A stretch of DNA of 64,000 nucleotides from a virus. A program made the position numbers and the translations under genes. Under the pieces are notes generated by a model. It was not told where the DNA came from. It made no database searches and saw only the letters and a list, made by a program, of their open reading frames with translations. The stretch lies in the IMG/VR virus record IMGVR_UViG_3300024255_001563, positions 62,001-126,000 of that record. One strand, given 5' to 3'. Positions 1 through 64,000 of the stretch are shown piece by piece. The first letter of the stretch is position 1, and each line of letters opens with the position of its first letter.

Positions 1-885
1 GCCACCGCCGCCTCCGTACGCACCACCTCGTATATTATTTGAACTTTCGCCAGTTCCGCTCCATGGATTTTGTCCATAGTAGCCTCTCTCGCCACTGGAG
101 CCTCCTAATCCACCGCCACCTTGTGGCGAACCTGATGTTGACCATGGAGTATACTGACCGTTACCGTTAGGTCCTTGTCCGTATATACCAGTGCCGCCTC
201 CGGCGCCTGTACCGAATGTTGATGAGTAATTTCTGCCGCCAGCAGCTCCTCCAGAATATGGGTGCGGATATTCATTTACGTTGCCGCCACGTCCTGTGTA
301 GCCGCCTGCGCCGCCTCCGCCAGTCCAATCAGTTGAATTGCCGCCTCCGCCGCCGCCGTCGCCGTTATATCCTCCACCGCGTCCGTTATTTCTCGGGCCG
401 CCTGTTTGACCTTGTGCAGATCCGCCGCCATAGCCGCAAACAGTATTAGTACTTTGGAAATAGCTGTTGCCGCCATTTTGACCATTGCCGCCGCCGTAGC
501 CAACAACAACTGTATAACTTCCGCCTGGTGTTACAGGTATAGTATTTTTCCAACCTAAACCTGCGCCAGCGCCGCCTGGGTTAGCCCAACTATTCTGGCC
601 TCCGCCGCCGCCGCCGATAGCAAGCACGTTTACTTCGTAAACTTGTGAAGGTGCAACCCATGTATACGAACCTGGGTTCGTATAGTTTTGTTGTCCTGGT
701 GGAATGGGTGGATTTGTCAGCGGTAGCGGTAGCCATTCACTGCCGTCATAACCTTCAAAATTGCCATCGCTTGTATTCCATCTCATCATGCCGGCGCTTG
801 CTCCGCCTGGGCGTTGACCTGTTGTACCAGAAGCAACTTTTAAATATCCGGTGTCATTTATTGTCGTATTCTTTAAACTAGCCAT
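1..885 (-). CDS. Glycine-rich tail fibre or adhesin protein (3' end beyond window)
   Basis: Open frame of 295 codons with no stop before the window edge, so the C-terminus is missing. ATG at 885 follows AGGAAG, and the gene starts one base after the stop of the upstream S74 fibre gene, so the two are probably translated together. Residues ~10-55 carry the fibre module GQRPGG...MMRWNT...FEGYDGSEW also seen in other fibre genes of this window. From residue ~85 the protein is dominated by Gly runs (GGGGGGG, GGGGAGG) with Asn, Tyr and Ser, and almost no charged residues. Glycine-rich domains of this kind occur at tips of phage fibres; T-even gp38 adhesins use packed polyglycine helices. The position directly after a fibre gene fits a tip adhesin, but that role is inferred. 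Confidence 0.8.
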   Translation of the reverse strand, partial: MASLKNTTINDTGYLKVASGTTGQRPGGASAGMMRWNTSDGNFEGYDGSEWLPLPLTNPPIPPGQQNYTNPGSYTWVAPSQVYEVNVLAIGGGGGGQNSWANPGGAGAGLGWKNTIPVTPGGSYTVVVGYGGGNGQNGGNSYFQSTNTVCGYGGGSAQGQTGGPRNNGRGGGYNGDGGGGGGNSTDWTGGGGAGGYTGRGGNVNEYPHPYSGGAAGGRNYSSTFGTGAGGGTGIYGQGPNGNGQYTPWSTSGSPQGGGGLGGSSGERGYYGQNPWSGTGESSNNIRGGAYGGGGG

Positions 886-886
886 A

Positions 887-1750
887 TTAATTTCTTCCTT
901 TTAATGTTTCAACTTCAGCAGTAAGTTCTTTTACTGCTTCGATAAGATATGCAGTCAATTTAGTATATGTAATCCCATCTGCGGTTTTATCATCGTTGTA
1001 TTTAACCACATTAGGAAGTATTTTAGCTACTTCTTCCGCAATCAAGCCAGGTTCTTCTGTTGCACTGCCGTCTAATCTATCGTATGTTACACCTACTAAT
1101 CTCTTAATTGAGTTTAGAGCGCCTTCGATAGGTCTTACATTTTCTTTATACGTTATACTTGATGTTTCAGTAATACTTGTAAATCGTCCTGAACTTGGAG
1201 TTGATGATCCAACTGTAGTACCGTCAATTGCTCCGCCATTGATATCAACACTAGAACTTAATAAATTACCGCTAAATCTTGTTGCACTAATTGTGCCGTT
1301 ACTTGGCGTAAAACTAAATTTACTATTACTGGTTGTAACTGCTGTAATAATTCCGCTTGTTGATGTAATTAAAGTTGGGTAATAAGTAGTTCCACTTGTT
1401 GTGTTATTACTTACTGATACGTTAGCAGCAGCCCAACTTAATGTTCCGCTACCGTTTGTTTTTAAAAAATATCCGTCAGTGACGCCGCTTGCAGGTAGTG
1501 TATAAGTTATATTCGAACCAACTGTTCCAGGTACAGCAAGTGCAACATAATTTGAACTATCTGAATCTGTTAGTCTTAGTTGACTGTTTGATTGTAACGA
1601 AACATGTGCATTAGATCGAACATCACCTGTACCATTTGGTTCGAAAATAATATCATCGTTTGGCTCGATGGTTTGTAGTCTATTATTTTGAGCCGTAAAT
1701 GTACCTAAAACCGGTCCACCTTGGATACTTGTACTAATTCTTCTTGGCAT
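887..1750 (-). CDS. Tail fibre protein with C-terminal S74 intramolecular chaperone domain
   Basis: 287 aa. The N-terminal half is a Ser/Thr/Gly-rich beta structure with one copy of the fibre repeat EPNGTGDV. From residue ~200 it matches the peptidase S74 (endosialidase-type chaperone) family: TYKENVRPIEG, a GLIAEEV motif, then a terminal helix LIEAVKELTAEVETLKG. In this family the domain trimerises the fibre, then cleaves itself off at a Ser; the SITYKENV segment is the usual cleavage neighbourhood. It sits 12 bases after a small beta protein and immediately before the glycine-rich gene, so it may form the shaft that displays that protein. ATG at 1750 follows AAGGAAAATA. Confidence 0.82.
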   Translation of the reverse strand: MPRRISTSIQGGPVLGTFTAQNNRLQTIEPNDDIIFEPNGTGDVRSNAHVSLQSNSQLRLTDSDSSNYVALAVPGTVGSNITYTLPASGVTDGYFLKTNGSGTLSWAAANVSVSNNTTSGTTYYPTLITSTSGIITAVTTSNSKFSFTPSNGTISATRFSGNLLSSSVDINGGAIDGTTVGSSTPSSGRFTSITETSSITYKENVRPIEGALNSIKRLVGVTYDRLDGSATEEPGLIAEEVAKILPNVVKYNDDKTADGITYTKLTAYLIEAVKELTAEVETLKGRN

Positions 1751-1762
1751 ATTATTTTCCTT

Positions 1763-2083
1763 CTAAGCTGTTGATGTTTCGATTCCATACACCACAGCAT
1801 TGCACTCCGTACTGTTTGAAAAACATACAATTTTTTGTCCTGCTGATAGCACAAAACCTGTTCTTTCTAAAACACCATTACCGATTAGCTCTGTATCATA
1901 TTCGACCCATTCTGCTGTAGTTGGGCTGTCTGTATCTGCTAGTGCTATTCTAATGTTTCTTGCTTGTGAATTTCGGTTAGTAAAGTTTACCGACACTACA
2001 CTAAAATGATCTACCGGGACGGTGTATACAGTTGTATTAGTTGCTGCTGTTAGCGCATTTGCCCCTAGTTTTCCGTTTGCCAT
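1763..2083 (-). CDS. Small beta-rich virion protein (copy 1 of 4)
   Basis: 106 aa. The pattern is TVYTVPVDHFSVVSVNFTN near the N-terminus, a Gly/Thr-rich middle, then GFVLSAGQKIVCFS and an ending of alternating hydrophobic residues. The same plan recurs in the genes at 15120-15449, 24678-25067 and 25068-25427: an early VP or VA motif, a VxxTN or CN strand, a late hydrophobic-acidic strand and a short final beta strand. All four lie between large fibre genes. I infer a small all-beta virion component such as an adaptor or fibre-associated subunit. No catalytic motif is visible. Confidence 0.7.
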   Translation of the reverse strand: MANGKLGANALTAATNTTVYTVPVDHFSVVSVNFTNRNSQARNIRIALADTDSPTTAEWVEYDTELIGNGVLERTGFVLSAGQKIVCFSNSTECNAVVYGIETSTA

Positions 2084-2098
2084 AAATTATCCTCTCTA

Positions 2099-5000
2099 TT
2101 ATCTTAACATGTAATTATATGCGAGTGGTAATCCTAATACACCACCTTGGAAATTAACCCTTGCTTTAATATTTATCAATTCTCCTGACACTGTTGTAAT
2201 TGTGTTAGTAGCTATAAAAATATCGCCTGCTGTTACAGAGTTAACGTTAAGTGACGCACCACCGCCACCAATTTGTGCTTCAATATATGCTTTGATAGCA
2301 CGTTGAGTTGGAACAACATTATCACTATTCGCTGTAAAGAACGGATCTGTTGAAAACTCGCTCACTGCTGCTGAGTTACCACCTAGTGTAACCTCGCCCA
2401 GTGTTAGTTCTTGTAGACCTGCAATGTTAAATGCTTCTGCATTCAATGTTGCAATACCAGTTGCTTGTTCAACACTGAACAAGTCACCAACTCTAAAGTT
2501 ACCATCTTGGTCTGTAGCAGTAAAGAATACTCGTCCACCGTCTGCTGTAACTGTTTCATTGGCTGGCGCTGGACTATTAACTGGTACACCTGGATAATTA
2601 GTATCGACAAAATTGCCTGTACCTATATCTAGGAAGTCGTGTCCTGTAAGTCTAACTTGTGAGAATCTGATACGTATTGTAACTGGATCACCATGTGCAG
2701 GTGCATCCGGTATTTCCATATCTGGACTCAATTGTAGGAATGTTGTATAACTTCCATCATTGCTGCCTAAGAAACTAACAGTATTAACTAATTTAAATAT
2801 TGTATCTGGTAAACTATCAAATACTATGTTAGATCCCGGTACTGGTCTATTTGTTAGCTGTCTTACTGCAACAAACAATCCAGTTTGGAAGAAGTCTGCA
2901 TACCCATTACTTAAATCATCATTAACATCAGCATCAGCTGCTTCGAAGTTTGTTCCTCTTGCTTCAAATGATGGCTGAGCTAACGCACCCTTACCGACTC
3001 TTACTTCAAAAGTAGCGTCATTAATGTTTCCTGGGTCAGTTATTGTAATGGATGGTGCTGATGTGTAGTTACTGCCTGGTTCCCAAAGTTTTACTTCGAA
3101 AATTCTTTCACTAGCAACACTAACTCTACCTCTTGCTGTACAGCCTATACGGAAGTCATGTACAAGATTTGATGTGCCATCGCCTGCTACTATAAATTTA
3201 CCAGTTTGTCCAGGATTACCAAATGCTATTACACCTAACTGTGTACTACTTGCAAAAGTTGGTGTATATGTACTCCATGTTCTACCATTTTCTGAATAAT
3301 ATACTCTATTATTAGTACCTGCAGAAGTAGCAACAAATACACCATTACCATAAGTTATGCTGTCTATTGCTGCGGGCATTGCTATTGCTGTCCATGTTGC
3401 ACCATTGTCTGTACTTAATGCTGAGTTTCCTGAGCCGTCACAAACAATAACTTTATTCTTGCCAGCGATAATTTTATTCCAGGTACTACTACTCGGTAAT
3501 GTAGATGTTGTCCAGGTATCGCCATCGTCATTTGAATAAGCAAAGTTAGCAGTTCCACTATAACATGTAAAGAAGTGTCCCATTCCAAACGCAATTGTAT
3601 CAGGTCCTGATGTAACTGTTCCTCTACTTGACCATGTCTCACCACCGTCTACACTTGTATAAACTGCTGTATCATTATCACATAATCTCATAAAAATATT
3701 ATTACCGTATGCAACATGACTTGCACCTGTACCTGATGCCCAAGTACCGGTTGTCCAGGTTGTTCCGTTTTCACTATACGCATAATCCTGCGTATCGCCT
3801 ACAACAATGTATGATGGTTCATACAGTGTAGATCCGTCATCAATTGATCCTGATGCCATTTTTGCATTAGATACGCCACTGATTCCTGCTGGAAATGCTC
3901 CACTACTCCATGTAACACCGTCAATACTAAATTCATATAAATTTGTACTTTGAGCGCCTGCAATAAATATACCTTTTTGAGCTAGTCCTTCGTAGTCAAA
4001 CTCAACTACTTCGCCACTTGCTCCTACACTAGTTAGTGTAAGTGTAATATCATTTGCTGGAGTTGCTCCACCTACTGATGTACCAGCTATAGTTAATGTA
4101 TCAAGTCTAGAATATCCGCTACCGCCTGCATTTACTGTTACATAATATTTTGCACCTACTTTATCTATATCAAATGTTGCAAGTGTTCCGTCACCAGTTG
4201 TAGTTGATGCTATACCGATGTATTGTGCAGTAGTTGCATGATGTATTATCTGTCCCCAGTTTTTACTACTACTAAAGGCTCCTTGTGTAGCTGATTGTGG
4301 CGGAGCACTAAATGAAACATTTGGTTCAATTTGATAAGTTGAACTTGCGTTAGGCGCTGTAATATCTTTACCTTCTTGGAAGTTATCCCATCCTGCTGAA
4401 CCATCTGATTCTTTAAGAACTGTTGCTATTTTAGTACCTGCATTATAAGTATCAATAATACCGAAGTTTCCTACTCCAGCACCACCTGTGATAATAAGTT
4501 TCATACCAGGATATGCTGTACTTAAATTACCGTCTGTTTGTGCTAGTGTAAGTTGTGTTGTACTACCTGCTTGTGCAGTGTTTTGTGCAATAGTAAATCC
4601 ACTACCACCTGCTAAATCTTCTTCAGCATCTGATACTTGTGTAACACGTACATTAAATACTGCATCATCTCTAAAGTCTTTTGTATCTTCAAATGTAAGT
4701 ATTTCATTATCACCTGCACCAAAGATATTAAGTTCTGCTTCAGTATATTCATTACCAGCATGACTATACTCCATAACAATTAAGCCGTCACCGTCACAGA
4801 ACACATCACTAATTGTTGCATTATACTGGAACTTGTTATCTACAATTGCTGTTACTGGTGTTTCTTCTGCATCAACACCTTCTGCAACTGAGCCAAATGT
4901 ACCATATGAGTTATTGCCGTTTGTAGCACGTATTCTACCACCGCTTTCAGCTAGATAACCGATATGCGAGTAGTATGTGAATACAGACACAAGTTCTGCT

Positions 5001-8000
5001 CTACCGTTGTTAAGAATATGTGCGCCGATACCGTCACTAATAACCTGTGTAAAGTCATTACTAACAATCGAGTCATTACCACCGTCGTGTAACGCACCGT
5101 CAATCTTTTGTCCAGTCGCTGCATAACCAAATGTTGTACAGTTTTGTATATATGGAGAACGTGCAGTAATCCAAACTGCTTCATGCTTTGGTCCCCAACC
5201 TGGGTCAAGCGATCCATATGCTCCTGCTGTAACTCTTCTTGTACCATATTCGTTTAGTGGTCCTAAGTCACCTTGTAGACCATCTAATGTCATTAATCGT
5301 AAACCTGTGCCATTACGTAAGTAGAAGAAATCTTCTTCTTGACAACCTATGATTGAATTAGCATAATAACGAGCTGCCAACTTTGTTTTATAGTTATTTG
5401 GCATTACAACTCTAATGTCATTTGTATAGTCTCTAACAAAGTTTACAGGATATAATAGATCATCTTTAACAGCATCTAAGTAGGCATTAACATCTCTTGA
5501 ACATGTTGCTTGACTATATGTGTAATCTGCTTCTACTTTAAAACTACCTGCATTTGTTGATATTGTAGTTAATGATCCATTTAAAGAATCGCTTATTGTA
5601 AATGTTGTACTAGAAATTATATTTGCAACATAATATGTTGTGTTTTCAAGTAGTCCTGAATTGCCAACTGCTAACTCTGAGTCTTCAAGATTTATAAATT
5701 CTAAAGGCATACCTGGTGACAACCACGATGTATCAGCAACAGTTAGTGTATTGCCTACTGAGCTAGTTTCAGTAATTGTATCACTAAAATAATCAGCTAT
5801 AAAAGCATGTACTTCTGCCTTAATAAAATCTTTATTAAGTTCAATTTGTCTTACTGCAAAGTGACTGTTAGGATCAGCTGTAACTTTATTACTACCTTGA
5901 TTTACTGTAGCACTAAAGATCATATCGTTTGCATACTGATATGCAAAGTCAATTGCTGCGTCAGCTGACGCTTCTGATGCATTAGCTTTTACTAGTTCTG
6001 CTGCATAAAGATTTGCTGCTAGAGTTGCTTCTGCTTGATCACCGTATACTTTAGCTGATGCAGTTCTCTTGTAAGAAATGCCAGCAATTATCGAAGCCAT
6101 ATTTGAACCAAGTGCTGCGTCATATGCTGCTGCATATGCAATAAGTTGAATGTCTCTTTCGCATTTTGTTTGATTATATGTTAAGTTAGGGAAGTTTGTT
6201 GTAATAAATGTAATTACATTTGATTTAACTGTTGTTAAATTTCCTGCATTAATAATAGCTGCATGATCTGCTTGTAATCCTGCACTTGCTCCAGTAATAT
6301 CAGGATAATTAATTGTAGGTATTGTACCGGTATCAATAATTCCTGTTACAACATCCATCAATGTTTCAATACTAGTACCTGCTGCTACACTGCCGCCGAC
6401 TCCAGTATTCTGAATTGTTGCTGATTGTTCTGTAGGACTAACTGAAATACTTCTAGATATCGGAACAAGTATATCTTTGAGATAACCATATGCTGCAAGT
6501 GTTGCAGTTTTTTCTTCTGAATCTATTTGTAAAGCGCCGCCGGTACCTGAATAATATGCAGATCCTGCTGTAACACTTTGCCAATCACCACCGTATGTTA
6601 AATCGTATGTTAATGCATCAAGAATATAACCAACATCTTGTTTACATTTTGTTTTACTATATTTTACAGCTGGATAGTTATTTGTAATGTATGCTAATAC
6701 TTCTGCATTAATAAAATCTTTATTAGCTTTAATAAGATCTCTTGCATATCCGTATTCTGAATCAAACCCAGATGGAAGAGGTAAAACAGCTTCTATCTTA
6801 GTACCTAATCTAAAGTCTATATCTTTTTTGATTGTTCGAACTGCTTGAGTTGCCCCAGTACCTTGTACATCAATACCAAATGGATACTCTCTACTTTGTG
6901 CAGTAGTGTTACCTGTAGTAGGAGTAACAGCAATACCTTGTACAACATCACTTATAACATCTTCTATTCTTTGAATTGCACGGAAACTGTATTTGCTATC
7001 AAATATAGGTGTTAAAGTTGTATTTGATGCTTTTCTAGGTTGTACATTTGTCGAACGTAGTTCGTCACCGATAATGCAGCATTCTGCAGGAACTATAATA
7101 GGTAGCATTTCGTAGTATCTACCTGTAGACACTTTAACAAGTGTATTTCTAATTAATCTTGCTGGTAAGTTATCTGCATTACCTGCTGTAATTGCATCTG
7201 TAACTATACCAACTAAGTTTGTAATATCAAGAAGTACAGGTTCTGCAACAAGTGTTTCGTCAATAAATTGTTCAACAACTGCTGTTGAATTATCACCATT
7301 TGCAACTTGATAATTTACATCAGGTGCAGTATTTTGTAGTACTCTTTGTATTACTTCTAATCCATAATTTATTGATGCTACTGTTTCGGCTTCTTGTCCT
7401 AAAGTATAAAATTCAGGAGCATTATTAACATATTCTAATGCAACTTTTCTACTTTCAACATTACCACCGTGTGTTAGATCCCAAACCACTGCATCAACAA
7501 TGTAACCCATATCTCTTTCACATTTTGATTCAGCATATGTAAATCCATCAAATATTTCACCGGTGCCTGCATTTGCAATCTGCCAGTCTGTCCATTCTAC
7601 TATTTCTCTTTGAATAAAATATTTGTTTAATTCTAAAAGTCTTCTTGCATCAGGATTTTTTGCTCCTTTTTCAATTTGCTCACATGCAAATTTAATGCTT
7701 CTAAATGGTTTATCTAAAGTACGTCCGTGTAATGGAGTAGGACCATCAGTACCATGTTCAGCTACGTAATAAACATCGTCTGCAACACCATAATATGTCC
7801 ATTCAGGAAGATTGGATTCAGATACTCTTAGTAACTGTCCTTCTTTACCTATCGGTAGTCTAGTAGGGCCTGAACCTGAATAATATACTAAATCGCCATC
7901 AGTGTTAAGAACACTTGTTTCTGTACCGATAGCTAGCACGTTCCAGTATGCTCCGCCTGTATCTTGATCTGGACGTGAATTTTCTGCGCCGCCACCAGGC

Positions 8001-9124
8001 TGAATTGCAGTTTCTGTTGAGTAGTCGTCGCCTTCAGAAATATGTCCGTTTATACAAACATATGAGTTATTTCCGTAACGAACAACATCACCTAATACAT
8101 ATTCTCTATCGTCTAACCATATACCTGTCCATTTTAAGCCAGTGGCAAGTTGTGACCAGTAATCTGTATCAGTAGGATCGTTTCCTGAACCTTTTTGTTT
8201 TGCAACATAAAGATATCCGCCTCTTGAAACTGTTTCGCCTGCATCGTATTCAACAGCTGAAGAATCATCATTGTATTCACCTAAGAATTTTATACCTTGT
8301 GTAAACAATGACCAGTTTGTACCGTCATCTGTTTGAGGATCAGTGTTTTCATTAACAGTATTTGCAATATATTGATTGCCACCGCTTCGTACAACATCAC
8401 CTTGCTGATAAATTTTTTCAGGGATCCAAATGTCTTCAAATTGAAATCCTTGTACAAAACTAGTCCAGTTAGCAGCATCAGCACCAAAACTATCTGTTGA
8501 AGTATGAGCAGTAGAACATATATATAAACTTGCGCCGTAATTTACAACATCGTTTAATTTATATCTAGTAGGACTTGACCATGCATTTTTATATTCTATA
8601 CCTGCATTAAAGGTATCCCAGTTTGCGCTATTAGCTTCTAATCCGCTATCGGCAGTTGCAGCAGATGTATGAAGTGCGTTACAAACATAAGTAACACCGC
8701 CATATTTAACTAAGTCGTTTACTCTATATCTAGTTGATGTAGTCCATTCACCTTTCCAGTCTAGACCTTCGGCATATACTGACCAGTTTGATAAATCATC
8801 TTCTAATCCGTCGTTTGCAGTTTCAGCAGATGTATGAACTGTATTACAAATATAAAGCCTTGCTCCATATTTTACAATGTCATCATATACATAATATGTA
8901 TTTGTTGCCCACTCACCTTTATATGTTTGCCCATCACTAACTAAATTCCATTTAGATGGTACTACATCTAAATCTATAAAAAAGTCATTAGCTGATGAGT
9001 GCCCAATTGTACAAATATACATTTTGCCGCCGTAGGCCACAACGTCATCTTTGTAATATACTGTAGTAGTTGCCCAGTCATTTTTCCAAACAAATCTGAT
9101 TCTACCTAACTTAAATTCTGCCAT
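2099..9124 (-). CDS. Giant tail-fibre-like protein with CBM-like repeats, beta-helix and Asp-box propeller
   Basis: 2341 aa. Residues ~1-410 hold about seven repeats of roughly 50-60 aa with the pattern W-x(5-8)-Y-x(2-3)-D-V-V-x-Y-G-x-x-Y-x-C, resembling carbohydrate-binding modules of family 5/12. A first beta-helix motif lies near residue 670 (STGRYYEMLPIIVP, GDELRST), with more helix near 1270-1400 (ARSPYIQ, GQKIDGALHDGG, AELVSVFTYY). Residues ~1725-1990 contain about six Asp-box-like repeats (YSENGTTW, TSVDGGETW, STDNGATW, YSENGRTW), the signature of a BNR or sialidase-type beta-propeller. The C-terminus has NFRVGDLFSVEQATG and NVVPTQRAIKAY, shared with the 1829-aa neighbour. It is probably a receptor-binding or baseplate-attached fibre. 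A late promoter box lies 20 bases upstream of the ATG. Confidence 0.85.
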   Translation of the reverse strand: MAEFKLGRIRFVWKNDWATTTVYYKDDVVAYGGKMYICTIGHSSANDFFIDLDVVPSKWNLVSDGQTYKGEWATNTYYVYDDIVKYGARLYICNTVHTSAETANDGLEDDLSNWSVYAEGLDWKGEWTTSTRYRVNDLVKYGGVTYVCNALHTSAATADSGLEANSANWDTFNAGIEYKNAWSSPTRYKLNDVVNYGASLYICSTAHTSTDSFGADAANWTSFVQGFQFEDIWIPEKIYQQGDVVRSGGNQYIANTVNENTDPQTDDGTNWSLFTQGIKFLGEYNDDSSAVEYDAGETVSRGGYLYVAKQKGSGNDPTDTDYWSQLATGLKWTGIWLDDREYVLGDVVRYGNNSYVCINGHISEGDDYSTETAIQPGGGAENSRPDQDTGGAYWNVLAIGTETSVLNTDGDLVYYSGSGPTRLPIGKEGQLLRVSESNLPEWTYYGVADDVYYVAEHGTDGPTPLHGRTLDKPFRSIKFACEQIEKGAKNPDARRLLELNKYFIQREIVEWTDWQIANAGTGEIFDGFTYAESKCERDMGYIVDAVVWDLTHGGNVESRKVALEYVNNAPEFYTLGQEAETVASINYGLEVIQRVLQNTAPDVNYQVANGDNSTAVVEQFIDETLVAEPVLLDITNLVGIVTDAITAGNADNLPARLIRNTLVKVSTGRYYEMLPIIVPAECCIIGDELRSTNVQPRKASNTTLTPIFDSKYSFRAIQRIEDVISDVVQGIAVTPTTGNTTAQSREYPFGIDVQGTGATQAVRTIKKDIDFRLGTKIEAVLPLPSGFDSEYGYARDLIKANKDFINAEVLAYITNNYPAVKYSKTKCKQDVGYILDALTYDLTYGGDWQSVTAGSAYYSGTGGALQIDSEEKTATLAAYGYLKDILVPISRSISVSPTEQSATIQNTGVGGSVAAGTSIETLMDVVTGIIDTGTIPTINYPDITGASAGLQADHAAIINAGNLTTVKSNVITFITTNFPNLTYNQTKCERDIQLIAYAAAYDAALGSNMASIIAGISYKRTASAKVYGDQAEATLAANLYAAELVKANASEASADAAIDFAYQYANDMIFSATVNQGSNKVTADPNSHFAVRQIELNKDFIKAEVHAFIADYFSDTITETSSVGNTLTVADTSWLSPGMPLEFINLEDSELAVGNSGLLENTTYYVANIISSTTFTISDSLNGSLTTISTNAGSFKVEADYTYSQATCSRDVNAYLDAVKDDLLYPVNFVRDYTNDIRVVMPNNYKTKLAARYYANSIIGCQEEDFFYLRNGTGLRLMTLDGLQGDLGPLNEYGTRRVTAGAYGSLDPGWGPKHEAVWITARSPYIQNCTTFGYAATGQKIDGALHDGGNDSIVSNDFTQVISDGIGAHILNNGRAELVSVFTYYSHIGYLAESGGRIRATNGNNSYGTFGSVAEGVDAEETPVTAIVDNKFQYNATISDVFCDGDGLIVMEYSHAGNEYTEAELNIFGAGDNEILTFEDTKDFRDDAVFNVRVTQVSDAEEDLAGGSGFTIAQNTAQAGSTTQLTLAQTDGNLSTAYPGMKLIITGGAGVGNFGIIDTYNAGTKIATVLKESDGSAGWDNFQEGKDITAPNASSTYQIEPNVSFSAPPQSATQGAFSSSKNWGQIIHHATTAQYIGIASTTTGDGTLATFDIDKVGAKYYVTVNAGGSGYSRLDTLTIAGTSVGGATPANDITLTLTSVGASGEVVEFDYEGLAQKGIFIAGAQSTNLYEFSIDGVTWSSGAFPAGISGVSNAKMASGSIDDGSTLYEPSYIVVGDTQDYAYSENGTTWTTGTWASGTGASHVAYGNNIFMRLCDNDTAVYTSVDGGETWSSRGTVTSGPDTIAFGMGHFFTCYSGTANFAYSNDDGDTWTTSTLPSSSTWNKIIAGKNKVIVCDGSGNSALSTDNGATWTAIAMPAAIDSITYGNGVFVATSAGTNNRVYYSENGRTWSTYTPTFASSTQLGVIAFGNPGQTGKFIVAGDGTSNLVHDFRIGCTARGRVSVASERIFEVKLWEPGSNYTSAPSITITDPGNINDATFEVRVGKGALAQPSFEARGTNFEAADADVNDDLSNGYADFFQTGLFVAVRQLTNRPVPGSNIVFDSLPDTIFKLVNTVSFLGSNDGSYTTFLQLSPDMEIPDAPAHGDPVTIRIRFSQVRLTGHDFLDIGTGNFVDTNYPGVPVNSPAPANETVTADGGRVFFTATDQDGNFRVGDLFSVEQATGIATLNAEAFNIAGLQELTLGEVTLGGNSAAVSEFSTDPFFTANSDNVVPTQRAIKAYIEAQIGGGGASLNVNSVTAGDIFIATNTITTVSGELINIKARVNFQGGVLGLPLAYNYMLR

Positions 9125-9143
9125 TTATCTTACTCCGTTGTAA

Positions 9144-9151
9144 TATTTATC
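9144..9151 (-). promoter_or_regulatory. Late promoter box GATAAATA
   Basis: Reads GATAAATA on the minus strand, 20 bases before the ATG of the 2341-aa fibre gene and inside the short gap after the 1829-aa gene. It fits the T4-type late box used by gp55-bearing polymerase. A short leader carrying a GGAG site would result. Confidence 0.65.
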
Positions 9152-9173
9152 TTTTCTTTCATAATGCTTAATA

Positions 9174-12100
9174 TTATGCTCGATCTTCGTTAAAGAAGCT
9201 CTGTCTTAAAAACATTGTTTGTGCTAGCATGGATCCTTGTATTCCATACCCTTCTCCACCATTAAAGTGTACTGGAACAGGTATAAACAATTCACCTTCT
9301 ACTACATCTATTCTATTTGCTTCGCTACCTATTAACACAACACCTGCTTGTAAATTATTTGTAGCAATCTCTGAACCACCTTGACTTAGTCTATTAGAAA
9401 AGAATGTTGCTATAGCTCGTTGTGTTGGAATAACATTATTAGAATCTTCTGTAAAGTTTACATCTGTACTAAATTCTCTAACAACTGTTCCTGAACCGCC
9501 TAGTCTTACGCCGCCTAGTGCAAGTTCACTCAAGCCGTCTAAGTTAAAGAATTCAGCACTAATAGTAACAATACCAGTTGCTTGCTCAACAGCAAACAAT
9601 TCTCCGCCTCTAAAGTTACCGTTTTGGTCTGTAGATGTATAAAATACTCTTCCGCCATCTACTTCAAATACTTCGTATTCTGGTGCAGCAACAAAGAAGT
9701 TACCATCTCTATAAATTGCAGGGTAGTTTGTTTCCTGAAAATTTCCTGTACCGATATCAAGGAAATCATGTCCACTAATACGACATTGAGAATATTGTGT
9801 TCTTATTTCGCATGTAGTGCCAGTTTGTAAACCATCTTCAATTTGCAAACTCGGAGTGATTTGAAATCTTGCACGTTTTGTACCAGCATTTTGACCATCA
9901 TCTCCTAAGTCAGTTATTGTTGACACAGTATAGATTTTTAAATCGCCTTCTTCCTCTGTATCAAGATCTTCGATAGTAGTAAATCTAAGCTGTGCTCCTG
10001 GACCAGGAATTTCTGCCGGTACACCAATAAGTGTAACTAATGTTCCTTCTGGAACAATATCAGCAAATCCGTCTCCAGTAATAGTAACTCTTGTAGTAGA
10101 TGTTCTATATCCTGTACCTCTATTTCTAAAAGTTGGCTGACCTAATACTCCATCGCCTAGGCGTAAATTATACAAAACTTCACTTGTATATGTATTATCA
10201 AAGATAGTTAATGTTGGGTCGTTTTCACCTTCAACATATCCACTACCTGGATCCCATATTTCCATTGTAGAAAGCTGTGAACCATTTACTACTGCTCTAA
10301 ACTTAGCTTGTGCACCTGTTCTAACTTTGTGCCAACCTTGTATTGTAGAATTATTAGCTAATACTACCCACGTTGGTTTTCCACTTAGTGTATTATAAGT
10401 TAGTGCTGAATAATCTTTAACCCAGAACATATCTCTACCTTGCCAGTTATAGCCGTCACTACTTGTAGCTACCCAAGAAGTTGCACCTGTAGCAGGTGTT
10501 GCATCGGCGCCGATGATTTGTCCATCGGTATTTGAAAGAGCAAACCAACTTCCGTTTGCAAATTTTACCTTGTTCCACTTCATTGTTGTAGAACCATCTT
10601 CAAGTGGCATATCAGGACCTTGTGCCCAAGTTAAACCTAAATCTAAACTATAAACTGTTGCACCGTCTCTGTCAACTGCTACAAATCTATTCTTACCGTA
10701 TGTTAATCCTACCCAAGCAAATGCGCCTGCTGGAAGAGCTGTGTCAAGTCTTGTCCAGGTAATTGCATCCTCGGAATATGCAACTGCTCGATCATTCCCT
10801 GCAATTACAACAAATCTGCCTCCGCCGTGTGCAATATTAGTCCATTGACTGGCTGTAGAATCTCCTAATGTATCGTCTGGAATAGTTGCTTGTGTCCATG
10901 TTACGCCATCTGTACTAGATATTACTGTATTACTATCTTCGGCACATATAACAAATTTACCTTCTGCAAAAACAACATCACTCCATGCTTCATTAGCTGG
11001 TAGTTGTTCAAATGTCCAGTTAATACCGTCAGATGATACTCCTACTCTATCGTCATCGTCGGCAATCAAAACAAATTTGCCGTTGCCGTTTGCTAGAGTA
11101 TGCCAGTTTCTAACTCTGTTTATAAATGTTTCATTCCAGTCTTGTGCATCTGCACTATATACAATAAAGTTAGGTTGTGCAACAGCAACATATATTCCAG
11201 ATAGAGCTGTACCTGTAGTAACTATACCTTGTATACTATTTGTACTATCGTCTGAATTAGCTGTAACTCTTATTACACAATCGTTAGCCGGTGTTTGGCC
11301 ACCTAGATCACTACCGAGTATTGTAATTTCGTCTCCTATAGCATAACCTGATCCGGGATTAACAATAGTTACTTCGTAATGCTGGCCGCTGCGTAATACG
11401 TTTACAACTGCTCCGGTCGGAACAACTGATGCATCAATTTCTCCGGTACCAAAGCCTAATGTTATTCCAGCATAATTTTGACTAGTTTCACCGTGAATTA
11501 AATCTTTAAAAGTTCTTTCATTAGGTAAAGTGCCTGCTTCCTTTTCGAATCCTGGATCACTCACTACAATTCTTGGTTCAATTCTATATACACAGTTGTT
11601 AGAAAGAGCAGGTTCAATTGTTGTTCCTGGAACAATATGATCCCAGCCAGGTTCTCCAGTACTTTCTTTTCTTACTGTTGCAACTTTTGTGTTTGCTACA
11701 TAATCGTCAACAATAGCATATTGTCCAGTTCCGTCGCCACTTACAATAAGTATTCTCATACCGTTATATGTATCATCTTGATTGTTATCTGATTGAGCAA
11801 GTGTGATTTGTGTAGTGTTTCCTACTTGAGCATTGTTACCATAGACACTATAACCACTACCGCCTGCAAGTCCTGAACCTTCATTTAGCAGTCGAGATTG
11901 GAATATGCTTCCATCTGTAATTTGGTCAAATACTACATCAATGCCGCCGCCGGCGCCAACTACATCTGCTGTAGCTGTTGTATAATTTTGTCCACAATGT
12001 ACATATTCAAATAGGAACACTTCGTCTTGAAATTCACCTGCATATACATTATTAACTATTGCGTCATTATTAGTATTATCAACACTTGTGTTTATAGGTG

Positions 12101-14663
12101 TTTCATTTGGATCAATACCTATTGAAACTGAACCAAATACTCCATATGAGTTATTACCGTTGGTTGCACGTATAATACCGCCATCTTCTGCTAGATATCC
12201 GATAGCTGCGTAATAGGTAAACACTGAAACAAGTTCTGCTCTTGCACCATTAGTTACCCAGGCACCTATGCCATCACTAATGACCTGTGTAAAATCGTTT
12301 GAAACAAATGATCTATTACCGCCGTTGTGTAGATTGCCATCAACTTTTTGTCCGATAGCAAATGTACCAAGAGTAGTAACACCTTGTATATATGGCGATC
12401 TATTATTAATCCAAACTGATTGATCGTCTGGACCCCAACCTGGATCTAATGCACAATATGCTCCACCGGTAGGACGTTGGTATAATTCAAATACATTAGC
12501 TTCATCAGGCGATCCAACTATACCGTCAACTGTCAGTTGTCTTATCCCGGTTGTATCTCTTAAATAGAACATATCAGGACCATTTGTACTACCGTTATAT
12601 CTATTATAATAAACTTCAGCTGCTCTTAGTGTTCTATAATTACCTTCGTATTTTAGATCGTAAAGTACAGAATCTATTAAAACAAGTATATCTCTTTTAA
12701 CTTTGTCCATATCATATGAGGCTGCATTTGTTTGTCTATATGCAAGTAATTCTGCTTGTAGCCATGCCTTATTTTGTTCAATAATATTAATTGCTGCTTC
12801 TCTATCAACATCTAATGTAGGAGCATTACTACCCGTAATTGTCGGCGCTGAGACCCCTGTATCATTTATATAAAATTCTAAATAATCTACAAAGTTAGTC
12901 AATAGTGCAACTGCTGCGGTTGCAACTTCTGATGTTGATGGAGCAAAATCAGTCGATAGTACTAGATCATTTCCGACAGTATTTTCAATTTCTACCAGCG
13001 TCAAAAAGTCTTCCATAATTTCTGACCAACGAGTTATATATCCATCTTTAGCAATAGGAAAATCATCAGCATAATCGCTATCAGGACCAGCTGCTTGAAT
13101 CGTAGTACTTCGTAGTTCGTCTCCCATAATTGTACAACCAGCAGGAACTGTGATAGGTAAAGTTTCATAATACCTTCCAGTACTAACTCTAATTTTTACC
13201 GGTGTAAGCGCATCATAATTACTTAATACAAATTCAGATGCATATTGTATTGTTTTAAATGGTTTTTCAGATTCTAGACCGTATCCAGTTTGATCTTTTC
13301 CGTGCATTGATACATAAACTACATCCGAATCTGAAATCCAATCTCTATAATATAATTCAATATCAGAGTCTACACTTAAAAATTCTTCGTAATTGCCGAT
13401 TGGCACATTAGTAGGTCCTTTTGTAGAACCGTCTCCAACGTTTCCTCTACTTAGACCATATGTAAGTAGATCACCTTCATCTTCTAATCCTGCATCTAAA
13501 CCAGCTTGAATAAATAATTCCCAGTATTCAAATCCGCTGCCGTTGTCACCTGGAAAATTATTATCTGCACTTATATGTTGTTCTACACAATTCCATGTAC
13601 TACCTTTATAAATTACAAGATCGTTTGGATAATATTGGTTTGCAATATTCCAAACATTATTCCATTTTACACTAGGGATTAATTTTTCCCATATACTCGG
13701 ATCTAAGAAATCGTTAGTCGATCCGTCAAGTTCTTCAACTTCTGAAACTGCAATGTAAACATCTCCACCACGTTGAATAACATCACCTGGTTTATAGTTA
13801 GCATTAATACTATAATCGCCTTTAAAGTTATATGAATATGAAAGTAATACCCAAACCGACGATCCTTTATCTTTAAATGGTTTTTGATTTGTATTATTTT
13901 GTATAGCATAATATGCATTACCGCTATAAATTACAACATCACCTATTTGATAATATGTAGCAGAATTCCATTCTCCGTCAAAATCAAAACCTGGTAACTC
14001 TACTACAAATTTTGTAATATCTATGTCATTTAACCCTGCTGTATGAGATTCAGTACAACGGTATAAAGTGCCACCGCTTCTTACAAGGTCGTTTTTTCTA
14101 TAACTTACGCCGCCAACAAATTCGCCTGCATAAGTTGTATTATCTAAAAATACTTCCCAGGCAGCAGCATTATCTTCTAACAACGTACCAGCAGCGTGTG
14201 CAGTTACACATTTATATGTAATACCATTATATCTTACTAGTGCGCCTGGAACATAATCTGCAGAACTGTCCCATGTACCAACATATGCTTGATGAGATCC
14301 TACAGACGTCCAGTTTTCTGATTGAGAACTGAATGCAGTAGCAGTATGATTTGTTGTACACTCCCAAAGTGTACCTTGATAAAATATAACATCGCCTAAG
14401 TCGTACGATGTTGCTTGCGACCACGGCCCAACGAATGAGCGGCCGCTTGTCATAACTCTCCATCGCGGATCTGCTAATGGTGGAGATGATTCTGGTACAA
14501 TGTAATCTAAATCTTCTCTAAAATCTGTAGACGCAGTATGTCCTACAAGACAAACATAAGATCTACCTTTTACTCGTATAATATCGTCTCTACTATATAC
14601 CGTGCCAGTGACCCAGTCACCTCGCCATACATACTTAAATCGTTCTAACTTAAACTCTGCCAT
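9174..14663 (-). CDS. Giant tail-fibre-like protein, paralogue of the 2341-aa protein
   Basis: 1829 aa with the same order of parts as its downstream neighbour. It has about seven N-terminal W/Y-rich CBM-like repeats (to residue ~395), a beta-helix motif STGRYYETLPITVP and GDELRSTTIQ near residue 500, helix segments NRSPYIQG and GQKVDGNLHNGG near 755, and an Asp-box propeller at ~1165-1450 (VSSDGINW, SSTDGVTW, YSEDAITW, SSDGYNW). The C-terminal module has NFRGGELFAVEQATG and NVIPTQRAIATFF. The shorter length mostly reflects a smaller region between helix motifs. Start ATG at 14663 follows AAGGAAAAGATAA. The two genes look like a tandem duplication that has diverged strongly. The receptor is unknown. 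Confidence 0.84.
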   Translation of the reverse strand: MAEFKLERFKYVWRGDWVTGTVYSRDDIIRVKGRSYVCLVGHTASTDFREDLDYIVPESSPPLADPRWRVMTSGRSFVGPWSQATSYDLGDVIFYQGTLWECTTNHTATAFSSQSENWTSVGSHQAYVGTWDSSADYVPGALVRYNGITYKCVTAHAAGTLLEDNAAAWEVFLDNTTYAGEFVGGVSYRKNDLVRSGGTLYRCTESHTAGLNDIDITKFVVELPGFDFDGEWNSATYYQIGDVVIYSGNAYYAIQNNTNQKPFKDKGSSVWVLLSYSYNFKGDYSINANYKPGDVIQRGGDVYIAVSEVEELDGSTNDFLDPSIWEKLIPSVKWNNVWNIANQYYPNDLVIYKGSTWNCVEQHISADNNFPGDNGSGFEYWELFIQAGLDAGLEDEGDLLTYGLSRGNVGDGSTKGPTNVPIGNYEEFLSVDSDIELYYRDWISDSDVVYVSMHGKDQTGYGLESEKPFKTIQYASEFVLSNYDALTPVKIRVSTGRYYETLPITVPAGCTIMGDELRSTTIQAAGPDSDYADDFPIAKDGYITRWSEIMEDFLTLVEIENTVGNDLVLSTDFAPSTSEVATAAVALLTNFVDYLEFYINDTGVSAPTITGSNAPTLDVDREAAINIIEQNKAWLQAELLAYRQTNAASYDMDKVKRDILVLIDSVLYDLKYEGNYRTLRAAEVYYNRYNGSTNGPDMFYLRDTTGIRQLTVDGIVGSPDEANVFELYQRPTGGAYCALDPGWGPDDQSVWINNRSPYIQGVTTLGTFAIGQKVDGNLHNGGNRSFVSNDFTQVISDGIGAWVTNGARAELVSVFTYYAAIGYLAEDGGIIRATNGNNSYGVFGSVSIGIDPNETPINTSVDNTNNDAIVNNVYAGEFQDEVFLFEYVHCGQNYTTATADVVGAGGGIDVVFDQITDGSIFQSRLLNEGSGLAGGSGYSVYGNNAQVGNTTQITLAQSDNNQDDTYNGMRILIVSGDGTGQYAIVDDYVANTKVATVRKESTGEPGWDHIVPGTTIEPALSNNCVYRIEPRIVVSDPGFEKEAGTLPNERTFKDLIHGETSQNYAGITLGFGTGEIDASVVPTGAVVNVLRSGQHYEVTIVNPGSGYAIGDEITILGSDLGGQTPANDCVIRVTANSDDSTNSIQGIVTTGTALSGIYVAVAQPNFIVYSADAQDWNETFINRVRNWHTLANGNGKFVLIADDDDRVGVSSDGINWTFEQLPANEAWSDVVFAEGKFVICAEDSNTVISSTDGVTWTQATIPDDTLGDSTASQWTNIAHGGGRFVVIAGNDRAVAYSEDAITWTRLDTALPAGAFAWVGLTYGKNRFVAVDRDGATVYSLDLGLTWAQGPDMPLEDGSTTMKWNKVKFANGSWFALSNTDGQIIGADATPATGATSWVATSSDGYNWQGRDMFWVKDYSALTYNTLSGKPTWVVLANNSTIQGWHKVRTGAQAKFRAVVNGSQLSTMEIWDPGSGYVEGENDPTLTIFDNTYTSEVLYNLRLGDGVLGQPTFRNRGTGYRTSTTRVTITGDGFADIVPEGTLVTLIGVPAEIPGPGAQLRFTTIEDLDTEEEGDLKIYTVSTITDLGDDGQNAGTKRARFQITPSLQIEDGLQTGTTCEIRTQYSQCRISGHDFLDIGTGNFQETNYPAIYRDGNFFVAAPEYEVFEVDGGRVFYTSTDQNGNFRGGELFAVEQATGIVTISAEFFNLDGLSELALGGVRLGGSGTVVREFSTDVNFTEDSNNVIPTQRAIATFFSNRLSQGGSEIATNNLQAGVVLIGSEANRIDVVEGELFIPVPVHFNGGEGYGIQGSMLAQTMFLRQSFFNEDRA

Positions 14664-14674
14664 TTATCTTTTCC

Positions 14675-15109
14675 TTAGTACTCTGCACCGCCGGACAACT
14701 GTCCTACTACTACGCCGTCTAAACCTTCTCCGTATCCCGGACTAGATATTCCTTCTGGAAAATCATAACCTTCCGAAACTCTTAATACAAATTCGCCTGT
14801 ATCTGGGTCAATAAAATAGGTTAAACTTCTACCTTCCCATTTAAGTTGTGGATATCGAAGATTGTCATAAACAATATTATGTTCTTCATCAATCCCGTCT
14901 AAAAAATCAATTCCTTCTTCAAAATCTGGAAAGTTTTCACCTTCTACGCCGATATCGTTAATAACAACACTATTGCCTTCAGCAACTGATAATTGATCCG
15001 ATCTGATTAAGTATAGTTCACCATCGATATTTCTTCTTAGACCATAGAGGTATCTTTTAATAATACCTGCTAAAACGTCTTGTGGTGTATTACCTACATA
15101 ATGTGTCAT
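14675..15109 (-). CDS. Hypothetical fibre-region protein, 144 aa
   Basis: Acidic protein that I do not recognise. N-terminus MTHYVGNTPQDVLAG and a basic patch IIKRYLYGLRRN, followed by acidic segments (FPDFEEGIDFLDGIDEE) and a Gly-rich C-terminus. A strand pair LTYFIDPDTGEFVLR resembles a fibre beta-hairpin. It lies 11 bases downstream of a small beta protein gene and 11 bases upstream of the 1829-aa fibre, in the same operon, so a role in fibre assembly or structure is likely but unproven. Confidence 0.65.
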   Translation of the reverse strand: MTHYVGNTPQDVLAGIIKRYLYGLRRNIDGELYLIRSDQLSVAEGNSVVINDIGVEGENFPDFEEGIDFLDGIDEEHNIVYDNLRYPQLKWEGRSLTYFIDPDTGEFVLRVSEGYDFPEGISSPGYGEGLDGVVVGQLSGGAEY

Positions 15110-15119
15110 TATATTTTCC

Positions 15120-15449
15120 TTACGTTATTTCAACGTAACTTACAATTACGTCTACTGCGTCATTTAAATTTGCACTAACAAGCAATTTATTTTCAGGAGC
15201 AATAATTAATTTTTCGCCCTGTTGTACTGCTCTTAAACTTGTGTTAGCTGGCAAAAGTGTATCTTTTAAATAAAATCCTGTATTACTTGTATCATCTTCA
15301 ACATATACGCTAATATATACAAAGTCAGTTGTTAAGTTTGTACAACTTAACCCGATAATTGTAAATCTACTTGTAGGTTCTGTTGCCACAATTTCTACTG
15401 GCTTTGATCCTACATTTTTGACTACTTTATTTCTAAAAAACGTTGCCAT
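15120..15449 (-). CDS. Small beta-rich virion protein (copy 2 of 4)
   Basis: 109 aa. The N-terminus NKVVKNVGSKPVEIV is followed by RFTIIGLSCTNLT, then LPANTSLRAVQQG, EKLIIAPENKLLV and a last strand VDVIVSYVEIT. The ending SYVEIT is close to SYLEI and SWLEV of the copies at 25068 and 24678, which supports one family. It sits between the 1241-aa fibre gene and the 144-aa protein. ATG at 15449 follows AGGATGAAATAA. Probably a structural all-beta protein. Confidence 0.7.
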   Translation of the reverse strand: MATFFRNKVVKNVGSKPVEIVATEPTSRFTIIGLSCTNLTTDFVYISVYVEDDTSNTGFYLKDTLLPANTSLRAVQQGEKLIIAPENKLLVSANLNDAVDVIVSYVEIT

Positions 15450-15460
15450 TTATTTCATCC

Positions 15461-18400
15461 TTATCCGAATATTACTGCCATTGTAATAGCAATATCTTCT
15501 GCATCAATTCTCGATATCGAACCAGTTTGCCCTGCAACAGATCCCCAAACTGATCCGTCATAAGCTTCAACTCTTCCGTCGGCTGTATTAAATCGAAGCA
15601 TACCTACTTCTGTGTATGCAGGATTTGGTCTATCTAAACTTGTACCTACCGGAAGTACAAATCCGTTTGATCCTGCTATTTTAACATAACCATTATTAGT
15701 ATTTACAAAAGTTGTAACACCGTCTTCTACAACGTTTGTAATTGTATTACTAGAAAATGCAAAATCTTCTAATACTACGCTACCTGTTCCTTGTGCAGAA
15801 AACTGTAAATCAACATCTGTATTAATTGTTGTAATAACATTAGTATCGATTTCTATATCATCAACAGTTACTCTGTTAACATCTAATTTTACACTATCAA
15901 GTGTTCCTATAACAGTATCTTCTACTATAAATCTGATAATATTATCATTTGCACCTTGTGTTGCTTCAGCAGTAATTCTTGTGTCACCGTCAACATCTTG
16001 TAAGCCATTTAGTTTAATCCAGTCACTACCGTCGTAACCTTCAAATCTTGTTAACTCAGAATTATATCTAATAATACCTGCTTCGGCTGTAGGTCTGCTT
16101 GCTATATCACCTGTTGGTAATTTTAACGAACCTGTTGAATTTATTTTAGTATATTCACTGCCAGGTTGTATAATTATATCACTAGCTGTGGAACTAATAG
16201 TATAAGAATCAATATTAAAATTATCGATAGTTATAAACCCTGCGCCGTTAGCTCTAAGCTCTAAATTTGCATCTGATGTAGTTGTTCTAATGTAGTTATC
16301 TGTAATTAAGATATCATCTACGTATGCACTTTCAACGTATAGATTCTTCCATATTTTATTAGCAAGACCTAAATTAAATGTACTAGTAACTGATGGTTTT
16401 ATATCTGAAGCAATTCCTGCAACTATTTGTATATTATCTGTAACTTCGTCGCCGATTACAATATTACCACCAATTGTAACGTTTCCGGTAACATCTAAGT
16501 CGCCGCTAATATTAACATTATTATTAAGATTAATTTGATCTGATGCTGCTGTAAAATTAACATCTCCTGATAAGCTTTCAAGAGTATTTCCGCTAATTCT
16601 TAAATTTCCAGTATCAATTTTATCAGCTAATATTGATGTAGTATTCACACCATCTGTAAATGTAAGACCTGTATCAGTATCAACATTAAAGTTTGCTGCA
16701 CTAAAAGTAACTTGTCCTGTGTCTTGATTTACGTAAAATAAATCACCAACTCTAAAGTCACCTCTATGGTCTACAGAATTATATCTCATTTTTGCATTAT
16801 TGAGTGCAACTACTTCATTTGCTTGAATTACTGTAGTAGGATCATTTGTAACTTCTTTACCGTTACCGATGTATGCTAAATTTTGTCCGATAGCATAAAC
16901 AATTACTCCAGGACCATTACCGTATAATCCGTAATTACCATATACACAAGCACTTCCTATCATACGTACTTCTGCGCCGAAATCGCTATAATCAGCTAAA
17001 GTAAATTGTGTTGCTACTGCGCCGCCACTAAATCTAATATCTTGCTGTTGAATAGTTTCGTCTGTGAACACAGTTGAACTGTCTTCACCGTTAAATCTCA
17101 TTAACAGTACAGTATCTTCTGTTGAATAAAGATTAACAATCGGTGCTGTAAAGTTACTTGTATATTGTGCTACACCTTTTTGGATTCTAAAATCATCAAA
17201 GTGAGCATTTGCCGATTCGGTACCATCATGTTTTGCACCTATAGTTAAAGGTTTTGCAACACCGTAATTATTGTTATCAGTATATGTTGACCCTACTTGT
17301 GTACCGTCTACAAAAAGTTTTGTATCTGTACCTGATCTAGTAATTGCAATATGATGCCACGTACTTGCTGTTAGAGCACTTGTTCCTAAAATTTTAACTG
17401 CACTATCTGTATAGTAAACTATATCACCTGTATTTGTTGTATATACATAGGGAGTAATATCTGCATCGATGCCTGCTCTAAAGTCAAACAATGTTTCATT
17501 AGTTGCTGGCAATGCACCATTTGAGTAATACCATGTTTCTATTGTAAAATCGTCTGTCCCAAATCCAAAATCATTTTGTGCTACAATAGTTAAGTAATCA
17601 CCTGATCCGCCTAAGTCTAAACTTGCACTACCGAATTTTTTAATATCTTGATCTATACTTGCTGCGCCGTTACCTGCAACAGTTTTGCCTATTCTAGAAG
17701 TAGGCGTTTCAAATCCTTCAGACTTTCCAGATATATAAATTTTACCATCTGCATCTACACTCGAAATTGTTCCGGTTGCTAGTACAGTTACACCGTCTGT
17801 ATCATAATATGTAATAGTTTCTGATGCAGAATACGATCCAGTAAGGTCTGATACTCTAAGTGCTGTTTCGCCAGCACTTTTCTTACCTAGTGTGCCGTCT
17901 ATTGCATATATGCCTTTATCTGCAAAATATGTAAAACAATTTAACCATTCTACTCTTACACCATTTGTTAGTGTTATTGCATCAACTCCGGGTGTGATAA
18001 AAGTTGCACTATGAAAAAGACAACCAGCTTCTTTTGAACTAGCATCCATTACACTACCATCTAGTAAAGCGCCTTTACCTGCATCACCCTGATTAAATCC
18101 TCTTGGATCTTCTGCTGTTGTTACACTACCAGTTGTAATTACACTAACATTTCTTATGTAAGGTGATCTAGTTGTAACAGTTGCAGCAGATGCAAATTTA
18201 AATGCATATCCTGGACTATAGAAATTACTTATAGTTAAGTCTTCAATTGTAACTTCACCGGTTAATAAAAATCCATCGTTATTTTGTGTAGCAACTGTAG
18301 GTATAATTCTTACAGAACGCATACTGTGACCTTTTACAGTTACCCCTGCAGGAACAGTTAACGGAAATATCTCAGTATATGTTCCTGGCGTAATATGAAT

Positions 18401-19186
18401 TGTATCGCCAGATGATGCTACACTAAGAGCTTGCGTTAAACTAGCATACGGATCTTGCGGATGTGTTCCTGAGTGTATGTCGTCTCCATTTTCAGAAACA
18501 TAATAAATATTTCCTTGGCGTAAAATAAGATCAATTCCGTCTGCTTCAATAGCAGTACTGTTTACTTCTTCTGCGTAGAAATTTTGTACGTAAATGTCGT
18601 TCCATCTTTTACCGCCAGAATCAGGATCACTACCTAATGTATATGTATCAGTTTGTGAAGGAATAATATTACTACTAAGTTCTGAATTAAATTCGATATA
18701 ATCTGTATCAGCATCGCCAATTGTAATAACACCGTCTGCTGTAATATTACCTGTAGCATAAATGTCGCCCTGTACATTCATGTCGCTATGTATTTCAACT
18801 CGTCCTGTACCCTGTGGGGCAAGTTCTAAATTAGCATTAGTAGTATTTGTTCTAATTCGATTACCTTCGATATCAATACTATCAATTGTTAATCTATTTT
18901 GATAAACTACGTTATCTAATGTGCCTAAGGCAAGTGTACTTGTAGCACTTGATATCGTGTTACCTTGTATTCTAACATCGCCTATTTCTGCTAAAGTAGT
19001 TACTTCTAGTGTAGGTGTTCTCGAAACACCGTTTACATCTAAATCGTACTGAGGTGTAGCGTTGTTAATACCGATGCGCTGGTTATTAACATCTAAATAT
19101 AGAAGATCCGTCTCAAAAGCTAGATTTACTCCCTCACGAAGTAAGTTTTGCTTTAAGAGCGGACCACTTATGCGACCTACAGCCAT
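15461..19186 (-). CDS. Tail-fibre-like protein with beta-helix and LamG-like lectin domain
   Basis: 1241 aa. The N-terminal ~230 residues contain fibre repeats (ANLELAPQGTGRVEI, SDPDSGGKRWNDIYVQNF). Residues ~239-370 are a right-handed beta-helix (YVSENGDDIHSG, PLTVPAGVTVKGHSMRS, TRSPYIRNVSV), as in phage and polysaccharide-processing depolymerase-like proteins. Residues ~515-690 look like a concanavalin/LamG domain (DDFTIETWYY, WHHIAITRSGTDTKLFVDG, FDDFRIQKGVAQY). The C-terminal third repeats DLYFS-type and GTGSV modules and contains DFRVGDLFYVNQDTG, shared by the other giant fibres, plus the RFEGYDGSDW module. No catalytic residues for hydrolysis were recognised. Likely a glycan-binding fibre. 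A late promoter lies ~100 bases upstream. Confidence 0.84.
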   Translation of the reverse strand: MAVGRISGPLLKQNLLREGVNLAFETDLLYLDVNNQRIGINNATPQYDLDVNGVSRTPTLEVTTLAEIGDVRIQGNTISSATSTLALGTLDNVVYQNRLTIDSIDIEGNRIRTNTTNANLELAPQGTGRVEIHSDMNVQGDIYATGNITADGVITIGDADTDYIEFNSELSSNIIPSQTDTYTLGSDPDSGGKRWNDIYVQNFYAEEVNSTAIEADGIDLILRQGNIYYVSENGDDIHSGTHPQDPYASLTQALSVASSGDTIHITPGTYTEIFPLTVPAGVTVKGHSMRSVRIIPTVATQNNDGFLLTGEVTIEDLTISNFYSPGYAFKFASAATVTTRSPYIRNVSVITTGSVTTAEDPRGFNQGDAGKGALLDGSVMDASSKEAGCLFHSATFITPGVDAITLTNGVRVEWLNCFTYFADKGIYAIDGTLGKKSAGETALRVSDLTGSYSASETITYYDTDGVTVLATGTISSVDADGKIYISGKSEGFETPTSRIGKTVAGNGAASIDQDIKKFGSASLDLGGSGDYLTIVAQNDFGFGTDDFTIETWYYSNGALPATNETLFDFRAGIDADITPYVYTTNTGDIVYYTDSAVKILGTSALTASTWHHIAITRSGTDTKLFVDGTQVGSTYTDNNNYGVAKPLTIGAKHDGTESANAHFDDFRIQKGVAQYTSNFTAPIVNLYSTEDTVLLMRFNGEDSSTVFTDETIQQQDIRFSGGAVATQFTLADYSDFGAEVRMIGSACVYGNYGLYGNGPGVIVYAIGQNLAYIGNGKEVTNDPTTVIQANEVVALNNAKMRYNSVDHRGDFRVGDLFYVNQDTGQVTFSAANFNVDTDTGLTFTDGVNTTSILADKIDTGNLRISGNTLESLSGDVNFTAASDQINLNNNVNISGDLDVTGNVTIGGNIVIGDEVTDNIQIVAGIASDIKPSVTSTFNLGLANKIWKNLYVESAYVDDILITDNYIRTTTSDANLELRANGAGFITIDNFNIDSYTISSTASDIIIQPGSEYTKINSTGSLKLPTGDIASRPTAEAGIIRYNSELTRFEGYDGSDWIKLNGLQDVDGDTRITAEATQGANDNIIRFIVEDTVIGTLDSVKLDVNRVTVDDIEIDTNVITTINTDVDLQFSAQGTGSVVLEDFAFSSNTITNVVEDGVTTFVNTNNGYVKIAGSNGFVLPVGTSLDRPNPAYTEVGMLRFNTADGRVEAYDGSVWGSVAGQTGSISRIDAEDIAITMAVIFG

Positions 19187-19286
19187 CTCTTTTCCTCAAT
19201 ACGGGGATCCTGTCCCTCCAACCACCTTACATTGCGGGTTGACCACAGTTTGTACCTGCAATACTTGGTCTATAGTGCATTAATAT
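19187..19286 (-). promoter_or_regulatory. Long 5' leader of the 1241-aa fibre gene with hairpins
   Basis: About 100 bases separate the late promoter box from the ATG at 19186. On the minus strand the leader can form ATTGC-A-GGT paired with ACC-C-GCAAT, and a second hairpin GGGA-CAGGA-TCCC just before the ribosome binding site GAGGAAAAG. Other late genes here have leaders of about 20 bases, so a regulatory fold is possible. Confidence 0.4.
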
Positions 19287-19294
19287 TATTTATC
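19287..19294 (-). promoter_or_regulatory. Late promoter box GATAAATA
   Basis: GATAAATA on the minus strand in the gap between the 1612-aa and 1241-aa fibre genes. It matches the other late boxes of the window and would give a ~95-base leader. Confidence 0.65.
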
Positions 19295-19305
19295 GTTTTT
19301 TACAA

Positions 19306-22300
19306 TTAACCTAGTAGAATGCTCCAAAGAGACACTTCTTCACGCATATAATCTTCTGTAACAGGATCTTCTTCAATACCCGTTCCGGGGATCCATGATA
19401 CATTATTCCAAACTTCTACACCTTTAATAGAAGGATTGTATCGGAATGCACCTATTTCTGGTCCAGGTCCGCTGTCTTCTGATACAGCAAGTACTAAATC
19501 AGTAACTGCGAATGCATTTAATCCTTTTTCATTTGTACCATTTTGAGAAATTCTAAATTTTATATTTGAAAAATCAACTGTCGAATCTTCGATGTTAAAT
19601 GTAATCTCAAAATCTTTCCATATAACAAATTCTGACCTATTTTCAATTTCCATTATTGGAGTTATTGTAACCATTCCGGCATCATCAGATCCGTCATAAG
19701 AGAACTCAAAATTTATATCGTCGCCTTCGTATAGTCTACTACCATTTGATCCGTCACCTAATATTAGTTTGCCTTTAAATCTTGCAGAGGTAAAATTACT
19801 TAAATCTAAACTATCAGTCACTGCATATCTAGTAGTGTTAGGTAAAATAGATGTATCTTCGTCAAATATATAATAATAGTTATTGCCATCAGGTGCATAT
19901 TCTACAAACTGATTTGTGTTTGTAGTAATTTTATATTGTATTTCTAGTTCCCAATTATTTGTCATACCAGAAACAAGAGTGTTTAGTGAACTCGGAACAG
20001 TTACTTCAACATTTATTCCATAATTTCCAGAGCCGCCTATTACTACTTGTGTTGGGAAAATACTTGCTTCTGTTCCTGTGTTAGAATATGTCCTAGTATC
20101 TTGCGGTACATCTCCAAACACTCCGGATATAGTCCAGTCTGTAGTATTACCGTTATCTTCAAATACACCTATTCTTGTTAGATATGTTGTTGCTGTGTCA
20201 TCGCTAGGCAATGTTATATCAACATATTCATTTGTATCTTGAAAGTTTCCTCTAAATCTTATTTGCGATAATTCTATATCGATTACATCTGAAATATCAT
20301 CTATACCAAAATCAATAAAATAGTTTTGTGATCCTGTACTAGTTGATCCTACTATCTGAGTATTAGTTACTGTTGTGGTGCCATTGCCGGTAGCAGTAGT
20401 TGTTGCTTGTGCAATTCTTACTCCGTTGTCAGATTCCCATAATGAACTTGCACTAATATCAGTCTCGGTAGATAAAGTATTAACATTGTCTGTTATTACT
20501 GTGCCAGCTAGTCCTATAATTGCAGCTAAAGTGCCTCCTGCTTTTACATAACCATTTTCACCACTTATAATTTCAAATGCACCAGCTGAAGGATTTGTCC
20601 AGGTCGTATTTCTAAAATATTCTTGATTATTAAGTGTTACCGTTCCTGTACCTTTTCTTCTAATCCAAAGATCAGCATCTGACTCAGAACTTGTAATTTC
20701 ATTATTATTAATTAAAACACTATCACTTTGTAATCCGGGTAGCGTAATACCTTCGTTGTTTATTTCTCCAACTTTTATAGCATTTATGTTAATATCAATA
20801 TAATTGTTTGTATCATTAGCAATTATACTAGTTCGTCTATCATCTGAATAGATGCCATCAAATGAAATTCTACCATCGCCGAAACCTTCAAAAACATTAT
20901 CTTCAGAACTAAATCTTAAAATTCCTACATCTTCAATTATTTCATCGTTTGTACCTACTGGTAGTCTTAATCCTTCCCCTTCAACAATTAAATTATTACT
21001 TGTAGTAAATTCAATATTTGTTGCATCAGTTGTTGTAATTGTGTTTTCTCTAAATCTAATTCCTTCAATTTCAACATAGCCTGCGCCATTTGATTGTAAA
21101 TTTAGATTAGCATCAGAAACAGTAGTTGTAATTGTAGTATCAAATATTTGTATATCGTCAATTACTATATTATCAGCATATACATCATTCCAAACTTTTG
21201 AATTACTACCTAAACTATGTGTTCTATCTTGATCGGGATAAAAATCTTGTTCTATGTTTACATTAAGATCTACAGTATCATCAGGATCATTACCTAGTCT
21301 AATCAACTCTCCTGAAATTGAAAGATCTCCTACAATATCTGTATTTTTATCAAATAATACATTTGAATTAAAGTTTGTAGTATTTGTTGCGCTATCAATA
21401 TTTAGATCACTTATTAGAGAATACATTGTTTCTCCTTCAAATCTAATATTTCCAGTTTCTACAAAAGATGTATTAAGTGTTGTTTGATCTGTACCGTTTG
21501 AGATTATAATTTGAGATAGTCCGTCTAGTGTAACATCCTCTGCATCAATACTTAATAATCCAGATTCTAAATCTACAAAAAATTCATTACCGACTTTAAA
21601 TTTACCCTTTTCGTCAGTGTTAGTTACATATATTTTTCCGCCATTAAGATCATTCCACTGTTGTTCTTCAATAACATCGTTAGGATCATTGTCTATTTTA
21701 TTTTGTGTACCTATGTATGCAAAATTATGATTAATAAGATACATAATTGTATCAGCACCGTCTGCATAGGCGCCATAGTAACCGTAAACATTAGCAGATC
21801 CAATACTACGAAGCTCTGCGCCATACTCTATAGTACTACCATCTGTACTAAGATGTCCTGTAGTGCCTCTTTCTGCAAATAAACCTTTGTCTGCAAAATA
21901 TGTAAAACTGTTAAGCCATTCTACTCGCACACCGTTAGTCATGTACAATCCAGTTACACCCGGAGTGATAAATGTTGCACTATGGAACAGCATACTAGCA
22001 GTCGGACTTGACGAATCGATAACGCCGCCGTCAACTGTTGCACCACTACCTGATTTAAATGCTGCTATTTTTAGTTCATAGCTATATGCAGTAGCTAATG
22101 TTATGCCGTCGGTTTCAAAATTACTACTCCTAAAAGGATATATGTCAGCATCTTTTGTAAGATTACGAAGATCATATCTGTAAAGGAAGTCAGTAGCCGG
22201 TCTATAAAAAAGATAATTGTCTACGATTGTATTACCGCTAACATTATTTGGTGTAGGAACTCCTGTCTTTGTTCCTGTAACACTTCCTGTGTTTAAATCA

Positions 22301-24144
22301 TATACTGTAATTGTATTAGATTCAACATTCACAAAAGTTGTTCCTTCAATTGCAAATTTTCCACCTGCATTTGAAGGTAAACCTAAATTACGTTGTAGTG
22401 TCCCTGTAGCAGTGTCGTAGACATCACCGTTGTTATCTCCTACAACAATATAATCATCACTAATAACAAATTTTGTTACTCCTAGTTCTAATGAATAAGA
22501 ATAACTTAGTTGTCCATTAGCATAACTGTCTAGTGTGTATACATTTATTGTGTCTTGTACAACAGCACTGGTATTGTATGCACTAGTAAGTGCTGCATAA
22601 TTGGTTGTGATCAACGATTCACCTTGTCCTAATTCTAGATCAGATCCAGATATACCAGACATGCCTGTAGGGGTAGGCACAGAACGTCGGCCAAAGCCTA
22701 AAGTAACTGTTTCTACTTGATTATCTTCGCCTATGACAAAAGTATTATGCGCAGGAAATCCATTACTTACAAAACTGCCTGCATCACCATAATTACCGCC
22801 AAACGAACCTATGCTTAAATCTTCTGAACCTTCTTCGCCAGTTTCTTTGTTAACCCATTTTAAATATGATCTAGCTGGAAAACCACTATATTCTCTAAAC
22901 CAGCCTATTGCCCAGTAATCTCTTGTATTAAGACCGTAATAACCTCTGTTTGATTGTTTGTTACCACTGGGACCAAACCATGTAACATCTTTTTGATCAG
23001 GATATAAAACTTTTTCAACATAACCTTCTGCTGTAATTACGCTTACATTTCTAACATATGGAGAGCGTGTGCTTAACACAGCATCTGTTGCAAAACTAAA
23101 TGCAGAACCTGGACTGTAAAAATCTTTTACAGTTAGATCTTCAACTGTTGAATTATCATTTAATTTAAACACATCTTCAAATTCATAACCAGCAGCAGGT
23201 TTTATAATTGTGTTTCTAATTTCTTCACCTTTAACTGTAACATTATCAGGAACTATCAAAGGTAGTTCTTCTTCATATTCACCTGCAAATATATGTACTG
23301 TTACAGTTCCTTCGCCGCTTGCATCAGCTGCTTCTAATGCACGTCTTACTGTTCTAAATGGCCCTTGTACATGATCGCCTACATTTGTATCGTCGCCGTT
23401 TTGCGAAACATAAAACATATTTCCAACTCTAGAATTGATAGTAACAAATCCTGAAATAACTTCGCCTGTTTCTACTGCTGCACCGTTTAGTAAATTTGAA
23501 TGTATTTCGCCAAATCTTCTATCACTACTACCTAAGTTGTATGTATCTGTAATGTCTGGAATAATATTACTTTGTACTTGCGTATCAAAACTAATTTCAT
23601 CAGGAGTCTCAGGACCAGTCCCAAATATTAAATCTCCGCCCATTGAAATGTTGCCTGTAGCATTCATACTACCGTATATGTCAACATTATTTAAAAATTC
23701 AACTGTGCCTGTTCCGCTTGGAATTAAATCTAAATTAGCATCACTATTATAAGTTGTAATTTTTTCATTATCTATGAGTATGTCAGAAGTTGCTAATGCA
23801 CTCAACTGTATATTAGGATCTGCTCCATCAACAGGAGTTGCTGTAAGATACAGTATGTCTGTGTCTACACCAACTGTATTATTTTGTGCTGTAAATAATG
23901 GAAAAACTTCCATAATATCTGCATTTAAATTTTCTGATCTAAATTTTGTCTTTACAGTTAAATCTTTACTAGGATTTTCTAAGTCTATACCTATTCGCCC
24001 AGTAACTGGATCAAGATGTAACAACGCAGTGTTAGATGCAGTGTTTTTAAAATTTAAATTTGGCTTGCCGGCGCCGCCTTGATATAACTCAAGATTGTCT
24101 TGTAATACGCCGCCGCCTATACGTCCAGTTTGTGGTTCAGGCAT
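19306..24144 (-). CDS. Tail-fibre-like protein with beta-helix and inserted propeller-like domain
   Basis: 1612 aa, paralogous to the 1241-aa protein. N-terminus MPEPQTGRIGGGVLQDNLELYQGG, fibre repeats (DANLDLIPSGTGTVEF), then a beta-helix from residue ~248 (YVSQNGDDTNVG, PLIVPDNVTVKGEEIR, TRSPYVRNVSV). The helix is interrupted between ~370 and ~700 by a WD- or PQQ-like repeat segment (VTKFVISDDYIVVGDNNG, FAIEGTTFVNVESNTITVYDLNTG, DFLYRYDLRNL), then resumes with MLFHSATFITPGV and WLNSFTYFADKG. KFKVGNEFFVDLESG near residue 850 and repeated GAGYVEI and GTGTVTL modules follow. The C-terminus ends with a beta-rich region unlike its paralogues. Likely a host-recognition fibre. Confidence 0.83.
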   Translation of the reverse strand: MPEPQTGRIGGGVLQDNLELYQGGAGKPNLNFKNTASNTALLHLDPVTGRIGIDLENPSKDLTVKTKFRSENLNADIMEVFPLFTAQNNTVGVDTDILYLTATPVDGADPNIQLSALATSDILIDNEKITTYNSDANLDLIPSGTGTVEFLNNVDIYGSMNATGNISMGGDLIFGTGPETPDEISFDTQVQSNIIPDITDTYNLGSSDRRFGEIHSNLLNGAAVETGEVISGFVTINSRVGNMFYVSQNGDDTNVGDHVQGPFRTVRRALEAADASGEGTVTVHIFAGEYEEELPLIVPDNVTVKGEEIRNTIIKPAAGYEFEDVFKLNDNSTVEDLTVKDFYSPGSAFSFATDAVLSTRSPYVRNVSVITAEGYVEKVLYPDQKDVTWFGPSGNKQSNRGYYGLNTRDYWAIGWFREYSGFPARSYLKWVNKETGEEGSEDLSIGSFGGNYGDAGSFVSNGFPAHNTFVIGEDNQVETVTLGFGRRSVPTPTGMSGISGSDLELGQGESLITTNYAALTSAYNTSAVVQDTINVYTLDSYANGQLSYSYSLELGVTKFVISDDYIVVGDNNGDVYDTATGTLQRNLGLPSNAGGKFAIEGTTFVNVESNTITVYDLNTGSVTGTKTGVPTPNNVSGNTIVDNYLFYRPATDFLYRYDLRNLTKDADIYPFRSSNFETDGITLATAYSYELKIAAFKSGSGATVDGGVIDSSSPTASMLFHSATFITPGVTGLYMTNGVRVEWLNSFTYFADKGLFAERGTTGHLSTDGSTIEYGAELRSIGSANVYGYYGAYADGADTIMYLINHNFAYIGTQNKIDNDPNDVIEEQQWNDLNGGKIYVTNTDEKGKFKVGNEFFVDLESGLLSIDAEDVTLDGLSQIIISNGTDQTTLNTSFVETGNIRFEGETMYSLISDLNIDSATNTTNFNSNVLFDKNTDIVGDLSISGELIRLGNDPDDTVDLNVNIEQDFYPDQDRTHSLGSNSKVWNDVYADNIVIDDIQIFDTTITTTVSDANLNLQSNGAGYVEIEGIRFRENTITTTDATNIEFTTSNNLIVEGEGLRLPVGTNDEIIEDVGILRFSSEDNVFEGFGDGRISFDGIYSDDRRTSIIANDTNNYIDININAIKVGEINNEGITLPGLQSDSVLINNNEITSSESDADLWIRRKGTGTVTLNNQEYFRNTTWTNPSAGAFEIISGENGYVKAGGTLAAIIGLAGTVITDNVNTLSTETDISASSLWESDNGVRIAQATTTATGNGTTTVTNTQIVGSTSTGSQNYFIDFGIDDISDVIDIELSQIRFRGNFQDTNEYVDITLPSDDTATTYLTRIGVFEDNGNTTDWTISGVFGDVPQDTRTYSNTGTEASIFPTQVVIGGSGNYGINVEVTVPSSLNTLVSGMTNNWELEIQYKITTNTNQFVEYAPDGNNYYYIFDEDTSILPNTTRYAVTDSLDLSNFTSARFKGKLILGDGSNGSRLYEGDDINFEFSYDGSDDAGMVTITPIMEIENRSEFVIWKDFEITFNIEDSTVDFSNIKFRISQNGTNEKGLNAFAVTDLVLAVSEDSGPGPEIGAFRYNPSIKGVEVWNNVSWIPGTGIEEDPVTEDYMREEVSLWSILLG

Positions 24145-24154
24145 TTTTTACTCC

Positions 24155-24180
24155 TTTGACATATGTATTTATTTGTCAAA
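24155..24180. repeat. Inverted repeat around a late promoter
   Basis: TTTGACA at 24155-24161 and its complement TGTCAAA at 24174-24180 form perfect 7-bp arms with 12 bases between them. The late box at 24166-24173 lies inside, and the ribosome binding site of the 1612-aa gene starts directly next to the left arm. Confidence 0.7.
24166..24173 (-). promoter_or_regulatory. Late promoter box AATAAATA
   Basis: AATAAATA on the minus strand, overlapping the stop codon of the 169-aa gene (24169-24171) and 22 bases before the 1612-aa ATG. It shares a 16-base block (24157-24172) exactly with the late promoter region at 27408-27423. Confidence 0.65.
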
Positions 24181-24678
24181 GTTATGTAATACAGTTACAG
24201 GTTTACCTAAAGGTGGTGCAGATCCAAATCTTATATACCATCCTTCTGCTTTACCACTAGGATTTTGTTTTAATGTATAGTTTGTCGTTGGTAACTGATA
24301 AACATTTTCAACAAATACTAATATATTTTGTGCAGCGGCAGGAATAGGATAATCACTATCTTGACTATCAAGAGGACCGAAGTCAACTTCACTTGCATCG
24401 CCTACGCCTAAACTTTGTACTATAATACCTGGATCTTGATTTGGTTCTTTGAACCGTATTTCTCTCCAAGCACCATTTTGATAAGCTTCTAATTGCTCGT
24501 CACCTGTGTTATATCTTACATAACCATTTTCTGGATAGAAAGGTCTTTGAGATTCTTCACCTTTTGGAACTAACAACCCCTTTTTACTATCCATAATAAC
24601 TTGATCGTTTTCATCGTATCTTACGCCCGGACCAGTTATACTTCTTAAATTTGTTGTTTGTCTTTTAATTAATCTCAT
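24169..24678 (-). CDS. Fibre-associated structural protein, 169 aa
   Basis: Starts MRLIKRQTT at 24678, where the ATG overlaps the TAA of the upstream gene (TAATG) and follows GGAAG at normal distance. An in-frame Met five codons upstream has no better signal, so I prefer this start. Residues ~30-75 contain the common fibre module PKGEESQRPFYPENGYVRYNT with EAYQNGAWREI. The C-terminal half (FVENVYQLPTTNYTL, GWYIRFGSAPP) resembles strands in phage tail proteins that define a decorated loop. Function beyond virion structure is unknown. Confidence 0.72.
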   Translation of the reverse strand: MRLIKRQTTNLRSITGPGVRYDENDQVIMDSKKGLLVPKGEESQRPFYPENGYVRYNTGDEQLEAYQNGAWREIRFKEPNQDPGIIVQSLGVGDASEVDFGPLDSQDSDYPIPAAAQNILVFVENVYQLPTTNYTLKQNPSGKAEGWYIRFGSAPPLGKPVTVLHNFDK

Positions 24679-25067
24679 TATACTTCCAACCAACTTACTG
24701 TAGCACTTAAATTTGTCGGACTATCTCCAACAATTACAATTCTATCTCCTGATTCTAAAACAATTTTTTCGCTATCGAATGTAAATGTTTCTCCTGAAGG
24801 CATTTGTAGTGAATTTACAACTTTATTAATATCACCTTTAGCTTCGTTACGTTTTACTATGTGCATATCAAAGTTTGTTGTTCCGGCTTCTTCGTGTACA
24901 ATATTCGGTACTTCATTATTACATACTAAAATATTAGTTACTGCATATCTTCTTGCCGGAGGATCTAATGGGTCTAATGGATCCCATGTTCCTATTGCCT
25001 TATAAGGATCTGGAACTTGTACTAAATCTTGATCTGTTGTTGTTATTAATAAATTGCGTATAGGCAT
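24678..25067 (-). CDS. Small beta-rich virion protein (copy 3 of 4)
   Basis: 129 aa, closely related to the next gene upstream: both have FDLHLI or FDMHIV, then RGDINRIIN or KGDINKVVN, then the motif GETFTFDSEKI and an ending SYLEI or SWLEV. They are therefore a tandem duplication. This copy carries an extra Pro-rich stretch (DPYKAIGTWDPLDPLDPPARR) near residue 30. Its stop overlaps the start of the 169-aa gene and its ATG directly follows the stop of copy 4. Confidence 0.75.
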   Translation of the reverse strand: MPIRNLLITTTDQDLVQVPDPYKAIGTWDPLDPLDPPARRYAVTNILVCNNEVPNIVHEEAGTTNFDMHIVKRNEAKGDINKVVNSLQMPSGETFTFDSEKIVLESGDRIVIVGDSPTNLSATVSWLEV

Positions 25068-25427
25068 TTATATCTCCAAATAACTTATTACAACTGCTAA
25101 AGTTGTGTTGCCAGGATTAGTAATATCATCCGGTGTTCCTATTCCTACAATAGAATCACTACTTTCAATAATTATTTTTTCACTATCAAACGTAAAAGTT
25201 TCGCCTGCACGTAAACTCATTTGATTTATAATTCTGTTAATATCACCTCTAGACTGACCATTAGGTATTAAGTGCAAATCAAAAGTTGCTAAACCTTCTT
25301 GATCGTCTGACGGATTAGGAACATATGTATTACATACAATTATTGTTGTAATTGCATATTGCTTTGCAGCTGGCACTGTAAGCAACGCTGTTTCTGTTAT
25401 TCCTATAAATTTGTGTTCTATAGCCAT
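25068..25427 (-). CDS. Small beta-rich virion protein (copy 4 of 4)
   Basis: 119 aa. LLTVPAAKQYAITTIIVCN near the N-terminus and GETFTFDSEKIIIES near residue 75. It is the best template for the family because its motifs match both the tandem partner at 24678 and the more distant copies at 15120 and 1763. Eight bases separate it from the 349-aa fibre gene. An all-beta subunit is inferred. Confidence 0.75.
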   Translation of the reverse strand: MAIEHKFIGITETALLTVPAAKQYAITTIIVCNTYVPNPSDDQEGLATFDLHLIPNGQSRGDINRIINQMSLRAGETFTFDSEKIIIESSDSIVGIGTPDDITNPGNTTLAVVISYLEI

Positions 25428-25435
25428 AAAAATTC

Positions 25436-26485
25436 CTAAAATATCATACTGTAAATCATTGATTTATTGTTACTTACTATTTCGTCACGTCTATCAAAAC
25501 TATTTACAAAATATAATCCAGTGTCGCCAAATTGTGGAACGTTTGTATATAACTTTAATCCTGCAGAACTATCATCCGGAGCACTCGGTTCTAATAATCC
25601 ATCGTCGTCGCCCGGTGTTGCATTTATTTGTAATACATCGTTAATTCTTACTGTACCTGTTCCAGGCGCTGAAAGAGTAAGATCGCTATTACTAACAGTT
25701 GATTCTATTTTAGTATCTAAAATTCGTATTCCTTGAATTTCAGCTCTATTTTCATAAAATTCACTTACAACAACATCGTCAATACCTATTTGTACAACAC
25801 TCGGATTTCCAGTATCTTCTCTGTCAATAGTTTCAACAAATGTTTTTGTTATTGTACCTTCTTCAATTCTATCTTGGAACACCCCTGCAAAATAAGAATT
25901 AACATAATCAACAATTGATTTAGTATTCGGTATGTTATCTGGATCGATAACACCATCAGAATTAGAACCACCTGTTAAATCAACTGTACCTGTTGCGATA
26001 TCACTATATGTAAAAACATTATTTTCATAATCAGTAGTACCTGTGACAGTAATTACACCAGTACCGTTGCTTATTAAATATAAGTCACTTCCGCCTGTAT
26101 TAATATGATTTGTTTGTAGTCCTTTAAGTGTTCCACTACCTCCGTCGGCAATATAAAGCCTAAATGCACCATCAGTTCCTCCTGGAACTACATTTGCAAT
26201 ATTTTCATCAAATACAAAAAATGTATCTGCATTTGTTCCTCTATCTATTCTAATACCTGCAGAATCAAGTGTAATACCTGCGCCAGTCTCTCCGCTGTTT
26301 ACAATAATTATATTGTCTTTTACAGTCATATTTTCAGACTGTACAGTAGTTGCGTTACCTTGTACAATAAGGTCGCCTGTTACTCTTACAACACCATTTT
26401 CATTACCAGTGTTTAATACAATAACACCACCTTCTTGTGTTTCTATAGTATAGTCACCATATGGTATTTTTAGAAATTTTGACAT
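25436..26485 (-). CDS. Short tail-fibre-like structural protein, 349 aa
   Basis: Composed of fibre modules found in the giant proteins: an N-terminal strand region (MSKFLKIPYGDYTIETQEGG), VTGDLIVQGNATTVQSENMTV (the motif of many phage fibres), SDLYLISNGTGVITV and SDLTLSAPGTGTVRI. The C-terminus (GLKLYTNVPQFGDTGLYFVN, RRDEIVSNNKSM) is distinct. No beta-helix or lectin insertion is visible, so it may be the basal unit from which the larger paralogues grew, or a connector. Its ATG overlaps the stop of the upstream gene by one base. Confidence 0.78.
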   Translation of the reverse strand: MSKFLKIPYGDYTIETQEGGVIVLNTGNENGVVRVTGDLIVQGNATTVQSENMTVKDNIIIVNSGETGAGITLDSAGIRIDRGTNADTFFVFDENIANVVPGGTDGAFRLYIADGGSGTLKGLQTNHINTGGSDLYLISNGTGVITVTGTTDYENNVFTYSDIATGTVDLTGGSNSDGVIDPDNIPNTKSIVDYVNSYFAGVFQDRIEEGTITKTFVETIDREDTGNPSVVQIGIDDVVVSEFYENRAEIQGIRILDTKIESTVSNSDLTLSAPGTGTVRINDVLQINATPGDDDGLLEPSAPDDSSAGLKLYTNVPQFGDTGLYFVNSFDRRDEIVSNNKSMIYSMIF

Positions 26486-26847
26486 TATATTGTCCTAAGT
26501 AAAATAATATTTTCAGTTGAATCGTGTTCTAGATCCCACTTATAATTGATATTCTTAAAATCAATCATTGTATCATTCATAATTTTTTTTATAAAAACAA
26601 AGCTACATATTTTTAAACAAAGTGCCCTTATCGACATTTCATTTTCTTTTAATTCTTCAGTTGTTTTTTCGACCAACCTACATATACCAATGTTTCCATT
26701 ATCGTCTGCAACCTCAAATGTATTTTCAGAAAGTTGTGCTAAGACTTCACCGTGTGGTGTTGCCTTAGCACTTCCAATCTTTACTGAAACTACTAAGTTT
26801 TTTAGATTTTCTAAGAAATCCCAAAAAACATTTATCGGTCGTCCCAT
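26485..26847 (-). CDS. MGRP-start protein, 120 aa, unknown role
   Basis: Begins MGRPINVFWDFLEN, sharing MGRP-(L/I)-N with the next upstream gene but otherwise different. A middle strand set (SVKIGSAKATPHGEVLAQLS) is followed by a Cys-containing stretch and LEHDSTENIILLRT at the C-terminus. It lies 11 bases after the 153-aa virion gene and overlaps the 349-aa fibre gene by one base, so it belongs to the same operon. I do not recognise a family. Confidence 0.6.
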   Translation of the reverse strand: MGRPINVFWDFLENLKNLVVSVKIGSAKATPHGEVLAQLSENTFEVADDNGNIGICRLVEKTTEELKENEMSIRALCLKICSFVFIKKIMNDTMIDFKNINYKWDLEHDSTENIILLRTI

Positions 26848-26858
26848 TAAGTTAGTCC

Positions 26859-27320
26859 TTATGCGTCTTCTGTGAAATCGTCGTCATCGGTTCCAACTAA
26901 TGTGTTGTCGTCGCCAGCTTCTTCAACTTGTGCTGCACCGTCTGCTACAGATGTACTAAAGTTCCATGCTACACTTACACCATCATAAGCATTACTACCT
27001 GTTGCACTTGGTGCTGACAATGTAGCTTTACGTCCAGAAATTTTACTTACTGTGTATGTTTCTGCATCGTCCATTTTGAATGAAATAGCCATTTCGCCTT
27101 CTGCTAATGCTGCTGGTAGTTTACCAGTTGTTAGCGTACAAGTAAATAAGCCTGGTGTTTCAATTTCTTCACATACAAATTTCTTTGATGCTTTTTGCTT
27201 TACAATGTAACCTTCTTTAACTGCTGTGCCGTTATGAAAATTTACTTTAATTTCGTTGCCGCCTGCTGTAGGTCCTACGCCTGCTACACCGAATAATCGT
27301 TTGTTTAGTGGTCTTCCCAT
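26859..27320 (-). CDS. MGRPLNKR-type virion protein, 153 aa
   Basis: Starts MGRPLNKRLFG, a start that I recall from conserved structural proteins of marine T4-like phages. The first half has Gly and Val-rich strands (NEIKVNFHNGTAV, GYIVKQKASKKFVCEE), and the last ~20 residues are acidic (GDDNTLVGTDDDDF). Strong GGAG site before ATG at 27320. It is the first gene after a late promoter and a ~90-base structured leader, and it lies downstream of gp23, which suggests a head or neck decoration role. That role is inferred. Confidence 0.65.
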   Translation of the reverse strand: MGRPLNKRLFGVAGVGPTAGGNEIKVNFHNGTAVKEGYIVKQKASKKFVCEEIETPGLFTCTLTTGKLPAALAEGEMAISFKMDDAETYTVSKISGRKATLSAPSATGSNAYDGVSVAWNFSTSVADGAAQVEEAGDDNTLVGTDDDDFTEDA

Positions 27321-27416
27321 TTTTTTTCTCCTATAAAAAGTAGTCCTATGCCCGTTCTATGAGCTACGCTGCGGGTACAGCATAAGTCCGCCTTGCGGCA
27401 CACTATCTGACATATG
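27321..27416 (-). promoter_or_regulatory. Structured 5' leader of the 153-aa virion gene
   Basis: About 90 bases from the late promoter to the GGAG site. Minus-strand hairpins include TGCC-GCAA-GGCG with a GNRA tetraloop and GCTG-TACCCG-CAGC. The leader is clearly more GC-rich than the neighbouring genes. It may regulate or stabilise the mRNA; no ligand family was recognised. Confidence 0.45.
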
Positions 27417-27424
27417 TATTTATC
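27417..27424 (-). promoter_or_regulatory. Late promoter box GATAAATA
   Basis: GATAAATA on the minus strand, starting six bases beyond the U-tract of the terminator that ends the candidate RNA. This placement separates the RNA unit from the late unit of the 153-aa gene. Confidence 0.7.
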
Positions 27425-27429
27425 AAATA

Positions 27430-27678
27430 AGAAAAAAGCCCGACACAGTTAAGTATCGAGCTTTTAATAATAAGGGTGATAGGTTGGACTTTGAGAATAC
27501 CAACAACCTCCTAGTAGCTCTCGCTAAATTCGGAGGAGCCTAGCATCGGATAGTTACTTCCAAAAACATATCTTTGTATCTCTACAATCATATGCTGCCA
27601 CTACAGCTACTAGCCAAGTTGTGTCACTACGCAACACCGTTCCTTGCACTATCTAACTTAGACCGTCGCCTAACTTAT
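27430..27678 (-). ncRNA. Candidate free-standing structured RNA, about 250 nt
   Basis: No convincing reading frame. It is bounded by a sigma70-type promoter (27685-27712) and an intrinsic terminator (27431-27465). Minus-strand hairpins in 5'-3' order: GCTG-TAGTGG-CAGC; CATAT-GA-TTGTA-GAGA-TACAA-AG-ATATG, with tandem G-A pairs and a GNRA loop; CCTCC enclosing TAGC-GAGA-GCTA closed by GGAGG; and AGGTTG-(17)-CAACCT. GNRA loops appear on the minus strand only, which supports that strand. An 8-base complementarity (27606-27613 with 27511-27518) suggests a pseudoknot or alternative fold. No tRNA T-loop or tmRNA features are seen. It is not assigned to a known family. Confidence 0.6.
27431..27465 (-). 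terminator. Intrinsic terminator of the candidate RNA
   Basis: Twelve-bp stem AAAGCTCGATAC with GTGTCGGGCTTT (two G-U pairs), a 6-base loop, and a run of U after the stem on the minus strand. Confidence 0.8.
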
Positions 27679-27684
27679 GTAACT

Positions 27685-27712
27685 AATATAACATCATTAC
27701 AAACAATGTCAA
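27685..27712 (-). promoter_or_regulatory. Sigma70-type promoter for the candidate RNA
   Basis: Minus strand TTGACA (27712-27707), a 16-base spacer and TATATT (27690-27685), matching the bacterial consensus at 11 of 12 positions. The expected start is near 27678. It lies downstream of the gp23 terminator and faces no protein gene for ~360 bases. Confidence 0.7.
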
Positions 27713-27734
27713 CCACTTTTTTTAAAAAAGTCAT

Positions 27735-27763
27735 AAAAAAAGGCCCCGTAGGGCCTTTTTTCG
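27735..27763 (-). terminator. Terminator after gp23
   Basis: A-tract, GGCCC, loop CGTA, GGGCC, T-tract. It is symmetrical and so could work on both strands, but only gp23 (minus strand, stop at 27781) points into it. Confidence 0.9.
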
Positions 27764-27780
27764 TTATTATAAAAATAATA

Positions 27781-28959
27781 TTAGCTAAAGCTTACATTAC
27801 CATTAGTAATTGCAACGTTAGCTAAGTAATCAGCTGCGTTACCAAGCGATGATGCTGTGTTGTTTAACTCAACATATCCGTAACGTGTCATGAATGACAC
27901 TGTTGGTTCGAATGATGTTGGGTCAAGCACAACGCCTGAGCTCATTAGTGGGATGTATGGGCAATAGAATGCTGCTGCATCTGATTCACTTGAACCTTTG
28001 TAGCCAACTAGTACTGCTGTACCGTCACCTGCATATGTGTCTACATAGACACGCATTGCGTTATTTAATGTACCAACCATTTTAGTGTTAGTTGGTGCTT
28101 CAAATGTACCCTCTGTTGTACGTGCAAATGCGCTTGTAGTAGCACTTTGTAGAATTGTTAGCGCAAATGGGCTAACGACTGCAAAGTTACCTGCGCCTCT
28201 GCGTGTACGCTGAGCGATTAGGTTTGATGCACGGTTGATTTGTACTGCAAGTGCTGCATGCTCGTCACCAACAAATGTTGCTGTACCAGACACGCCCGCT
28301 TGGTCGTATGTTTCAACTGCTGCACCACTTAGTGTGCGTAAAGAAGCTAATACTTCTTGATCGATTTCAGCAGTAATCTCTTGTGCTAGAGCAGCCATAA
28401 TTTCTGCTTCAACATCAATACCATGTTGGGACTGAGCATCTTGAGCTGATTCAAACGTCCAACGAGCACTCAACTTACGAGTTTTCGCTTCAACAGTTTG
28501 CTTCAAGATCTGAATGCTTAGTTGATTACCAGCTGCACCTTCAAGAGCTGCTGTACTGTTTGCTGCACCAGGGTTTGCTTCATCACCTGAATATGATGTT
28601 GCAATTTTGAATGGGCTTAGAGCCTCTTCACCTGCTGTTGCACCGTTGGCGCCCGCATTCACAGTGTCGCTATAACGAACACGTAGAGTGTGGATTTGAC
28701 CAACTGGACCAGTCATAGGCTGAACACCTACGATTTCATTAGCAATGACTGTTGGCATTACACGTCTGATCACTGGTAGGATCACACGATTTAGAGTTGC
28801 TACGTTACCGGCAGAAGTAGCGCCTGCAGTGGCTGTCTCTGACAAATACTTACGTGTATTTTCCAAAGTTGCGGCCATTACAGATTTCTTGTTGCCATTT
28901 AGGCCTTCAAGAAGTGCTGTCTTCGTATCCTGCCAGCGACTTTCTAGTAGTTCTGACAT
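27781..28959 (-). CDS. gp23: Major capsid protein
   Basis: 392 aa, recognised as T4 gp23 family from LESRWQDTKTALLEG, NTRKYLSETAT, LPVIRRVMPTVIANEIVGVQPM and QIHTLRVRYSDT, and from the C-terminal YVELNNTASSLGNAADYLANV. It forms the hexameric capsid lattice, and the N-terminus is normally cut by the gp21 protease. It is noticeably shorter than T4 gp23 (521 aa). It directly follows gp22 with AAGGAG before the ATG, keeps the T4 order 21-22-23, and is followed by a strong terminator. Confidence 0.95.
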   Translation of the reverse strand: MSELLESRWQDTKTALLEGLNGNKKSVMAATLENTRKYLSETATAGATSAGNVATLNRVILPVIRRVMPTVIANEIVGVQPMTGPVGQIHTLRVRYSDTVNAGANGATAGEEALSPFKIATSYSGDEANPGAANSTAALEGAAGNQLSIQILKQTVEAKTRKLSARWTFESAQDAQSQHGIDVEAEIMAALAQEITAEIDQEVLASLRTLSGAAVETYDQAGVSGTATFVGDEHAALAVQINRASNLIAQRTRRGAGNFAVVSPFALTILQSATTSAFARTTEGTFEAPTNTKMVGTLNNAMRVYVDTYAGDGTAVLVGYKGSSESDAAAFYCPYIPLMSSGVVLDPTSFEPTVSFMTRYGYVELNNTASSLGNAADYLANVAITNGNVSFS

Positions 28960-28969
28960 TTCAATCTCC

Positions 28970-30070
28970 TTAATTCAATCCAGCAAGACGACGAATGTCT
29001 AATACATTACTATCATCTTCTGTACTACTGTTTGTTTGCGAAACCATTTCGCGGTTGCCTGTTACTTTTGTGCCTTCTGTAATTACTGCCTTACGCTTTG
29101 CTGGAGAATTTCCGTCAATAACTGATGGTAAGTACTTGTCAAAAGATTTTTGAAGTCTTTCGGTTTGTACTGATTCCAGTAAGTCTGTCATAATTTCTTT
29201 TTGATCCTTTGATAAAGGAGCAATTAAGTCATTAATTGTCTTCTCACGTTTTGCTGATTCAATTAAGCGTGATTTCTCTTTGTTAACTGATTCTGCGAGA
29301 GTTTTTGCTTTCGTAGCAAATGCCTTAGCTTCTGACAGTTGTCGATCTTTAACATCAATAACTTTTAGAAGTTTAGTTGTTTCTGATTTTTCATTTAAGT
29401 GAGAAACCATATATTCATTTGCAAATGCTTCAAAAATCTTACGACCGAAGTCGTTGCTACGTGCTGCATCGATATCTTCTTTCAGTGCTGAAATCTCTTT
29501 TTTGAGACCTTTTGCAACTGTTTCTGATACTGCTGTAGCACTTCTTTCGATAAAGTCTTTTTTGACTTTAGCAAAGTGCGTTTTAGCTTCACGTACTAAA
29601 CGTACTTTTGTTTCAGCTAAATCTTTTTTATCCTCATGGAACTCTGCTATCTCTGTAGATAGAGCTTCTACAACAAACTCTTCTAGCTTGGCATATGATT
29701 CTGCCATTGCTTTCTTGTCTGCTCGTAGTTCTTGAATTTCTTTTTGTAGCTGTTCAGCTACAAACCCTTTTAGTAGATTTGCATTTTCACGTTGTGCAAC
29801 GGCAAACTTAGCTTTTGCTTCAGCTAGCTGCGCACGATCTTGTGTAAATTCTGCAATTTCTTCTGTTAGGCGCTCAGAAAGCATGGCATCAATGGCTTCA
29901 ACCATTGTTGCTTTATCATGCTCGTATTTACTAGCAAATTCTTCACGTAACTCAGCAGTTGCCTGCATTTTGTTTTCGTGAATCTTGCCTTTCCAAGCTT
30001 CTTCAATCTGTGCTCTGATCTCGTCCGATACAACATCGTTTTCAAAGAGTGTTTTCAGTGCATCTATCAT
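28970..30070 (-). CDS. gp22: Prohead core scaffolding protein
   Basis: 366 aa, Lys/Glu/Ala-rich and almost wholly helical with long coiled-coil stretches (EEIAEFTQDRAQLAEAKAKF, EISALKEDIDAARSN). A conserved gp22-like C-terminal part reads LIAPLSKDQKEIMTDLLESVQT and LQKSFDKYLPSVI. It forms the inner scaffold on which gp23 assembles and is degraded by gp21. Position between gp21 and gp23 agrees. The last ~45 residues (KRKAVITEG to DIRRLAGLN) form a less helical tail. Confidence 0.92.
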   Translation of the reverse strand: MIDALKTLFENDVVSDEIRAQIEEAWKGKIHENKMQATAELREEFASKYEHDKATMVEAIDAMLSERLTEEIAEFTQDRAQLAEAKAKFAVAQRENANLLKGFVAEQLQKEIQELRADKKAMAESYAKLEEFVVEALSTEIAEFHEDKKDLAETKVRLVREAKTHFAKVKKDFIERSATAVSETVAKGLKKEISALKEDIDAARSNDFGRKIFEAFANEYMVSHLNEKSETTKLLKVIDVKDRQLSEAKAFATKAKTLAESVNKEKSRLIESAKREKTINDLIAPLSKDQKEIMTDLLESVQTERLQKSFDKYLPSVIDGNSPAKRKAVITEGTKVTGNREMVSQTNSSTEDDSNVLDIRRLAGLN

Positions 30071-30083
30071 TACTTTCTCCTGT

Positions 30084-30707
30084 TCACTGGAGTTTGTTGA
30101 TTATATTAATCAACGATTCCTTAAGATACTTTTGTGCCTTAGTGTCATGTTTTGTTGCCTGTGCTAGTTCATATGCCTTCATTCCCCCACGTGCATTTAT
30201 CAAATGTTCATAAATTGGTGTAGGATATGCACCGGGGGCGCTGGGCTGAGCCACAACGTCCACGGTGATAATTTCGAAATCAGAAACGGTGTTACTGCCG
30301 TCGTCTGATACGTTACCACTACCACGCGACGAGACGCCTAGTTTAACGCCTGCCTCAAGCATCGTTTTAACTAGGTTTCCCATTGGTGTTGGTAGTATTT
30401 TTAGTTTACCGTAACCGTTATCACCTTCCATCCACGTTTCCGTGATCATATGGCTAACACGGTCAATGTTAATATTAAGACCTTCTGGATGATCAACTTC
30501 ACCGAGAACACTGTATCCTCCAGTAATTTGATCATTGAGAGTTTTGACAGCCCTGCCGATTTCATCTACAGGATACACTCGCTGATTAGCGTTGCGAACA
30601 CCACCTTGGATCATAATACCTTTTAAATAAAGGTCTTTTCCTTCGTTGGCACCCTCAAGCACTATATTAGCTTGGTCGAATGTCAAATGCTCTTGTAAGT
30701 TTCTCAT
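30084..30707 (-). CDS. gp21: Prohead core protease
   Basis: 207 aa. It has the S77-family layout: LYLKGIMIQGGVRNANQRVYP near the N-terminus, GEVDHPEG near residue 70 with the expected catalytic His, and VKLGVSSRGSGN near residue 125 with the catalytic Ser. T4 gp21 cleaves the scaffold and the gp23 N-terminus during head maturation. AAGGA precedes the ATG at 30707; spacing to gp22 is 13 bases. Confidence 0.93.
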   Translation of the reverse strand: MRNLQEHLTFDQANIVLEGANEGKDLYLKGIMIQGGVRNANQRVYPVDEIGRAVKTLNDQITGGYSVLGEVDHPEGLNINIDRVSHMITETWMEGDNGYGKLKILPTPMGNLVKTMLEAGVKLGVSSRGSGNVSDDGSNTVSDFEIITVDVVAQPSAPGAYPTPIYEHLINARGGMKAYELAQATKHDTKAQKYLKESLINIINKLQ

Positions 30708-30723
30708 CTAGATTTCCTTACGG

Positions 30724-31719
30724 TTATTTGCCTACAACAGATTTTTTGTTGTCAGCAGTCTCAGGCTTGCCCTTTTTCTCAGCGCCGTGGCCTGGTTGCG
30801 ACTTCATTGATTTTGAAGCCTTACCGCCTGGAACATTTACATTCCCTGCGTTATCTTCTTTTTCGGCTGGGTTAGCTAATCCACCGGATGTACCGCTTTC
30901 GTCAGCTGTTTCACCTTGTACAAGATTTCCTGCTGTGCCGCCCATATCGTTTTTACCTGCTACTGCTGACTTAGTGTTTGCACCGTTGTCACCCATTGTA
31001 GCTGATACTTTTTCTACATACTCACGCATTTGTTCGCCTGCGCTTTTTACTGATTCGTCCATGTCTTTAGCTGCATCACCATACTTCTTTTCAAATTCTG
31101 CTTTTGACATGTTTTCTTTGTCTTTGATCATCTGCTCTGAATGACCACCTTCTTCGATTTCAGTGTCGTCTGACTCGTCAACTTCTTCGTCGGTTGCTTC
31201 AAACGCAAATGCTTCTTCTGGCTCTTCTTCACCTTCGTCGTCGCCCATGTCATCCATGTCGTCGTCGCCTTCGTCGTCGCCAGCCATCATTTTTTCAAAT
31301 TCTGCTTTTAGGTCGTCTAGTGCGTCTTCTAGGTCTTCAACACGATCTTCAACATCGCCTTCGCCTTCTTCGTCGCCTTCGTCGTCGCCATCTTCGATGT
31401 CACCTATCATGTTGTCTGCTGCATCGCCACCTATATCCATTGGATCTGCTTCTACTTCAAACTCGTCTAGGTCAAAACCTTCTTCAACTTCTTCGTCAGT
31501 TGCTTCATCTAGGTCTTCATCTGATTCATCTACTTCTTCATCAGTTGCTTCTTCAACTTCGTCATCTGACTCGTCTACTTCTGCTTCATCTTCGAGTAGT
31601 GATTCATATATATCTCTTGATTTTTCTACCACAATCTCGTGGAATAATGCTTCTGCACCATCTTTATCTTCGTTGATAAGAAGGTCGAGCATTTCTTCGA
31701 ATTTATTACGATCTGCCAT
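30724..31719 (-). CDS. Acidic prohead core protein (gp67/gp68 position)
   Basis: 331 aa. The N-terminus MADRNKFEEMLDLLINEDKD and LFHEIVVEKSRDIYESLL match prohead core proteins of marine T4-like phages. Residues ~40-175 are extremely Asp/Glu-rich with repeated ATDEEVDESD units (three copies). A coiled middle (EQMIKDKENMSKAEFEKKYGD) and a Gly/Lys C-terminal tail follow. In T4 the small core genes 67 and 68 lie between 20 and 21, where this gene sits. A scaffold role is inferred. A strong GGAG site precedes the ATG. Confidence 0.75.
   Translation of the reverse strand: MADRNKFEEMLDLLINEDKDGAEALFHEIVVEKSRDIYESLLEDEAEVDESDDEVEEATDEEVDESDEDLDEATDEEVEEGFDLDEFEVEADPMDIGGDAADNMIGDIEDGDDEGDEEGEGDVEDRVEDLEDALDDLKAEFEKMMAGDDEGDDDMDDMGDDEGEEEPEEAFAFEATDEEVDESDDTEIEEGGHSEQMIKDKENMSKAEFEKKYGDAAKDMDESVKSAGEQMREYVEKVSATMGDNGANTKSAVAGKNDMGGTAGNLVQGETADESGTSGGLANPAEKEDNAGNVNVPGGKASKSMKSQPGHGAEKKGKPETADNKKSVVGK
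31163..31610. repeat. Degenerate GA-rich coding repeats
   Basis: Low-complexity stretch inside the acidic core protein made of imperfect repeats of GAT/GAA/GAG codons. On the plus strand it reads as long TCN runs and produces spurious Ser- and Leu-rich frames. Confidence 0.6.
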
Positions 31720-31772
31720 ATCTATCTCCTATAAATTTTATCACACTTAACCAGTGTGGGGCTGTCATAATG

Positions 31773-31780
31773 TATTTACT
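31773..31780 (-). promoter_or_regulatory. Late promoter box AGTAAATA (variant)
   Basis: AGTAAATA on the minus strand, 54 bases before the acidic core protein ATG. The surrounding TAAATACATTATGACA resembles the late promoter contexts at 27417 and 24166. A 6-bp hairpin (CACACT with AGTGTG) lies in the leader. Confidence 0.45.
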
Positions 31781-31828
31781 TAATAGATATAAAAGTGCGC
31801 AGAAATAGGCTCAAAACAGGCCATTTAT

Positions 31829-32605
31829 TCACGAGTTAGTAGTTTCTTCAATAATTTCTATAAAACTCTTAACATTTATGTGTTTTAAATTCTTAAATTT
31901 AGCTAAATCTTTTGGTATATACGAGTCATCTTCAATAACTCTTACATAATTTATTTTTGGGTTTGTTTGTATAACACTTGATGTTTGACGCATCCAGTTT
32001 CCAAAGAAGGTTGCACTATCGGTAGATTTTTTATAATTTGCAGTGTTTGAATATACATTATTAAAATGTTTGCCATCATTTAATCCTCTATAATCAAATC
32101 CTAAAATATAAATTGTTTCATACTTGTGTTCTGAAGCTAACCATAATGCAGTAGGACCACTACTCCAACCTTTACTCGGATTAAAATAATTAAAATGTTT
32201 AAATTTTACATATGACCTGTTTGGATTTGTCCAAACTTCATTTTTCTTTTGATATCCTGATTTATTAATTTCTAATATCATTTTAGTATCAACAGCAACT
32301 AAGTAATCAGGTTTATAATGTCTATAAAGAGCATTACATCCGTAAACTCTTCCCATCTGTTGCAAAGGTGACAATGGAATATTAGCTCTGCTAGTACCGT
32401 TACCTAATACAAAGGCAATTTTACCTTTGCTTTCTTCTTTTTTATATTTGTTTTGATTTTCTAAATTGTCGCTTATTGTATTAACTTGAACTTGTTTTTT
32501 TGCAGCTTCGCGACTTTCTCTTTCTTGCTGCTTTGTCTTTTTTCTTTGTTCTTTGATAACTTTCCACTGAGACTTTGTGTATTGAGACTTATCTAGTTTT
32601 ACCAT
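31829..32605 (-). CDS. Rossmann-like protein with GNGTSR motif, inside the head gene cluster
   Basis: 258 aa. Residues ~1-60 are a basic, Gln-rich helix. A Rossmann-type start IAFVLGNGTSRANIPLSPL then leads to GRVYGCNALYRHYKPDYLVAVD, SGPTALWLAS and IYILGFDYRG. The GNGxS loop and the CN/VAVD pattern resemble MptE-like pterin kinases, DUF115 proteins and GT42 sialyltransferases, which bind nucleotide or nucleotide-sugar ligands. Which of these applies cannot be decided by eye. It lies three bases after the 81-aa gene in the gp20-gp21 operon, a place where T4 has only core genes. It may modify a glycan or virion component, but that is speculative. Confidence 0.6.
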   Translation of the reverse strand: MVKLDKSQYTKSQWKVIKEQRKKTKQQERESREAAKKQVQVNTISDNLENQNKYKKEESKGKIAFVLGNGTSRANIPLSPLQQMGRVYGCNALYRHYKPDYLVAVDTKMILEINKSGYQKKNEVWTNPNRSYVKFKHFNYFNPSKGWSSGPTALWLASEHKYETIYILGFDYRGLNDGKHFNNVYSNTANYKKSTDSATFFGNWMRQTSSVIQTNPKINYVRVIEDDSYIPKDLAKFKNLKHINVKSFIEIIEETTNS

Positions 32606-32607
32606 TA

Positions 32608-32853
32608 TTAAACACCTGCTTCAGCATTAGATTGTATGCCATACATTTGTCTAACAAATACTAGTTCCTTCTCCTGTTCTTCTTTGTGAAATTCACTAGC
32701 TTTTCTTATTTTATTAATTTGGCTTAATGTTAATCTTGTTTTTCTTGTATCGTCATAATCTACTGGAGATTCATCAGATGCAGGATCGTAAGTAGTGTCA
32801 TCTACTGTCTCTAAAGTTTCTTTGTCAAAATAAAATAATTCACGTAGTATCAT
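32608..32853 (-). CDS. Small conserved protein after the portal gene, 81 aa
   Basis: MILRELFYFDKETLETVDD, then SPVDYDDTRKTRLTLSQINKIRKASEFHKEEQ and an ending FVRQMYG. Similar small proteins follow gp20 in marine T4-like phages, as I recall. Its ATG lies only five bases after a perfect TATAAATA late box and no Shine-Dalgarno is visible. It occupies the gp67 position, but length and sequence do not establish identity. Confidence 0.65.
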   Translation of the reverse strand: MILRELFYFDKETLETVDDTTYDPASDESPVDYDDTRKTRLTLSQINKIRKASEFHKEEQEKELVFVRQMYGIQSNAEAGV

Positions 32854-32858
32854 GTTAG

Positions 32859-32866
32859 TATTTATA
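32859..32866 (-). promoter_or_regulatory. Late promoter box TATAAATA
   Basis: Exact T4 late consensus on the minus strand, overlapping the stop region of gp20. Transcription would begin at or within a few bases of the 81-aa ATG. Confidence 0.6.
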
Positions 32867-34607
32867 CAGTTTGGCTAGTTGTTGTTGTTTCTGATCCTTG
32901 ACTATCAGTTGCACTAGAAGGACCATCTTCTGCTCCGCCTTCGATAGGAGTAACATCTCCTTCTAGTTCATCTTCTGCGCCAGTTAAATCGTCAGATATG
33001 CCTGCACCTGTAATTCCTTCGCTTCTAAGTTCTCCGCTAGCATCAGTTCCGTCTGCTGGCATTATGTCTTCATTTTCTTGTCGCCACAAGCGTTCGTTTT
33101 CTGCAACTTCTTCATCAGTCATTCCTAAGAACCTTTTTAGTGCAAATCTATTTGAAATATAAGGGATAGCACTCATTTGTGTGTATGTTGGTACACGAGC
33201 ATTATCAATTTCACTTTGACGATATGCAGCAAAGTTTTGTGGCGGTTGGAATCTAATATCAAACATTGAAGTATCAATGTTTATACCTTTTTCAAGTAAG
33301 TAGCGTTTAAACTCTGTGTTAAATTCTTCAATCACTAAGTTTTGTAAACGTTCACAGTAAGTATTAAATCTTAATTCTTGAATATATGCTGTACCCACTC
33401 TACCGTCATTATATTGGGCGGCACTGTCGTCAGCACCAGTTGGTAGGTAACTACTAGGTATACGCAAACCTCTAACCAATTTATTTGTGAAATATCTAAG
33501 GTCATCAATCTCTCCTAGGTTAGTACCGCCTGGTAGTGTTTCAACTTTTGATCCACGGCCTTCTGCTGTCTGTGGAAAAAAGTAATCTTCGTTGATTGAC
33601 AGAGGATTATATGAACTGTCTATGACATTTGATCCACCTCCTGTCGACGATGGGATACGTCTTTGATGTATTTCCGTTTTAACACGTTCCACAAATTGCA
33701 TAGCAAGGTGTGATGGCATGTTGCCCACATCAACGTAGAATACTCTGCGCTCTGGCGCACGTTGTACACGATAGATAATAATAGCATCTTCGAGTAATTC
33801 TTTTTGTTTGTATACTTTAAAAATAGTTTCAAGTAAACTATTACCAAAAGGAAAGTTGTTGTCTAAGCCTTCTGATAAACTTAAATGAACAACATGTTCA
33901 GCATCAACAGTGATTTCGTTTTCTTCTCTATGAAATCTGCTACCACTGGTCGATGTTTGAGGTTGTCCTACCATACCCCTTGCACCGCCGGAAGGTTGAT
34001 ACTGAGGATTACTGCTAGTAATATTACTTCCTGTTTGATAAGGAGATGTCATTACATTATCTTTAAAATTAATATTAAAGTTTTTAATTACATATTGTTC
34101 AGGAGTTTTGCCTTGAGATTCATTTACAATAATACTCGATACGTTTGCAGGATCTACATGAAACCATTTTTTAGTTTCTGGATCTCTTACAAAAAATTGA
34201 TCTCCATACTTGAATACATTTCTTAGCACTCTAAACATTTTTGTATCAAAAGAATTTAGTCTACACCATTGCTGTAGATATTTTTGTATAATTGTAGTTT
34301 CTGAATTTGTAGCTTGTTGTTTAAAGTCAATTTTAAAATGTGTATCATTTGACTTGTGTTTCTGTGTACAAAATTCAGCAAGGATATCTAATGCAGCATT
34401 TACTTCTGAATCTAAATCCATTGTATTATATTGACCGTAACGTTCAACACGATTCGGTGACCCAACATATACATCAGGTAAGTACGAACTATAATTAGTC
34501 CTAGCCGGACCTGCTTGAGAATTCGTATTCTTTGAACTCAAAGGAGAATATGTACCAGAAGGATTATCTCCTGTCGGCACCGGTGTAAAATATTTTTTCC
34601 AACTCAT
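32862..34607 (-). CDS. gp20: Portal vertex protein
   Basis: 581 aa, T4 gp20 family: MDLDSEVNAALDILAEFCTQ, VFKYGDQFFVRDP, LLEDAIIIYRVQRAPERRVFYVDVGN, YNPLSINEDYFFPQTAEGRGS, TLPGG and RIPSSYLPTGADD. It forms the dodecameric DNA gate and initiates head assembly. Its C-terminal ~60 residues are Ser/Thr/Glu-rich and unstructured. It lies 11 bases downstream of the tape-measure gene, a different neighbour from T4, where gp19 precedes gp20. ATG at 34607 follows GGAGAATTAA. Confidence 0.95.
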   Translation of the reverse strand: MSWKKYFTPVPTGDNPSGTYSPLSSKNTNSQAGPARTNYSSYLPDVYVGSPNRVERYGQYNTMDLDSEVNAALDILAEFCTQKHKSNDTHFKIDFKQQATNSETTIIQKYLQQWCRLNSFDTKMFRVLRNVFKYGDQFFVRDPETKKWFHVDPANVSSIIVNESQGKTPEQYVIKNFNINFKDNVMTSPYQTGSNITSSNPQYQPSGGARGMVGQPQTSTSGSRFHREENEITVDAEHVVHLSLSEGLDNNFPFGNSLLETIFKVYKQKELLEDAIIIYRVQRAPERRVFYVDVGNMPSHLAMQFVERVKTEIHQRRIPSSTGGGSNVIDSSYNPLSINEDYFFPQTAEGRGSKVETLPGGTNLGEIDDLRYFTNKLVRGLRIPSSYLPTGADDSAAQYNDGRVGTAYIQELRFNTYCERLQNLVIEEFNTEFKRYLLEKGINIDTSMFDIRFQPPQNFAAYRQSEIDNARVPTYTQMSAIPYISNRFALKRFLGMTDEEVAENERLWRQENEDIMPADGTDASGELRSEGITGAGISDDLTGAEDELEGDVTPIEGGAEDGPSSATDSQGSETTTTSQTV

Positions 34608-34618
34608 TTAATTCTCCG

Positions 34619-36949
34619 TTATCTTAAAACTGTGCCTCTAATAGTATTAGAGCCTATACCTCTTATACTTCTGGACATATCTTTTTCAACTGTGTATGTT
34701 TTTTCAAGAACACTTAAAACGTGTCTCATAGTATTATTTAATTCCTGTATTGAACCACTTGATGCACTATTATAACTGCTATTCATTGCATTGTCAAGTA
34801 CTTTTCCTTCAGGACTATTTCTAGGAACAACTGCTTCGTTGCCGTGAAGTACTGAAAGTGTGCCTCTACCAAAATCTTTAAATCCTCCAGTGCCATTAGC
34901 ATAAGTGTTATTCACTAGTGCGTTATACACTTTGTTTACAAGTTCTGTTTCCTGTTCAGTAAGTCCGCCTTCACTAGTACGTCTTTTTTCAAGTTCATTT
35001 ATTGCTTGCTCTGTAACCCATGCCGGGTTCACCGGAAGGGTTATAGATTGCCCATATCCTGTTTCTGTGTACGTTGTACTTGTACCAGTTGCAGCAGCTA
35101 AATCTTTATATAGTTGAGATCCAGCATCAAGTCCGCCACCGATATCAGATAAATTAAAGACTCCTTTGCCTGTTAAGTCTTTTAGTTGTCCTTCAGCAGT
35201 TCCTGTATCTATACCAAATACTATTTTATTAAACGCTCTTGCAAACTGACTAGCCATCATATCAAACAACTTATCCATTATAGGCTTTAATGTTGCAGAA
35301 ATATCTGCCCAGAGATCGTCTATAGCTTTTTTAGGATCTGTATCAAAATCAGTAAAGAATTTTTGTAATCTGACATTAAGTTTTTGCATTTGTCCTGTGA
35401 TATATGCTATTGCAACACTAAATCTTGACCCTTCACCCGTTTCGTCTGCTGTAAACCCGCGCATCCACTCAGTAAAACTCTGAAGTGCAGGAGTAATTGC
35501 AGTATCAAGAAAAGGATTAACTAATTGTTCTTGAAGTGCTTTTCGTGTATCACCTAAAGATCTTCTAAACAATACTACTGCATCTCTTTCTTCGTTTGCT
35601 GTTTTAATGACTCCTTCATTGAAGTCTTTAATAAATGCCTCTTTCATAAAACTAAATGTACCGTCGGAATTTTCTTTTATGTAGTTTGATAACTGATCTA
35701 CCGATAAGTTTAGATTAGATAGTAGCGTAGCCGGAACACCGTCTATACCAGCTGCACCTGCTTTTATTAATGCTAAATTATCAGCACTTGCTGTTAATTG
35801 TGCTTCTAATTGAGCAGCTATTCTTTCACCTCTGGTTTTAGTCATAGTTTCGCTTGTTAGTTGACCTTTTAGTATTGCATCTAAATCATTTTTTAACAAT
35901 GTAAATGATTCTTTTTGTAGTGTCTGAAATACTTTCTGTTCTTCACTGATTGCTGGCATTCCTAAGAAACTTAATTTAATACTATCTACACCAGCTTGAC
36001 CCATTGTTTCTGCTGCTTCTGACATTAACTTATCTAGTGCAGCTCGTTGTTCAGGTTCTAATCTAGCTCTTTCCATTTGAAATGCAATATCTGCTTGTGC
36101 TAGTGCTAATTGTTCTTGTTGTGTTTTAATATCTTTACCAGTTAATTTTGCAAGTGTTGCAAAATTTTCAGTCAACGCTGCTGCTGCTAGTGCTTGTTCT
36201 TGTGCAGTTCTTTGTTCGCCTGCTCTACCTGCTCTGTCAATATATTGATAGTATGCCAACTGTTCGGCAACTTCATCAGTGGTTATACCTAATGCTCCAA
36301 ACTTTAACATTAATTCGTCGCTTATTGCACTTTGTAACTGACGTGTACTTCGCACGCCGCCATCTACTGTGCCGCCAAAGGCTGCCATTCTTTGTGAATT
36401 TTGTCCTACAAAATTAGATAGCGTACCAAGATCCATATATAGATCTTTTGCTGCCATTCTAAGATCACCTAAGTCGCCGCCAAAACTACCACCAACTTTA
36501 CTTAAATTTGCAAATGTATCATATGATTCATCTATTTGACTTGTAAAAAACGCAAGTCCTTGGCCTATTATCGGAATATGCCTTGCAAAATCAGTAATCT
36601 GAACAGTTGATCCTAATAATTCTTTTGTAAATCCTAGAAGAGTATCTACAGCCATATCTAAACCAGCTGAAAATACTCCTAGTGCCCCTTTTCCTAGTTG
36701 ACTTAGTTTACTAGCACTCTCGTCAACTGCATCAGTATGACTTTCTAATGCCTTTCTATTTGTATCAACAGTCTTAACACTATTTTTTATAGATGTATCA
36801 TACAGATTCATAGTTTTAGCTACTGATGATTTAGGATCGGCTCCTTGTTTACGTGCAAGAGCTTCAATTGCACCTACAAGTTTCTGTAGTGTTGCTTCAC
36901 TTGCAACACCGTCGCCACCTACATTTAAAATATTTGATTCTTCAGCCAA
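34619..36949 (-). CDS. Tail tape-measure protein
   Basis: 776 aa, largely helical, with a hydrophobic stretch near residues 105-135 (LGFTKELLGSTVQITDF, HIPIIGQGLAFF) and long Ala/Gln-rich helices. The C-terminal part contains FGRGTLSVLHGNEAVVP near residue 705; this LHGxEAVVP-type motif is characteristic of phage tape-measure proteins. It would set tail length and occupies the tail lumen, the role of T4 gp29, though sequence similarity to gp29 is not obvious. The start as read is TTG (36949-36947). An ATG 10 bases upstream (36959-36957) is out of frame by one base in a TTTT run, with GGAAAAC properly placed before it. Confidence 0.82.
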   Translation of the reverse strand: MAEESNILNVGGDGVASEATLQKLVGAIEALARKQGADPKSSVAKTMNLYDTSIKNSVKTVDTNRKALESHTDAVDESASKLSQLGKGALGVFSAGLDMAVDTLLGFTKELLGSTVQITDFARHIPIIGQGLAFFTSQIDESYDTFANLSKVGGSFGGDLGDLRMAAKDLYMDLGTLSNFVGQNSQRMAAFGGTVDGGVRSTRQLQSAISDELMLKFGALGITTDEVAEQLAYYQYIDRAGRAGEQRTAQEQALAAAALTENFATLAKLTGKDIKTQQEQLALAQADIAFQMERARLEPEQRAALDKLMSEAAETMGQAGVDSIKLSFLGMPAISEEQKVFQTLQKESFTLLKNDLDAILKGQLTSETMTKTRGERIAAQLEAQLTASADNLALIKAGAAGIDGVPATLLSNLNLSVDQLSNYIKENSDGTFSFMKEAFIKDFNEGVIKTANEERDAVVLFRRSLGDTRKALQEQLVNPFLDTAITPALQSFTEWMRGFTADETGEGSRFSVAIAYITGQMQKLNVRLQKFFTDFDTDPKKAIDDLWADISATLKPIMDKLFDMMASQFARAFNKIVFGIDTGTAEGQLKDLTGKGVFNLSDIGGGLDAGSQLYKDLAAATGTSTTYTETGYGQSITLPVNPAWVTEQAINELEKRRTSEGGLTEQETELVNKVYNALVNNTYANGTGGFKDFGRGTLSVLHGNEAVVPRNSPEGKVLDNAMNSSYNSASSGSIQELNNTMRHVLSVLEKTYTVEKDMSRSIRGIGSNTIRGTVLR

Positions 36950-36975
36950 AAGACATGTTTTCCATTATATGCGCA

Positions 36976-36983
36976 CATAAATA
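36976..36983 (+). promoter_or_regulatory. Late promoter box CATAAATA for gp26
   Basis: CATAAATA on the plus strand, 43 bases before the gp26 ATG, inside the 76-base divergent intergenic region. Confidence 0.6.
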
Positions 36984-37006
36984 TACTGTATATATACTTA
37001 TAGTAT

Positions 37007-37014
37007 TATTTATC
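37007..37014 (-). promoter_or_regulatory. Late promoter box GATAAATA for the tape-measure operon
   Basis: GATAAATA on the minus strand, directly next to the gp26 ribosome binding site CCGGAGA. It points toward the tape-measure, gp20 and head genes. The two divergent boxes face each other, so their transcripts would share a few bases. Confidence 0.65.
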
Positions 37015-37025
37015 CGGAGAACACA

Positions 37026-37889
37026 ATGCAGGAAATTCAACCAAGTGGGTCTAACCCATTAAGAAAATACTTTCGGCAACCTAAATTATATTTAGAATTG
37101 CCTAGTAAGGGTAGATTCTACCCAGAAGGCTCAATAGATATGCCTGAAAATGGAGAATTGCCAGTATTTCCCATGACAGCAAAAGACGAACTAACTATGA
37201 AAACTCCTGATGCACTAATGAACGGGCAAGCTACTGTTGATCTTGTAAAAAGCTGTGTGCCAAATATTATTGATCCTTGGAAAATGCCTTCAATTGATCT
37301 TGATACTATTTTAATAGCTATTAGAATAGCTACATTTGGACCAGAACTATCTGTTACACAAGTAATACCAGGATTAAATGAAGAAAGGTCCTTTAGTGTA
37401 GATTTAAGATATACTTTAGAAAAGTTTTCAAGAATAAATTATGTTAACGAAATTGAAGTTGACAATATGTTAGTAAAACTATCTCCACTAACGTATAGAC
37501 AATTTACTGATAGTAGTATGAAAACATTTGAAGAGCAAAGAATATTTGCATCTGTAAACAGTAAAACTATGACAGAAGTTGAAAAAATGGAAAAGTTTAG
37601 TACTAGTTTCCGTAAGCTTACTGAACTAACAGTAGGCATGATGATAGACAGTATAGAATCTATCACAGTTGACGACAACATAGTAGATAACAAAACATTT
37701 ATAAAAGAATTTATTGATAATGCTGATAAGAACGTATTTTCCACTGTTTTAGATCATTTAGAAGCACAAAAAAATTCATTTGTAATGGAACCATTACAAG
37801 TTACGTTTAATGAAGAAGATGTAGCTAACGGTGCACCTAAAAATATGGAAATTCCTCTATCTTTTGATCAATCAAATTTTTTCGTGTAA
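37026..37889 (+). CDS. gp26: Baseplate hub subunit
   Basis: 287 aa, T4 gp26 or baseplate protein family (PF12322 type): YLELPSKGRFYPEGS, ELPVFPMTAKDELTMKTPDALMNG, SCVPNIIDPWKMPSIDLDTILIAIRIATFG. The LPSxGRFY and MTAKDE-xx-KTPDAL motifs are the family hallmark. It is needed for assembly of the central hub. GGAGA six bases before the ATG. Followed by gp51, as in T4. Confidence 0.9.
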   Translation: MQEIQPSGSNPLRKYFRQPKLYLELPSKGRFYPEGSIDMPENGELPVFPMTAKDELTMKTPDALMNGQATVDLVKSCVPNIIDPWKMPSIDLDTILIAIRIATFGPELSVTQVIPGLNEERSFSVDLRYTLEKFSRINYVNEIEVDNMLVKLSPLTYRQFTDSSMKTFEEQRIFASVNSKTMTEVEKMEKFSTSFRKLTELTVGMMIDSIESITVDDNIVDNKTFIKEFIDNADKNVFSTVLDHLEAQKNSFVMEPLQVTFNEEDVANGAPKNMEIPLSFDQSNFFV

Positions 37890-37906
37890 GTATTATATCT
37901 ACAGGT

Positions 37907-38113
37907 ATGGAAGAAATTCTAGATCTAATGAAACAAATGGAATTAGATCAAAAAAATCTAAAACATGAACTATATAAATTGTGTTGGTATATGCGGGGAA
38001 GTGTTTCTGCAGACGAAGCTTTCACTATGTGTATAGAAGATAGAGAAATTATCGGTAAAATAATAGCAGAAAATTTAGAAACAACTAAAAATACAAATTT
38101 ACCGTTTTATTAA
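37907..38113 (+). CDS. gp51: Baseplate hub assembly catalyst-like protein
   Basis: 68 aa: LMKQMELDQKNLKHELYKLCWYMRGSVSADEAFTM, then IIGKIIAENLETTKNTNLPF. The CWYMRGxVS-x-DEA segment and the NLExTKxxxLPF ending match gp51-like proteins of marine T4-like phages as I recall them. It follows gp26 by 17 bases, which agrees with T4 gene order. Its last four bases overlap the convergent 157-aa gene, so the two transcripts meet here with no visible terminator. Confidence 0.75.
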   Translation: MEEILDLMKQMELDQKNLKHELYKLCWYMRGSVSADEAFTMCIEDREIIGKIIAENLETTKNTNLPFY

Positions 38114-38583
38114 CTATATTTTTTTAGTATTGCTTTAGCTAATGCTACTTTTTCACTATCTGACATTTTACTTACAACATTAACAACATTAGCCGGAACT
38201 TTTGGCTTGTTAGATACTTTATTTCCTTTTGGAGTAACCTTTGGTGCAGCGGATTTTTTAGGAGTCGGTGCTTTGAATGGAAGCGCCATTGCTTTTTGAG
38301 CAACATCTCTAAATACCTTCTTTAGATTTGGCTTTGCTGTAGTATCTAGTTTACTAGTGTCAACTTTTTTATAAGAAAGAAAATCTATAATATCTTGCCA
38401 AACTACTTGATTTAGTTTTTTGCCTTGTGTTCCCATATATCCTGCAAATTCACTGTTTAATTTATCAGCAGTTGCAATCATATCTTTTTTGCCAGCTTTC
38501 TGAGCTTTACTCATAGTACGAGCTCTTTTAGTTAAAGGGATAAACTCTACTAATTCTTCATTTAAGATATCATTTATTTTCAT
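38110..38583 (-). CDS. Basic small protein, 157 aa
   Basis: Residues 1-50 begin MKINDILNEELVEFIPLTKRARTMSKAQKAGKK, then a helical part (WQDIIDFLSYKKVDTSKLD), a Lys/Pro-rich linker (APTPKKSAAPKVTPKGNK) and a short C-terminal helix (SDSEKVALAKAILKKYS). The net charge is strongly positive, which suggests nucleic acid or acidic-protein contact; no known domain was recognised. A TATAAATA box lies 25 bases before the ATG. Confidence 0.7.
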   Translation of the reverse strand: MKINDILNEELVEFIPLTKRARTMSKAQKAGKKDMIATADKLNSEFAGYMGTQGKKLNQVVWQDIIDFLSYKKVDTSKLDTTAKPNLKKVFRDVAQKAMALPFKAPTPKKSAAPKVTPKGNKVSNKPKVPANVVNVVSKMSDSEKVALAKAILKKYS

Positions 38584-38607
38584 TTTCTAATAACCTTTTG
38601 TGTATAG

Positions 38608-38615
38608 TATTTATA
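38608..38615 (-). promoter_or_regulatory. Late promoter box TATAAATA
   Basis: Exact T4 late consensus on the minus strand before the 157-aa gene. It touches a 9-bp perfect hairpin (38614-38634: TATATCTAC, loop GGA, GTAGATATA on the minus strand). Confidence 0.7.
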
Positions 38616-38634
38616 TATCTACTCCGTAGATATA

Positions 38635-39095
38635 AGTTTTCGCTAACGCTCAAACTACAAACTTTTTTCTTAATACATAATTTATATAGAAAGCATTAAT
38701 ACGAATGTATTAATGTTTAAGTTTCATGTAGATTGTTTCAGTCAGACGGAACCTGTTACGGTCCCATCTAATCTCAAAATGCGCTTCATGTGAGTCTGCA
38801 CCAGCCGAGACATTGGAAGTAGGTAATTGTTTATACACAAAGTACAATGGGCTCTGACCTTTCCCAACCTACGTCGACATCGCTGTTTCCAGCTACCTCT
38901 CGCTTCGTTCCTATTGCTAAAGAGTTTTTATGTACTGTGTTTGTGTTTTTCGACTGCCAACAAAACAATCTATATCAACCAGTGAGCCCAATTTGTTTGG
39001 TGGCTTCCTACCTCTGGGTAGTCGATCAATATGTTACGTGTGCTTCTATACGAGAGCTTTTTCCACAGCGGTATTAGTAAACTGGCCCGCTAACC
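38635..39095 (-). ncRNA. Candidate large structured RNA region (~460 bases without a gene)
   Basis: Reading the minus strand from the endonuclease stop, hairpins follow one another: AGCGG/CCGCT (39067-39091), CTACC-CAGA-GGTAG (39008-39021), AGC-CCAA-ACAAA-TTGG-GCT (38985-39005), GCTG-GAAA-CAGC with a GNRA loop (38882-38893), a 6-bp stem (38819-38824 with 38867-38872) enclosing two hairpins, and a 5-bp stem (38743-38747 with 38794-38798) enclosing GGGACC/GGTTCC and ATG-AAGCG-CAT hairpins. A 9-bp hairpin (38694-38715) and a tandem G-A hairpin (38635-38656) close the 3' side. No promoter was found, so it may be processed from the gp47-gp46 transcript. Short frames here show no protein-like composition. 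Confidence 0.5.
38694..38715 (-). terminator. Hairpin, possible terminator of the structured region
   Basis: Perfect 9-bp arms CATTAATAC and GTATTAATG with a 4-base loop, followed on the minus strand by CTTTCTAT. The U-tract is imperfect and the stem AT-rich, so termination may be weak. Confidence 0.4.
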
Positions 39096-39545
39096 TTAGG
39101 TGTTGGAATGTTTTGCCTGTATGTGATGTTCTAGCAATGCCTGTTTGAGTTTGTCTGATCCGCCTACTCTAACATTAATGATTCCGTTATAGTAATCATC
39201 TGTTTCAAGTACTCGCCTGTCAAACTGTTCTCTTGCCTCTATGTAGGACATTTCGCCCCTGCCCTTACAAAGATATAATATTTCTCTTGTAAAGTGTTCT
39301 TCGCCTAGTGATGCTACGTCTGCGTTTAGTCTGTCTGAACTACCGTAGTATGTTCTCCAGTCGCTTTCTTTGTAGCCTCGTCTTTTATTTTTTTTGCCTT
39401 TTAGAGGTGGCTTAGTGGTTTTAAATTTTGCTAGTTTCTTGCCTACGTATTTTTGGCCTGTAGTGGTATTTGTAATAAGGTAAACAAAGCCTTCATACTC
39501 GTCTGGTATTGTGTCAATTGTTTCACCTTGGTAAGTCCACTGCAT
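39096..39545 (-). CDS. SegE-like GIY-YIG endonuclease
   Basis: 149 aa. GFVYLITNTTTGQKYVGKK gives the GIY-YIG pattern as VYL...YVG in residues ~19-37. The middle has basic residues (KGKKNKRRGYKESDWRTYYGSS), a helix with EEHFTREILYLCKGRGEMSYIEAREQ holding the likely metal-binding Glu, and YYNGIINVRVGG. This layout matches the SegE_GIY-YIG family of T4-like phages: free-standing endonucleases that cut DNA and can spread by homing. It lies in the gp46 operon next to the structured non-coding region. Confidence 0.8.
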   Translation of the reverse strand: MQWTYQGETIDTIPDEYEGFVYLITNTTTGQKYVGKKLAKFKTTKPPLKGKKNKRRGYKESDWRTYYGSSDRLNADVASLGEEHFTREILYLCKGRGEMSYIEAREQFDRRVLETDDYYNGIINVRVGGSDKLKQALLEHHIQAKHSNT

Positions 39546-39568
39546 GAGTATACTTACCAGTGCCTAAT

Positions 39569-39778
39569 TTATTTGCCTTCTTTTTTGGTTTCTTTATTTG
39601 AATTATATGTAAGATGAATTTCATCCATGCGATCTTTAGAAAGGTTACGGATTTCTCGTAACCATTTTCGTGCTTCTCGATGAGTTCTAACTGACTTTCT
39701 TGACTCAAATTTTTCATTTGCTCTAAAATATTCCATGTATGCTTTTACAAGCTTGTCATGGGTATCGTCGTCTATCAT
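39569..39778 (-). CDS. Small protein after gp46, 69 aa
   Basis: MIDDDTHDKLVKAYMEYFRANEKFE, then VRTHREARKWLREIRNLSKDRMDEI and a charged tail KETKKEGK. Helical and highly charged. Its ATG overlaps the gp46 stop in an ATGA junction, so it is translationally coupled. Similar short proteins follow gp46 in marine T4-like phages as I recall; function unknown. Confidence 0.68.
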   Translation of the reverse strand: MIDDDTHDKLVKAYMEYFRANEKFESRKSVRTHREARKWLREIRNLSKDRMDEIHLTYNSNKETKKEGK

Positions 39779-41547
39779 TCTACAATTTCAATATCATTTT
39801 CGTAACTTGTAAATCCATTTTCTTTTACTACTTTCATTACGTGATTGACTCTTCCAACAAGTTCGTCCTTGTGTGAGATAAGGTAAACATTCTTGTCGCC
39901 TTCCCTGCCCATCTTCTTAAGAACACTTAGTGAATTTTCAACACCAGCAGTATCCATACCACTGTCAATAAGTTCATCAATAAACAACAAGTTAATCTTT
40001 TGATATAGACTTTCCCAAACATCACGGAATGCAAAGCTCATACCAAGTATAAGTCTGTTACGTTCACCACGTGACAAGTTATCAAAGTCTAAATCTTGAC
40101 CAAGTTGCGTAATTTCAACAGCAAGATCGTTTTGGAACACAACTTGATGCGGCAATCCTAGTTTATCTAAGTAATATGTAAGTCTATTGTTTAAGTATGC
40201 TAAGTTTTGATCGATAATCTTCTTACGAATAAAGCTATCTTTGTTAGTAAGTAGTTTTAGTAAAAAGTCTTGATGTTCCTTATAATCAGTAAGCTCATTA
40301 ACTGGTGTCCAGTCAATTTCTTGCATTGCTGTATTATTTAATTCATCAATTTGTGTTTGATACGGATCGACATCGTCCTGTTTGTTAGCAAGTGCCTGTT
40401 TTAAACTATCAACGTTTTGCCTGTGATCATATGCTTCTTTGACAGTGTCATAAAACACATTAGGCTTACCGTTGATGTCACCAATATCTTCAAGACTCTT
40501 TGTAACATCGACTACCTTAACAGAAACTTCAGACTGATATGCAATTGCATCAGCAAGTTCTTTATCTTTACGAGCTGCAATCTCTGCTTTTTTATCTGCG
40601 TGAAGTTCTTGACCACACGTATAACAAGTTGCATCTTCTAGATCTGCAATATCTTTATTTGCTTTTTCAATACTCTTATCAGCACGTTGTAGTGCAGGCT
40701 CAAGTGTGCTTAATTCTTTTCTTAAAGAAGTTATTTTGTTGTTATGTTCAGACCAATTTGATAATTTTTCGTGTGCTTCTAATTCTGTGTTAATATCTAA
40801 TTTCTCTAATTCAGTAATACCTAACTGTAACTTATCACAGTCTTGATCCTTCTTAGAAAGCCAAGCACGCTGTGTACGACTTAAACTATCAATAGTTGTT
40901 TGTATTTTTTCGTTTGCACTTTGAATAGCATTAATTTTTAATGTTTCTTCGGTGATTGCATCTTTAGTTTGCTTAGTTTGCTCTTTAAGTGCATCGGCTT
41001 TCTCACTAAGGATAGTAATGCCAAGCAGTTGTTCGATGATAGCACGTTGATCATTTTGACGCATACTTAGAAACGGCTCAGTATAAGTGTTTAGTGCAAC
41101 AATGTGCTTAAACATATCGTGAGACATGTCTAATAAGTCGTTGATGAACTCTTGCGTCTTTCGACTGTCGCCTTGCGACTCATCTATCATTTCTTGTTCT
41201 TGATCGTTCACATAAAACTTTAATAAGTTAGGTCCACGTCCACGTTCAACACGATAATCAACATTGTTCTTTTCAAAGTGTAGCGTAACAAGCATACCTT
41301 TTGAGTTTGTTTTGTTAATTAAGTTGTTGGCTCTAATGTTTGTAAGAGCTTTTCCGTACAATGCATAGCTAAGTGCGTTAATGATAGTAGTTTTGCCAGT
41401 ACCGTTACGTGATCCGCTATCGTCACCACCTTGATCTAAGTTTTCACCTAACACAAGTGTTAGTTGCTCACGGTCAAAGTCCACTGCTTGAGTCTGATTA
41501 CCCACACTCATAAAGTTACGTACTGTTAGATCTTTAATTTTTATCAT
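39775..41547 (-). CDS. gp46: Recombination endonuclease subunit, Rad50/SbcC-like ATPase
   Basis: 590 aa. P-loop GSRNGTGKTT near residue 45, two coiled-coil arms flanking a zinc hook CYTC near residue 308, ABC signature LSRGERNR near 495, and Walker B LLFIDELID near 520. With gp47 it forms the nuclease that resects DNA ends for recombination-dependent replication and host DNA degradation. The ATG overlaps the gp47 stop by four bases (ATGA), so stoichiometric translation is expected. The P-loop is preceded by an acidic insertion (DQGGDDS). Confidence 0.95.
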   Translation of the reverse strand: MIKIKDLTVRNFMSVGNQTQAVDFDREQLTLVLGENLDQGGDDSGSRNGTGKTTIINALSYALYGKALTNIRANNLINKTNSKGMLVTLHFEKNNVDYRVERGRGPNLLKFYVNDQEQEMIDESQGDSRKTQEFINDLLDMSHDMFKHIVALNTYTEPFLSMRQNDQRAIIEQLLGITILSEKADALKEQTKQTKDAITEETLKINAIQSANEKIQTTIDSLSRTQRAWLSKKDQDCDKLQLGITELEKLDINTELEAHEKLSNWSEHNNKITSLRKELSTLEPALQRADKSIEKANKDIADLEDATCYTCGQELHADKKAEIAARKDKELADAIAYQSEVSVKVVDVTKSLEDIGDINGKPNVFYDTVKEAYDHRQNVDSLKQALANKQDDVDPYQTQIDELNNTAMQEIDWTPVNELTDYKEHQDFLLKLLTNKDSFIRKKIIDQNLAYLNNRLTYYLDKLGLPHQVVFQNDLAVEITQLGQDLDFDNLSRGERNRLILGMSFAFRDVWESLYQKINLLFIDELIDSGMDTAGVENSLSVLKKMGREGDKNVYLISHKDELVGRVNHVMKVVKENGFTSYENDIEIVE

Positions 41548-42554
41548 AGTTCGTTGTAAATGTCCATTAGCGTCTTCTTATTGAAGTTGTCTGAGTCGAT
41601 TGCAGCAATTTCACCAGCAACAATTTGATCGACACTTTCAAATTGTTGGATATCTAGTTGTGTACTAATTTCCTCTAGTGATTTCTGAGGAATTAAACTA
41701 ATTTCACGACACTTGTACTGATTAATGAATGTTTCTTTGATGAAACTAGCTTCTTCATAACTAATAGGCAAGTCTAAGTTAACACGTAGATACATATTAG
41801 GTTTGATAAATGAATCTGCTTCATCAATTAACTGACTTAGCTTAACAGTTCGATACTTAGGACAATCGGCCCAGTCAATATAAACTGGCGCCTTGTCGTT
41901 TTCTCTATCAAGAATCATCATACCACGTGCATCATCCCACGCATCAGCATAATTGTGCGGAAATGCATTACCTAAGTAATGTACTACACCTTGTTGCTGA
42001 CGTTTGTGGAAGTGTCCACTAAAAACATAAGACTGATTAGCAAAGTCTTCTGCTCTAAGCTCTCCGTGGTCGGGCATTTGCACCATAGCGTTCATATAGA
42101 AGCTAGGCAGTTCAAAATGCCCAAATACATACTTACTTTTTAGCTTGCGTAGCTTTTTCCACTCGTCGCCTACAAGCCAAGGTACAATAGTTACGTCTTC
42201 AATTGTAGTAATTTCGTCTACAAACGTAATACCTGGGATGTGTTTTGCAAATGCTGTACTGTTAACGTCACGTTTGTCTTTATAATACAAGTCGTGGTTA
42301 CCATCAAAGAAGAAAAACTGCTCAAATGCAGCACCTAGCTTTTCCATACTACGGATTGTTGCATCCATAGTAGTAAGATTAAGGCTATTTCTGTTATGAT
42401 GCCAGTCTCCGCAGAAAATACCAGTCTCGCAACCGGCAGCTTTTGCTTGTTCTATGTACCAATCAATAAAGTCTTCACAGTCTTGATTGTGTACTTTACT
42501 ATTGCCTTTTAGACCAAAGTGGATGTCAGTAAAGACTGCTGCTTTCTTAAACAA
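41544..42554 (-). CDS. gp47: Recombination endonuclease subunit, Mre11/SbcD-like phosphoesterase
   Basis: 336 aa. Metallophosphoesterase motifs in order: FTDIHFG (residue ~8), GDWHHNRN (~50), DGNHDLYYKD (~83), GHFEL, and SGHFHKR (~181). It partners gp46. The start codon is TTG (42554-42552): GAGGA lies eight bases upstream, and no ATG precedes the first metal-binding motif, so TTG is required for an intact active site. A perfect sigma70 promoter lies just upstream. Confidence 0.94.
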   Translation of the reverse strand: MFKKAAVFTDIHFGLKGNSKVHNQDCEDFIDWYIEQAKAAGCETGIFCGDWHHNRNSLNLTTMDATIRSMEKLGAAFEQFFFFDGNHDLYYKDKRDVNSTAFAKHIPGITFVDEITTIEDVTIVPWLVGDEWKKLRKLKSKYVFGHFELPSFYMNAMVQMPDHGELRAEDFANQSYVFSGHFHKRQQQGVVHYLGNAFPHNYADAWDDARGMMILDRENDKAPVYIDWADCPKYRTVKLSQLIDEADSFIKPNMYLRVNLDLPISYEEASFIKETFINQYKCREISLIPQKSLEEISTQLDIQQFESVDQIVAGEIAAIDSDNFNKKTLMDIYNEL

Positions 42555-42581
42555 ATTTAGATTCCTCTATTATACCGTATC

Positions 42582-42610
42582 ATTATAGCAAGATTATTAA
42601 CAGGTGTCAA
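42582..42610 (-). promoter_or_regulatory. Perfect sigma70 promoter for gp47-gp46
   Basis: TTGACA (42610-42605), 17-base spacer, TATAAT (42587-42582) on the minus strand. The expected start is near 42575, giving a ~20-base leader. It lies between the gp55 stop and the gp47 start. Confidence 0.9.
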
Positions 42611-42614
42611 CCAT

Positions 42615-43439
42615 TTATTTTTTTCGTTCAGCGTCTCTTTTAACAGAAGCTTCCCATTCGCCGGCATGCTGGCGTGTGTATGAAGGATTTAAGTCATTCA
42701 TTTCTAAAATATCGTCTCTAATGTTCTGATTACGCTTTTCTAAGTTGATAACACGTACAAAACTGTTAGTAACTGCTGCTGTATAATATGCAAATGGATT
42801 ATTTGACTTTGATTCGTCAAACTGCAAACCAATTTGCGAAAGTTGCAGTATTGCTTGCCCTTTCATCTCGTCATTGTAAGTGTATCCACGTACATTGCCT
42901 CTTGTAGCATAACGATCAACAAGCTTCATCCACATTCGAGCAAGTTCATTGGTTGCTCGAGCATGTTTTAAACTAAAATTACCATTTTCCATGCCACCTT
43001 CCCAATGACTTTTACCAACTAAAACTAATTCGCCTTCATCATTAAATTTATAATGGTTAAAAGGAGGAAAATTTAGTTTTACTTTAGTGTCTGCTATAGT
43101 CTTTGGAGTTTTTTTACGTCCAGGCTCTTCCGGAATATGATCAAAAGTCATAATTCGAAAGATTAATTCTTCTTTTGTAATAGTTTTGTAATCAACTTCA
43201 CATTCAGCTTGCTTTACTTTTTCGCCTGCTTGTTTACGACGAGCATATTCTGCATCGCCTAACCTTTTTGCTTTATTTCGTTTAGCTTCTGCAACAGTTC
43301 TGATATTAACTTTTTCAATATCAGGCAAAATAATGTCATACTGATTGTATTCTGGCTCTACAAAACTACAAAATTGTGATTTTGATATGTGTATCTGTTT
43401 TAACAAGTCTTTATTGTTAAGATAGTTTACTTTCCTCAT
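42615..43439 (-). CDS. gp55: Late transcription sigma factor
   Basis: 274 aa, T4 gp55 family. The N-terminus VNYLNNKDLLKQI parallels T4 gp55 YVNNKELLQAI, and region 2-like sequence NPFAYYTAAVTNSFVRVINLEKRNQ at residues ~210-235 corresponds to [21 protein letters not shown]. The central part (residues ~50-165) is longer and more basic than in T4 gp55 (185 aa). It would bind host core polymerase and recognise the NATAAATA late boxes seen throughout the window. AGGAGAACCT precedes the ATG. Confidence 0.92.
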   Translation of the reverse strand: MRKVNYLNNKDLLKQIHISKSQFCSFVEPEYNQYDIILPDIEKVNIRTVAEAKRNKAKRLGDAEYARRKQAGEKVKQAECEVDYKTITKEELIFRIMTFDHIPEEPGRKKTPKTIADTKVKLNFPPFNHYKFNDEGELVLVGKSHWEGGMENGNFSLKHARATNELARMWMKLVDRYATRGNVRGYTYNDEMKGQAILQLSQIGLQFDESKSNNPFAYYTAAVTNSFVRVINLEKRNQNIRDDILEMNDLNPSYTRQHAGEWEASVKRDAERKK

Positions 43440-43463
43440 AGGTTCTCCTAAAATGTTAATACT

Positions 43464-43492
43464 ATTATAATATACTTACTTAATTATGTCAA
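43464..43492 (-). promoter_or_regulatory. Perfect sigma70 promoter for gp55
   Basis: TTGACA (43492-43487), 17-base spacer, TATAAT (43469-43464) on the minus strand. The expected start is near 43457, about 18 bases before the ATG. Its -35 abuts the divergent late box of gp48. Confidence 0.92.
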
Positions 43493-43499
43493 CTAAATA
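43493..43499 (+). promoter_or_regulatory. Probable late promoter box CTAAATA for the baseplate operon
   Basis: CTAAATA on the plus strand, 19 bases before the gp48 ATG. It is the same variant as in front of gp6 and diverges from the gp55 promoter. Confidence 0.5.
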
Positions 43500-43517
43500 A
43501 TAGTATAGGAGAATAGC

Positions 43518-44291
43518 ATGGCAAACAATCCCTCGTCGAGTAGAGAAAATTTAACAGGAAGCGAAGTACCACTTGGAGCTGCAAGTGTATCATCTAGCGA
43601 TGTTGTTACAGATCCTGGCGCTAGGCGCAGAGGCAATTTACCTCCAGGAGCAGTTCCAACAAACGATTTAAATTTTGTTGAAGCTGATTGGGGATCAAAA
43701 ACTGACCTTGATTGGAGAGTTAAACTGTCGCTGCCTGCTAATTTTCAAAACAGTGATATATTACAACCTTTGCTTGAAACTAATGGGTTTATGTTTCCTT
43801 ATACTCCACAAATAACTATGGAACACACTGCTAACTATAATGCTCTTCATCCTACACATAGTAATTATTCATTTCCTGCTTATCAGAACAGTCAAGTGAA
43901 CTCGTTAACTATTGTTGGCGAATTTGTAGTAGAAAATGCAACAGATGCAAGATATTGGATTGCTGCAACTCATTATCTACGTAGTGTAACAAAGATGGCA
44001 TATGGAAGCACAAGTAATCAAGGTTCACCGCCTCCTGTTGTTAAATTAAATGGCTACGGTGATTATGTATTTAAAGATGTACCTGTAACTGTAACTTATT
44101 TTACAGTTGACTTGCCTAGTGATGTTGATTATATACAAACAGATGTAGGCGAAAGCGGAACTTGGGTGCCTGTAAGAAGTCAAATAAACGTTCAGGTACA
44201 GCCAACATACAGCAGAAAGGCGATAACTAAGTTTAGTCTAGATACTTTTATTAATGGTGGTTATATTTCAAACGGAAAAGGATTTATTTAA
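43518..44291 (+). CDS. gp48: Baseplate tail-tube cap or initiator protein
   Basis: 257 aa. A disordered N-terminus (~40 aa) precedes VEADWGSKTDLDWRVKLSLP, GFMFPYTPQITMEHTANY, NSLTIVGEFVVENATDARYWIAATHYLRSVTKM and VPVTVTYFTVDLP. This matches the gp48/gp54-like tail-tube-related baseplate proteins of marine T4-like phages. I use gp48 because the gene opens the baseplate operon ahead of gp53, but gp54 is possible since the two are homologous. GGAGAATAGC precedes the ATG; stop overlaps the gp53 start (TAATG). Confidence 0.7.
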   Translation: MANNPSSSRENLTGSEVPLGAASVSSSDVVTDPGARRRGNLPPGAVPTNDLNFVEADWGSKTDLDWRVKLSLPANFQNSDILQPLLETNGFMFPYTPQITMEHTANYNALHPTHSNYSFPAYQNSQVNSLTIVGEFVVENATDARYWIAATHYLRSVTKMAYGSTSNQGSPPPVVKLNGYGDYVFKDVPVTVTYFTVDLPSDVDYIQTDVGESGTWVPVRSQINVQVQPTYSRKAITKFSLDTFINGGYISNGKGFI

Positions 44292-44596
44292 TGGAAGTTA
44301 GATACGAAAATAATAGTCCTTGGTCTAATACAGAAATTCAAAATAACGATTATTTGGATGTATTAACAATACGTCCTGTGCCAGCAAGTCCGGACGACAT
44401 ATTGTATACTGTTCAGCCACAGTATGCATTTAGACCCGACTTGTTAGCTTATGATCTTTACGGTACAAAAAATTTATGGTGGGTATTTGCACAACGTAAT
44501 ATGGATTTAATTAAAGATCCAGTATATGATTTAAAACCCGGAGTTAGAATTTATTTGCCCAAAGGCGACGAATTGGCAAGGCAACTAGGAGTATAA
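44291..44596 (+). CDS. gp53: Baseplate wedge subunit
   Basis: 101 aa. Recognised from FRPDLLAYDLYGTKNLWWVFAQRN and PVYDLKPGVRIYLP, the conserved part of gp53, which resembles a LysM-type fold. Shorter than T4 gp53 (196 aa), so it keeps little beyond the core domain. gp53 joins neighbouring wedges around the hub. Coupled to gp48 through TAATG and directly followed by the hub gene. Confidence 0.85.
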   Translation: MEVRYENNSPWSNTEIQNNDYLDVLTIRPVPASPDDILYTVQPQYAFRPDLLAYDLYGTKNLWWVFAQRNMDLIKDPVYDLKPGVRIYLPKGDELARQLGV

Positions 44597-46954
44597 ATGG
44601 CATACGTACCAGAAAATTCTGGAAATATTGTAATTGGCGATCCTGGAGTGGGGTCAGTAGGGTCTAAACGAACTGCTACAGTCAACGATAGCAGTAATAA
44701 TGTTTCGCGAGCGATCAATTTTTTACAAAATCCTAGTTTAGCAGGCGCTGCTGCTTTATACGGCGAAGATGTCTTTCCGTTTAGAAACGAATTAAATCAA
44801 TTTGCTAGTTATGCACCCATTTTTACTCTTGGATGTTTGACAAACATGGAATTTAACTTTCCTTTAAGCTATAGAACTCTTGGTCCGTTGGTTAAAATTA
44901 TTCGTAGTGGCGGTGGTGGTGGACCAACTATTCCGTCTTTGTACGACTTAGATGGCAAGCGTGAATTTTTTATTGAAGATGTGTCAATAAAAAATACAGT
45001 AGCACCAGTTAACAGTGTTAGACATAGCAATGCTACTAATATTAATTTTAAAGTTATAGAACCTTACTCAATGGGGCAGTTTTATCATAATTTAAGAAGT
45101 GCAGCATTAGTAACAGGACATTCTAACTATCTAGACGCTCCGTTTTTAATAAGTGTAGCATTTATTGGGTATGATGACGAAGGTAATGTTAAATCACCTT
45201 TCTTCAGTCAACGACATTTTCCAATACAAATTGTTGAAGCAGACATGTCAGTTTCTGAATCAGGAGCAGTTTATGATATTAAAGCAGTTCCTTATACTGA
45301 ACGAGCAGTAACTAATAGAACGCAACGTCTTAAAACTGATGTTCAAATTACAGGCAGGACTGTTGCTGAAATGTTACAAGTAGGTCCAAATAGTCTTACT
45401 ACACAAATAAACAAGGTAGGCGAAGAACAACGCGAAGCAGGCAACGATACAAGCGATCGATACATAATTCAATTTCCAAATACTGGAATTTTAGGCGGAG
45501 CAGTTAGCGGAGCTGTTAATGCAGTAAGCGGAGCTTTAACTTCGCAGTTGGGAGCAATTGGATCTTCACTTAATGGATGGTATCAGGGATTAGTTGGTAA
45601 CACAGGAGAGAATGCTTCAATTGCAACGCCTAATGTTATAGGCGAAACAACATCTATAATATCCTTAGGGTCGCTATTTGGTGACAAATTAAAAGCAGAA
45701 GCTGAGTTTGATATAAACGAAATTGGAAGATCATCAATCGTTAGACAAGGAACTTCTGAAAACGCTGGTCAAACAACTCAGCAGATTCCTTCTCTAGCTG
45801 AAAATCAAGCTAGTCCGGGGACTATTGATAGAACTAGGATAGCCTGGGACGAAAATACAGCAGTAATGTCTTTAAAAGTAAATGATAGAATAGAAGACAT
45901 TATTGAAGAAGTGATAATATCATCAGAATATGGCCGAAGTTTTAGTAGGGCAAATGCAGACATGGCCGGACGTATTAAATGGTTTAGGATAGAAACACAA
46001 ACATATAATACTGGAAGTTTATTAGGCGGTATATTTAATGGAACAAACCCTAAAGTTTATGTTTATAGAGTTAGAGTGTTTCGATATGACGGTTCAACAG
46101 TTGCAGCCCCTGGAATTAGTAGTTTTTCTAAAAGTCTTATAAAACAACTTATGACAGCTAAAGCATACAGCTACATTTATACAGGTGCTAACGACGATAT
46201 TATAGACTTAGATTTAAAATTTAATCATACATTTTACACAGGTGTTAATGCATCTCGAAACCAAAAAACCTTAATTCAGCAGTTAGGCGGAGCGTTAGGG
46301 TTTGGACCTAAAGGTAGAGATCCGGTAACAGTAGCCGGTCGAGGAACAGTACCTTCTCAAGCAACAAGTCAGCTTAGAGACGATGCAACTGATACTGAAA
46401 TAGGTAATGGACCTAGCGGTAGAACAGGTTCTGACGATGCCGAAACAGGAACTGCTAGATATTTTAATCAACTGGTTATAAATTCAGCAGAAGACCTAGT
46501 AAAAGTTGATCTAACAATACACGGCGATCCGTATTTTATAATGGATATTGGTATTGGTAATTATCTAGGATTAGTATCGTCTCCTTTGTTGCCTGTAACA
46601 CTTGACGGAAGTTGTAATCCGATGGACGGCGAAGTCTATGTTATTTTAAATTTTAGAACTCCGATAGATTACGATCCTAGCGGATATGTAGAATATCCAT
46701 TAGGCGGCTTTTTGCCGTTGTCAATGTTTAGTGGGCTGTATTCTGTAATACTAGTTGAAAGTACTTTTGAAAAAGGTAAATTTGTACAAAAATTAACACT
46801 TACTCGAAAACGCAATCAAGACCTGTCTATAGAAGCACTTGCAGGAAAAGTAATTTCCTTCTTAACAGGCGGTAACGGAACAGTGCAAAGTACTAATGGC
46901 TCACCGACTCAACAAGTCGGTGATAATACTGGACCAGATGAGGATCTTACATAA
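44597..46954 (+). CDS. Baseplate hub structural protein, possible gp27 equivalent
   Basis: 785 aa. The N-terminal domain (LGCLTNMEFNFPLSYRTLGP, REFFIEDVSIKNTVAPV, RHFPIQIVEADMSVSESGAVYDIKAVPYTE) is beta-rich; the middle has a Gly/Ala-rich segment (GILGGAVSGAVNAVSGALTSQ); the C-terminal part contains RIEDIIEEVIISSEYG, TIHGDPYFIMDIGIGNYLG and EVYVILNFRTPIDYD, a pattern typical of tail hub proteins. It lies directly before gp5, so it may be the platform on which the gp5 spike sits. Identity with gp27 is inferred from position. Confidence 0.7.
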   Translation: MAYVPENSGNIVIGDPGVGSVGSKRTATVNDSSNNVSRAINFLQNPSLAGAAALYGEDVFPFRNELNQFASYAPIFTLGCLTNMEFNFPLSYRTLGPLVKIIRSGGGGGPTIPSLYDLDGKREFFIEDVSIKNTVAPVNSVRHSNATNINFKVIEPYSMGQFYHNLRSAALVTGHSNYLDAPFLISVAFIGYDDEGNVKSPFFSQRHFPIQIVEADMSVSESGAVYDIKAVPYTERAVTNRTQRLKTDVQITGRTVAEMLQVGPNSLTTQINKVGEEQREAGNDTSDRYIIQFPNTGILGGAVSGAVNAVSGALTSQLGAIGSSLNGWYQGLVGNTGENASIATPNVIGETTSIISLGSLFGDKLKAEAEFDINEIGRSSIVRQGTSENAGQTTQQIPSLAENQASPGTIDRTRIAWDENTAVMSLKVNDRIEDIIEEVIISSEYGRSFSRANADMAGRIKWFRIETQTYNTGSLLGGIFNGTNPKVYVYRVRVFRYDGSTVAAPGISSFSKSLIKQLMTAKAYSYIYTGANDDIIDLDLKFNHTFYTGVNASRNQKTLIQQLGGALGFGPKGRDPVTVAGRGTVPSQATSQLRDDATDTEIGNGPSGRTGSDDAETGTARYFNQLVINSAEDLVKVDLTIHGDPYFIMDIGIGNYLGLVSSPLLPVTLDGSCNPMDGEVYVILNFRTPIDYDPSGYVEYPLGGFLPLSMFSGLYSVILVESTFEKGKFVQKLTLTRKRNQDLSIEALAGKVISFLTGGNGTVQSTNGSPTQQVGDNTGPDEDLT

Positions 46955-46957
46955 ATT

Positions 46958-48709
46958 ATGGCACTTGAAAGAAGAGATAATAGCGACAGAGCGTCAAATA
47001 ACACAGGTGTATTTTTAGGTAAAGTAGTAAGTCACCTTGATACAACTTACATGGGCGGCGTACAAGTAGAAATATTAAAAAACAACGAAAGTGGTAGCAT
47101 TACAGGACAAACTGTAAACTGTAAGTATGCTAGTCCGTTTTACGGACAAAGTCCGTATTCTGGGTTAGGAAGAGGTACTGATTATGCAAGTACGCAGAAA
47201 AGTTACGGGTTTTGGGCTGTACCGCCTGATATAGGAACACAAGTAATTGTAGTAATGCCAGAAGGTAACTATTCTAGTGCTTATTGGATAGGATGTGTAC
47301 CTGATACAGGTATGAATTTTATGACTCCGGGCAATGCAGGAACAACATTTAATAATGCTGATCAGTCAGCTGCATTACCAGTTGGTGAATTCAACAAATT
47401 AACAACACAACTCAATGGTAGCGATCCAACAAAGGCAACTAAGCCGGCAATAGATAGTGACCGCTTTACACGTTACAACGAGACTGGATTAATAAAAGAT
47501 CATATTAGAGGATCTAATACTTCTAGTGCTAGGCGAGAAGTTCCAAGTAAAGTATTTGGCATAAGTACTCCGGGACCTGAAGACATACAGGGCCCTAAGC
47601 ATCAATACGGTCCTACACCTGCTACTTCGATACAACGACCATATAACAGATTAGGCGGCTCTAGTTTTGTAATGGACGACGGCGACATGACACTGTTTAG
47701 AAAAAAGCCAGCAGCTGATGGTCCGCTAGAATATGCCAATGCCGAAAAAGGTGATCAAAGTGGTGACCCAACATTGCCAGCAAATGATCTGATTAGATTA
47801 CAAACTAGAACTGGTCATCAAATTTTAATGCACAACACGGAAGATTTAATTTATATTTCTCATGGCAGCGGAAACAGTTGGATAGAAATGACTGCTAATG
47901 GCAAAATTGAAATATATTCTAAAGATAGCATAAGTGTTAATACCGAAAATGATATAAATTTTAATGCAGGAAGAGACATAAATTTTGCTGCTAAAGAAGA
48001 CATTAATTTTGTTGCAGATAAAAATATCAAAATGCATTCATTGGAAACTACAACGCATCATGCGTTAAATTATAAAATGCATGTAGAAGAAAATTCAGAC
48101 ATTAGAATTGACAAAGAGTCATTTACCTATGTTGAACAAGACAAACATTTAGTTGTCAAAGGCAACAAATTAGTATTTGTAGAAGGCAGTGCAGAAACCG
48201 AAGTAAGTTCAGATGTAAAAATGACCCAACGGAACTTTGATATTAAGACTCAACAAGATATTAATTTTTCAGCAGACGCAGGATCTATTAGTCTTACTGC
48301 ACAGCAGAATATTGCAGGAACTGCAACTGCAACTGTAGGTTTTGAAGGGCAAAATGTAGGACTATCTGGTAGGTCAACTGCTGCAATAAGTGCGGGCTTT
48401 ATAGGGTTAAATGGTACAGTACATGCACCTGACCCTGTACCAGGAAATACAACAGTCTCGATGCCCGCCGTCGAAGGAGCAAGAGCGGTAGTAACTTCCG
48501 CTGACGAAGCAGCCGAGTTTGAAGGTGAAGAATTTGCATGTTACCCAAAACGCATTCCGCAGCACGAACCTTGGAAAGAACACGAAAATTTAGACCCAGG
48601 ATCTTATGTTCCAGATGAAACTCGGTCTACAGAAAATGAAAGACCAGAACCGGATGATTCTCCGTTTGAATTTCCGCCACAGGATGATACATTTGCAAAG
48701 GGGCAATAA
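46958..48709 (+). CDS. gp5: Baseplate hub and central spike protein without lysozyme domain
   Basis: 583 aa. Residues ~15-115 form the gp5/VgrG OB-fold (GVFLGKVVSHLDTTYMGGVQVEI, PPDIGTQVIVVMPEGN). Residues ~300-480 are the triple-stranded beta-helix with NDINFNAGRDINFAAKEDIN-type repeats. The region between them (residues ~145-290) lacks the lysozyme catalytic pattern of T4 gp5 and instead has Pro-rich linkers and FVMDDGDMTLFRK. The C-terminus (FEFPPQDDTF) is Pro/acid-rich. It pierces the outer membrane at contraction. Confidence 0.9.
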   Translation: MALERRDNSDRASNNTGVFLGKVVSHLDTTYMGGVQVEILKNNESGSITGQTVNCKYASPFYGQSPYSGLGRGTDYASTQKSYGFWAVPPDIGTQVIVVMPEGNYSSAYWIGCVPDTGMNFMTPGNAGTTFNNADQSAALPVGEFNKLTTQLNGSDPTKATKPAIDSDRFTRYNETGLIKDHIRGSNTSSARREVPSKVFGISTPGPEDIQGPKHQYGPTPATSIQRPYNRLGGSSFVMDDGDMTLFRKKPAADGPLEYANAEKGDQSGDPTLPANDLIRLQTRTGHQILMHNTEDLIYISHGSGNSWIEMTANGKIEIYSKDSISVNTENDINFNAGRDINFAAKEDINFVADKNIKMHSLETTTHHALNYKMHVEENSDIRIDKESFTYVEQDKHLVVKGNKLVFVEGSAETEVSSDVKMTQRNFDIKTQQDINFSADAGSISLTAQQNIAGTATATVGFEGQNVGLSGRSTAAISAGFIGLNGTVHAPDPVPGNTTVSMPAVEGARAVVTSADEAAEFEGEEFACYPKRIPQHEPWKEHENLDPGSYVPDETRSTENERPEPDDSPFEFPPQDDTFAKGQ

Positions 48710-49162
48710 ATGAGTACAATAGAAAAAAAGTTATATAAACAAGTTAGCGTAAAGAGTAATACTAATAAAGATTTAGAGTATGTAAAGGCACCTACATACA
48801 AAGGATTTAGTACTATTAGCACTTATGGCGACAGTAATGTTTTGTATGATATTTCCCTTATTAAACAGGATATTATTAATCACTTCCACATACGAAAGGG
48901 TGAAAAGTTATCAGATCCAAGTTTTGGCACCATTATTTGGGATATATTGTTTGAACCTCTAACTGATCAGATAAAAAATAAAATAATACAAGATGTTTCG
49001 GAGATTGTTAATTATGATCAGCGTGTAAGTGTAAACCAGATTATTGTTGATAGTTACGAAAACGGTATTTCTATATCTTGCGAACTAGTGTATCTACCTT
49101 ATTCTATAGTTGAAAAATTACAGTTACAATTCGACGAAGATGCCGGATTTTTTACAGCATAA
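48710..49162 (+). CDS. gp25: Baseplate wedge protein
   Basis: 150 aa, GPW/gp25 family: YDISLIKQDIINHFHIRKGEKLSDPSFG, WDILFEPLTDQIKNKI, VNQIIVDSYENGISISCELVY. The RxGE-xx-xxPxFGxxxxxxLFEPL motif is diagnostic. It anchors the sheath to the baseplate. ATG follows the gp5 stop directly. Confidence 0.93.
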   Translation: MSTIEKKLYKQVSVKSNTNKDLEYVKAPTYKGFSTISTYGDSNVLYDISLIKQDIINHFHIRKGEKLSDPSFGTIIWDILFEPLTDQIKNKIIQDVSEIVNYDQRVSVNQIIVDSYENGISISCELVYLPYSIVEKLQLQFDEDAGFFTA

Positions 49163-49186
49163 TTATATACGCAGTTATCTTAAATT

Positions 49187-49194
49187 GCTAAATA
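49187..49194 (+). promoter_or_regulatory. Probable late promoter box GCTAAATA
   Basis: GCTAAATA on the plus strand, 24 bases before the gp6 ATG in the 55-base gp25-gp6 gap. Same CTAAATA core as before gp48. A leader with AAGGAA would follow. Confidence 0.5.
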
Positions 49195-49217
49195 TTACAA
49201 TAAGATAAGGAATACAA

Positions 49218-52200
49218 ATGTCCTCAAGCGATAGACAAAATAGATTACTACTTTCTGAAGACTGGAAACGTGTTTACCAAAGTTTTAGAAATGCAGATTT
49301 TAAAAGCTACGATTTTGATAATCTTCGTAGAACAATGGTTCAGTATTTACGGGAAAATTATCCTGAAGATTTTAACGATTATACAGAAAGTTCCGAATAC
49401 CTTGCACTTATTGACCTTATCGCCTACCTAGGACAAAATATTGCATTCCGTATAGATCTTAATGCAAGAGAAAACTATTTAGAACTTGCAGAACGTAGAG
49501 AAAGTGTACTGCGTCTAGCACGTTTGTTGTCTTACAATCCTAAGCGTAATCAAGCAGCAAACGGTCTTTTAAAATTACAAAGCGTTAGAACATCTGAAGA
49601 AGTTTATGATAGTAATAATATAAATTTACAAGGACAAACTATTGTTTGGAATGACCCGTCTAATTCAGAGTGGTATGAACAGTTTATTAAAATTTTAAAT
49701 TTATCACTTCCTGTAAACAATACTTTTGGGCGCTCTAATAAAAACGAAATTATTAATGGTATAACTACTGAGCAGTACCGATTTAACAGTGTAAATAACG
49801 ATGTCCCGATATTTTCTTTTAATAAAGTAATTGATGGAAGAAGTTTGCAGTTCGAAATAACATCAACAGATATAAGTGCTGATGCTGTTTTAGAAGAAGC
49901 ACCGTTTCCAGGAAATAAATTTGCATTTATTTTTAAGGATGATGGCAAAGGAATTACAAGTCCAAATACAGGATTTTTCTCGCACTTTAGACAAGGCACA
50001 TTAGACCAGGGAGTATTTACTGTAAACAGTCCTAGTACTAATCAGGCAATATCAGTTGAAGCGTTAGATATTAATGACTCTGATGTATGGCTTTATGGTT
50101 TAGATAGTTTAGGCAATGAAAGTGAACTTTGGACTAAAGTTGAAGCATTGCAAGGCAACAATATTATTTACAATAGTTTGTCTAAAAAAGAAAGAAATAT
50201 TTACAGTGTTCTTACTCGTGTAGATGACAGAATAAGTTTAATGTTTAGTGATGGTATTTTTGGAAACTTACCAAAGGGTTCATTTAGAGTATATTACAGA
50301 ACAAGCCAAAATGACAGAACAATTGTAACTCCCAGAGATCTTAGCAATGTTTCTATTAGTATCTCGTATATCTCAAGAAGTGGAAAAACAGAAACATTAA
50401 GATTAATATACAATCTTCAGTATACTGTTGATAACAGTGCAGAAAGCGAATCTACAGACAGTATACGATTCAATGCACCGTCAACATATTATACACAAAA
50501 TAGAATGGTAACGGGTGAAGACTATCAACTTGCTCCACTAGGAATTAGTCAAAATATTGTAAAATCAAAATCAGTAAACAGAACATCAAGTGGCATTAGT
50601 CGATATTTTGATTTAATTGATGCTACTGGAAAATACAGTAAAACTACACTATATGGCAACGACGGAGTCTTGTATAAAGAATATAGTGATTTGTTAGTAA
50701 ATTTTGCATTTCAAACTAAGACAGACGTTGAGGGAGTTATATTAAATTCTATTTTACCAGTATTGTCTAATAAAAAAGTTAGGAATTATTACTTTGACAA
50801 GTTTCCAAGAATTTTAACAGGAGACTTAGAAATTACTTGGAATCAAGAAACAACTGAAACTAATTTAAGTACAGGATATTTTAAAAATAAAGAAGGTGCT
50901 GCACTAAAATTAGGTAGCTTTACATCTTCAATCCTTTCACTACTAAAACAAGGCACACTTATTAAATTTATTGCACCAACAGGCTCGCACTTTAATAAAG
51001 ATTTAGACATTGTTTCGGGTAATCCTTCAATTATAGGAGATACAACATATAAATGGGTTAAATTAATTTCAGTTAACGGAACAGGATTTGAAATTAGAGA
51101 TGATAATACCGGTGCTGTTTACTTAAATGACGAAATTCCAACAGGTGCAATTTTATCAGAAATTAAACCGGCATTGCCAAATAACTTAATTGCAAGCGTA
51201 AAACAACAAGTTATTGATCAGATCTTTGCCTACAAAACGTTTGGTCTACGATTTGATCAAACAGCTAGTGAATGGAGAATTGTTACAGAAAACAACCTAT
51301 CCATTGGCTCAGAGTTTTCGACTGGTAAATCAGGAGACACTACAAATCAACAACTTGATGCTAGTTGGATCTTACTTTTTGAAACAGATGGAGAACGTTA
51401 TAGTGTGACCTATAGAGGCATGCGTTACGTTTTTGAAAGCGACAAGGAAATTAAATTTTATTATGATCCGACAGAAAAAATTTATGATAGTAATTCAGGT
51501 AAAATTATTAAAGATCTAATATCAGTTTTAAGTGTAAACTATCAGCCGGACAGTACGAGTGCGTTTACTAAAGATTATAACTGGGAAATTGTTGACATAT
51601 ACCGTGATGTTGAAGGGTATGTTGATAGCAAAAAAATTGAAATAAGTTTTTTTGATGCAGACGAAGACGGAATTGTTGATGACGCAGACTTGTTTGAAGA
51701 AATTGCTTCACCATCAGTAAACACATTAAACAAATATGTTATTTTTAAAAGAATAAAATCTACTGACGGCGTTGAAGATTTCAATTATCTTGACAATGCT
51801 AATAAAGAAGTTATTATTTTAAGTTCTAAATCAGAAGTACGTCCATTTAGTGAATATAGTAACGGCCAAGTATTTTATTATATAGATAATGACATTTTTG
51901 AAGTATTAGATCAGTCGATTTTAAAATTAAATATTAGTGCAGATTACAAAGCTAGACTAGGTAGAACTGATCTTAAATTTAGATATGTTCATTCTGCAAG
52001 TGCAAATGAAAGAATTGATCCTAGCGCAAGTAATATCATTGATATGTATTTGCTAGAAAGAAATTATGATACATCTTATAGAAATTGGCTATTGAATAAA
52101 TCAACAACAAAGCCATTGCCGCCGAGTAGCGATCAGATGCATATTTCTTATGCACCAAGTTTAAACCAAATTAAGTCACTTACAGACGAAATTATATATC

Positions 52201-52709
52201 ATCCAGTTAAGTACAAAGTACTATTTGGATCAAATGCGGAAGAAGATTTGCAAGCTACATTTAAAGTTGTAAAAAATAAAGACAAAGTTTTAAACAACAA
52301 CGACATAAAGACAAGAGTAATTACAGCAATTAATCAATTTTTTGCATTAGAAAATTGGGATTTTGGCGAAACATTTTATTTCTCAGAACTTGCAAATTAT
52401 GTAATGTACAAATTATCGCCTGACTTATCAACATTTATAATAGTTCCAAATCAAGGCGATCAAGGTTTTGGAAGTCTATTTGAAATAAAATCAGAAAGCA
52501 ATGAAATTTTTATTAGCGGAGCGTCCGTGGATAATATTGAAATAATTGATGCGGTTACTGCGTCAAAGCTTAAAGCAGATAGTAATATAGTAACAGAAGT
52601 GTCGTCGGCAAATGTAGGAATTCAAAGTTCTGCGTTGGACGAAACAGCTACAAAAGTTAGTCCAACACAAAATGTAATTACTAATATTAATAGAGGAAAT
52701 ACTTACTAA
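49218..52709 (+). CDS. gp6: Baseplate wedge protein, enlarged
   Basis: 1163 aa, against 660 aa in T4. The N-terminus MSSSDRQNRLLLSEDWKRVYQSF, TMVQYLRENYPEDFNDYTESSEYLALIDLIAYLGQNIAFRID and NARENYLELAERRESVLRLARLLSYNPKR match gp6 and related BaseplateJ-type proteins. Residues ~310-480 (MFSDGIFGNLPKGSFRVYYRTS, YYTQNRMVTGEDYQLAPLG) continue the wedge core, while ~600-950 look like inserted beta and acidic domains (FFDADEDGIVDDADLFEE). gp6 forms the ring holding the wedges together. Ends in TAATG with the next gene. Confidence 0.9.
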   Translation: MSSSDRQNRLLLSEDWKRVYQSFRNADFKSYDFDNLRRTMVQYLRENYPEDFNDYTESSEYLALIDLIAYLGQNIAFRIDLNARENYLELAERRESVLRLARLLSYNPKRNQAANGLLKLQSVRTSEEVYDSNNINLQGQTIVWNDPSNSEWYEQFIKILNLSLPVNNTFGRSNKNEIINGITTEQYRFNSVNNDVPIFSFNKVIDGRSLQFEITSTDISADAVLEEAPFPGNKFAFIFKDDGKGITSPNTGFFSHFRQGTLDQGVFTVNSPSTNQAISVEALDINDSDVWLYGLDSLGNESELWTKVEALQGNNIIYNSLSKKERNIYSVLTRVDDRISLMFSDGIFGNLPKGSFRVYYRTSQNDRTIVTPRDLSNVSISISYISRSGKTETLRLIYNLQYTVDNSAESESTDSIRFNAPSTYYTQNRMVTGEDYQLAPLGISQNIVKSKSVNRTSSGISRYFDLIDATGKYSKTTLYGNDGVLYKEYSDLLVNFAFQTKTDVEGVILNSILPVLSNKKVRNYYFDKFPRILTGDLEITWNQETTETNLSTGYFKNKEGAALKLGSFTSSILSLLKQGTLIKFIAPTGSHFNKDLDIVSGNPSIIGDTTYKWVKLISVNGTGFEIRDDNTGAVYLNDEIPTGAILSEIKPALPNNLIASVKQQVIDQIFAYKTFGLRFDQTASEWRIVTENNLSIGSEFSTGKSGDTTNQQLDASWILLFETDGERYSVTYRGMRYVFESDKEIKFYYDPTEKIYDSNSGKIIKDLISVLSVNYQPDSTSAFTKDYNWEIVDIYRDVEGYVDSKKIEISFFDADEDGIVDDADLFEEIASPSVNTLNKYVIFKRIKSTDGVEDFNYLDNANKEVIILSSKSEVRPFSEYSNGQVFYYIDNDIFEVLDQSILKLNISADYKARLGRTDLKFRYVHSASANERIDPSASNIIDMYLLERNYDTSYRNWLLNKSTTKPLPPSSDQMHISYAPSLNQIKSLTDEIIYHPVKYKVLFGSNAEEDLQATFKVVKNKDKVLNNNDIKTRVITAINQFFALENWDFGETFYFSELANYVMYKLSPDLSTFIIVPNQGDQGFGSLFEIKSESNEIFISGASVDNIEIIDAVTASKLKADSNIVTEVSSANVGIQSSALDETATKVSPTQNVITNINRGNTY

Positions 52710-55700
52710 TGGCTCATAACGATAATCAAAAAGAATTTCCAATTCCGGACGGTAACTCGAATAAAAGAGAAACTGCTAGACATTTACCTAAGTACTTTAG
52801 AACAGAAAAAAATCAAAAGTTTTTACAATCTACATTAGATCAATTATTACAGCCAGGAACTGCTGAAAAAACTAATTCTTTTGTTGGAAGAAAAACAGCT
52901 AAATCTTTTTCTCTTAATGATACTTATTTAGACGAAGTATCAGACGATAGAGCTAATTATCAATTAGAGCCTGTAAGCGTTATTAAAGATCAGAATAATA
53001 ATGTAACGTATTATCAAGAATACAGAGATTATATTAATCAGATTGCAAACTTTGGTGGCGTTAATAATAATCATAGTAGAAATACTAAACAAGAATTTTA
53101 TACAATTGATCCACATATTGACTGGGATAAGTTTACTAATTTTAGAAATTACTATTGGCTTCCGAATGGTCCTCAAGCAGTAGATATTCCTGGCGAACAA
53201 AAAGAAATTGCAAGTACTTACACTGTAGAATTACAGTCGGCATTGGGCGATTATTCCTACGTATTCAGTCCAGACGGGTTAACTAACAATCCAACATTAA
53301 AATTATACAGAGGTGTAAAGTATAGGTTTGAAATTACAACTCCCGGAGTTCCATTAACTTTTAGAACAAAACGAACATTAGACGATGAATTTTTATTAGA
53401 TGAAGGAATAACGGCGCAAGAAGTTGAAAGCGGCGTTATAGAATTAACATTAGGAACAGAATCCCCGGATGAATTGTTTTATGTAGCTAGTAATGATATT
53501 AATATTGGCGGCCTGATTAGAGTTGCAAACCAAGAAGATGCCTCGTTTATCGATGTTACTAGCGAAATACTAAACAAAAAAGCATATACTACTAGAGACG
53601 GCTGGGCGCTAACTAACGGATTAAAGATTAAATTTGCTGGCGAAACCATCCCTTCGACATATGCAGAAGGCGAATGGTACGTAGAAGGTATAGGCGATAA
53701 AATTAACCTAGTTTCAAGTACAGACGTTGACGTATCTTTTCCGGTCGGAATTGATTTAACTGTTCCGTTTGATGATATTGATGGTGAAGGTTTTGACGGA
53801 TTGCCGTTCTCTCAAGCTATTGGATATCCTAAAGATAAAGACTATATTCTTATTAACCGTGCTAGTGTTGATGGTAATTTTTGGGCAAGATACAATAGAT
53901 GGTTCCATAAAGATGTTATCGACTTATCTTCTCGAGTCAACGGAGTTTCGGTTAACTTAGATCAAACACAGCGAGCTAGCCGTCCTATTATTGAATTTGA
54001 TGCAGGCTTAAAATTATATAACTTTGGTACAAAAAATAAATCTAGTGTCGATCTTATAGATAATTTTACATCAGACGTTTTTAGTACTATTGAAGGCGGC
54101 CTTGGATATAATGTTGACGGAATACAACTATCTCAAGGCATGCGAGTATTATTTTTAAATGATCCTGATCCTCTTGTAAAAGGTAGAGTCTTTGAAGTAA
54201 CCTTTATTAATTTTAAAGGTTCTGGCGAAACAGGACAAATTAGTTTAGTAGAGACTGATGATAGTATTCCTCAGTCTGGAGAAAATGTATTAGTAATAAG
54301 AGGCAACGAAAACGGCGGCAAAATATGGTATTTTGATGGAGAAATCTGGAATATTGCACAAGAAAAAACTTCAGTAAACCAACCTCCGATATTTGATGTT
54401 TTTGATAAAGACGACGAAAGCTTTTCAAATACAGAAAAATATATTGCAAGCTCATTTAGAGGAACTAAGATTTTTGGGTATAAAGAAAATCAATTAACAA
54501 CAGATTCTGAATTGGGATTTGGTATTTCTTATAGGAGTATCAGTAACGTAGGTGATATTGTTTTTGATTTTAATTATAACACAGATGCGTTTAATTATCA
54601 AGATAATGATCAAATTACTACTATTCCGATCAACAAAGGCTTTTTAAGAAAGTATTATAACAATAATACATTTGAATCTGTAGGTATTTACACTAAAGCT
54701 CATAGGATGAGTGAACAAAAAGTTATTCTACAGTATGTTAACGACAGAACAAGATTAACATATCCTATTAATTGTTATAACCAAAGTTCTTATTTAGATG
54801 ACTTAACAGTAGCAGTTTATGTTAACAATATAAGACAGAAAGAAAATGTTGACTTTGTATTAGAAAATAATGCAGATAAATTTAAACATGTAAAGTTTAA
54901 TAATACTGTTCCAGTTGATTCGACAATTATTATTAAATGTGCTTCGTCTAAACCTAAAAATAAAAACGGCTATTACGAAATTGCTTCTAATTTAGAAAAA
55001 AACCCGTTGAATGACGACATTGAATCATTAACGTTAGGTGAAATCAGTGAACATGTTGCAACAATAGTTGACAGTTTAATAGATGAAATTGGTGATGAGT
55101 TTACTAGTACAAACTTTAGAGATATTAGTAATTCGTCTAAGTACGGCAAAAAGTTTTTAAAACATAGTTCGCCGCTAAACTTATCAATGTATAGTTTATT
55201 AGATAAAGACTCTAATCTTATAAAATCTATTAGATATGCTAAAAAAGAATATTCCAAATTTAAAAGAGAATTTTTAGAAATTGCAGAAGGATTAGAATTT
55301 AATGGATCTAATAAACAACATGTTGATGAAATTATTAAGGAATTAACAAAAAGTAAAACATCTTCAATGCCATTTTATTTTAGCGATATGATTCCTTATG
55401 GCACAGCAATTAAGACTAGGATCATAGTAGAAGACCCTGATGCTAGATTCTTTGCCTTAAATAGACAATTTACTTTAGATACATTAAGCACACAAGCAGT
55501 AACAGTTTACTTAAATAATACCCAGCTTTTACACGAAAAAGACTATATCTTTAATAGTCAAGGTTTTATCGAAATTACTGCAACAAAGAGCTTTCAAGAC
55601 ATAATCGAAATAAACGAGTACGATACAACTAATGGATCGTTTATACCTCCAACTCCGACAAAATTAGGATTATATCCGTTACATCAACCTGAACAGTTTG

Positions 55701-58700
55701 TTGACAATTCTTACAGCACTCCGGTAACGTTAATTAAAGGACACGATGGAAGCATTGTAAGAGCGTTTAATGACTATAGAGATGAGCTGATTCTAGAATT
55801 AGAAAAGAGAATTTTTAATAATATTAAAGTTAAATATGATCAGACACTGTTTAACATACATAATTACTTACCGGGACTAAATCGTAATACAGGGTTTAGT
55901 AGACAAGAAGTTTACACTCCGATGATTAGTGACTTTTTACAATGGATGACACTTGTTGACACAGATTATACTATAAACAGTTATTACGATAGGCAAAATA
56001 GTTTCACATTTAATTATTCTAAATTATCAGATAAAAACGGCGACATGTTACCGGGTTGGTGGAAAGGTGCATTTAGACATTACTTTGACACTATTACACC
56101 TCACTTAACTCCTTGGACAATGCTAGGTTATACTATAAAACCTACATGGTGGGAAGACCAATATGGCCCGGCACCTTACACTAAAAATAATTATCTTTTA
56201 TGGGAAGATTTAGAAAAGGGCATTATTAGAGAGCCAGGAAAAGGTTTTGTAATCAATCCGCTTTATGCTCGTCCTGGATTAACAACGTTTATACCTGTTG
56301 ACAAAAATGGCAATTTGTTAGGACCTTCAGATTGTAACATTCCTAAGAAGTTTAACACAGTTAATCTTAACGATGGATTTGTATTTGGAGATTCGGCTCC
56401 TGTTGAAGAAGCTTGGAGAAATAGTTCTGAGTTTCCATTTGCATTATTAACTAGCTTGGCAATAAATAATGCACCGTTATTACTAGCTACTGGATACGAT
56501 AGATCTAGACAAGTTCGAAATCAGTTAGGGCATATAGTTTATTCTGAAACAGATACTTACATAAAATTACAAGATATTGTTACTTTCAGTGATGCACAAG
56601 ACTCTCAGTTAATACAAACTTCAGGTGTTGTAAATTATGTGCAAGGATATATGGCTTCTACACTATCAGATAATTTTTATAATTATCAAACAGCATTAAC
56701 GTCGATTCAAAATAATCTAGCATTTAAAGTAGGCGGCTTTACTGATAAAAGTAAGTTTAAATTAATACTTGATAGTAGAACTCCGTTAAACGACGGTAAT
56801 GTATTCATTCCTGAAGAAAACTATCAAATTTTCTTAAGAACTAGCTCTCCATTAAAGACAATTAACTACAGTGGTGTTATTATCGAATTAAGTGCCCAGG
56901 GATTTGTAATTAGAGGTTACGATAGAGAAATACCTGCATTTACTTACTATCCTTCGTACCAGTCATCTAACGATATAAGCACAAATGTTGGCGGAGTTTC
57001 AGAATCGTTTGTGAGATGGGAAGCAAATAGAACGTATTCAAAAGATACTATAGTTGAAGGTGCAGCAGGAGTTTACTACAGGGCTACGTCTACCTTTACT
57101 TCAGTTAATCAAATTGACACTAAGAACTTAGTAAAACTTCCTAAACTACCGGTAACAGGCGGAATTGATGCAATATTTAAAAGCAAGTTTAATAAATCAC
57201 AAACACTAAGTTTGCAATATGGAAGTACACTACGTACTGTACAAGAAGTAATTGATTTTTTATTGGGATATGAAGCTTGGTTAAAAGATCAAGGATTTAG
57301 ATTTGAGTATTTTGACGGCAATGAGCAGATCATTTCAGACTGGAAAGCATCTGCTAAAGAATTTATGTTTTGGGTTACACATAAATGGGGCGAAGGCGCA
57401 TTAATCTCGCTCAGTCCGGCAGCAGATCAAGTGTATTTTGAAACAGAATATTCGATAGTTGATAGCGTAACTGATAATTTTTATGGATATAGCTTACTTA
57501 AAGCAGACGGTAAATCATTAACACAAGACCTTATTAAAATTAATCGTATAGAAGATAACGTTTTTAAACTAGAGCCTGCTAGTGCAACAGATGGAATTTA
57601 TGCTATTAAGCTTCCTGTTGTACAAAAAGAGCATGTTGTATTAATTGACAATTTATCAGTATTTAATGATATTGTTTATCAGCCAGAAACAGGATACAGG
57701 CAAGACAGAATTAAAATATTTGGATACCGCACAGGCGACTGGAACGGTAGTTTAAATATTCCTGGATTTATATATTCGGAAGTTAACATAAGTGACTGGG
57801 AGCCTTGGAAAGATTACAAAGTAGGCGATATAGTAAAATACAAAGAATTTTATTATACTGCTGATAAACAAGTACCTGGAGAAGAATTCTTTAATTTCTA
57901 TAGTTGGAAACGTCTAGACGATGTTCCATCTAGCAAACTACAGCCAAATTTTGATTATAAAGCTACACAGTTTACAGATTTTTATGATCTAGACACTGAC
58001 AATTTTGATGTCGAGCAGCAACAGCTTGCACAACATTTAATTGGTTATCAAAAGCGCCAGTATTTAGAAAATATTGTTAATGACGAAGTTAGTGCGTATA
58101 AATTTTATCAAGGAATGATTAAAGAAAAAGGGTCTAAAAATAGTCTTGATAAATTATTTGATGTACTAAGCGAGACAGATTCTGATAGCCTTGATTTTTA
58201 TGAAGAGTGGGCAATTAAACAAGGTCAATACGGATCAGCCGAAGGCTTTGATGAAGTTGAATTTAAATTAGACGAGCAAAAGTTTAGGTTAAACCCGCAA
58301 CCGATAAAATTAACAAATTTAGATAATCTAGAGGGATTAACATACGGAATTAAAGACTACGAAGTATTTAAAAAACCTAGCAATTATTCTACAGATTTAT
58401 TTCCGACACTAGATACTTATAGCCAGTTTACACGTAGTCCCGGATTTGTTAATCTTGACGATACAAAATATATACTATCTAATTATGATGACTTACTAAC
58501 ATTAAACATAGATACAACATTAAAAGGCGAGTATGTTTGGGTAGGATCTAGTTTAAATTCTTGGAATGTTTATCAATATGATAAAATAGATACAACTTTA
58601 ATTGGGGTTCAAACACTTCCTGAAAAAGTAACTGATACAACATCAGCTTATGAATTAAAATTAACTTTAAATAATTCTCCTAGTGTCGACGTTGGAGAAA

Positions 58701-61700
58701 TTATCGGAGTATATGATGTAATTACAGAGACAGTAAGTGCCAACTCTGTAACTACAATTCAGGAACAAAACAGTTTTAGTGGTTTCTTTAAAGTTACTAA
58801 AAAGGTATTAAACATTATATATGTTGAATCAGATGATCAATATCCTGAGGTAATTGACTGTATTGGAATTATTACTAAGTTTGACTCTGTTAAAGTAGCA
58901 AATTATAAAGAAGCAAATGAGTTTGCACAGTCGGGCATAATCAAAGACTCGTTGATTTGGGTTGAAAACAATAATCAAAATTGGAAAGTTCTTAAAAACA
59001 CTCAGCCATACAACTTACTGCAAAAAATAGAAGGCGATACTTCTGAAATTAATGACGACTTTTCTAGATCTATTGCAGTTAATGATAGAAACAGTATAAT
59101 CTCAATCGCATCACCAAACGCAGGCAATGACGGCAAAATATCAATATACAATAGAGGCGGAAATAATCAAGACTATCAGTTTTCGCAATTTATTGAACCA
59201 AATATAGAAGTTGCAAACTTTGGAAAGCAATTTGGGTTAGGACAAGGCTTTTCGTTAGACGGAAAATATTTACTAGTAGGTGCACCAAGTGCAGCAAATG
59301 TAAAATCAAGATTTAAGGGTCCTTGGGACGAAAATACAGATTATCAAAATGGTGATATTGTAAAATATGAAGGCCTATTATGGGAAATAATAGTAGACAT
59401 TCAGGGTGCTGCTTCAGCACAAGAATTTGGAAGTTTTGGATCGATTATTGAAATTTTGCAAAAAAATAATATTTTTGCAGCAGAAGCATCATTTAAAAAC
59501 ATTGTTACTGGTAATTATCCGTTTAGTGACGTTGAAACTGATCATGTTTTAATTAGAGCACCTAGAGATCAATATAATGCAACAGGTACAGGAGATACTG
59601 TATTTTTTGATTGGTATTTACAAACTACTGCAAATCAGGATCAAGATGTTTTAGAAGACAGACAGCCGTTTGACGGAGCTATTCCGCAAATAAATGAAAC
59701 ATTCTTAGAATCAGGATTAACAATTCAGAAAAAGGTCGACGTTGTTCTTTATATTGACGTCATATCAGCAATTCCAGAAATTGGCGATCAAGTTGAAGCA
59801 GAAAATGTATTTGGGTATGTTAATTATGTGTTTGTAGATGCAGGTGCAGCAACAATTTATATTGAAAGAACATCGGGGCAGTGGAGTACTACTGATAATA
59901 TTTTCTTAGAAAGTGGTGAGTTTGTTGGACAATATGTTAAACAACTGCCCGACGAACAAATTGATGTAACAGCAGATTTAGGCGGTTACTGGTATTTTGA
60001 TTTAGGAACAACTATTACAGTAGGTGACACAAGAACTGACGAAGGAAGATCATTAGCAGTTTATAATATAGTTCCTCAAGGAAGTGTAGATCTAGAGGCA
60101 GCTGGCGGCAACATCTACGATTTAAATAACAGTGTAACTAATATTGGCGAAAATTCTATTAACAGTTATATTAGAACGTTAACATATCAAGGTACACCAG
60201 GCCCTGGAGGAAGTTTAAATATTATTCCTAGTGATCTGTTTATAGTTAGAGCACCAAAAGATTTAACAGATAAGTTAGTTGTAGGTGACGAAGTAGGATT
60301 AGAAATTTTAAGATTTCCAAAATACAGTGATGATAGCTATGTAGATATAACTCCTACAGGACTCTCATATACAGACACTAACAAGAAACATACATTGTAT
60401 GATTTATGGACTGGTTACATTGATTTTGACCTAGACGAGTTAACGCCTCCGGATCAAGGCGGACAGCCTTACGAACCAAGAGTTGGCCAATTTGTTCGAG
60501 AAAGAACTCCTAATCCAGGCGGAACAGCTAGAGTAGTATTTTTCCAAAAGTTTAACAACAGCCGTGGCAGAGTATATGTTACTGATGTACAAGGAGACTG
60601 GGGAATCGGTAACGACGGCAGATATCTTGAAATGATTGGCACCGAATCTGATACGTTTACGAGTCAAACATTAGGCGACATTAGAGCAACTGCGTTAGGT
60701 AGTGAAGATTTAAATATTGGTAGTCTTTGTGTATTTCAGTTAGATGCTGAAATTGAAGATGTTCCGCCAGCAAGTACTATCATAGGAGCAGAATATCTAA
60801 TATACAAAGATTTTGAAATTTTAGGATTACCGCTTCTTCCTAATTTTCCAAGTTCAGATAATTTTGATTATAAGCAAGTTTTTAATATTAAAACTGATCC
60901 TAATGGTAGCGGTAACGGGCTATCTAACTTTGGTTATTTTGCAGTATACGAAAAAGAAAATGTTTCGTCATTTAATGTTGTAAATTCATTTATTGTTCCA
61001 GACGAACTTGATAATTTAAGAATTGGTTCTACAATTAAAATTGCAAAACGTAACGATCTATATAAAGCATTTATTGGATGTGCAGGCAACGGAACGACTA
61101 ACAACCCTGGAAGAATTTACTTTGTAAATAACGGTACAGACGATGAAGGTATAGTTTATAATTGGGAACTTGCGAAAGACAAGCGTTATAAAGGAGAATT
61201 TAATTCTAATAAAAACTTTTTTGTAAATGATTATGTTTATTATGAAGGTTATTTTTACGAAGCGTTAACTAACATTGCTGGTGACGGATCTACATTTATT
61301 CCAACTGAATGGCAATTAATCAATAGTGATCAAATTAGAAGTATTGATTACTTAGGATATGTGCCAAATGATACAAACATATTACCTGAAGATTTTAATT
61401 ATAAAGGATTCTTTACTAAACGCTCTAACTACATTGTTGACGAAATTATACAATACCAAAACGGAAATTTTTACAAAGCACTAAGAAATATTCCTTTAAA
61501 TTATAACGGATTTATTGATAATAATGGTGTAATAGAAGTTCCGTCAGCAGATTGGGAGTTAATAAACTTTACTCTTGGAGGCGATCAAGACTTAAGACTT
61601 GACTCTACAAACTTAGTTAAATTTGCAGAAAAGTTTGATGTAAGCGATAACGCAGAAGTGTTAGTTGTAACTGCTGAATTTAATAACGGTATAAGAAAAG

Positions 61701-64000
61701 TTGTTATTTATAGAAATGTAAATGATAATTACCAAAAAACACAGGAACTTGTATCTCCATTAGTTAACGATCTTAACATAGAGTTTGGCAAGTCTTTGAG
61801 CATTAGCCAAGATGGAAATTTAATTGCAATAGGCGCCCCTGGCGCAGATGACTCTACATTAGGCGATAACATTGGCGCAGTTTATATATACGAACAAAAA
61901 GACGGAACCTTTGAGCTATCTCAGACACTAACAAGCGCAACGCCTGCAGAAGGTGAAGCATTTGGAAGTACTATTGATTTTGATGGTAGAACATTATACG
62001 TTAGTGCGTATAACGCATCGAGCGATGATGATACTACATTTGACAATACGTCAACAACGTTTGATAATTTATTTACAGCATTTAAAAATAAAATTAAAAT
62101 TAACGGTGCGGTTTATGTTTATGACAGGATTGATAATTCGTTAATATTTGGACAAGCAATTGATTATCACACTTACTTAGATCGAGACAGTGTAGCAGAA
62201 ATTGACAGATTTGGTAGAAATATTCTTGCTAAAAATAATCACATTTATGTTGCAGTTCCTGAGTATACTAACTCTAGCGGAAATACTGGAATTTTATTAG
62301 ATTACAGACGTCCAGGCACTGAAAAATTATGGAGTATCCATAGAGAAAACCAACCAACTGTTGATTTAGAAAAAATTAAAAGTATTTTCTTATATGATTC
62401 TAAGAAAAATGAACTTGTACAGTATCTAGATTATATTGATCCTGCACAAGGCAAAATTGCAGGTCCTGCAGATCAAGAAATTAGATATAAAACAACTGTA
62501 GATCCTGCTGTTTACACACTAGGAACTAGCAATTTAGTAGTAGACGAAACATTATCATGGGGTCCTGAACAAAAAGGCAGAGTATGGTGGGATTTATCTA
62601 ATGCAAAATTTTATGATGTATATCAAGGCAACTTAATATATAAAGCAAATAACTTTAATACACTGTATCCTGGAGCATCAATAGATGTTTACGAATGGGT
62701 AGAAAGTAAATACACTCCTGAAGATTGGGACAAACTTTCTATCACTTCCCGAGGTGCAGCTGAAAACATCACAGGAACTACAAAATACGGAAGTGTATCA
62801 TATAGTTCACGACGAGTATATGATCCTGTTGTAGGAAGTTTTACAACTTATTTTTATTATTGGGTTAAGAATAAAACAACAGTTCCTGACATATTAGGAA
62901 GAAAACTATCAGTTAACGCTGTATCTAAGTTAATTGAAGATCCTAAGGGAGAACAATATAAATTTATTTCTTTTGCTGATTCGTCTTCGTTTGTGTTACA
63001 CAACTGTGGGAAGCTATTAAAAGATAGTGACATTGTTCTTAATATACAATACTGGACTACTGGAAACAAGTATTCTAATATTCATAACCAATATCAAATT
63101 GTAACCGAAGGCCTGTCAACTAGTGTGCCTAACGATACTATTATTAATAAAGTTTTTGACAGTTTAGTTGGATACGATTCTCAAGGCAGAAATGTTCCTG
63201 ATGCTACATTGTCAGTAAGAGAAAAATATGGGATACTTAACAAACCAAGACAGTCAATGTTTGTTAATAGATCAGAAGCATTAAAGCAGGTTATCGAACG
63301 TGTTAATTTAATATTCAAAGAAAATTTAATCATAGACGAAAAAGACACTTCGTTATTATTTGATAATGATCCTGCTCCAAAAATTACATCAGGTAGATAC
63401 GACACTGTTATTGACAATCATGTAGATTTACAATTTGTTAGTTCGGCAAGAGCACAAACAGCAGAGTTAACTCCAATAGTTGAAAATGGTAGAATTGTTC
63501 GTGTAGATATTGCAAATCCTGGAAGAAGCTACAAAGTTGTTCCTACATACGAAATAACAGGACAAGGCGCAGACGCTAAACTTGCAATATCGTTAAACGC
63601 ATTGGGACAAATAGATAATGTTGCAGTTTTAAATCAAGGATATAACTATAACGAAAATACAGTGATATCTGTTAGACCAATCGCTGTATTAGTTAATTCA
63701 GACGAAACTGCAAACAGTCAGTGGGCGCTTTATCATAGAATTAGTAACGAATGGATAAGAGTTGCATCTCAAGCATATGACGTTAAGTCTTATTGGGATT
63801 ACATTGATTGGTATGCCACAGATTATGATCAGTTTACTCAAGTAAATCATCTAATTGACTTTACATATAATTTGCAAGGCTTAGACGCAAATAATGGCGA
63901 TATCGTTAAGGTATTAAATGCTGGCGGCGAGGGCTGGATCTTATTAGAAAAAATTGACGAGCAAGATACTATTGACTATACTGTAAATTATAAAACAGTT
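52709..64000 (+). CDS. gp7: Giant baseplate wedge or tail protein in gp7 position (3' end beyond window)
   Basis: At least 3764 codons without a stop. ATG at 52709 overlaps the gp6 stop. The N-terminus HLPKYFRTEKNQKFLQSTLDQLLQPG and YTIDPHIDWDKFTNFRNYYWLPNG is a baseplate-like opening. Residues ~1775-1840 (YLENIVNDEVSAYKFYQGMI, SKNSLDKLFDVLSE) recall the wedge motif in T4 gp7. Beyond it are CBM-like W/Y modules near residues 1435, 1695, 2200, 2825 and 2895, and FG-GAP-like repeats (FGLGQGFSLDGKYLLVGAP, FGKSLSISQDGNLIAIGAP, FGSTIDFDGRTLYVSA) near 2120-2190 and 2975-3180, which usually build an integrin-type propeller. T4 gp7 has 1032 aa. Identity with gp7 rests mainly on position. Confidence 0.72.
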   Translation, partial: MAHNDNQKEFPIPDGNSNKRETARHLPKYFRTEKNQKFLQSTLDQLLQPGTAEKTNSFVGRKTAKSFSLNDTYLDEVSDDRANYQLEPVSVIKDQNNNVTYYQEYRDYINQIANFGGVNNNHSRNTKQEFYTIDPHIDWDKFTNFRNYYWLPNGPQAVDIPGEQKEIASTYTVELQSALGDYSYVFSPDGLTNNPTLKLYRGVKYRFEITTPGVPLTFRTKRTLDDEFLLDEGITAQEVESGVIELTLGTESPDELFYVASNDINIGGLIRVANQEDASFIDVTSEILNKKAYTTRDGWALTNGLKIKFAGETIPSTYAEGEWYVEGIGDKINLVSSTDVDVSFPVGIDLTVPFDDIDGEGFDGLPFSQAIGYPKDKDYILINRASVDGNFWARYNRWFHKDVIDLSSRVNGVSVNLDQTQRASRPIIEFDAGLKLYNFGTKNKSSVDLIDNFTSDVFSTIEGGLGYNVDGIQLSQGMRVLFLNDPDPLVKGRVFEVTFINFKGSGETGQISLVETDDSIPQSGENVLVIRGNENGGKIWYFDGEIWNIAQEKTSVNQPPIFDVFDKDDESFSNTEKYIASSFRGTKIFGYKENQLTTDSELGFGISYRSISNVGDIVFDFNYNTDAFNYQDNDQITTIPINKGFLRKYYNNNTFESVGIYTKAHRMSEQKVILQYVNDRTRLTYPINCYNQSSYLDDLTVAVYVNNIRQKENVDFVLENNADKFKHVKFNNTVPVDSTIIIKCASSKPKNKNGYYEIASNLEKNPLNDDIESLTLGEISEHVATIVDSLIDEIGDEFTSTNFRDISNSSKYGKKFLKHSSPLNLSMYSLLDKDSNLIKSIRYAKKEYSKFKREFLEIAEGLEFNGSNKQHVDEIIKELTKSKTSSMPFYFSDMIPYGTAIKTRIIVEDPDARFFALNRQFTLDTLSTQAVTVYLNNTQLLHEKDYIFNSQGFIEITATKSFQDIIEINEYDTTNGSFIPPTPTKLGLYPLHQPEQFVDNSYSTPVTLIKGHDGSIVRAFNDYRDELILELEKRIFNNIKVKYDQTLFNIHNYLPGLNRNTGFSRQEVYTPMISDFLQWMTLVDTDYTINSYYDRQNSFTFNYSKLSDKNGDMLPGWWKGAFRHYFDTITPHLTPWTMLGYTIKPTWWEDQYGPAPYTKNNYLLWEDLEKGIIREPGKGFVINPLYARPGLTTFIPVDKNGNLLGPSDCNIPKKFNTVNLNDGFVFGDSAPVEEAWRNSSEFPFALLTSLAINNAPLLLATGYDRSRQVRNQLGHIVYSETDTYIKLQDIVTFSDAQDSQLIQTSGVVNYVQGYMASTLSDNFYNYQTALTSIQNNLAFKVGGFTDKSKFKLILDSRTPLNDGNVFIPEENYQIFLRTSSPLKTINYSGVIIELSAQGFVIRGYDREIPAFTYYPSYQSSNDISTNVGGVSESFVRWEANRTYSKDTIVEGAAGVYYRATSTFTSVNQIDTKNLVKLPKLPVTGGIDAIFKSKFNKSQTLSLQYGSTLRTVQEVIDFLLGYEAWLKDQGFRFEYFDGNEQIISDWKASAKEFMFWVTHKWGEGALISLSPAADQVYFETEYSIVDSVTDNFYGYSLLKADGKSLTQDLIKINRIEDNVFKLEPASATDGIYAIKLPVVQKEHVVLIDNLSVFNDIVYQPETGYRQDRIKIFGYRTGDWNGSLNIPGFIYSEVNISDWEPWKDYKVGDIVKYKEFYYTADKQVPGEEFFNFYSWKRLDDVPSSKLQPNFDYKATQFTDFYDLDTDNFDVEQQQLAQHLIGYQKRQYLENIVNDEVSAYKFYQGMIKEKGSKNSLDKLFDVLSETDSDSLDFYEEWAIKQGQYGSAEGFDEVEFKLDEQKFRLNPQPIKLTNLDNLEGLTYGIKDYEVFKKPSNYSTDLFPTLDTYSQFTRSPGFVNLDDTKYILSNYDDLLTLNIDTTLKGEYVWVGSSLNSWNVYQYDKIDTTLIGVQTLPEKVTDTTSAYELKLTLNNSPSVDVGEIIGVYDVITETVSANSVTTIQEQNSFSGFFKVTKKVLNIIYVESDDQYPEVIDCIGIITKFDSVKVANYKEANEFAQSGIIKDSLIWVENNNQNWKVLKNTQPYNLLQKIEGDTSEINDDFSRSIAVNDRNSIISIASPNAGNDGKISIYNRGGNNQDYQFSQFIEPNIEVANFGKQFGLGQGFSLDGKYLLVGAPSAANVKSRFKGPWDENTDYQNGDIVKYEGLLWEIIVDIQGAASAQEFGSFGSIIEILQKNNIFAAEASFKNIVTGNYPFSDVETDHVLIRAPRDQYNATGTGDTVFFDWYLQTTANQDQDVLEDRQPFDGAIPQINETFLESGLTIQKKVDVVLYIDVISAIPEIGDQVEAENVFGYVNYVFVDAGAATIYIERTSGQWSTTDNIFLESGEFVGQYVKQLPDEQIDVTADLGGYWYFDLGTTITVGDTRTDEGRSLAVYNIVPQGSVDLEAAGGNIYDLNNSVTNIGENSINSYIRTLTYQGTPGPGGSLNIIPSDLFIVRAPKDLTDKLVVGDEVGLEILRFPKYSDDSYVDITPTGLSYTDTNKKHTLYDLWTGYIDFDLDELTPPDQGGQPYEPRVGQFVRERTPNPGGTARVVFFQKFNNSRGRVYVTDVQGDWGIGNDGRYLEMIGTESDTFTSQTLGDIRATALGSEDLNIGSLCVFQLDAEIEDVPPASTIIGAEYLIYKDFEILGLPLLPNFPSSDNFDYKQVFNIKTDPNGSGNGLSNFGYFAVYEKENVSSFNVVNSFIVPDELDNLRIGSTIKIAKRNDLYKAFIGCAGNGTTNNPGRIYFVNNGTDDEGIVYNWELAKDKRYKGEFNSNKNFFVNDYVYYEGYFYEALTNIAGDGSTFIPTEWQLINSDQIRSIDYLGYVPNDTNILPEDFNYKGFFTKRSNYIVDEIIQYQNGNFYKALRNIPLNYNGFIDNNGVIEVPSADWELINFTLGGDQDLRLDSTNLVKFAEKFDVSDNAEVLVVTAEFNNGIRKVVIYRNVNDNYQKTQELVSPLVNDLNIEFGKSLSISQDGNLIAIGAPGADDSTLGDNIGAVYIYEQKDGTFELSQTLTSATPAEGEAFGSTIDFDGRTLYVSAYNASSDDDTTFDNTSTTFDNLFTAFKNKIKINGAVYVYDRIDNSLIFGQAIDYHTYLDRDSVAEIDRFGRNILAKNNHIYVAVPEYTNSSGNTGILLDYRRPGTEKLWSIHRENQPTVDLEKIKSIFLYDSKKNELVQYLDYIDPAQGKIAGPADQEIRYKTTVDPAVYTLGTSNLVVDETLSWGPEQKGRVWWDLSNAKFYDVYQGNLIYKANNFNTLYPGASIDVYEWVESKYTPEDWDKLSITSRGAAENITGTTKYGSVSYSSRRVYDPVVGSFTTYFYYWVKNKTTVPDILGRKLSVNAVSKLIEDPKGEQYKFISFADSSSFVLHNCGKLLKDSDIVLNIQYWTTGNKYSNIHNQYQIVTEGLSTSVPNDTIINKVFDSLVGYDSQGRNVPDATLSVREKYGILNKPRQSMFVNRSEALKQVIERVNLIFKENLIIDEKDTSLLFDNDPAPKITSGRYDTVIDNHVDLQFVSSARAQTAELTPIVENGRIVRVDIANPGRSYKVVPTYEITGQGADAKLAISLNALGQIDNVAVLNQGYNYNENTVISVRPIAVLVNSDETANSQWALYHRISNEWIRVASQAYDVKSYWDYIDWYATDYDQFTQVNHLIDFTYNLQGLDANNGDIVKVLNAGGEGWILLEKIDEQDTIDYTVNYKTV

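Follow-up and report, generated by a model that had tools for sequence, protein, structure and literature searches.

Between the major capsid gene (gp23) of a T4-like phage and the next gene on the minus strand lies an interval that carries a promoter and a terminator of its own, which raises the question of whether it encodes a free-standing RNA or the leader of the gene that follows, and to which RNA family it belongs. The window, a 64,000-nt stretch of DNA that corresponds to positions 62001-126000 of a 200,843-base IMG/VR virus record, places this RNA locus among T4-type head genes encoding capsid protein, protease and portal. The nearest relatives of the capsid protein were found in jumbo T4-like phages, e.g., Phosso and PA5oct. 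No psbA was found in this genome, so that a cyanobacterial host is not indicated, and DNA similarity searches against named phages returned nothing useful. On the minus strand, no open reading frame (ORF) of at least 60 aa was found at 27321-27780, and the elements follow one another in the order capsid terminator, promoter, RNA, terminator, late box, freshwater-2 leader and gene 27320-26859 (Table 1). The promoter, gene-free stretch, terminator and late box described in the earlier note were all found in place. With the capsid-gene terminator just upstream and its own terminator downstream, the RNA unit is insulated on both sides.

Table 1 Features of the capsid-gene interval and of related loci. 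Positions refer to the window unless a relative is named.
Feature	Position	Strand	Description
Major capsid gene (gp23)	27781-28959		adjoins the RNA gene on its upstream side
Capsid-gene terminator	27735..27762	-	bidirectional-looking; hairpin and U-tract; same place in relatives
sigma70-type promoter	27685..27712	-	TTGACA-16-TATATT; extended -10 (TGT); A-rich upstream tract
manA-type RNA body	27473..27673	-	full-length match to RF01745 positions 1-192
5' hairpin P1	27658..27673	-	UUAGGC-GACG-GUCUAA; Rfam match, covariation
Long-range closing helix	27478..27653	-	GAUAG 27653-27649 with CUAUC 27482-27478
GNRA-tetraloop hairpin (GAGA)	27574..27587	-	preceded by G-A-rich internal loop; compensatory stem changes
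Loop-loop (kissing) contact	27550..27604	-	GUAGU 27604-27600 with ACUAU 27554-27550
Intrinsic terminator with U-tract	27428..27465	-	13-pair hairpin 27465-27434
Late-promoter-like box of next gene	27417..27424	-	GATAAATA; beyond the RNA terminator
freshwater-2 RNA (RF02980), 5' leader of next gene	27318..27402	-	66.9 bits; cut-off 49.9
Next gene	26859-27320	-	behind late box and freshwater-2 leader
RF01739 aptamers in relatives	L048:4357-4404; L012:4344-4391; L088:3972-4021; L098:6233-6280		

Promoter, family and fold of the RNA

The TTGACA (27712-27707) and TATATT (27690-27685) hexamers of the promoter are separated by a 16-nt spacer that includes the extended -10 TG; the promoter scores 11/12, and the transcription start is predicted near 27678. 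A promoter scoring at least 10/12 was present in 37 of the 39 distinct homologues at this locus, compared with 4.7% of dinucleotide shuffles, and one scoring at least 9/12 in all 39, located 8-18 nt before the aligned RNA. Most core promoter positions had an information content of 1.8-2.0 bits, compared with 0.2-0.9 bits for the majority of the spacer, and the TG of the extended -10 was conserved among the locus homologues. RNA and promoter are fixed in the 39 distinct homologues, in agreement with the conservation that the earlier note had expected at this locus.

The earlier note had recognized no family. A permissive Rfam scan matched 27673-27473 to manA (RF01745) with 42.5 bits; since the cut-off is 55.2 bits, a default scan reports nothing here. 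When the whole 200-kb genome was searched with this single family, it was the only match (E = 1e-10), and it covers the full-length consensus structure, model positions 1-192. Among 50 related virus records, 25 had a manA match with E < 1e-9, and five matches exceeded the cut-off, with a maximum of 79.9 bits. Orthologues at the same locus reached 79.9 (L098), 56.4 (L107), 55.7 (L129) and 55.5 bits (L088), and a single nucleotide profile aligns them with the window copy (E 1e-26 to 1e-47). Built from the window and six relatives as seeds, this profile detected the RNA in 71 loci fetched through two neighbouring proteins, 39 of them distinct. By this comparison the window RNA is a divergent manA homologue below the formal Rfam cut-off; we use this term, and not that of a formal Rfam hit, because its score lies under the cut-off and its higher-scoring orthologues nevertheless join it in one profile. 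Weaker Rfam matches of the region to STnc130, NsiR1 and SraG were rejected as terminator or A/T-tract look-alikes. No 6S family appeared among the Rfam matches up to E 10, and cmscan gave no match to GOLLD or ROOL in the region, the RNA being ~250 nt long as compared with several hundred nt.

The folding energy of the RNA was -77.8 kcal/mol, vs -64.5 ± 4.8 kcal/mol for shuffled sequences (z = -2.8, 3/200). For covariation, we used the structure that the Rfam match gives for the window copy and counted its pairs over 33 aligned relatives. Standard pairs occupied 81.4% of cells, compared with 63.8% after shuffling and 36-43% when the structure was slid, these percentages being lowered in variable helices, which align imperfectly between distant members. 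The covariation score of 0.463 (shuffled, 0.169 ± 0.010) was reached by none of 500 shuffles, and 42 of the 52 pairs had changes on both sides. The compensatory base changes on which the earlier note had made its proposal depend were therefore found in the 33 relatives.

In the resulting architecture, a 5' hairpin is followed by a long-range helix that closes a core of several helices, and there are also a GNRA hairpin and a loop-loop contact; what had been described as four hairpins are rather parts of this one larger fold with its closing helix. That helix was paired in 91% of cells, with compensatory changes, and reads GGGAG/CUCCC in cyanophage members. Of the GAGA loops described before, the one at 27582-27579 is a family-wide GNRA tetraloop: GAGA, GAAA, GUGA and GCGA occur among relatives, always of the GNRA type. 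The kissing loops exchange GUAGU/ACUAU for GUGGU/ACCAU and for UAGUG/UACUA, in which the central pair is swapped. A permutation test on distinct loop pairs gave p = 0.017; restricted to distinct pairs of the window type, it gave 0.10. The contact is broken or weak in L107, L048, L105 and L119. It may correspond to the tentative pseudoknot with which manA was originally described. Covariation of the manA tail with the 5' arm spoke against reading that tail as an anti-Shine-Dalgarno look-alike, and the idea was abandoned.

Downstream contexts and independence from the next gene

Rfam and Weinberg 2010 (PMC2864571) file manA as cis-regulatory and a possible riboswitch, and the term "cis-regulatory" has been repeated in later phage papers (PMC9964418, PMC12197685). 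This label is an annotated hypothesis of the family and stands outside its covariance model. At the window locus, the RNA does not occupy the 5' UTR of a regulated gene, since a terminator, a late box and another leader intervene, and tRNA-flanked members exist. A 5' promoter suits a leader and a gene alike; what tips the balance towards a stand-alone RNA is the 3' side.

Four of the named T4-like cyanophages that were scanned have manA: P-SSM2 (181.6 bits), between regA and purL; P-RSM4 (171.5 bits), immediately behind gp23 like the window copy; S-SSM7 (123.6 bits), directly abutting tRNA-Gly; and S-CREM1 (96.6 bits), where it fills the interval from tRNA-Leu to tRNA-Asn with zero spare bases. 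No manA was found in five named jumbo phages that are near in capsid protein (Phosso, 2.275.O, PA5oct, GAP32 and 121Q). We collected 89 distinct cyanophage-type members, most of them by a 16-base pattern. For 87 of them the upstream sequence was long enough to judge, and in 84 of these a promoter scoring at least 10/12 stood at the 5' end (shuffles, 1.7%); two of the three exceptions lie directly behind a tRNA. In a further 120 members gathered with two window-type patterns, a set that overlaps in part with the 39 homologues, the same threshold was reached by 114; one of these further members (L446) lies within a nine-tRNA cluster.

Under a strict rule, what comes first downstream of the cyanophage-type members is a tRNA in 7, a terminator in 22 and an ORF in 56, and the genes that follow are mutually unrelated. 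Some window-type members elsewhere in the genome also run into an ORF, e.g., the L469 group before gp32. These mixed contexts are what would be expected of a dual element, in which a promoter with a structured 5' part yields a free RNA if a terminator or tRNA follows but serves as a protective or regulatory mRNA leader if an ORF comes directly after it. Pairing with a Shine-Dalgarno sequence would be possible for the CCUCCC at the end of cyanophage members but not for the CUAUC end of the window type. However, the genes behind manA are numerous and show no relationship to one another (gp32, talC, peroxiredoxin, rubrerythrin and hypothetical genes), unlike those of a dedicated regulator, their distances vary from about 6 to 100 nt, and some of the ORF calls are short and doubtful. 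Some ORF-preceding cyanophage-type members could act as leaders; as an account of the RNA, the dual element is the best placed of the alternatives and still improbable.

Several observations were made around these members. Many cyanophage-type manA copies (L235, L228, L233, L199, L283 and others) are followed directly on the 3' side by the hairpin GACCTAAGATGCAACTC..GAGTNGGGCAGATGGTC and a T-tract; this hairpin is conserved and has no Rfam match. Neither has a structured-looking, partly repeated block after manA at L430:10127-10330, seen also in L345 and L377; behind this block come a small gene and an hsp20-like gene. manA also occurs in bacterial assemblies (L315, a Nonlabens xiamenensis contig, and L314, L316, L320 and L336), which are probably phage contigs or contamination.

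At the capsid locus, a terminator was found 4-17 nt past the RNA in 36 of the 39 distinct homologues. Terminator detection is rule-based and varies in sensitivity (69/118 in the further-member set, many without a canonical hairpin). The position of the terminator is kept, and 25 different sequences occurred among 27 compared. In L343, L425 and L356, from the same capsid locus, a tRNA-Gly 5 nt downstream of the RNA stands where the terminator would be, and a terminator and then the late box come after this tRNA; L105, one of the three homologues without a terminator, is the same contig as L343. An exchangeable terminator, or a tRNA at the 3' end, favours a stand-alone RNA, which 5' processing of the adjoining tRNA would release.

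The earlier note had argued that a terminator of its own would be superfluous for a leader. This argument is unsound, because attenuators and transcriptional riboswitches share the same order of promoter, RNA, terminator and gene; its conclusion survives on other grounds, namely terminator turnover without an antiterminator, tRNA substitution, and the late promoter and leader of the next gene, which are kept without the RNA. In a terminating riboswitch or attenuator, the manA domain would sense a metabolite and gate read-through into the next gene. The layout is the classical one, the family label of Rfam and Weinberg 2010 (PMC2864571) points the same way, and a structural gene starting MGRP comes next in most relatives. 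Nevertheless, the cognate complementarity between RNA and terminator is lacking: arm pairing gave -10.36 kcal/mol for cognate and -10.34 kcal/mol for non-cognate combinations (p = 0.46), and the search thus found no expression platform in which an aptamer-formed antiterminator competes with the terminator. The terminator lies outside the fold and its sequence varies freely, a tRNA can take its place, and the next gene is served by a late box and a second structured leader of its own, which persist where the RNA is absent. We therefore regard the riboswitch as unlikely, and slightly more so than the dual element. Motifs that had hinted at an antiterminator (GACTC/GAGTC and GACGC/GCGTC in L012 and L107) failed the cognate vs non-cognate comparison.

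The late box is located mostly 36-77 nt past the RNA end in the homologues, ahead of the leader and of a gene usually starting MGRP. Late box and leader are kept in the RNA-less relatives L030, L020 and L080, and in L061, L074 and L049, where a small ORF occupies the place of the RNA; large records without any manA (for example, of 169, 176 and 186 kb) also exist. As regards INDEPENDENCE from the next gene, the late box and leader persist without the RNA, which marks the RNA as an accessory cassette. From these comparisons, the RNA is not a needed part of the next gene's control region. A non-functional remnant or merely a long late-gene leader would fit the absence or replacement of the RNA in many relatives but is very improbable, since strong compensatory change and promoter hexamers conserved over the spacer speak for maintenance, and a terminator and a separate late box intervene before the gene.

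Other elements were seen in the same region. In the window, freshwater-2 between the late box and the start codon constitutes a structured leader on the late transcript. Unrelated small ORFs fill the RNA slot after the capsid gene in L061, L074, L049, L017, L022 and L042, and in L042, where a protein gene substitutes for the RNA, the RNA tail and terminator are still there; the gap after the capsid gene looks like an exchange site. Glutamine riboswitch aptamers (RF01739) directly follow a late-promoter-like box in the capsid-tail region of four relatives (Table 1).

A probable stand-alone RNA gene and its known counterparts

The window copy is likely to be a stand-alone, promoter-driven structured RNA gene of a divergent manA branch in a T4-like phage, and the earlier note's free-standing structured RNA with a sigma70-type promoter and terminator is supported in this respect. 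Comparison of the homologues established its family membership, structure, promoter, boundary by terminator or tRNA, and accessory distribution. Host-type RNA polymerase would start near 27678 and stop at the hairpin near 27430, yielding an RNA of ~250 nt, of which the first ~205 nt would fold into the manA structure, with the 5' hairpin, the long-range helix closing a multi-branched core, the GNRA hairpin and the loop-loop contact. This RNA would not be the leader of the following late gene. Early expression is plausible from the promoter type and, judged by its architecture, the RNA probably acts in trans, most likely as a stable, folded molecule while the phage takes over the cell, and probably through binding of a protein or ribonucleoprotein. 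Early transcription, stability and trans action are our inferences.

The case for a stand-alone RNA is clear in two groups, the window-type branch at the capsid locus and the cyanophage members flanked by tRNAs. That the whole manA family is misfiled, and is a movable stand-alone RNA gene of T4-like phages and not a riboswitch class, with its own 5' promoter, a 3' end made by terminator or tRNA processing, and trans action on host or phage machinery, is a proposal to which we give even weight for and against; as a counterpoint, roughly half or more of the cyanophage-type members precede an ORF (gp32, talC and hypothetical proteins) with no rule-detected terminator. Ever since 2010 manA has been listed as an orphan riboswitch candidate; should it prove to be an independent RNA gene, looking for its ligand and for a gene under its control would have been the wrong approach. 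The window-type branch, missed by standard Rfam annotation, offers the clearest version of the architecture and extends the family past cyanophage-like genomes, and the isolated phages with manA (P-SSM2, P-RSM4, S-SSM7 and S-CREM1) make experiments possible.

The window RNA may be likened to the stable RNAs C and D from the tRNA cluster of T4, which are small RNAs of unknown function encoded together with tRNAs. GOLLD and ROOL, phage RNAs whose function is likewise unknown and which often lie close to tRNA islands (PMC12286853), share with the window RNA a stand-alone structured nature; the compact fold and the tRNA neighbourhood of manA members recall them, but they are much larger, structurally unrelated and without homology to the window RNA. 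freshwater-2 (RF02980) is a structured RNA of the same intergenic region but differs in being a true leader, which runs from behind the late box into the ribosome-binding site, and in its unrelated structure. Compared with manA RF01745, the window copy has the closing helix GAUAG/CUAUC instead of GGGAG/CUCCC, the core motif GUGCAAGGAA instead of GUGACUGAAUAA, and its own terminator, and it does not lie in the 5' UTR of a metabolic gene. It shares with manA all model positions, the same covarying helices, the GNRA hairpin and a loop contact of the GUGGU/ACCA kind, as well as the occurrence in marine T4-like phages, where the P-RSM4 copy lies downstream of gp23 just as in the window.
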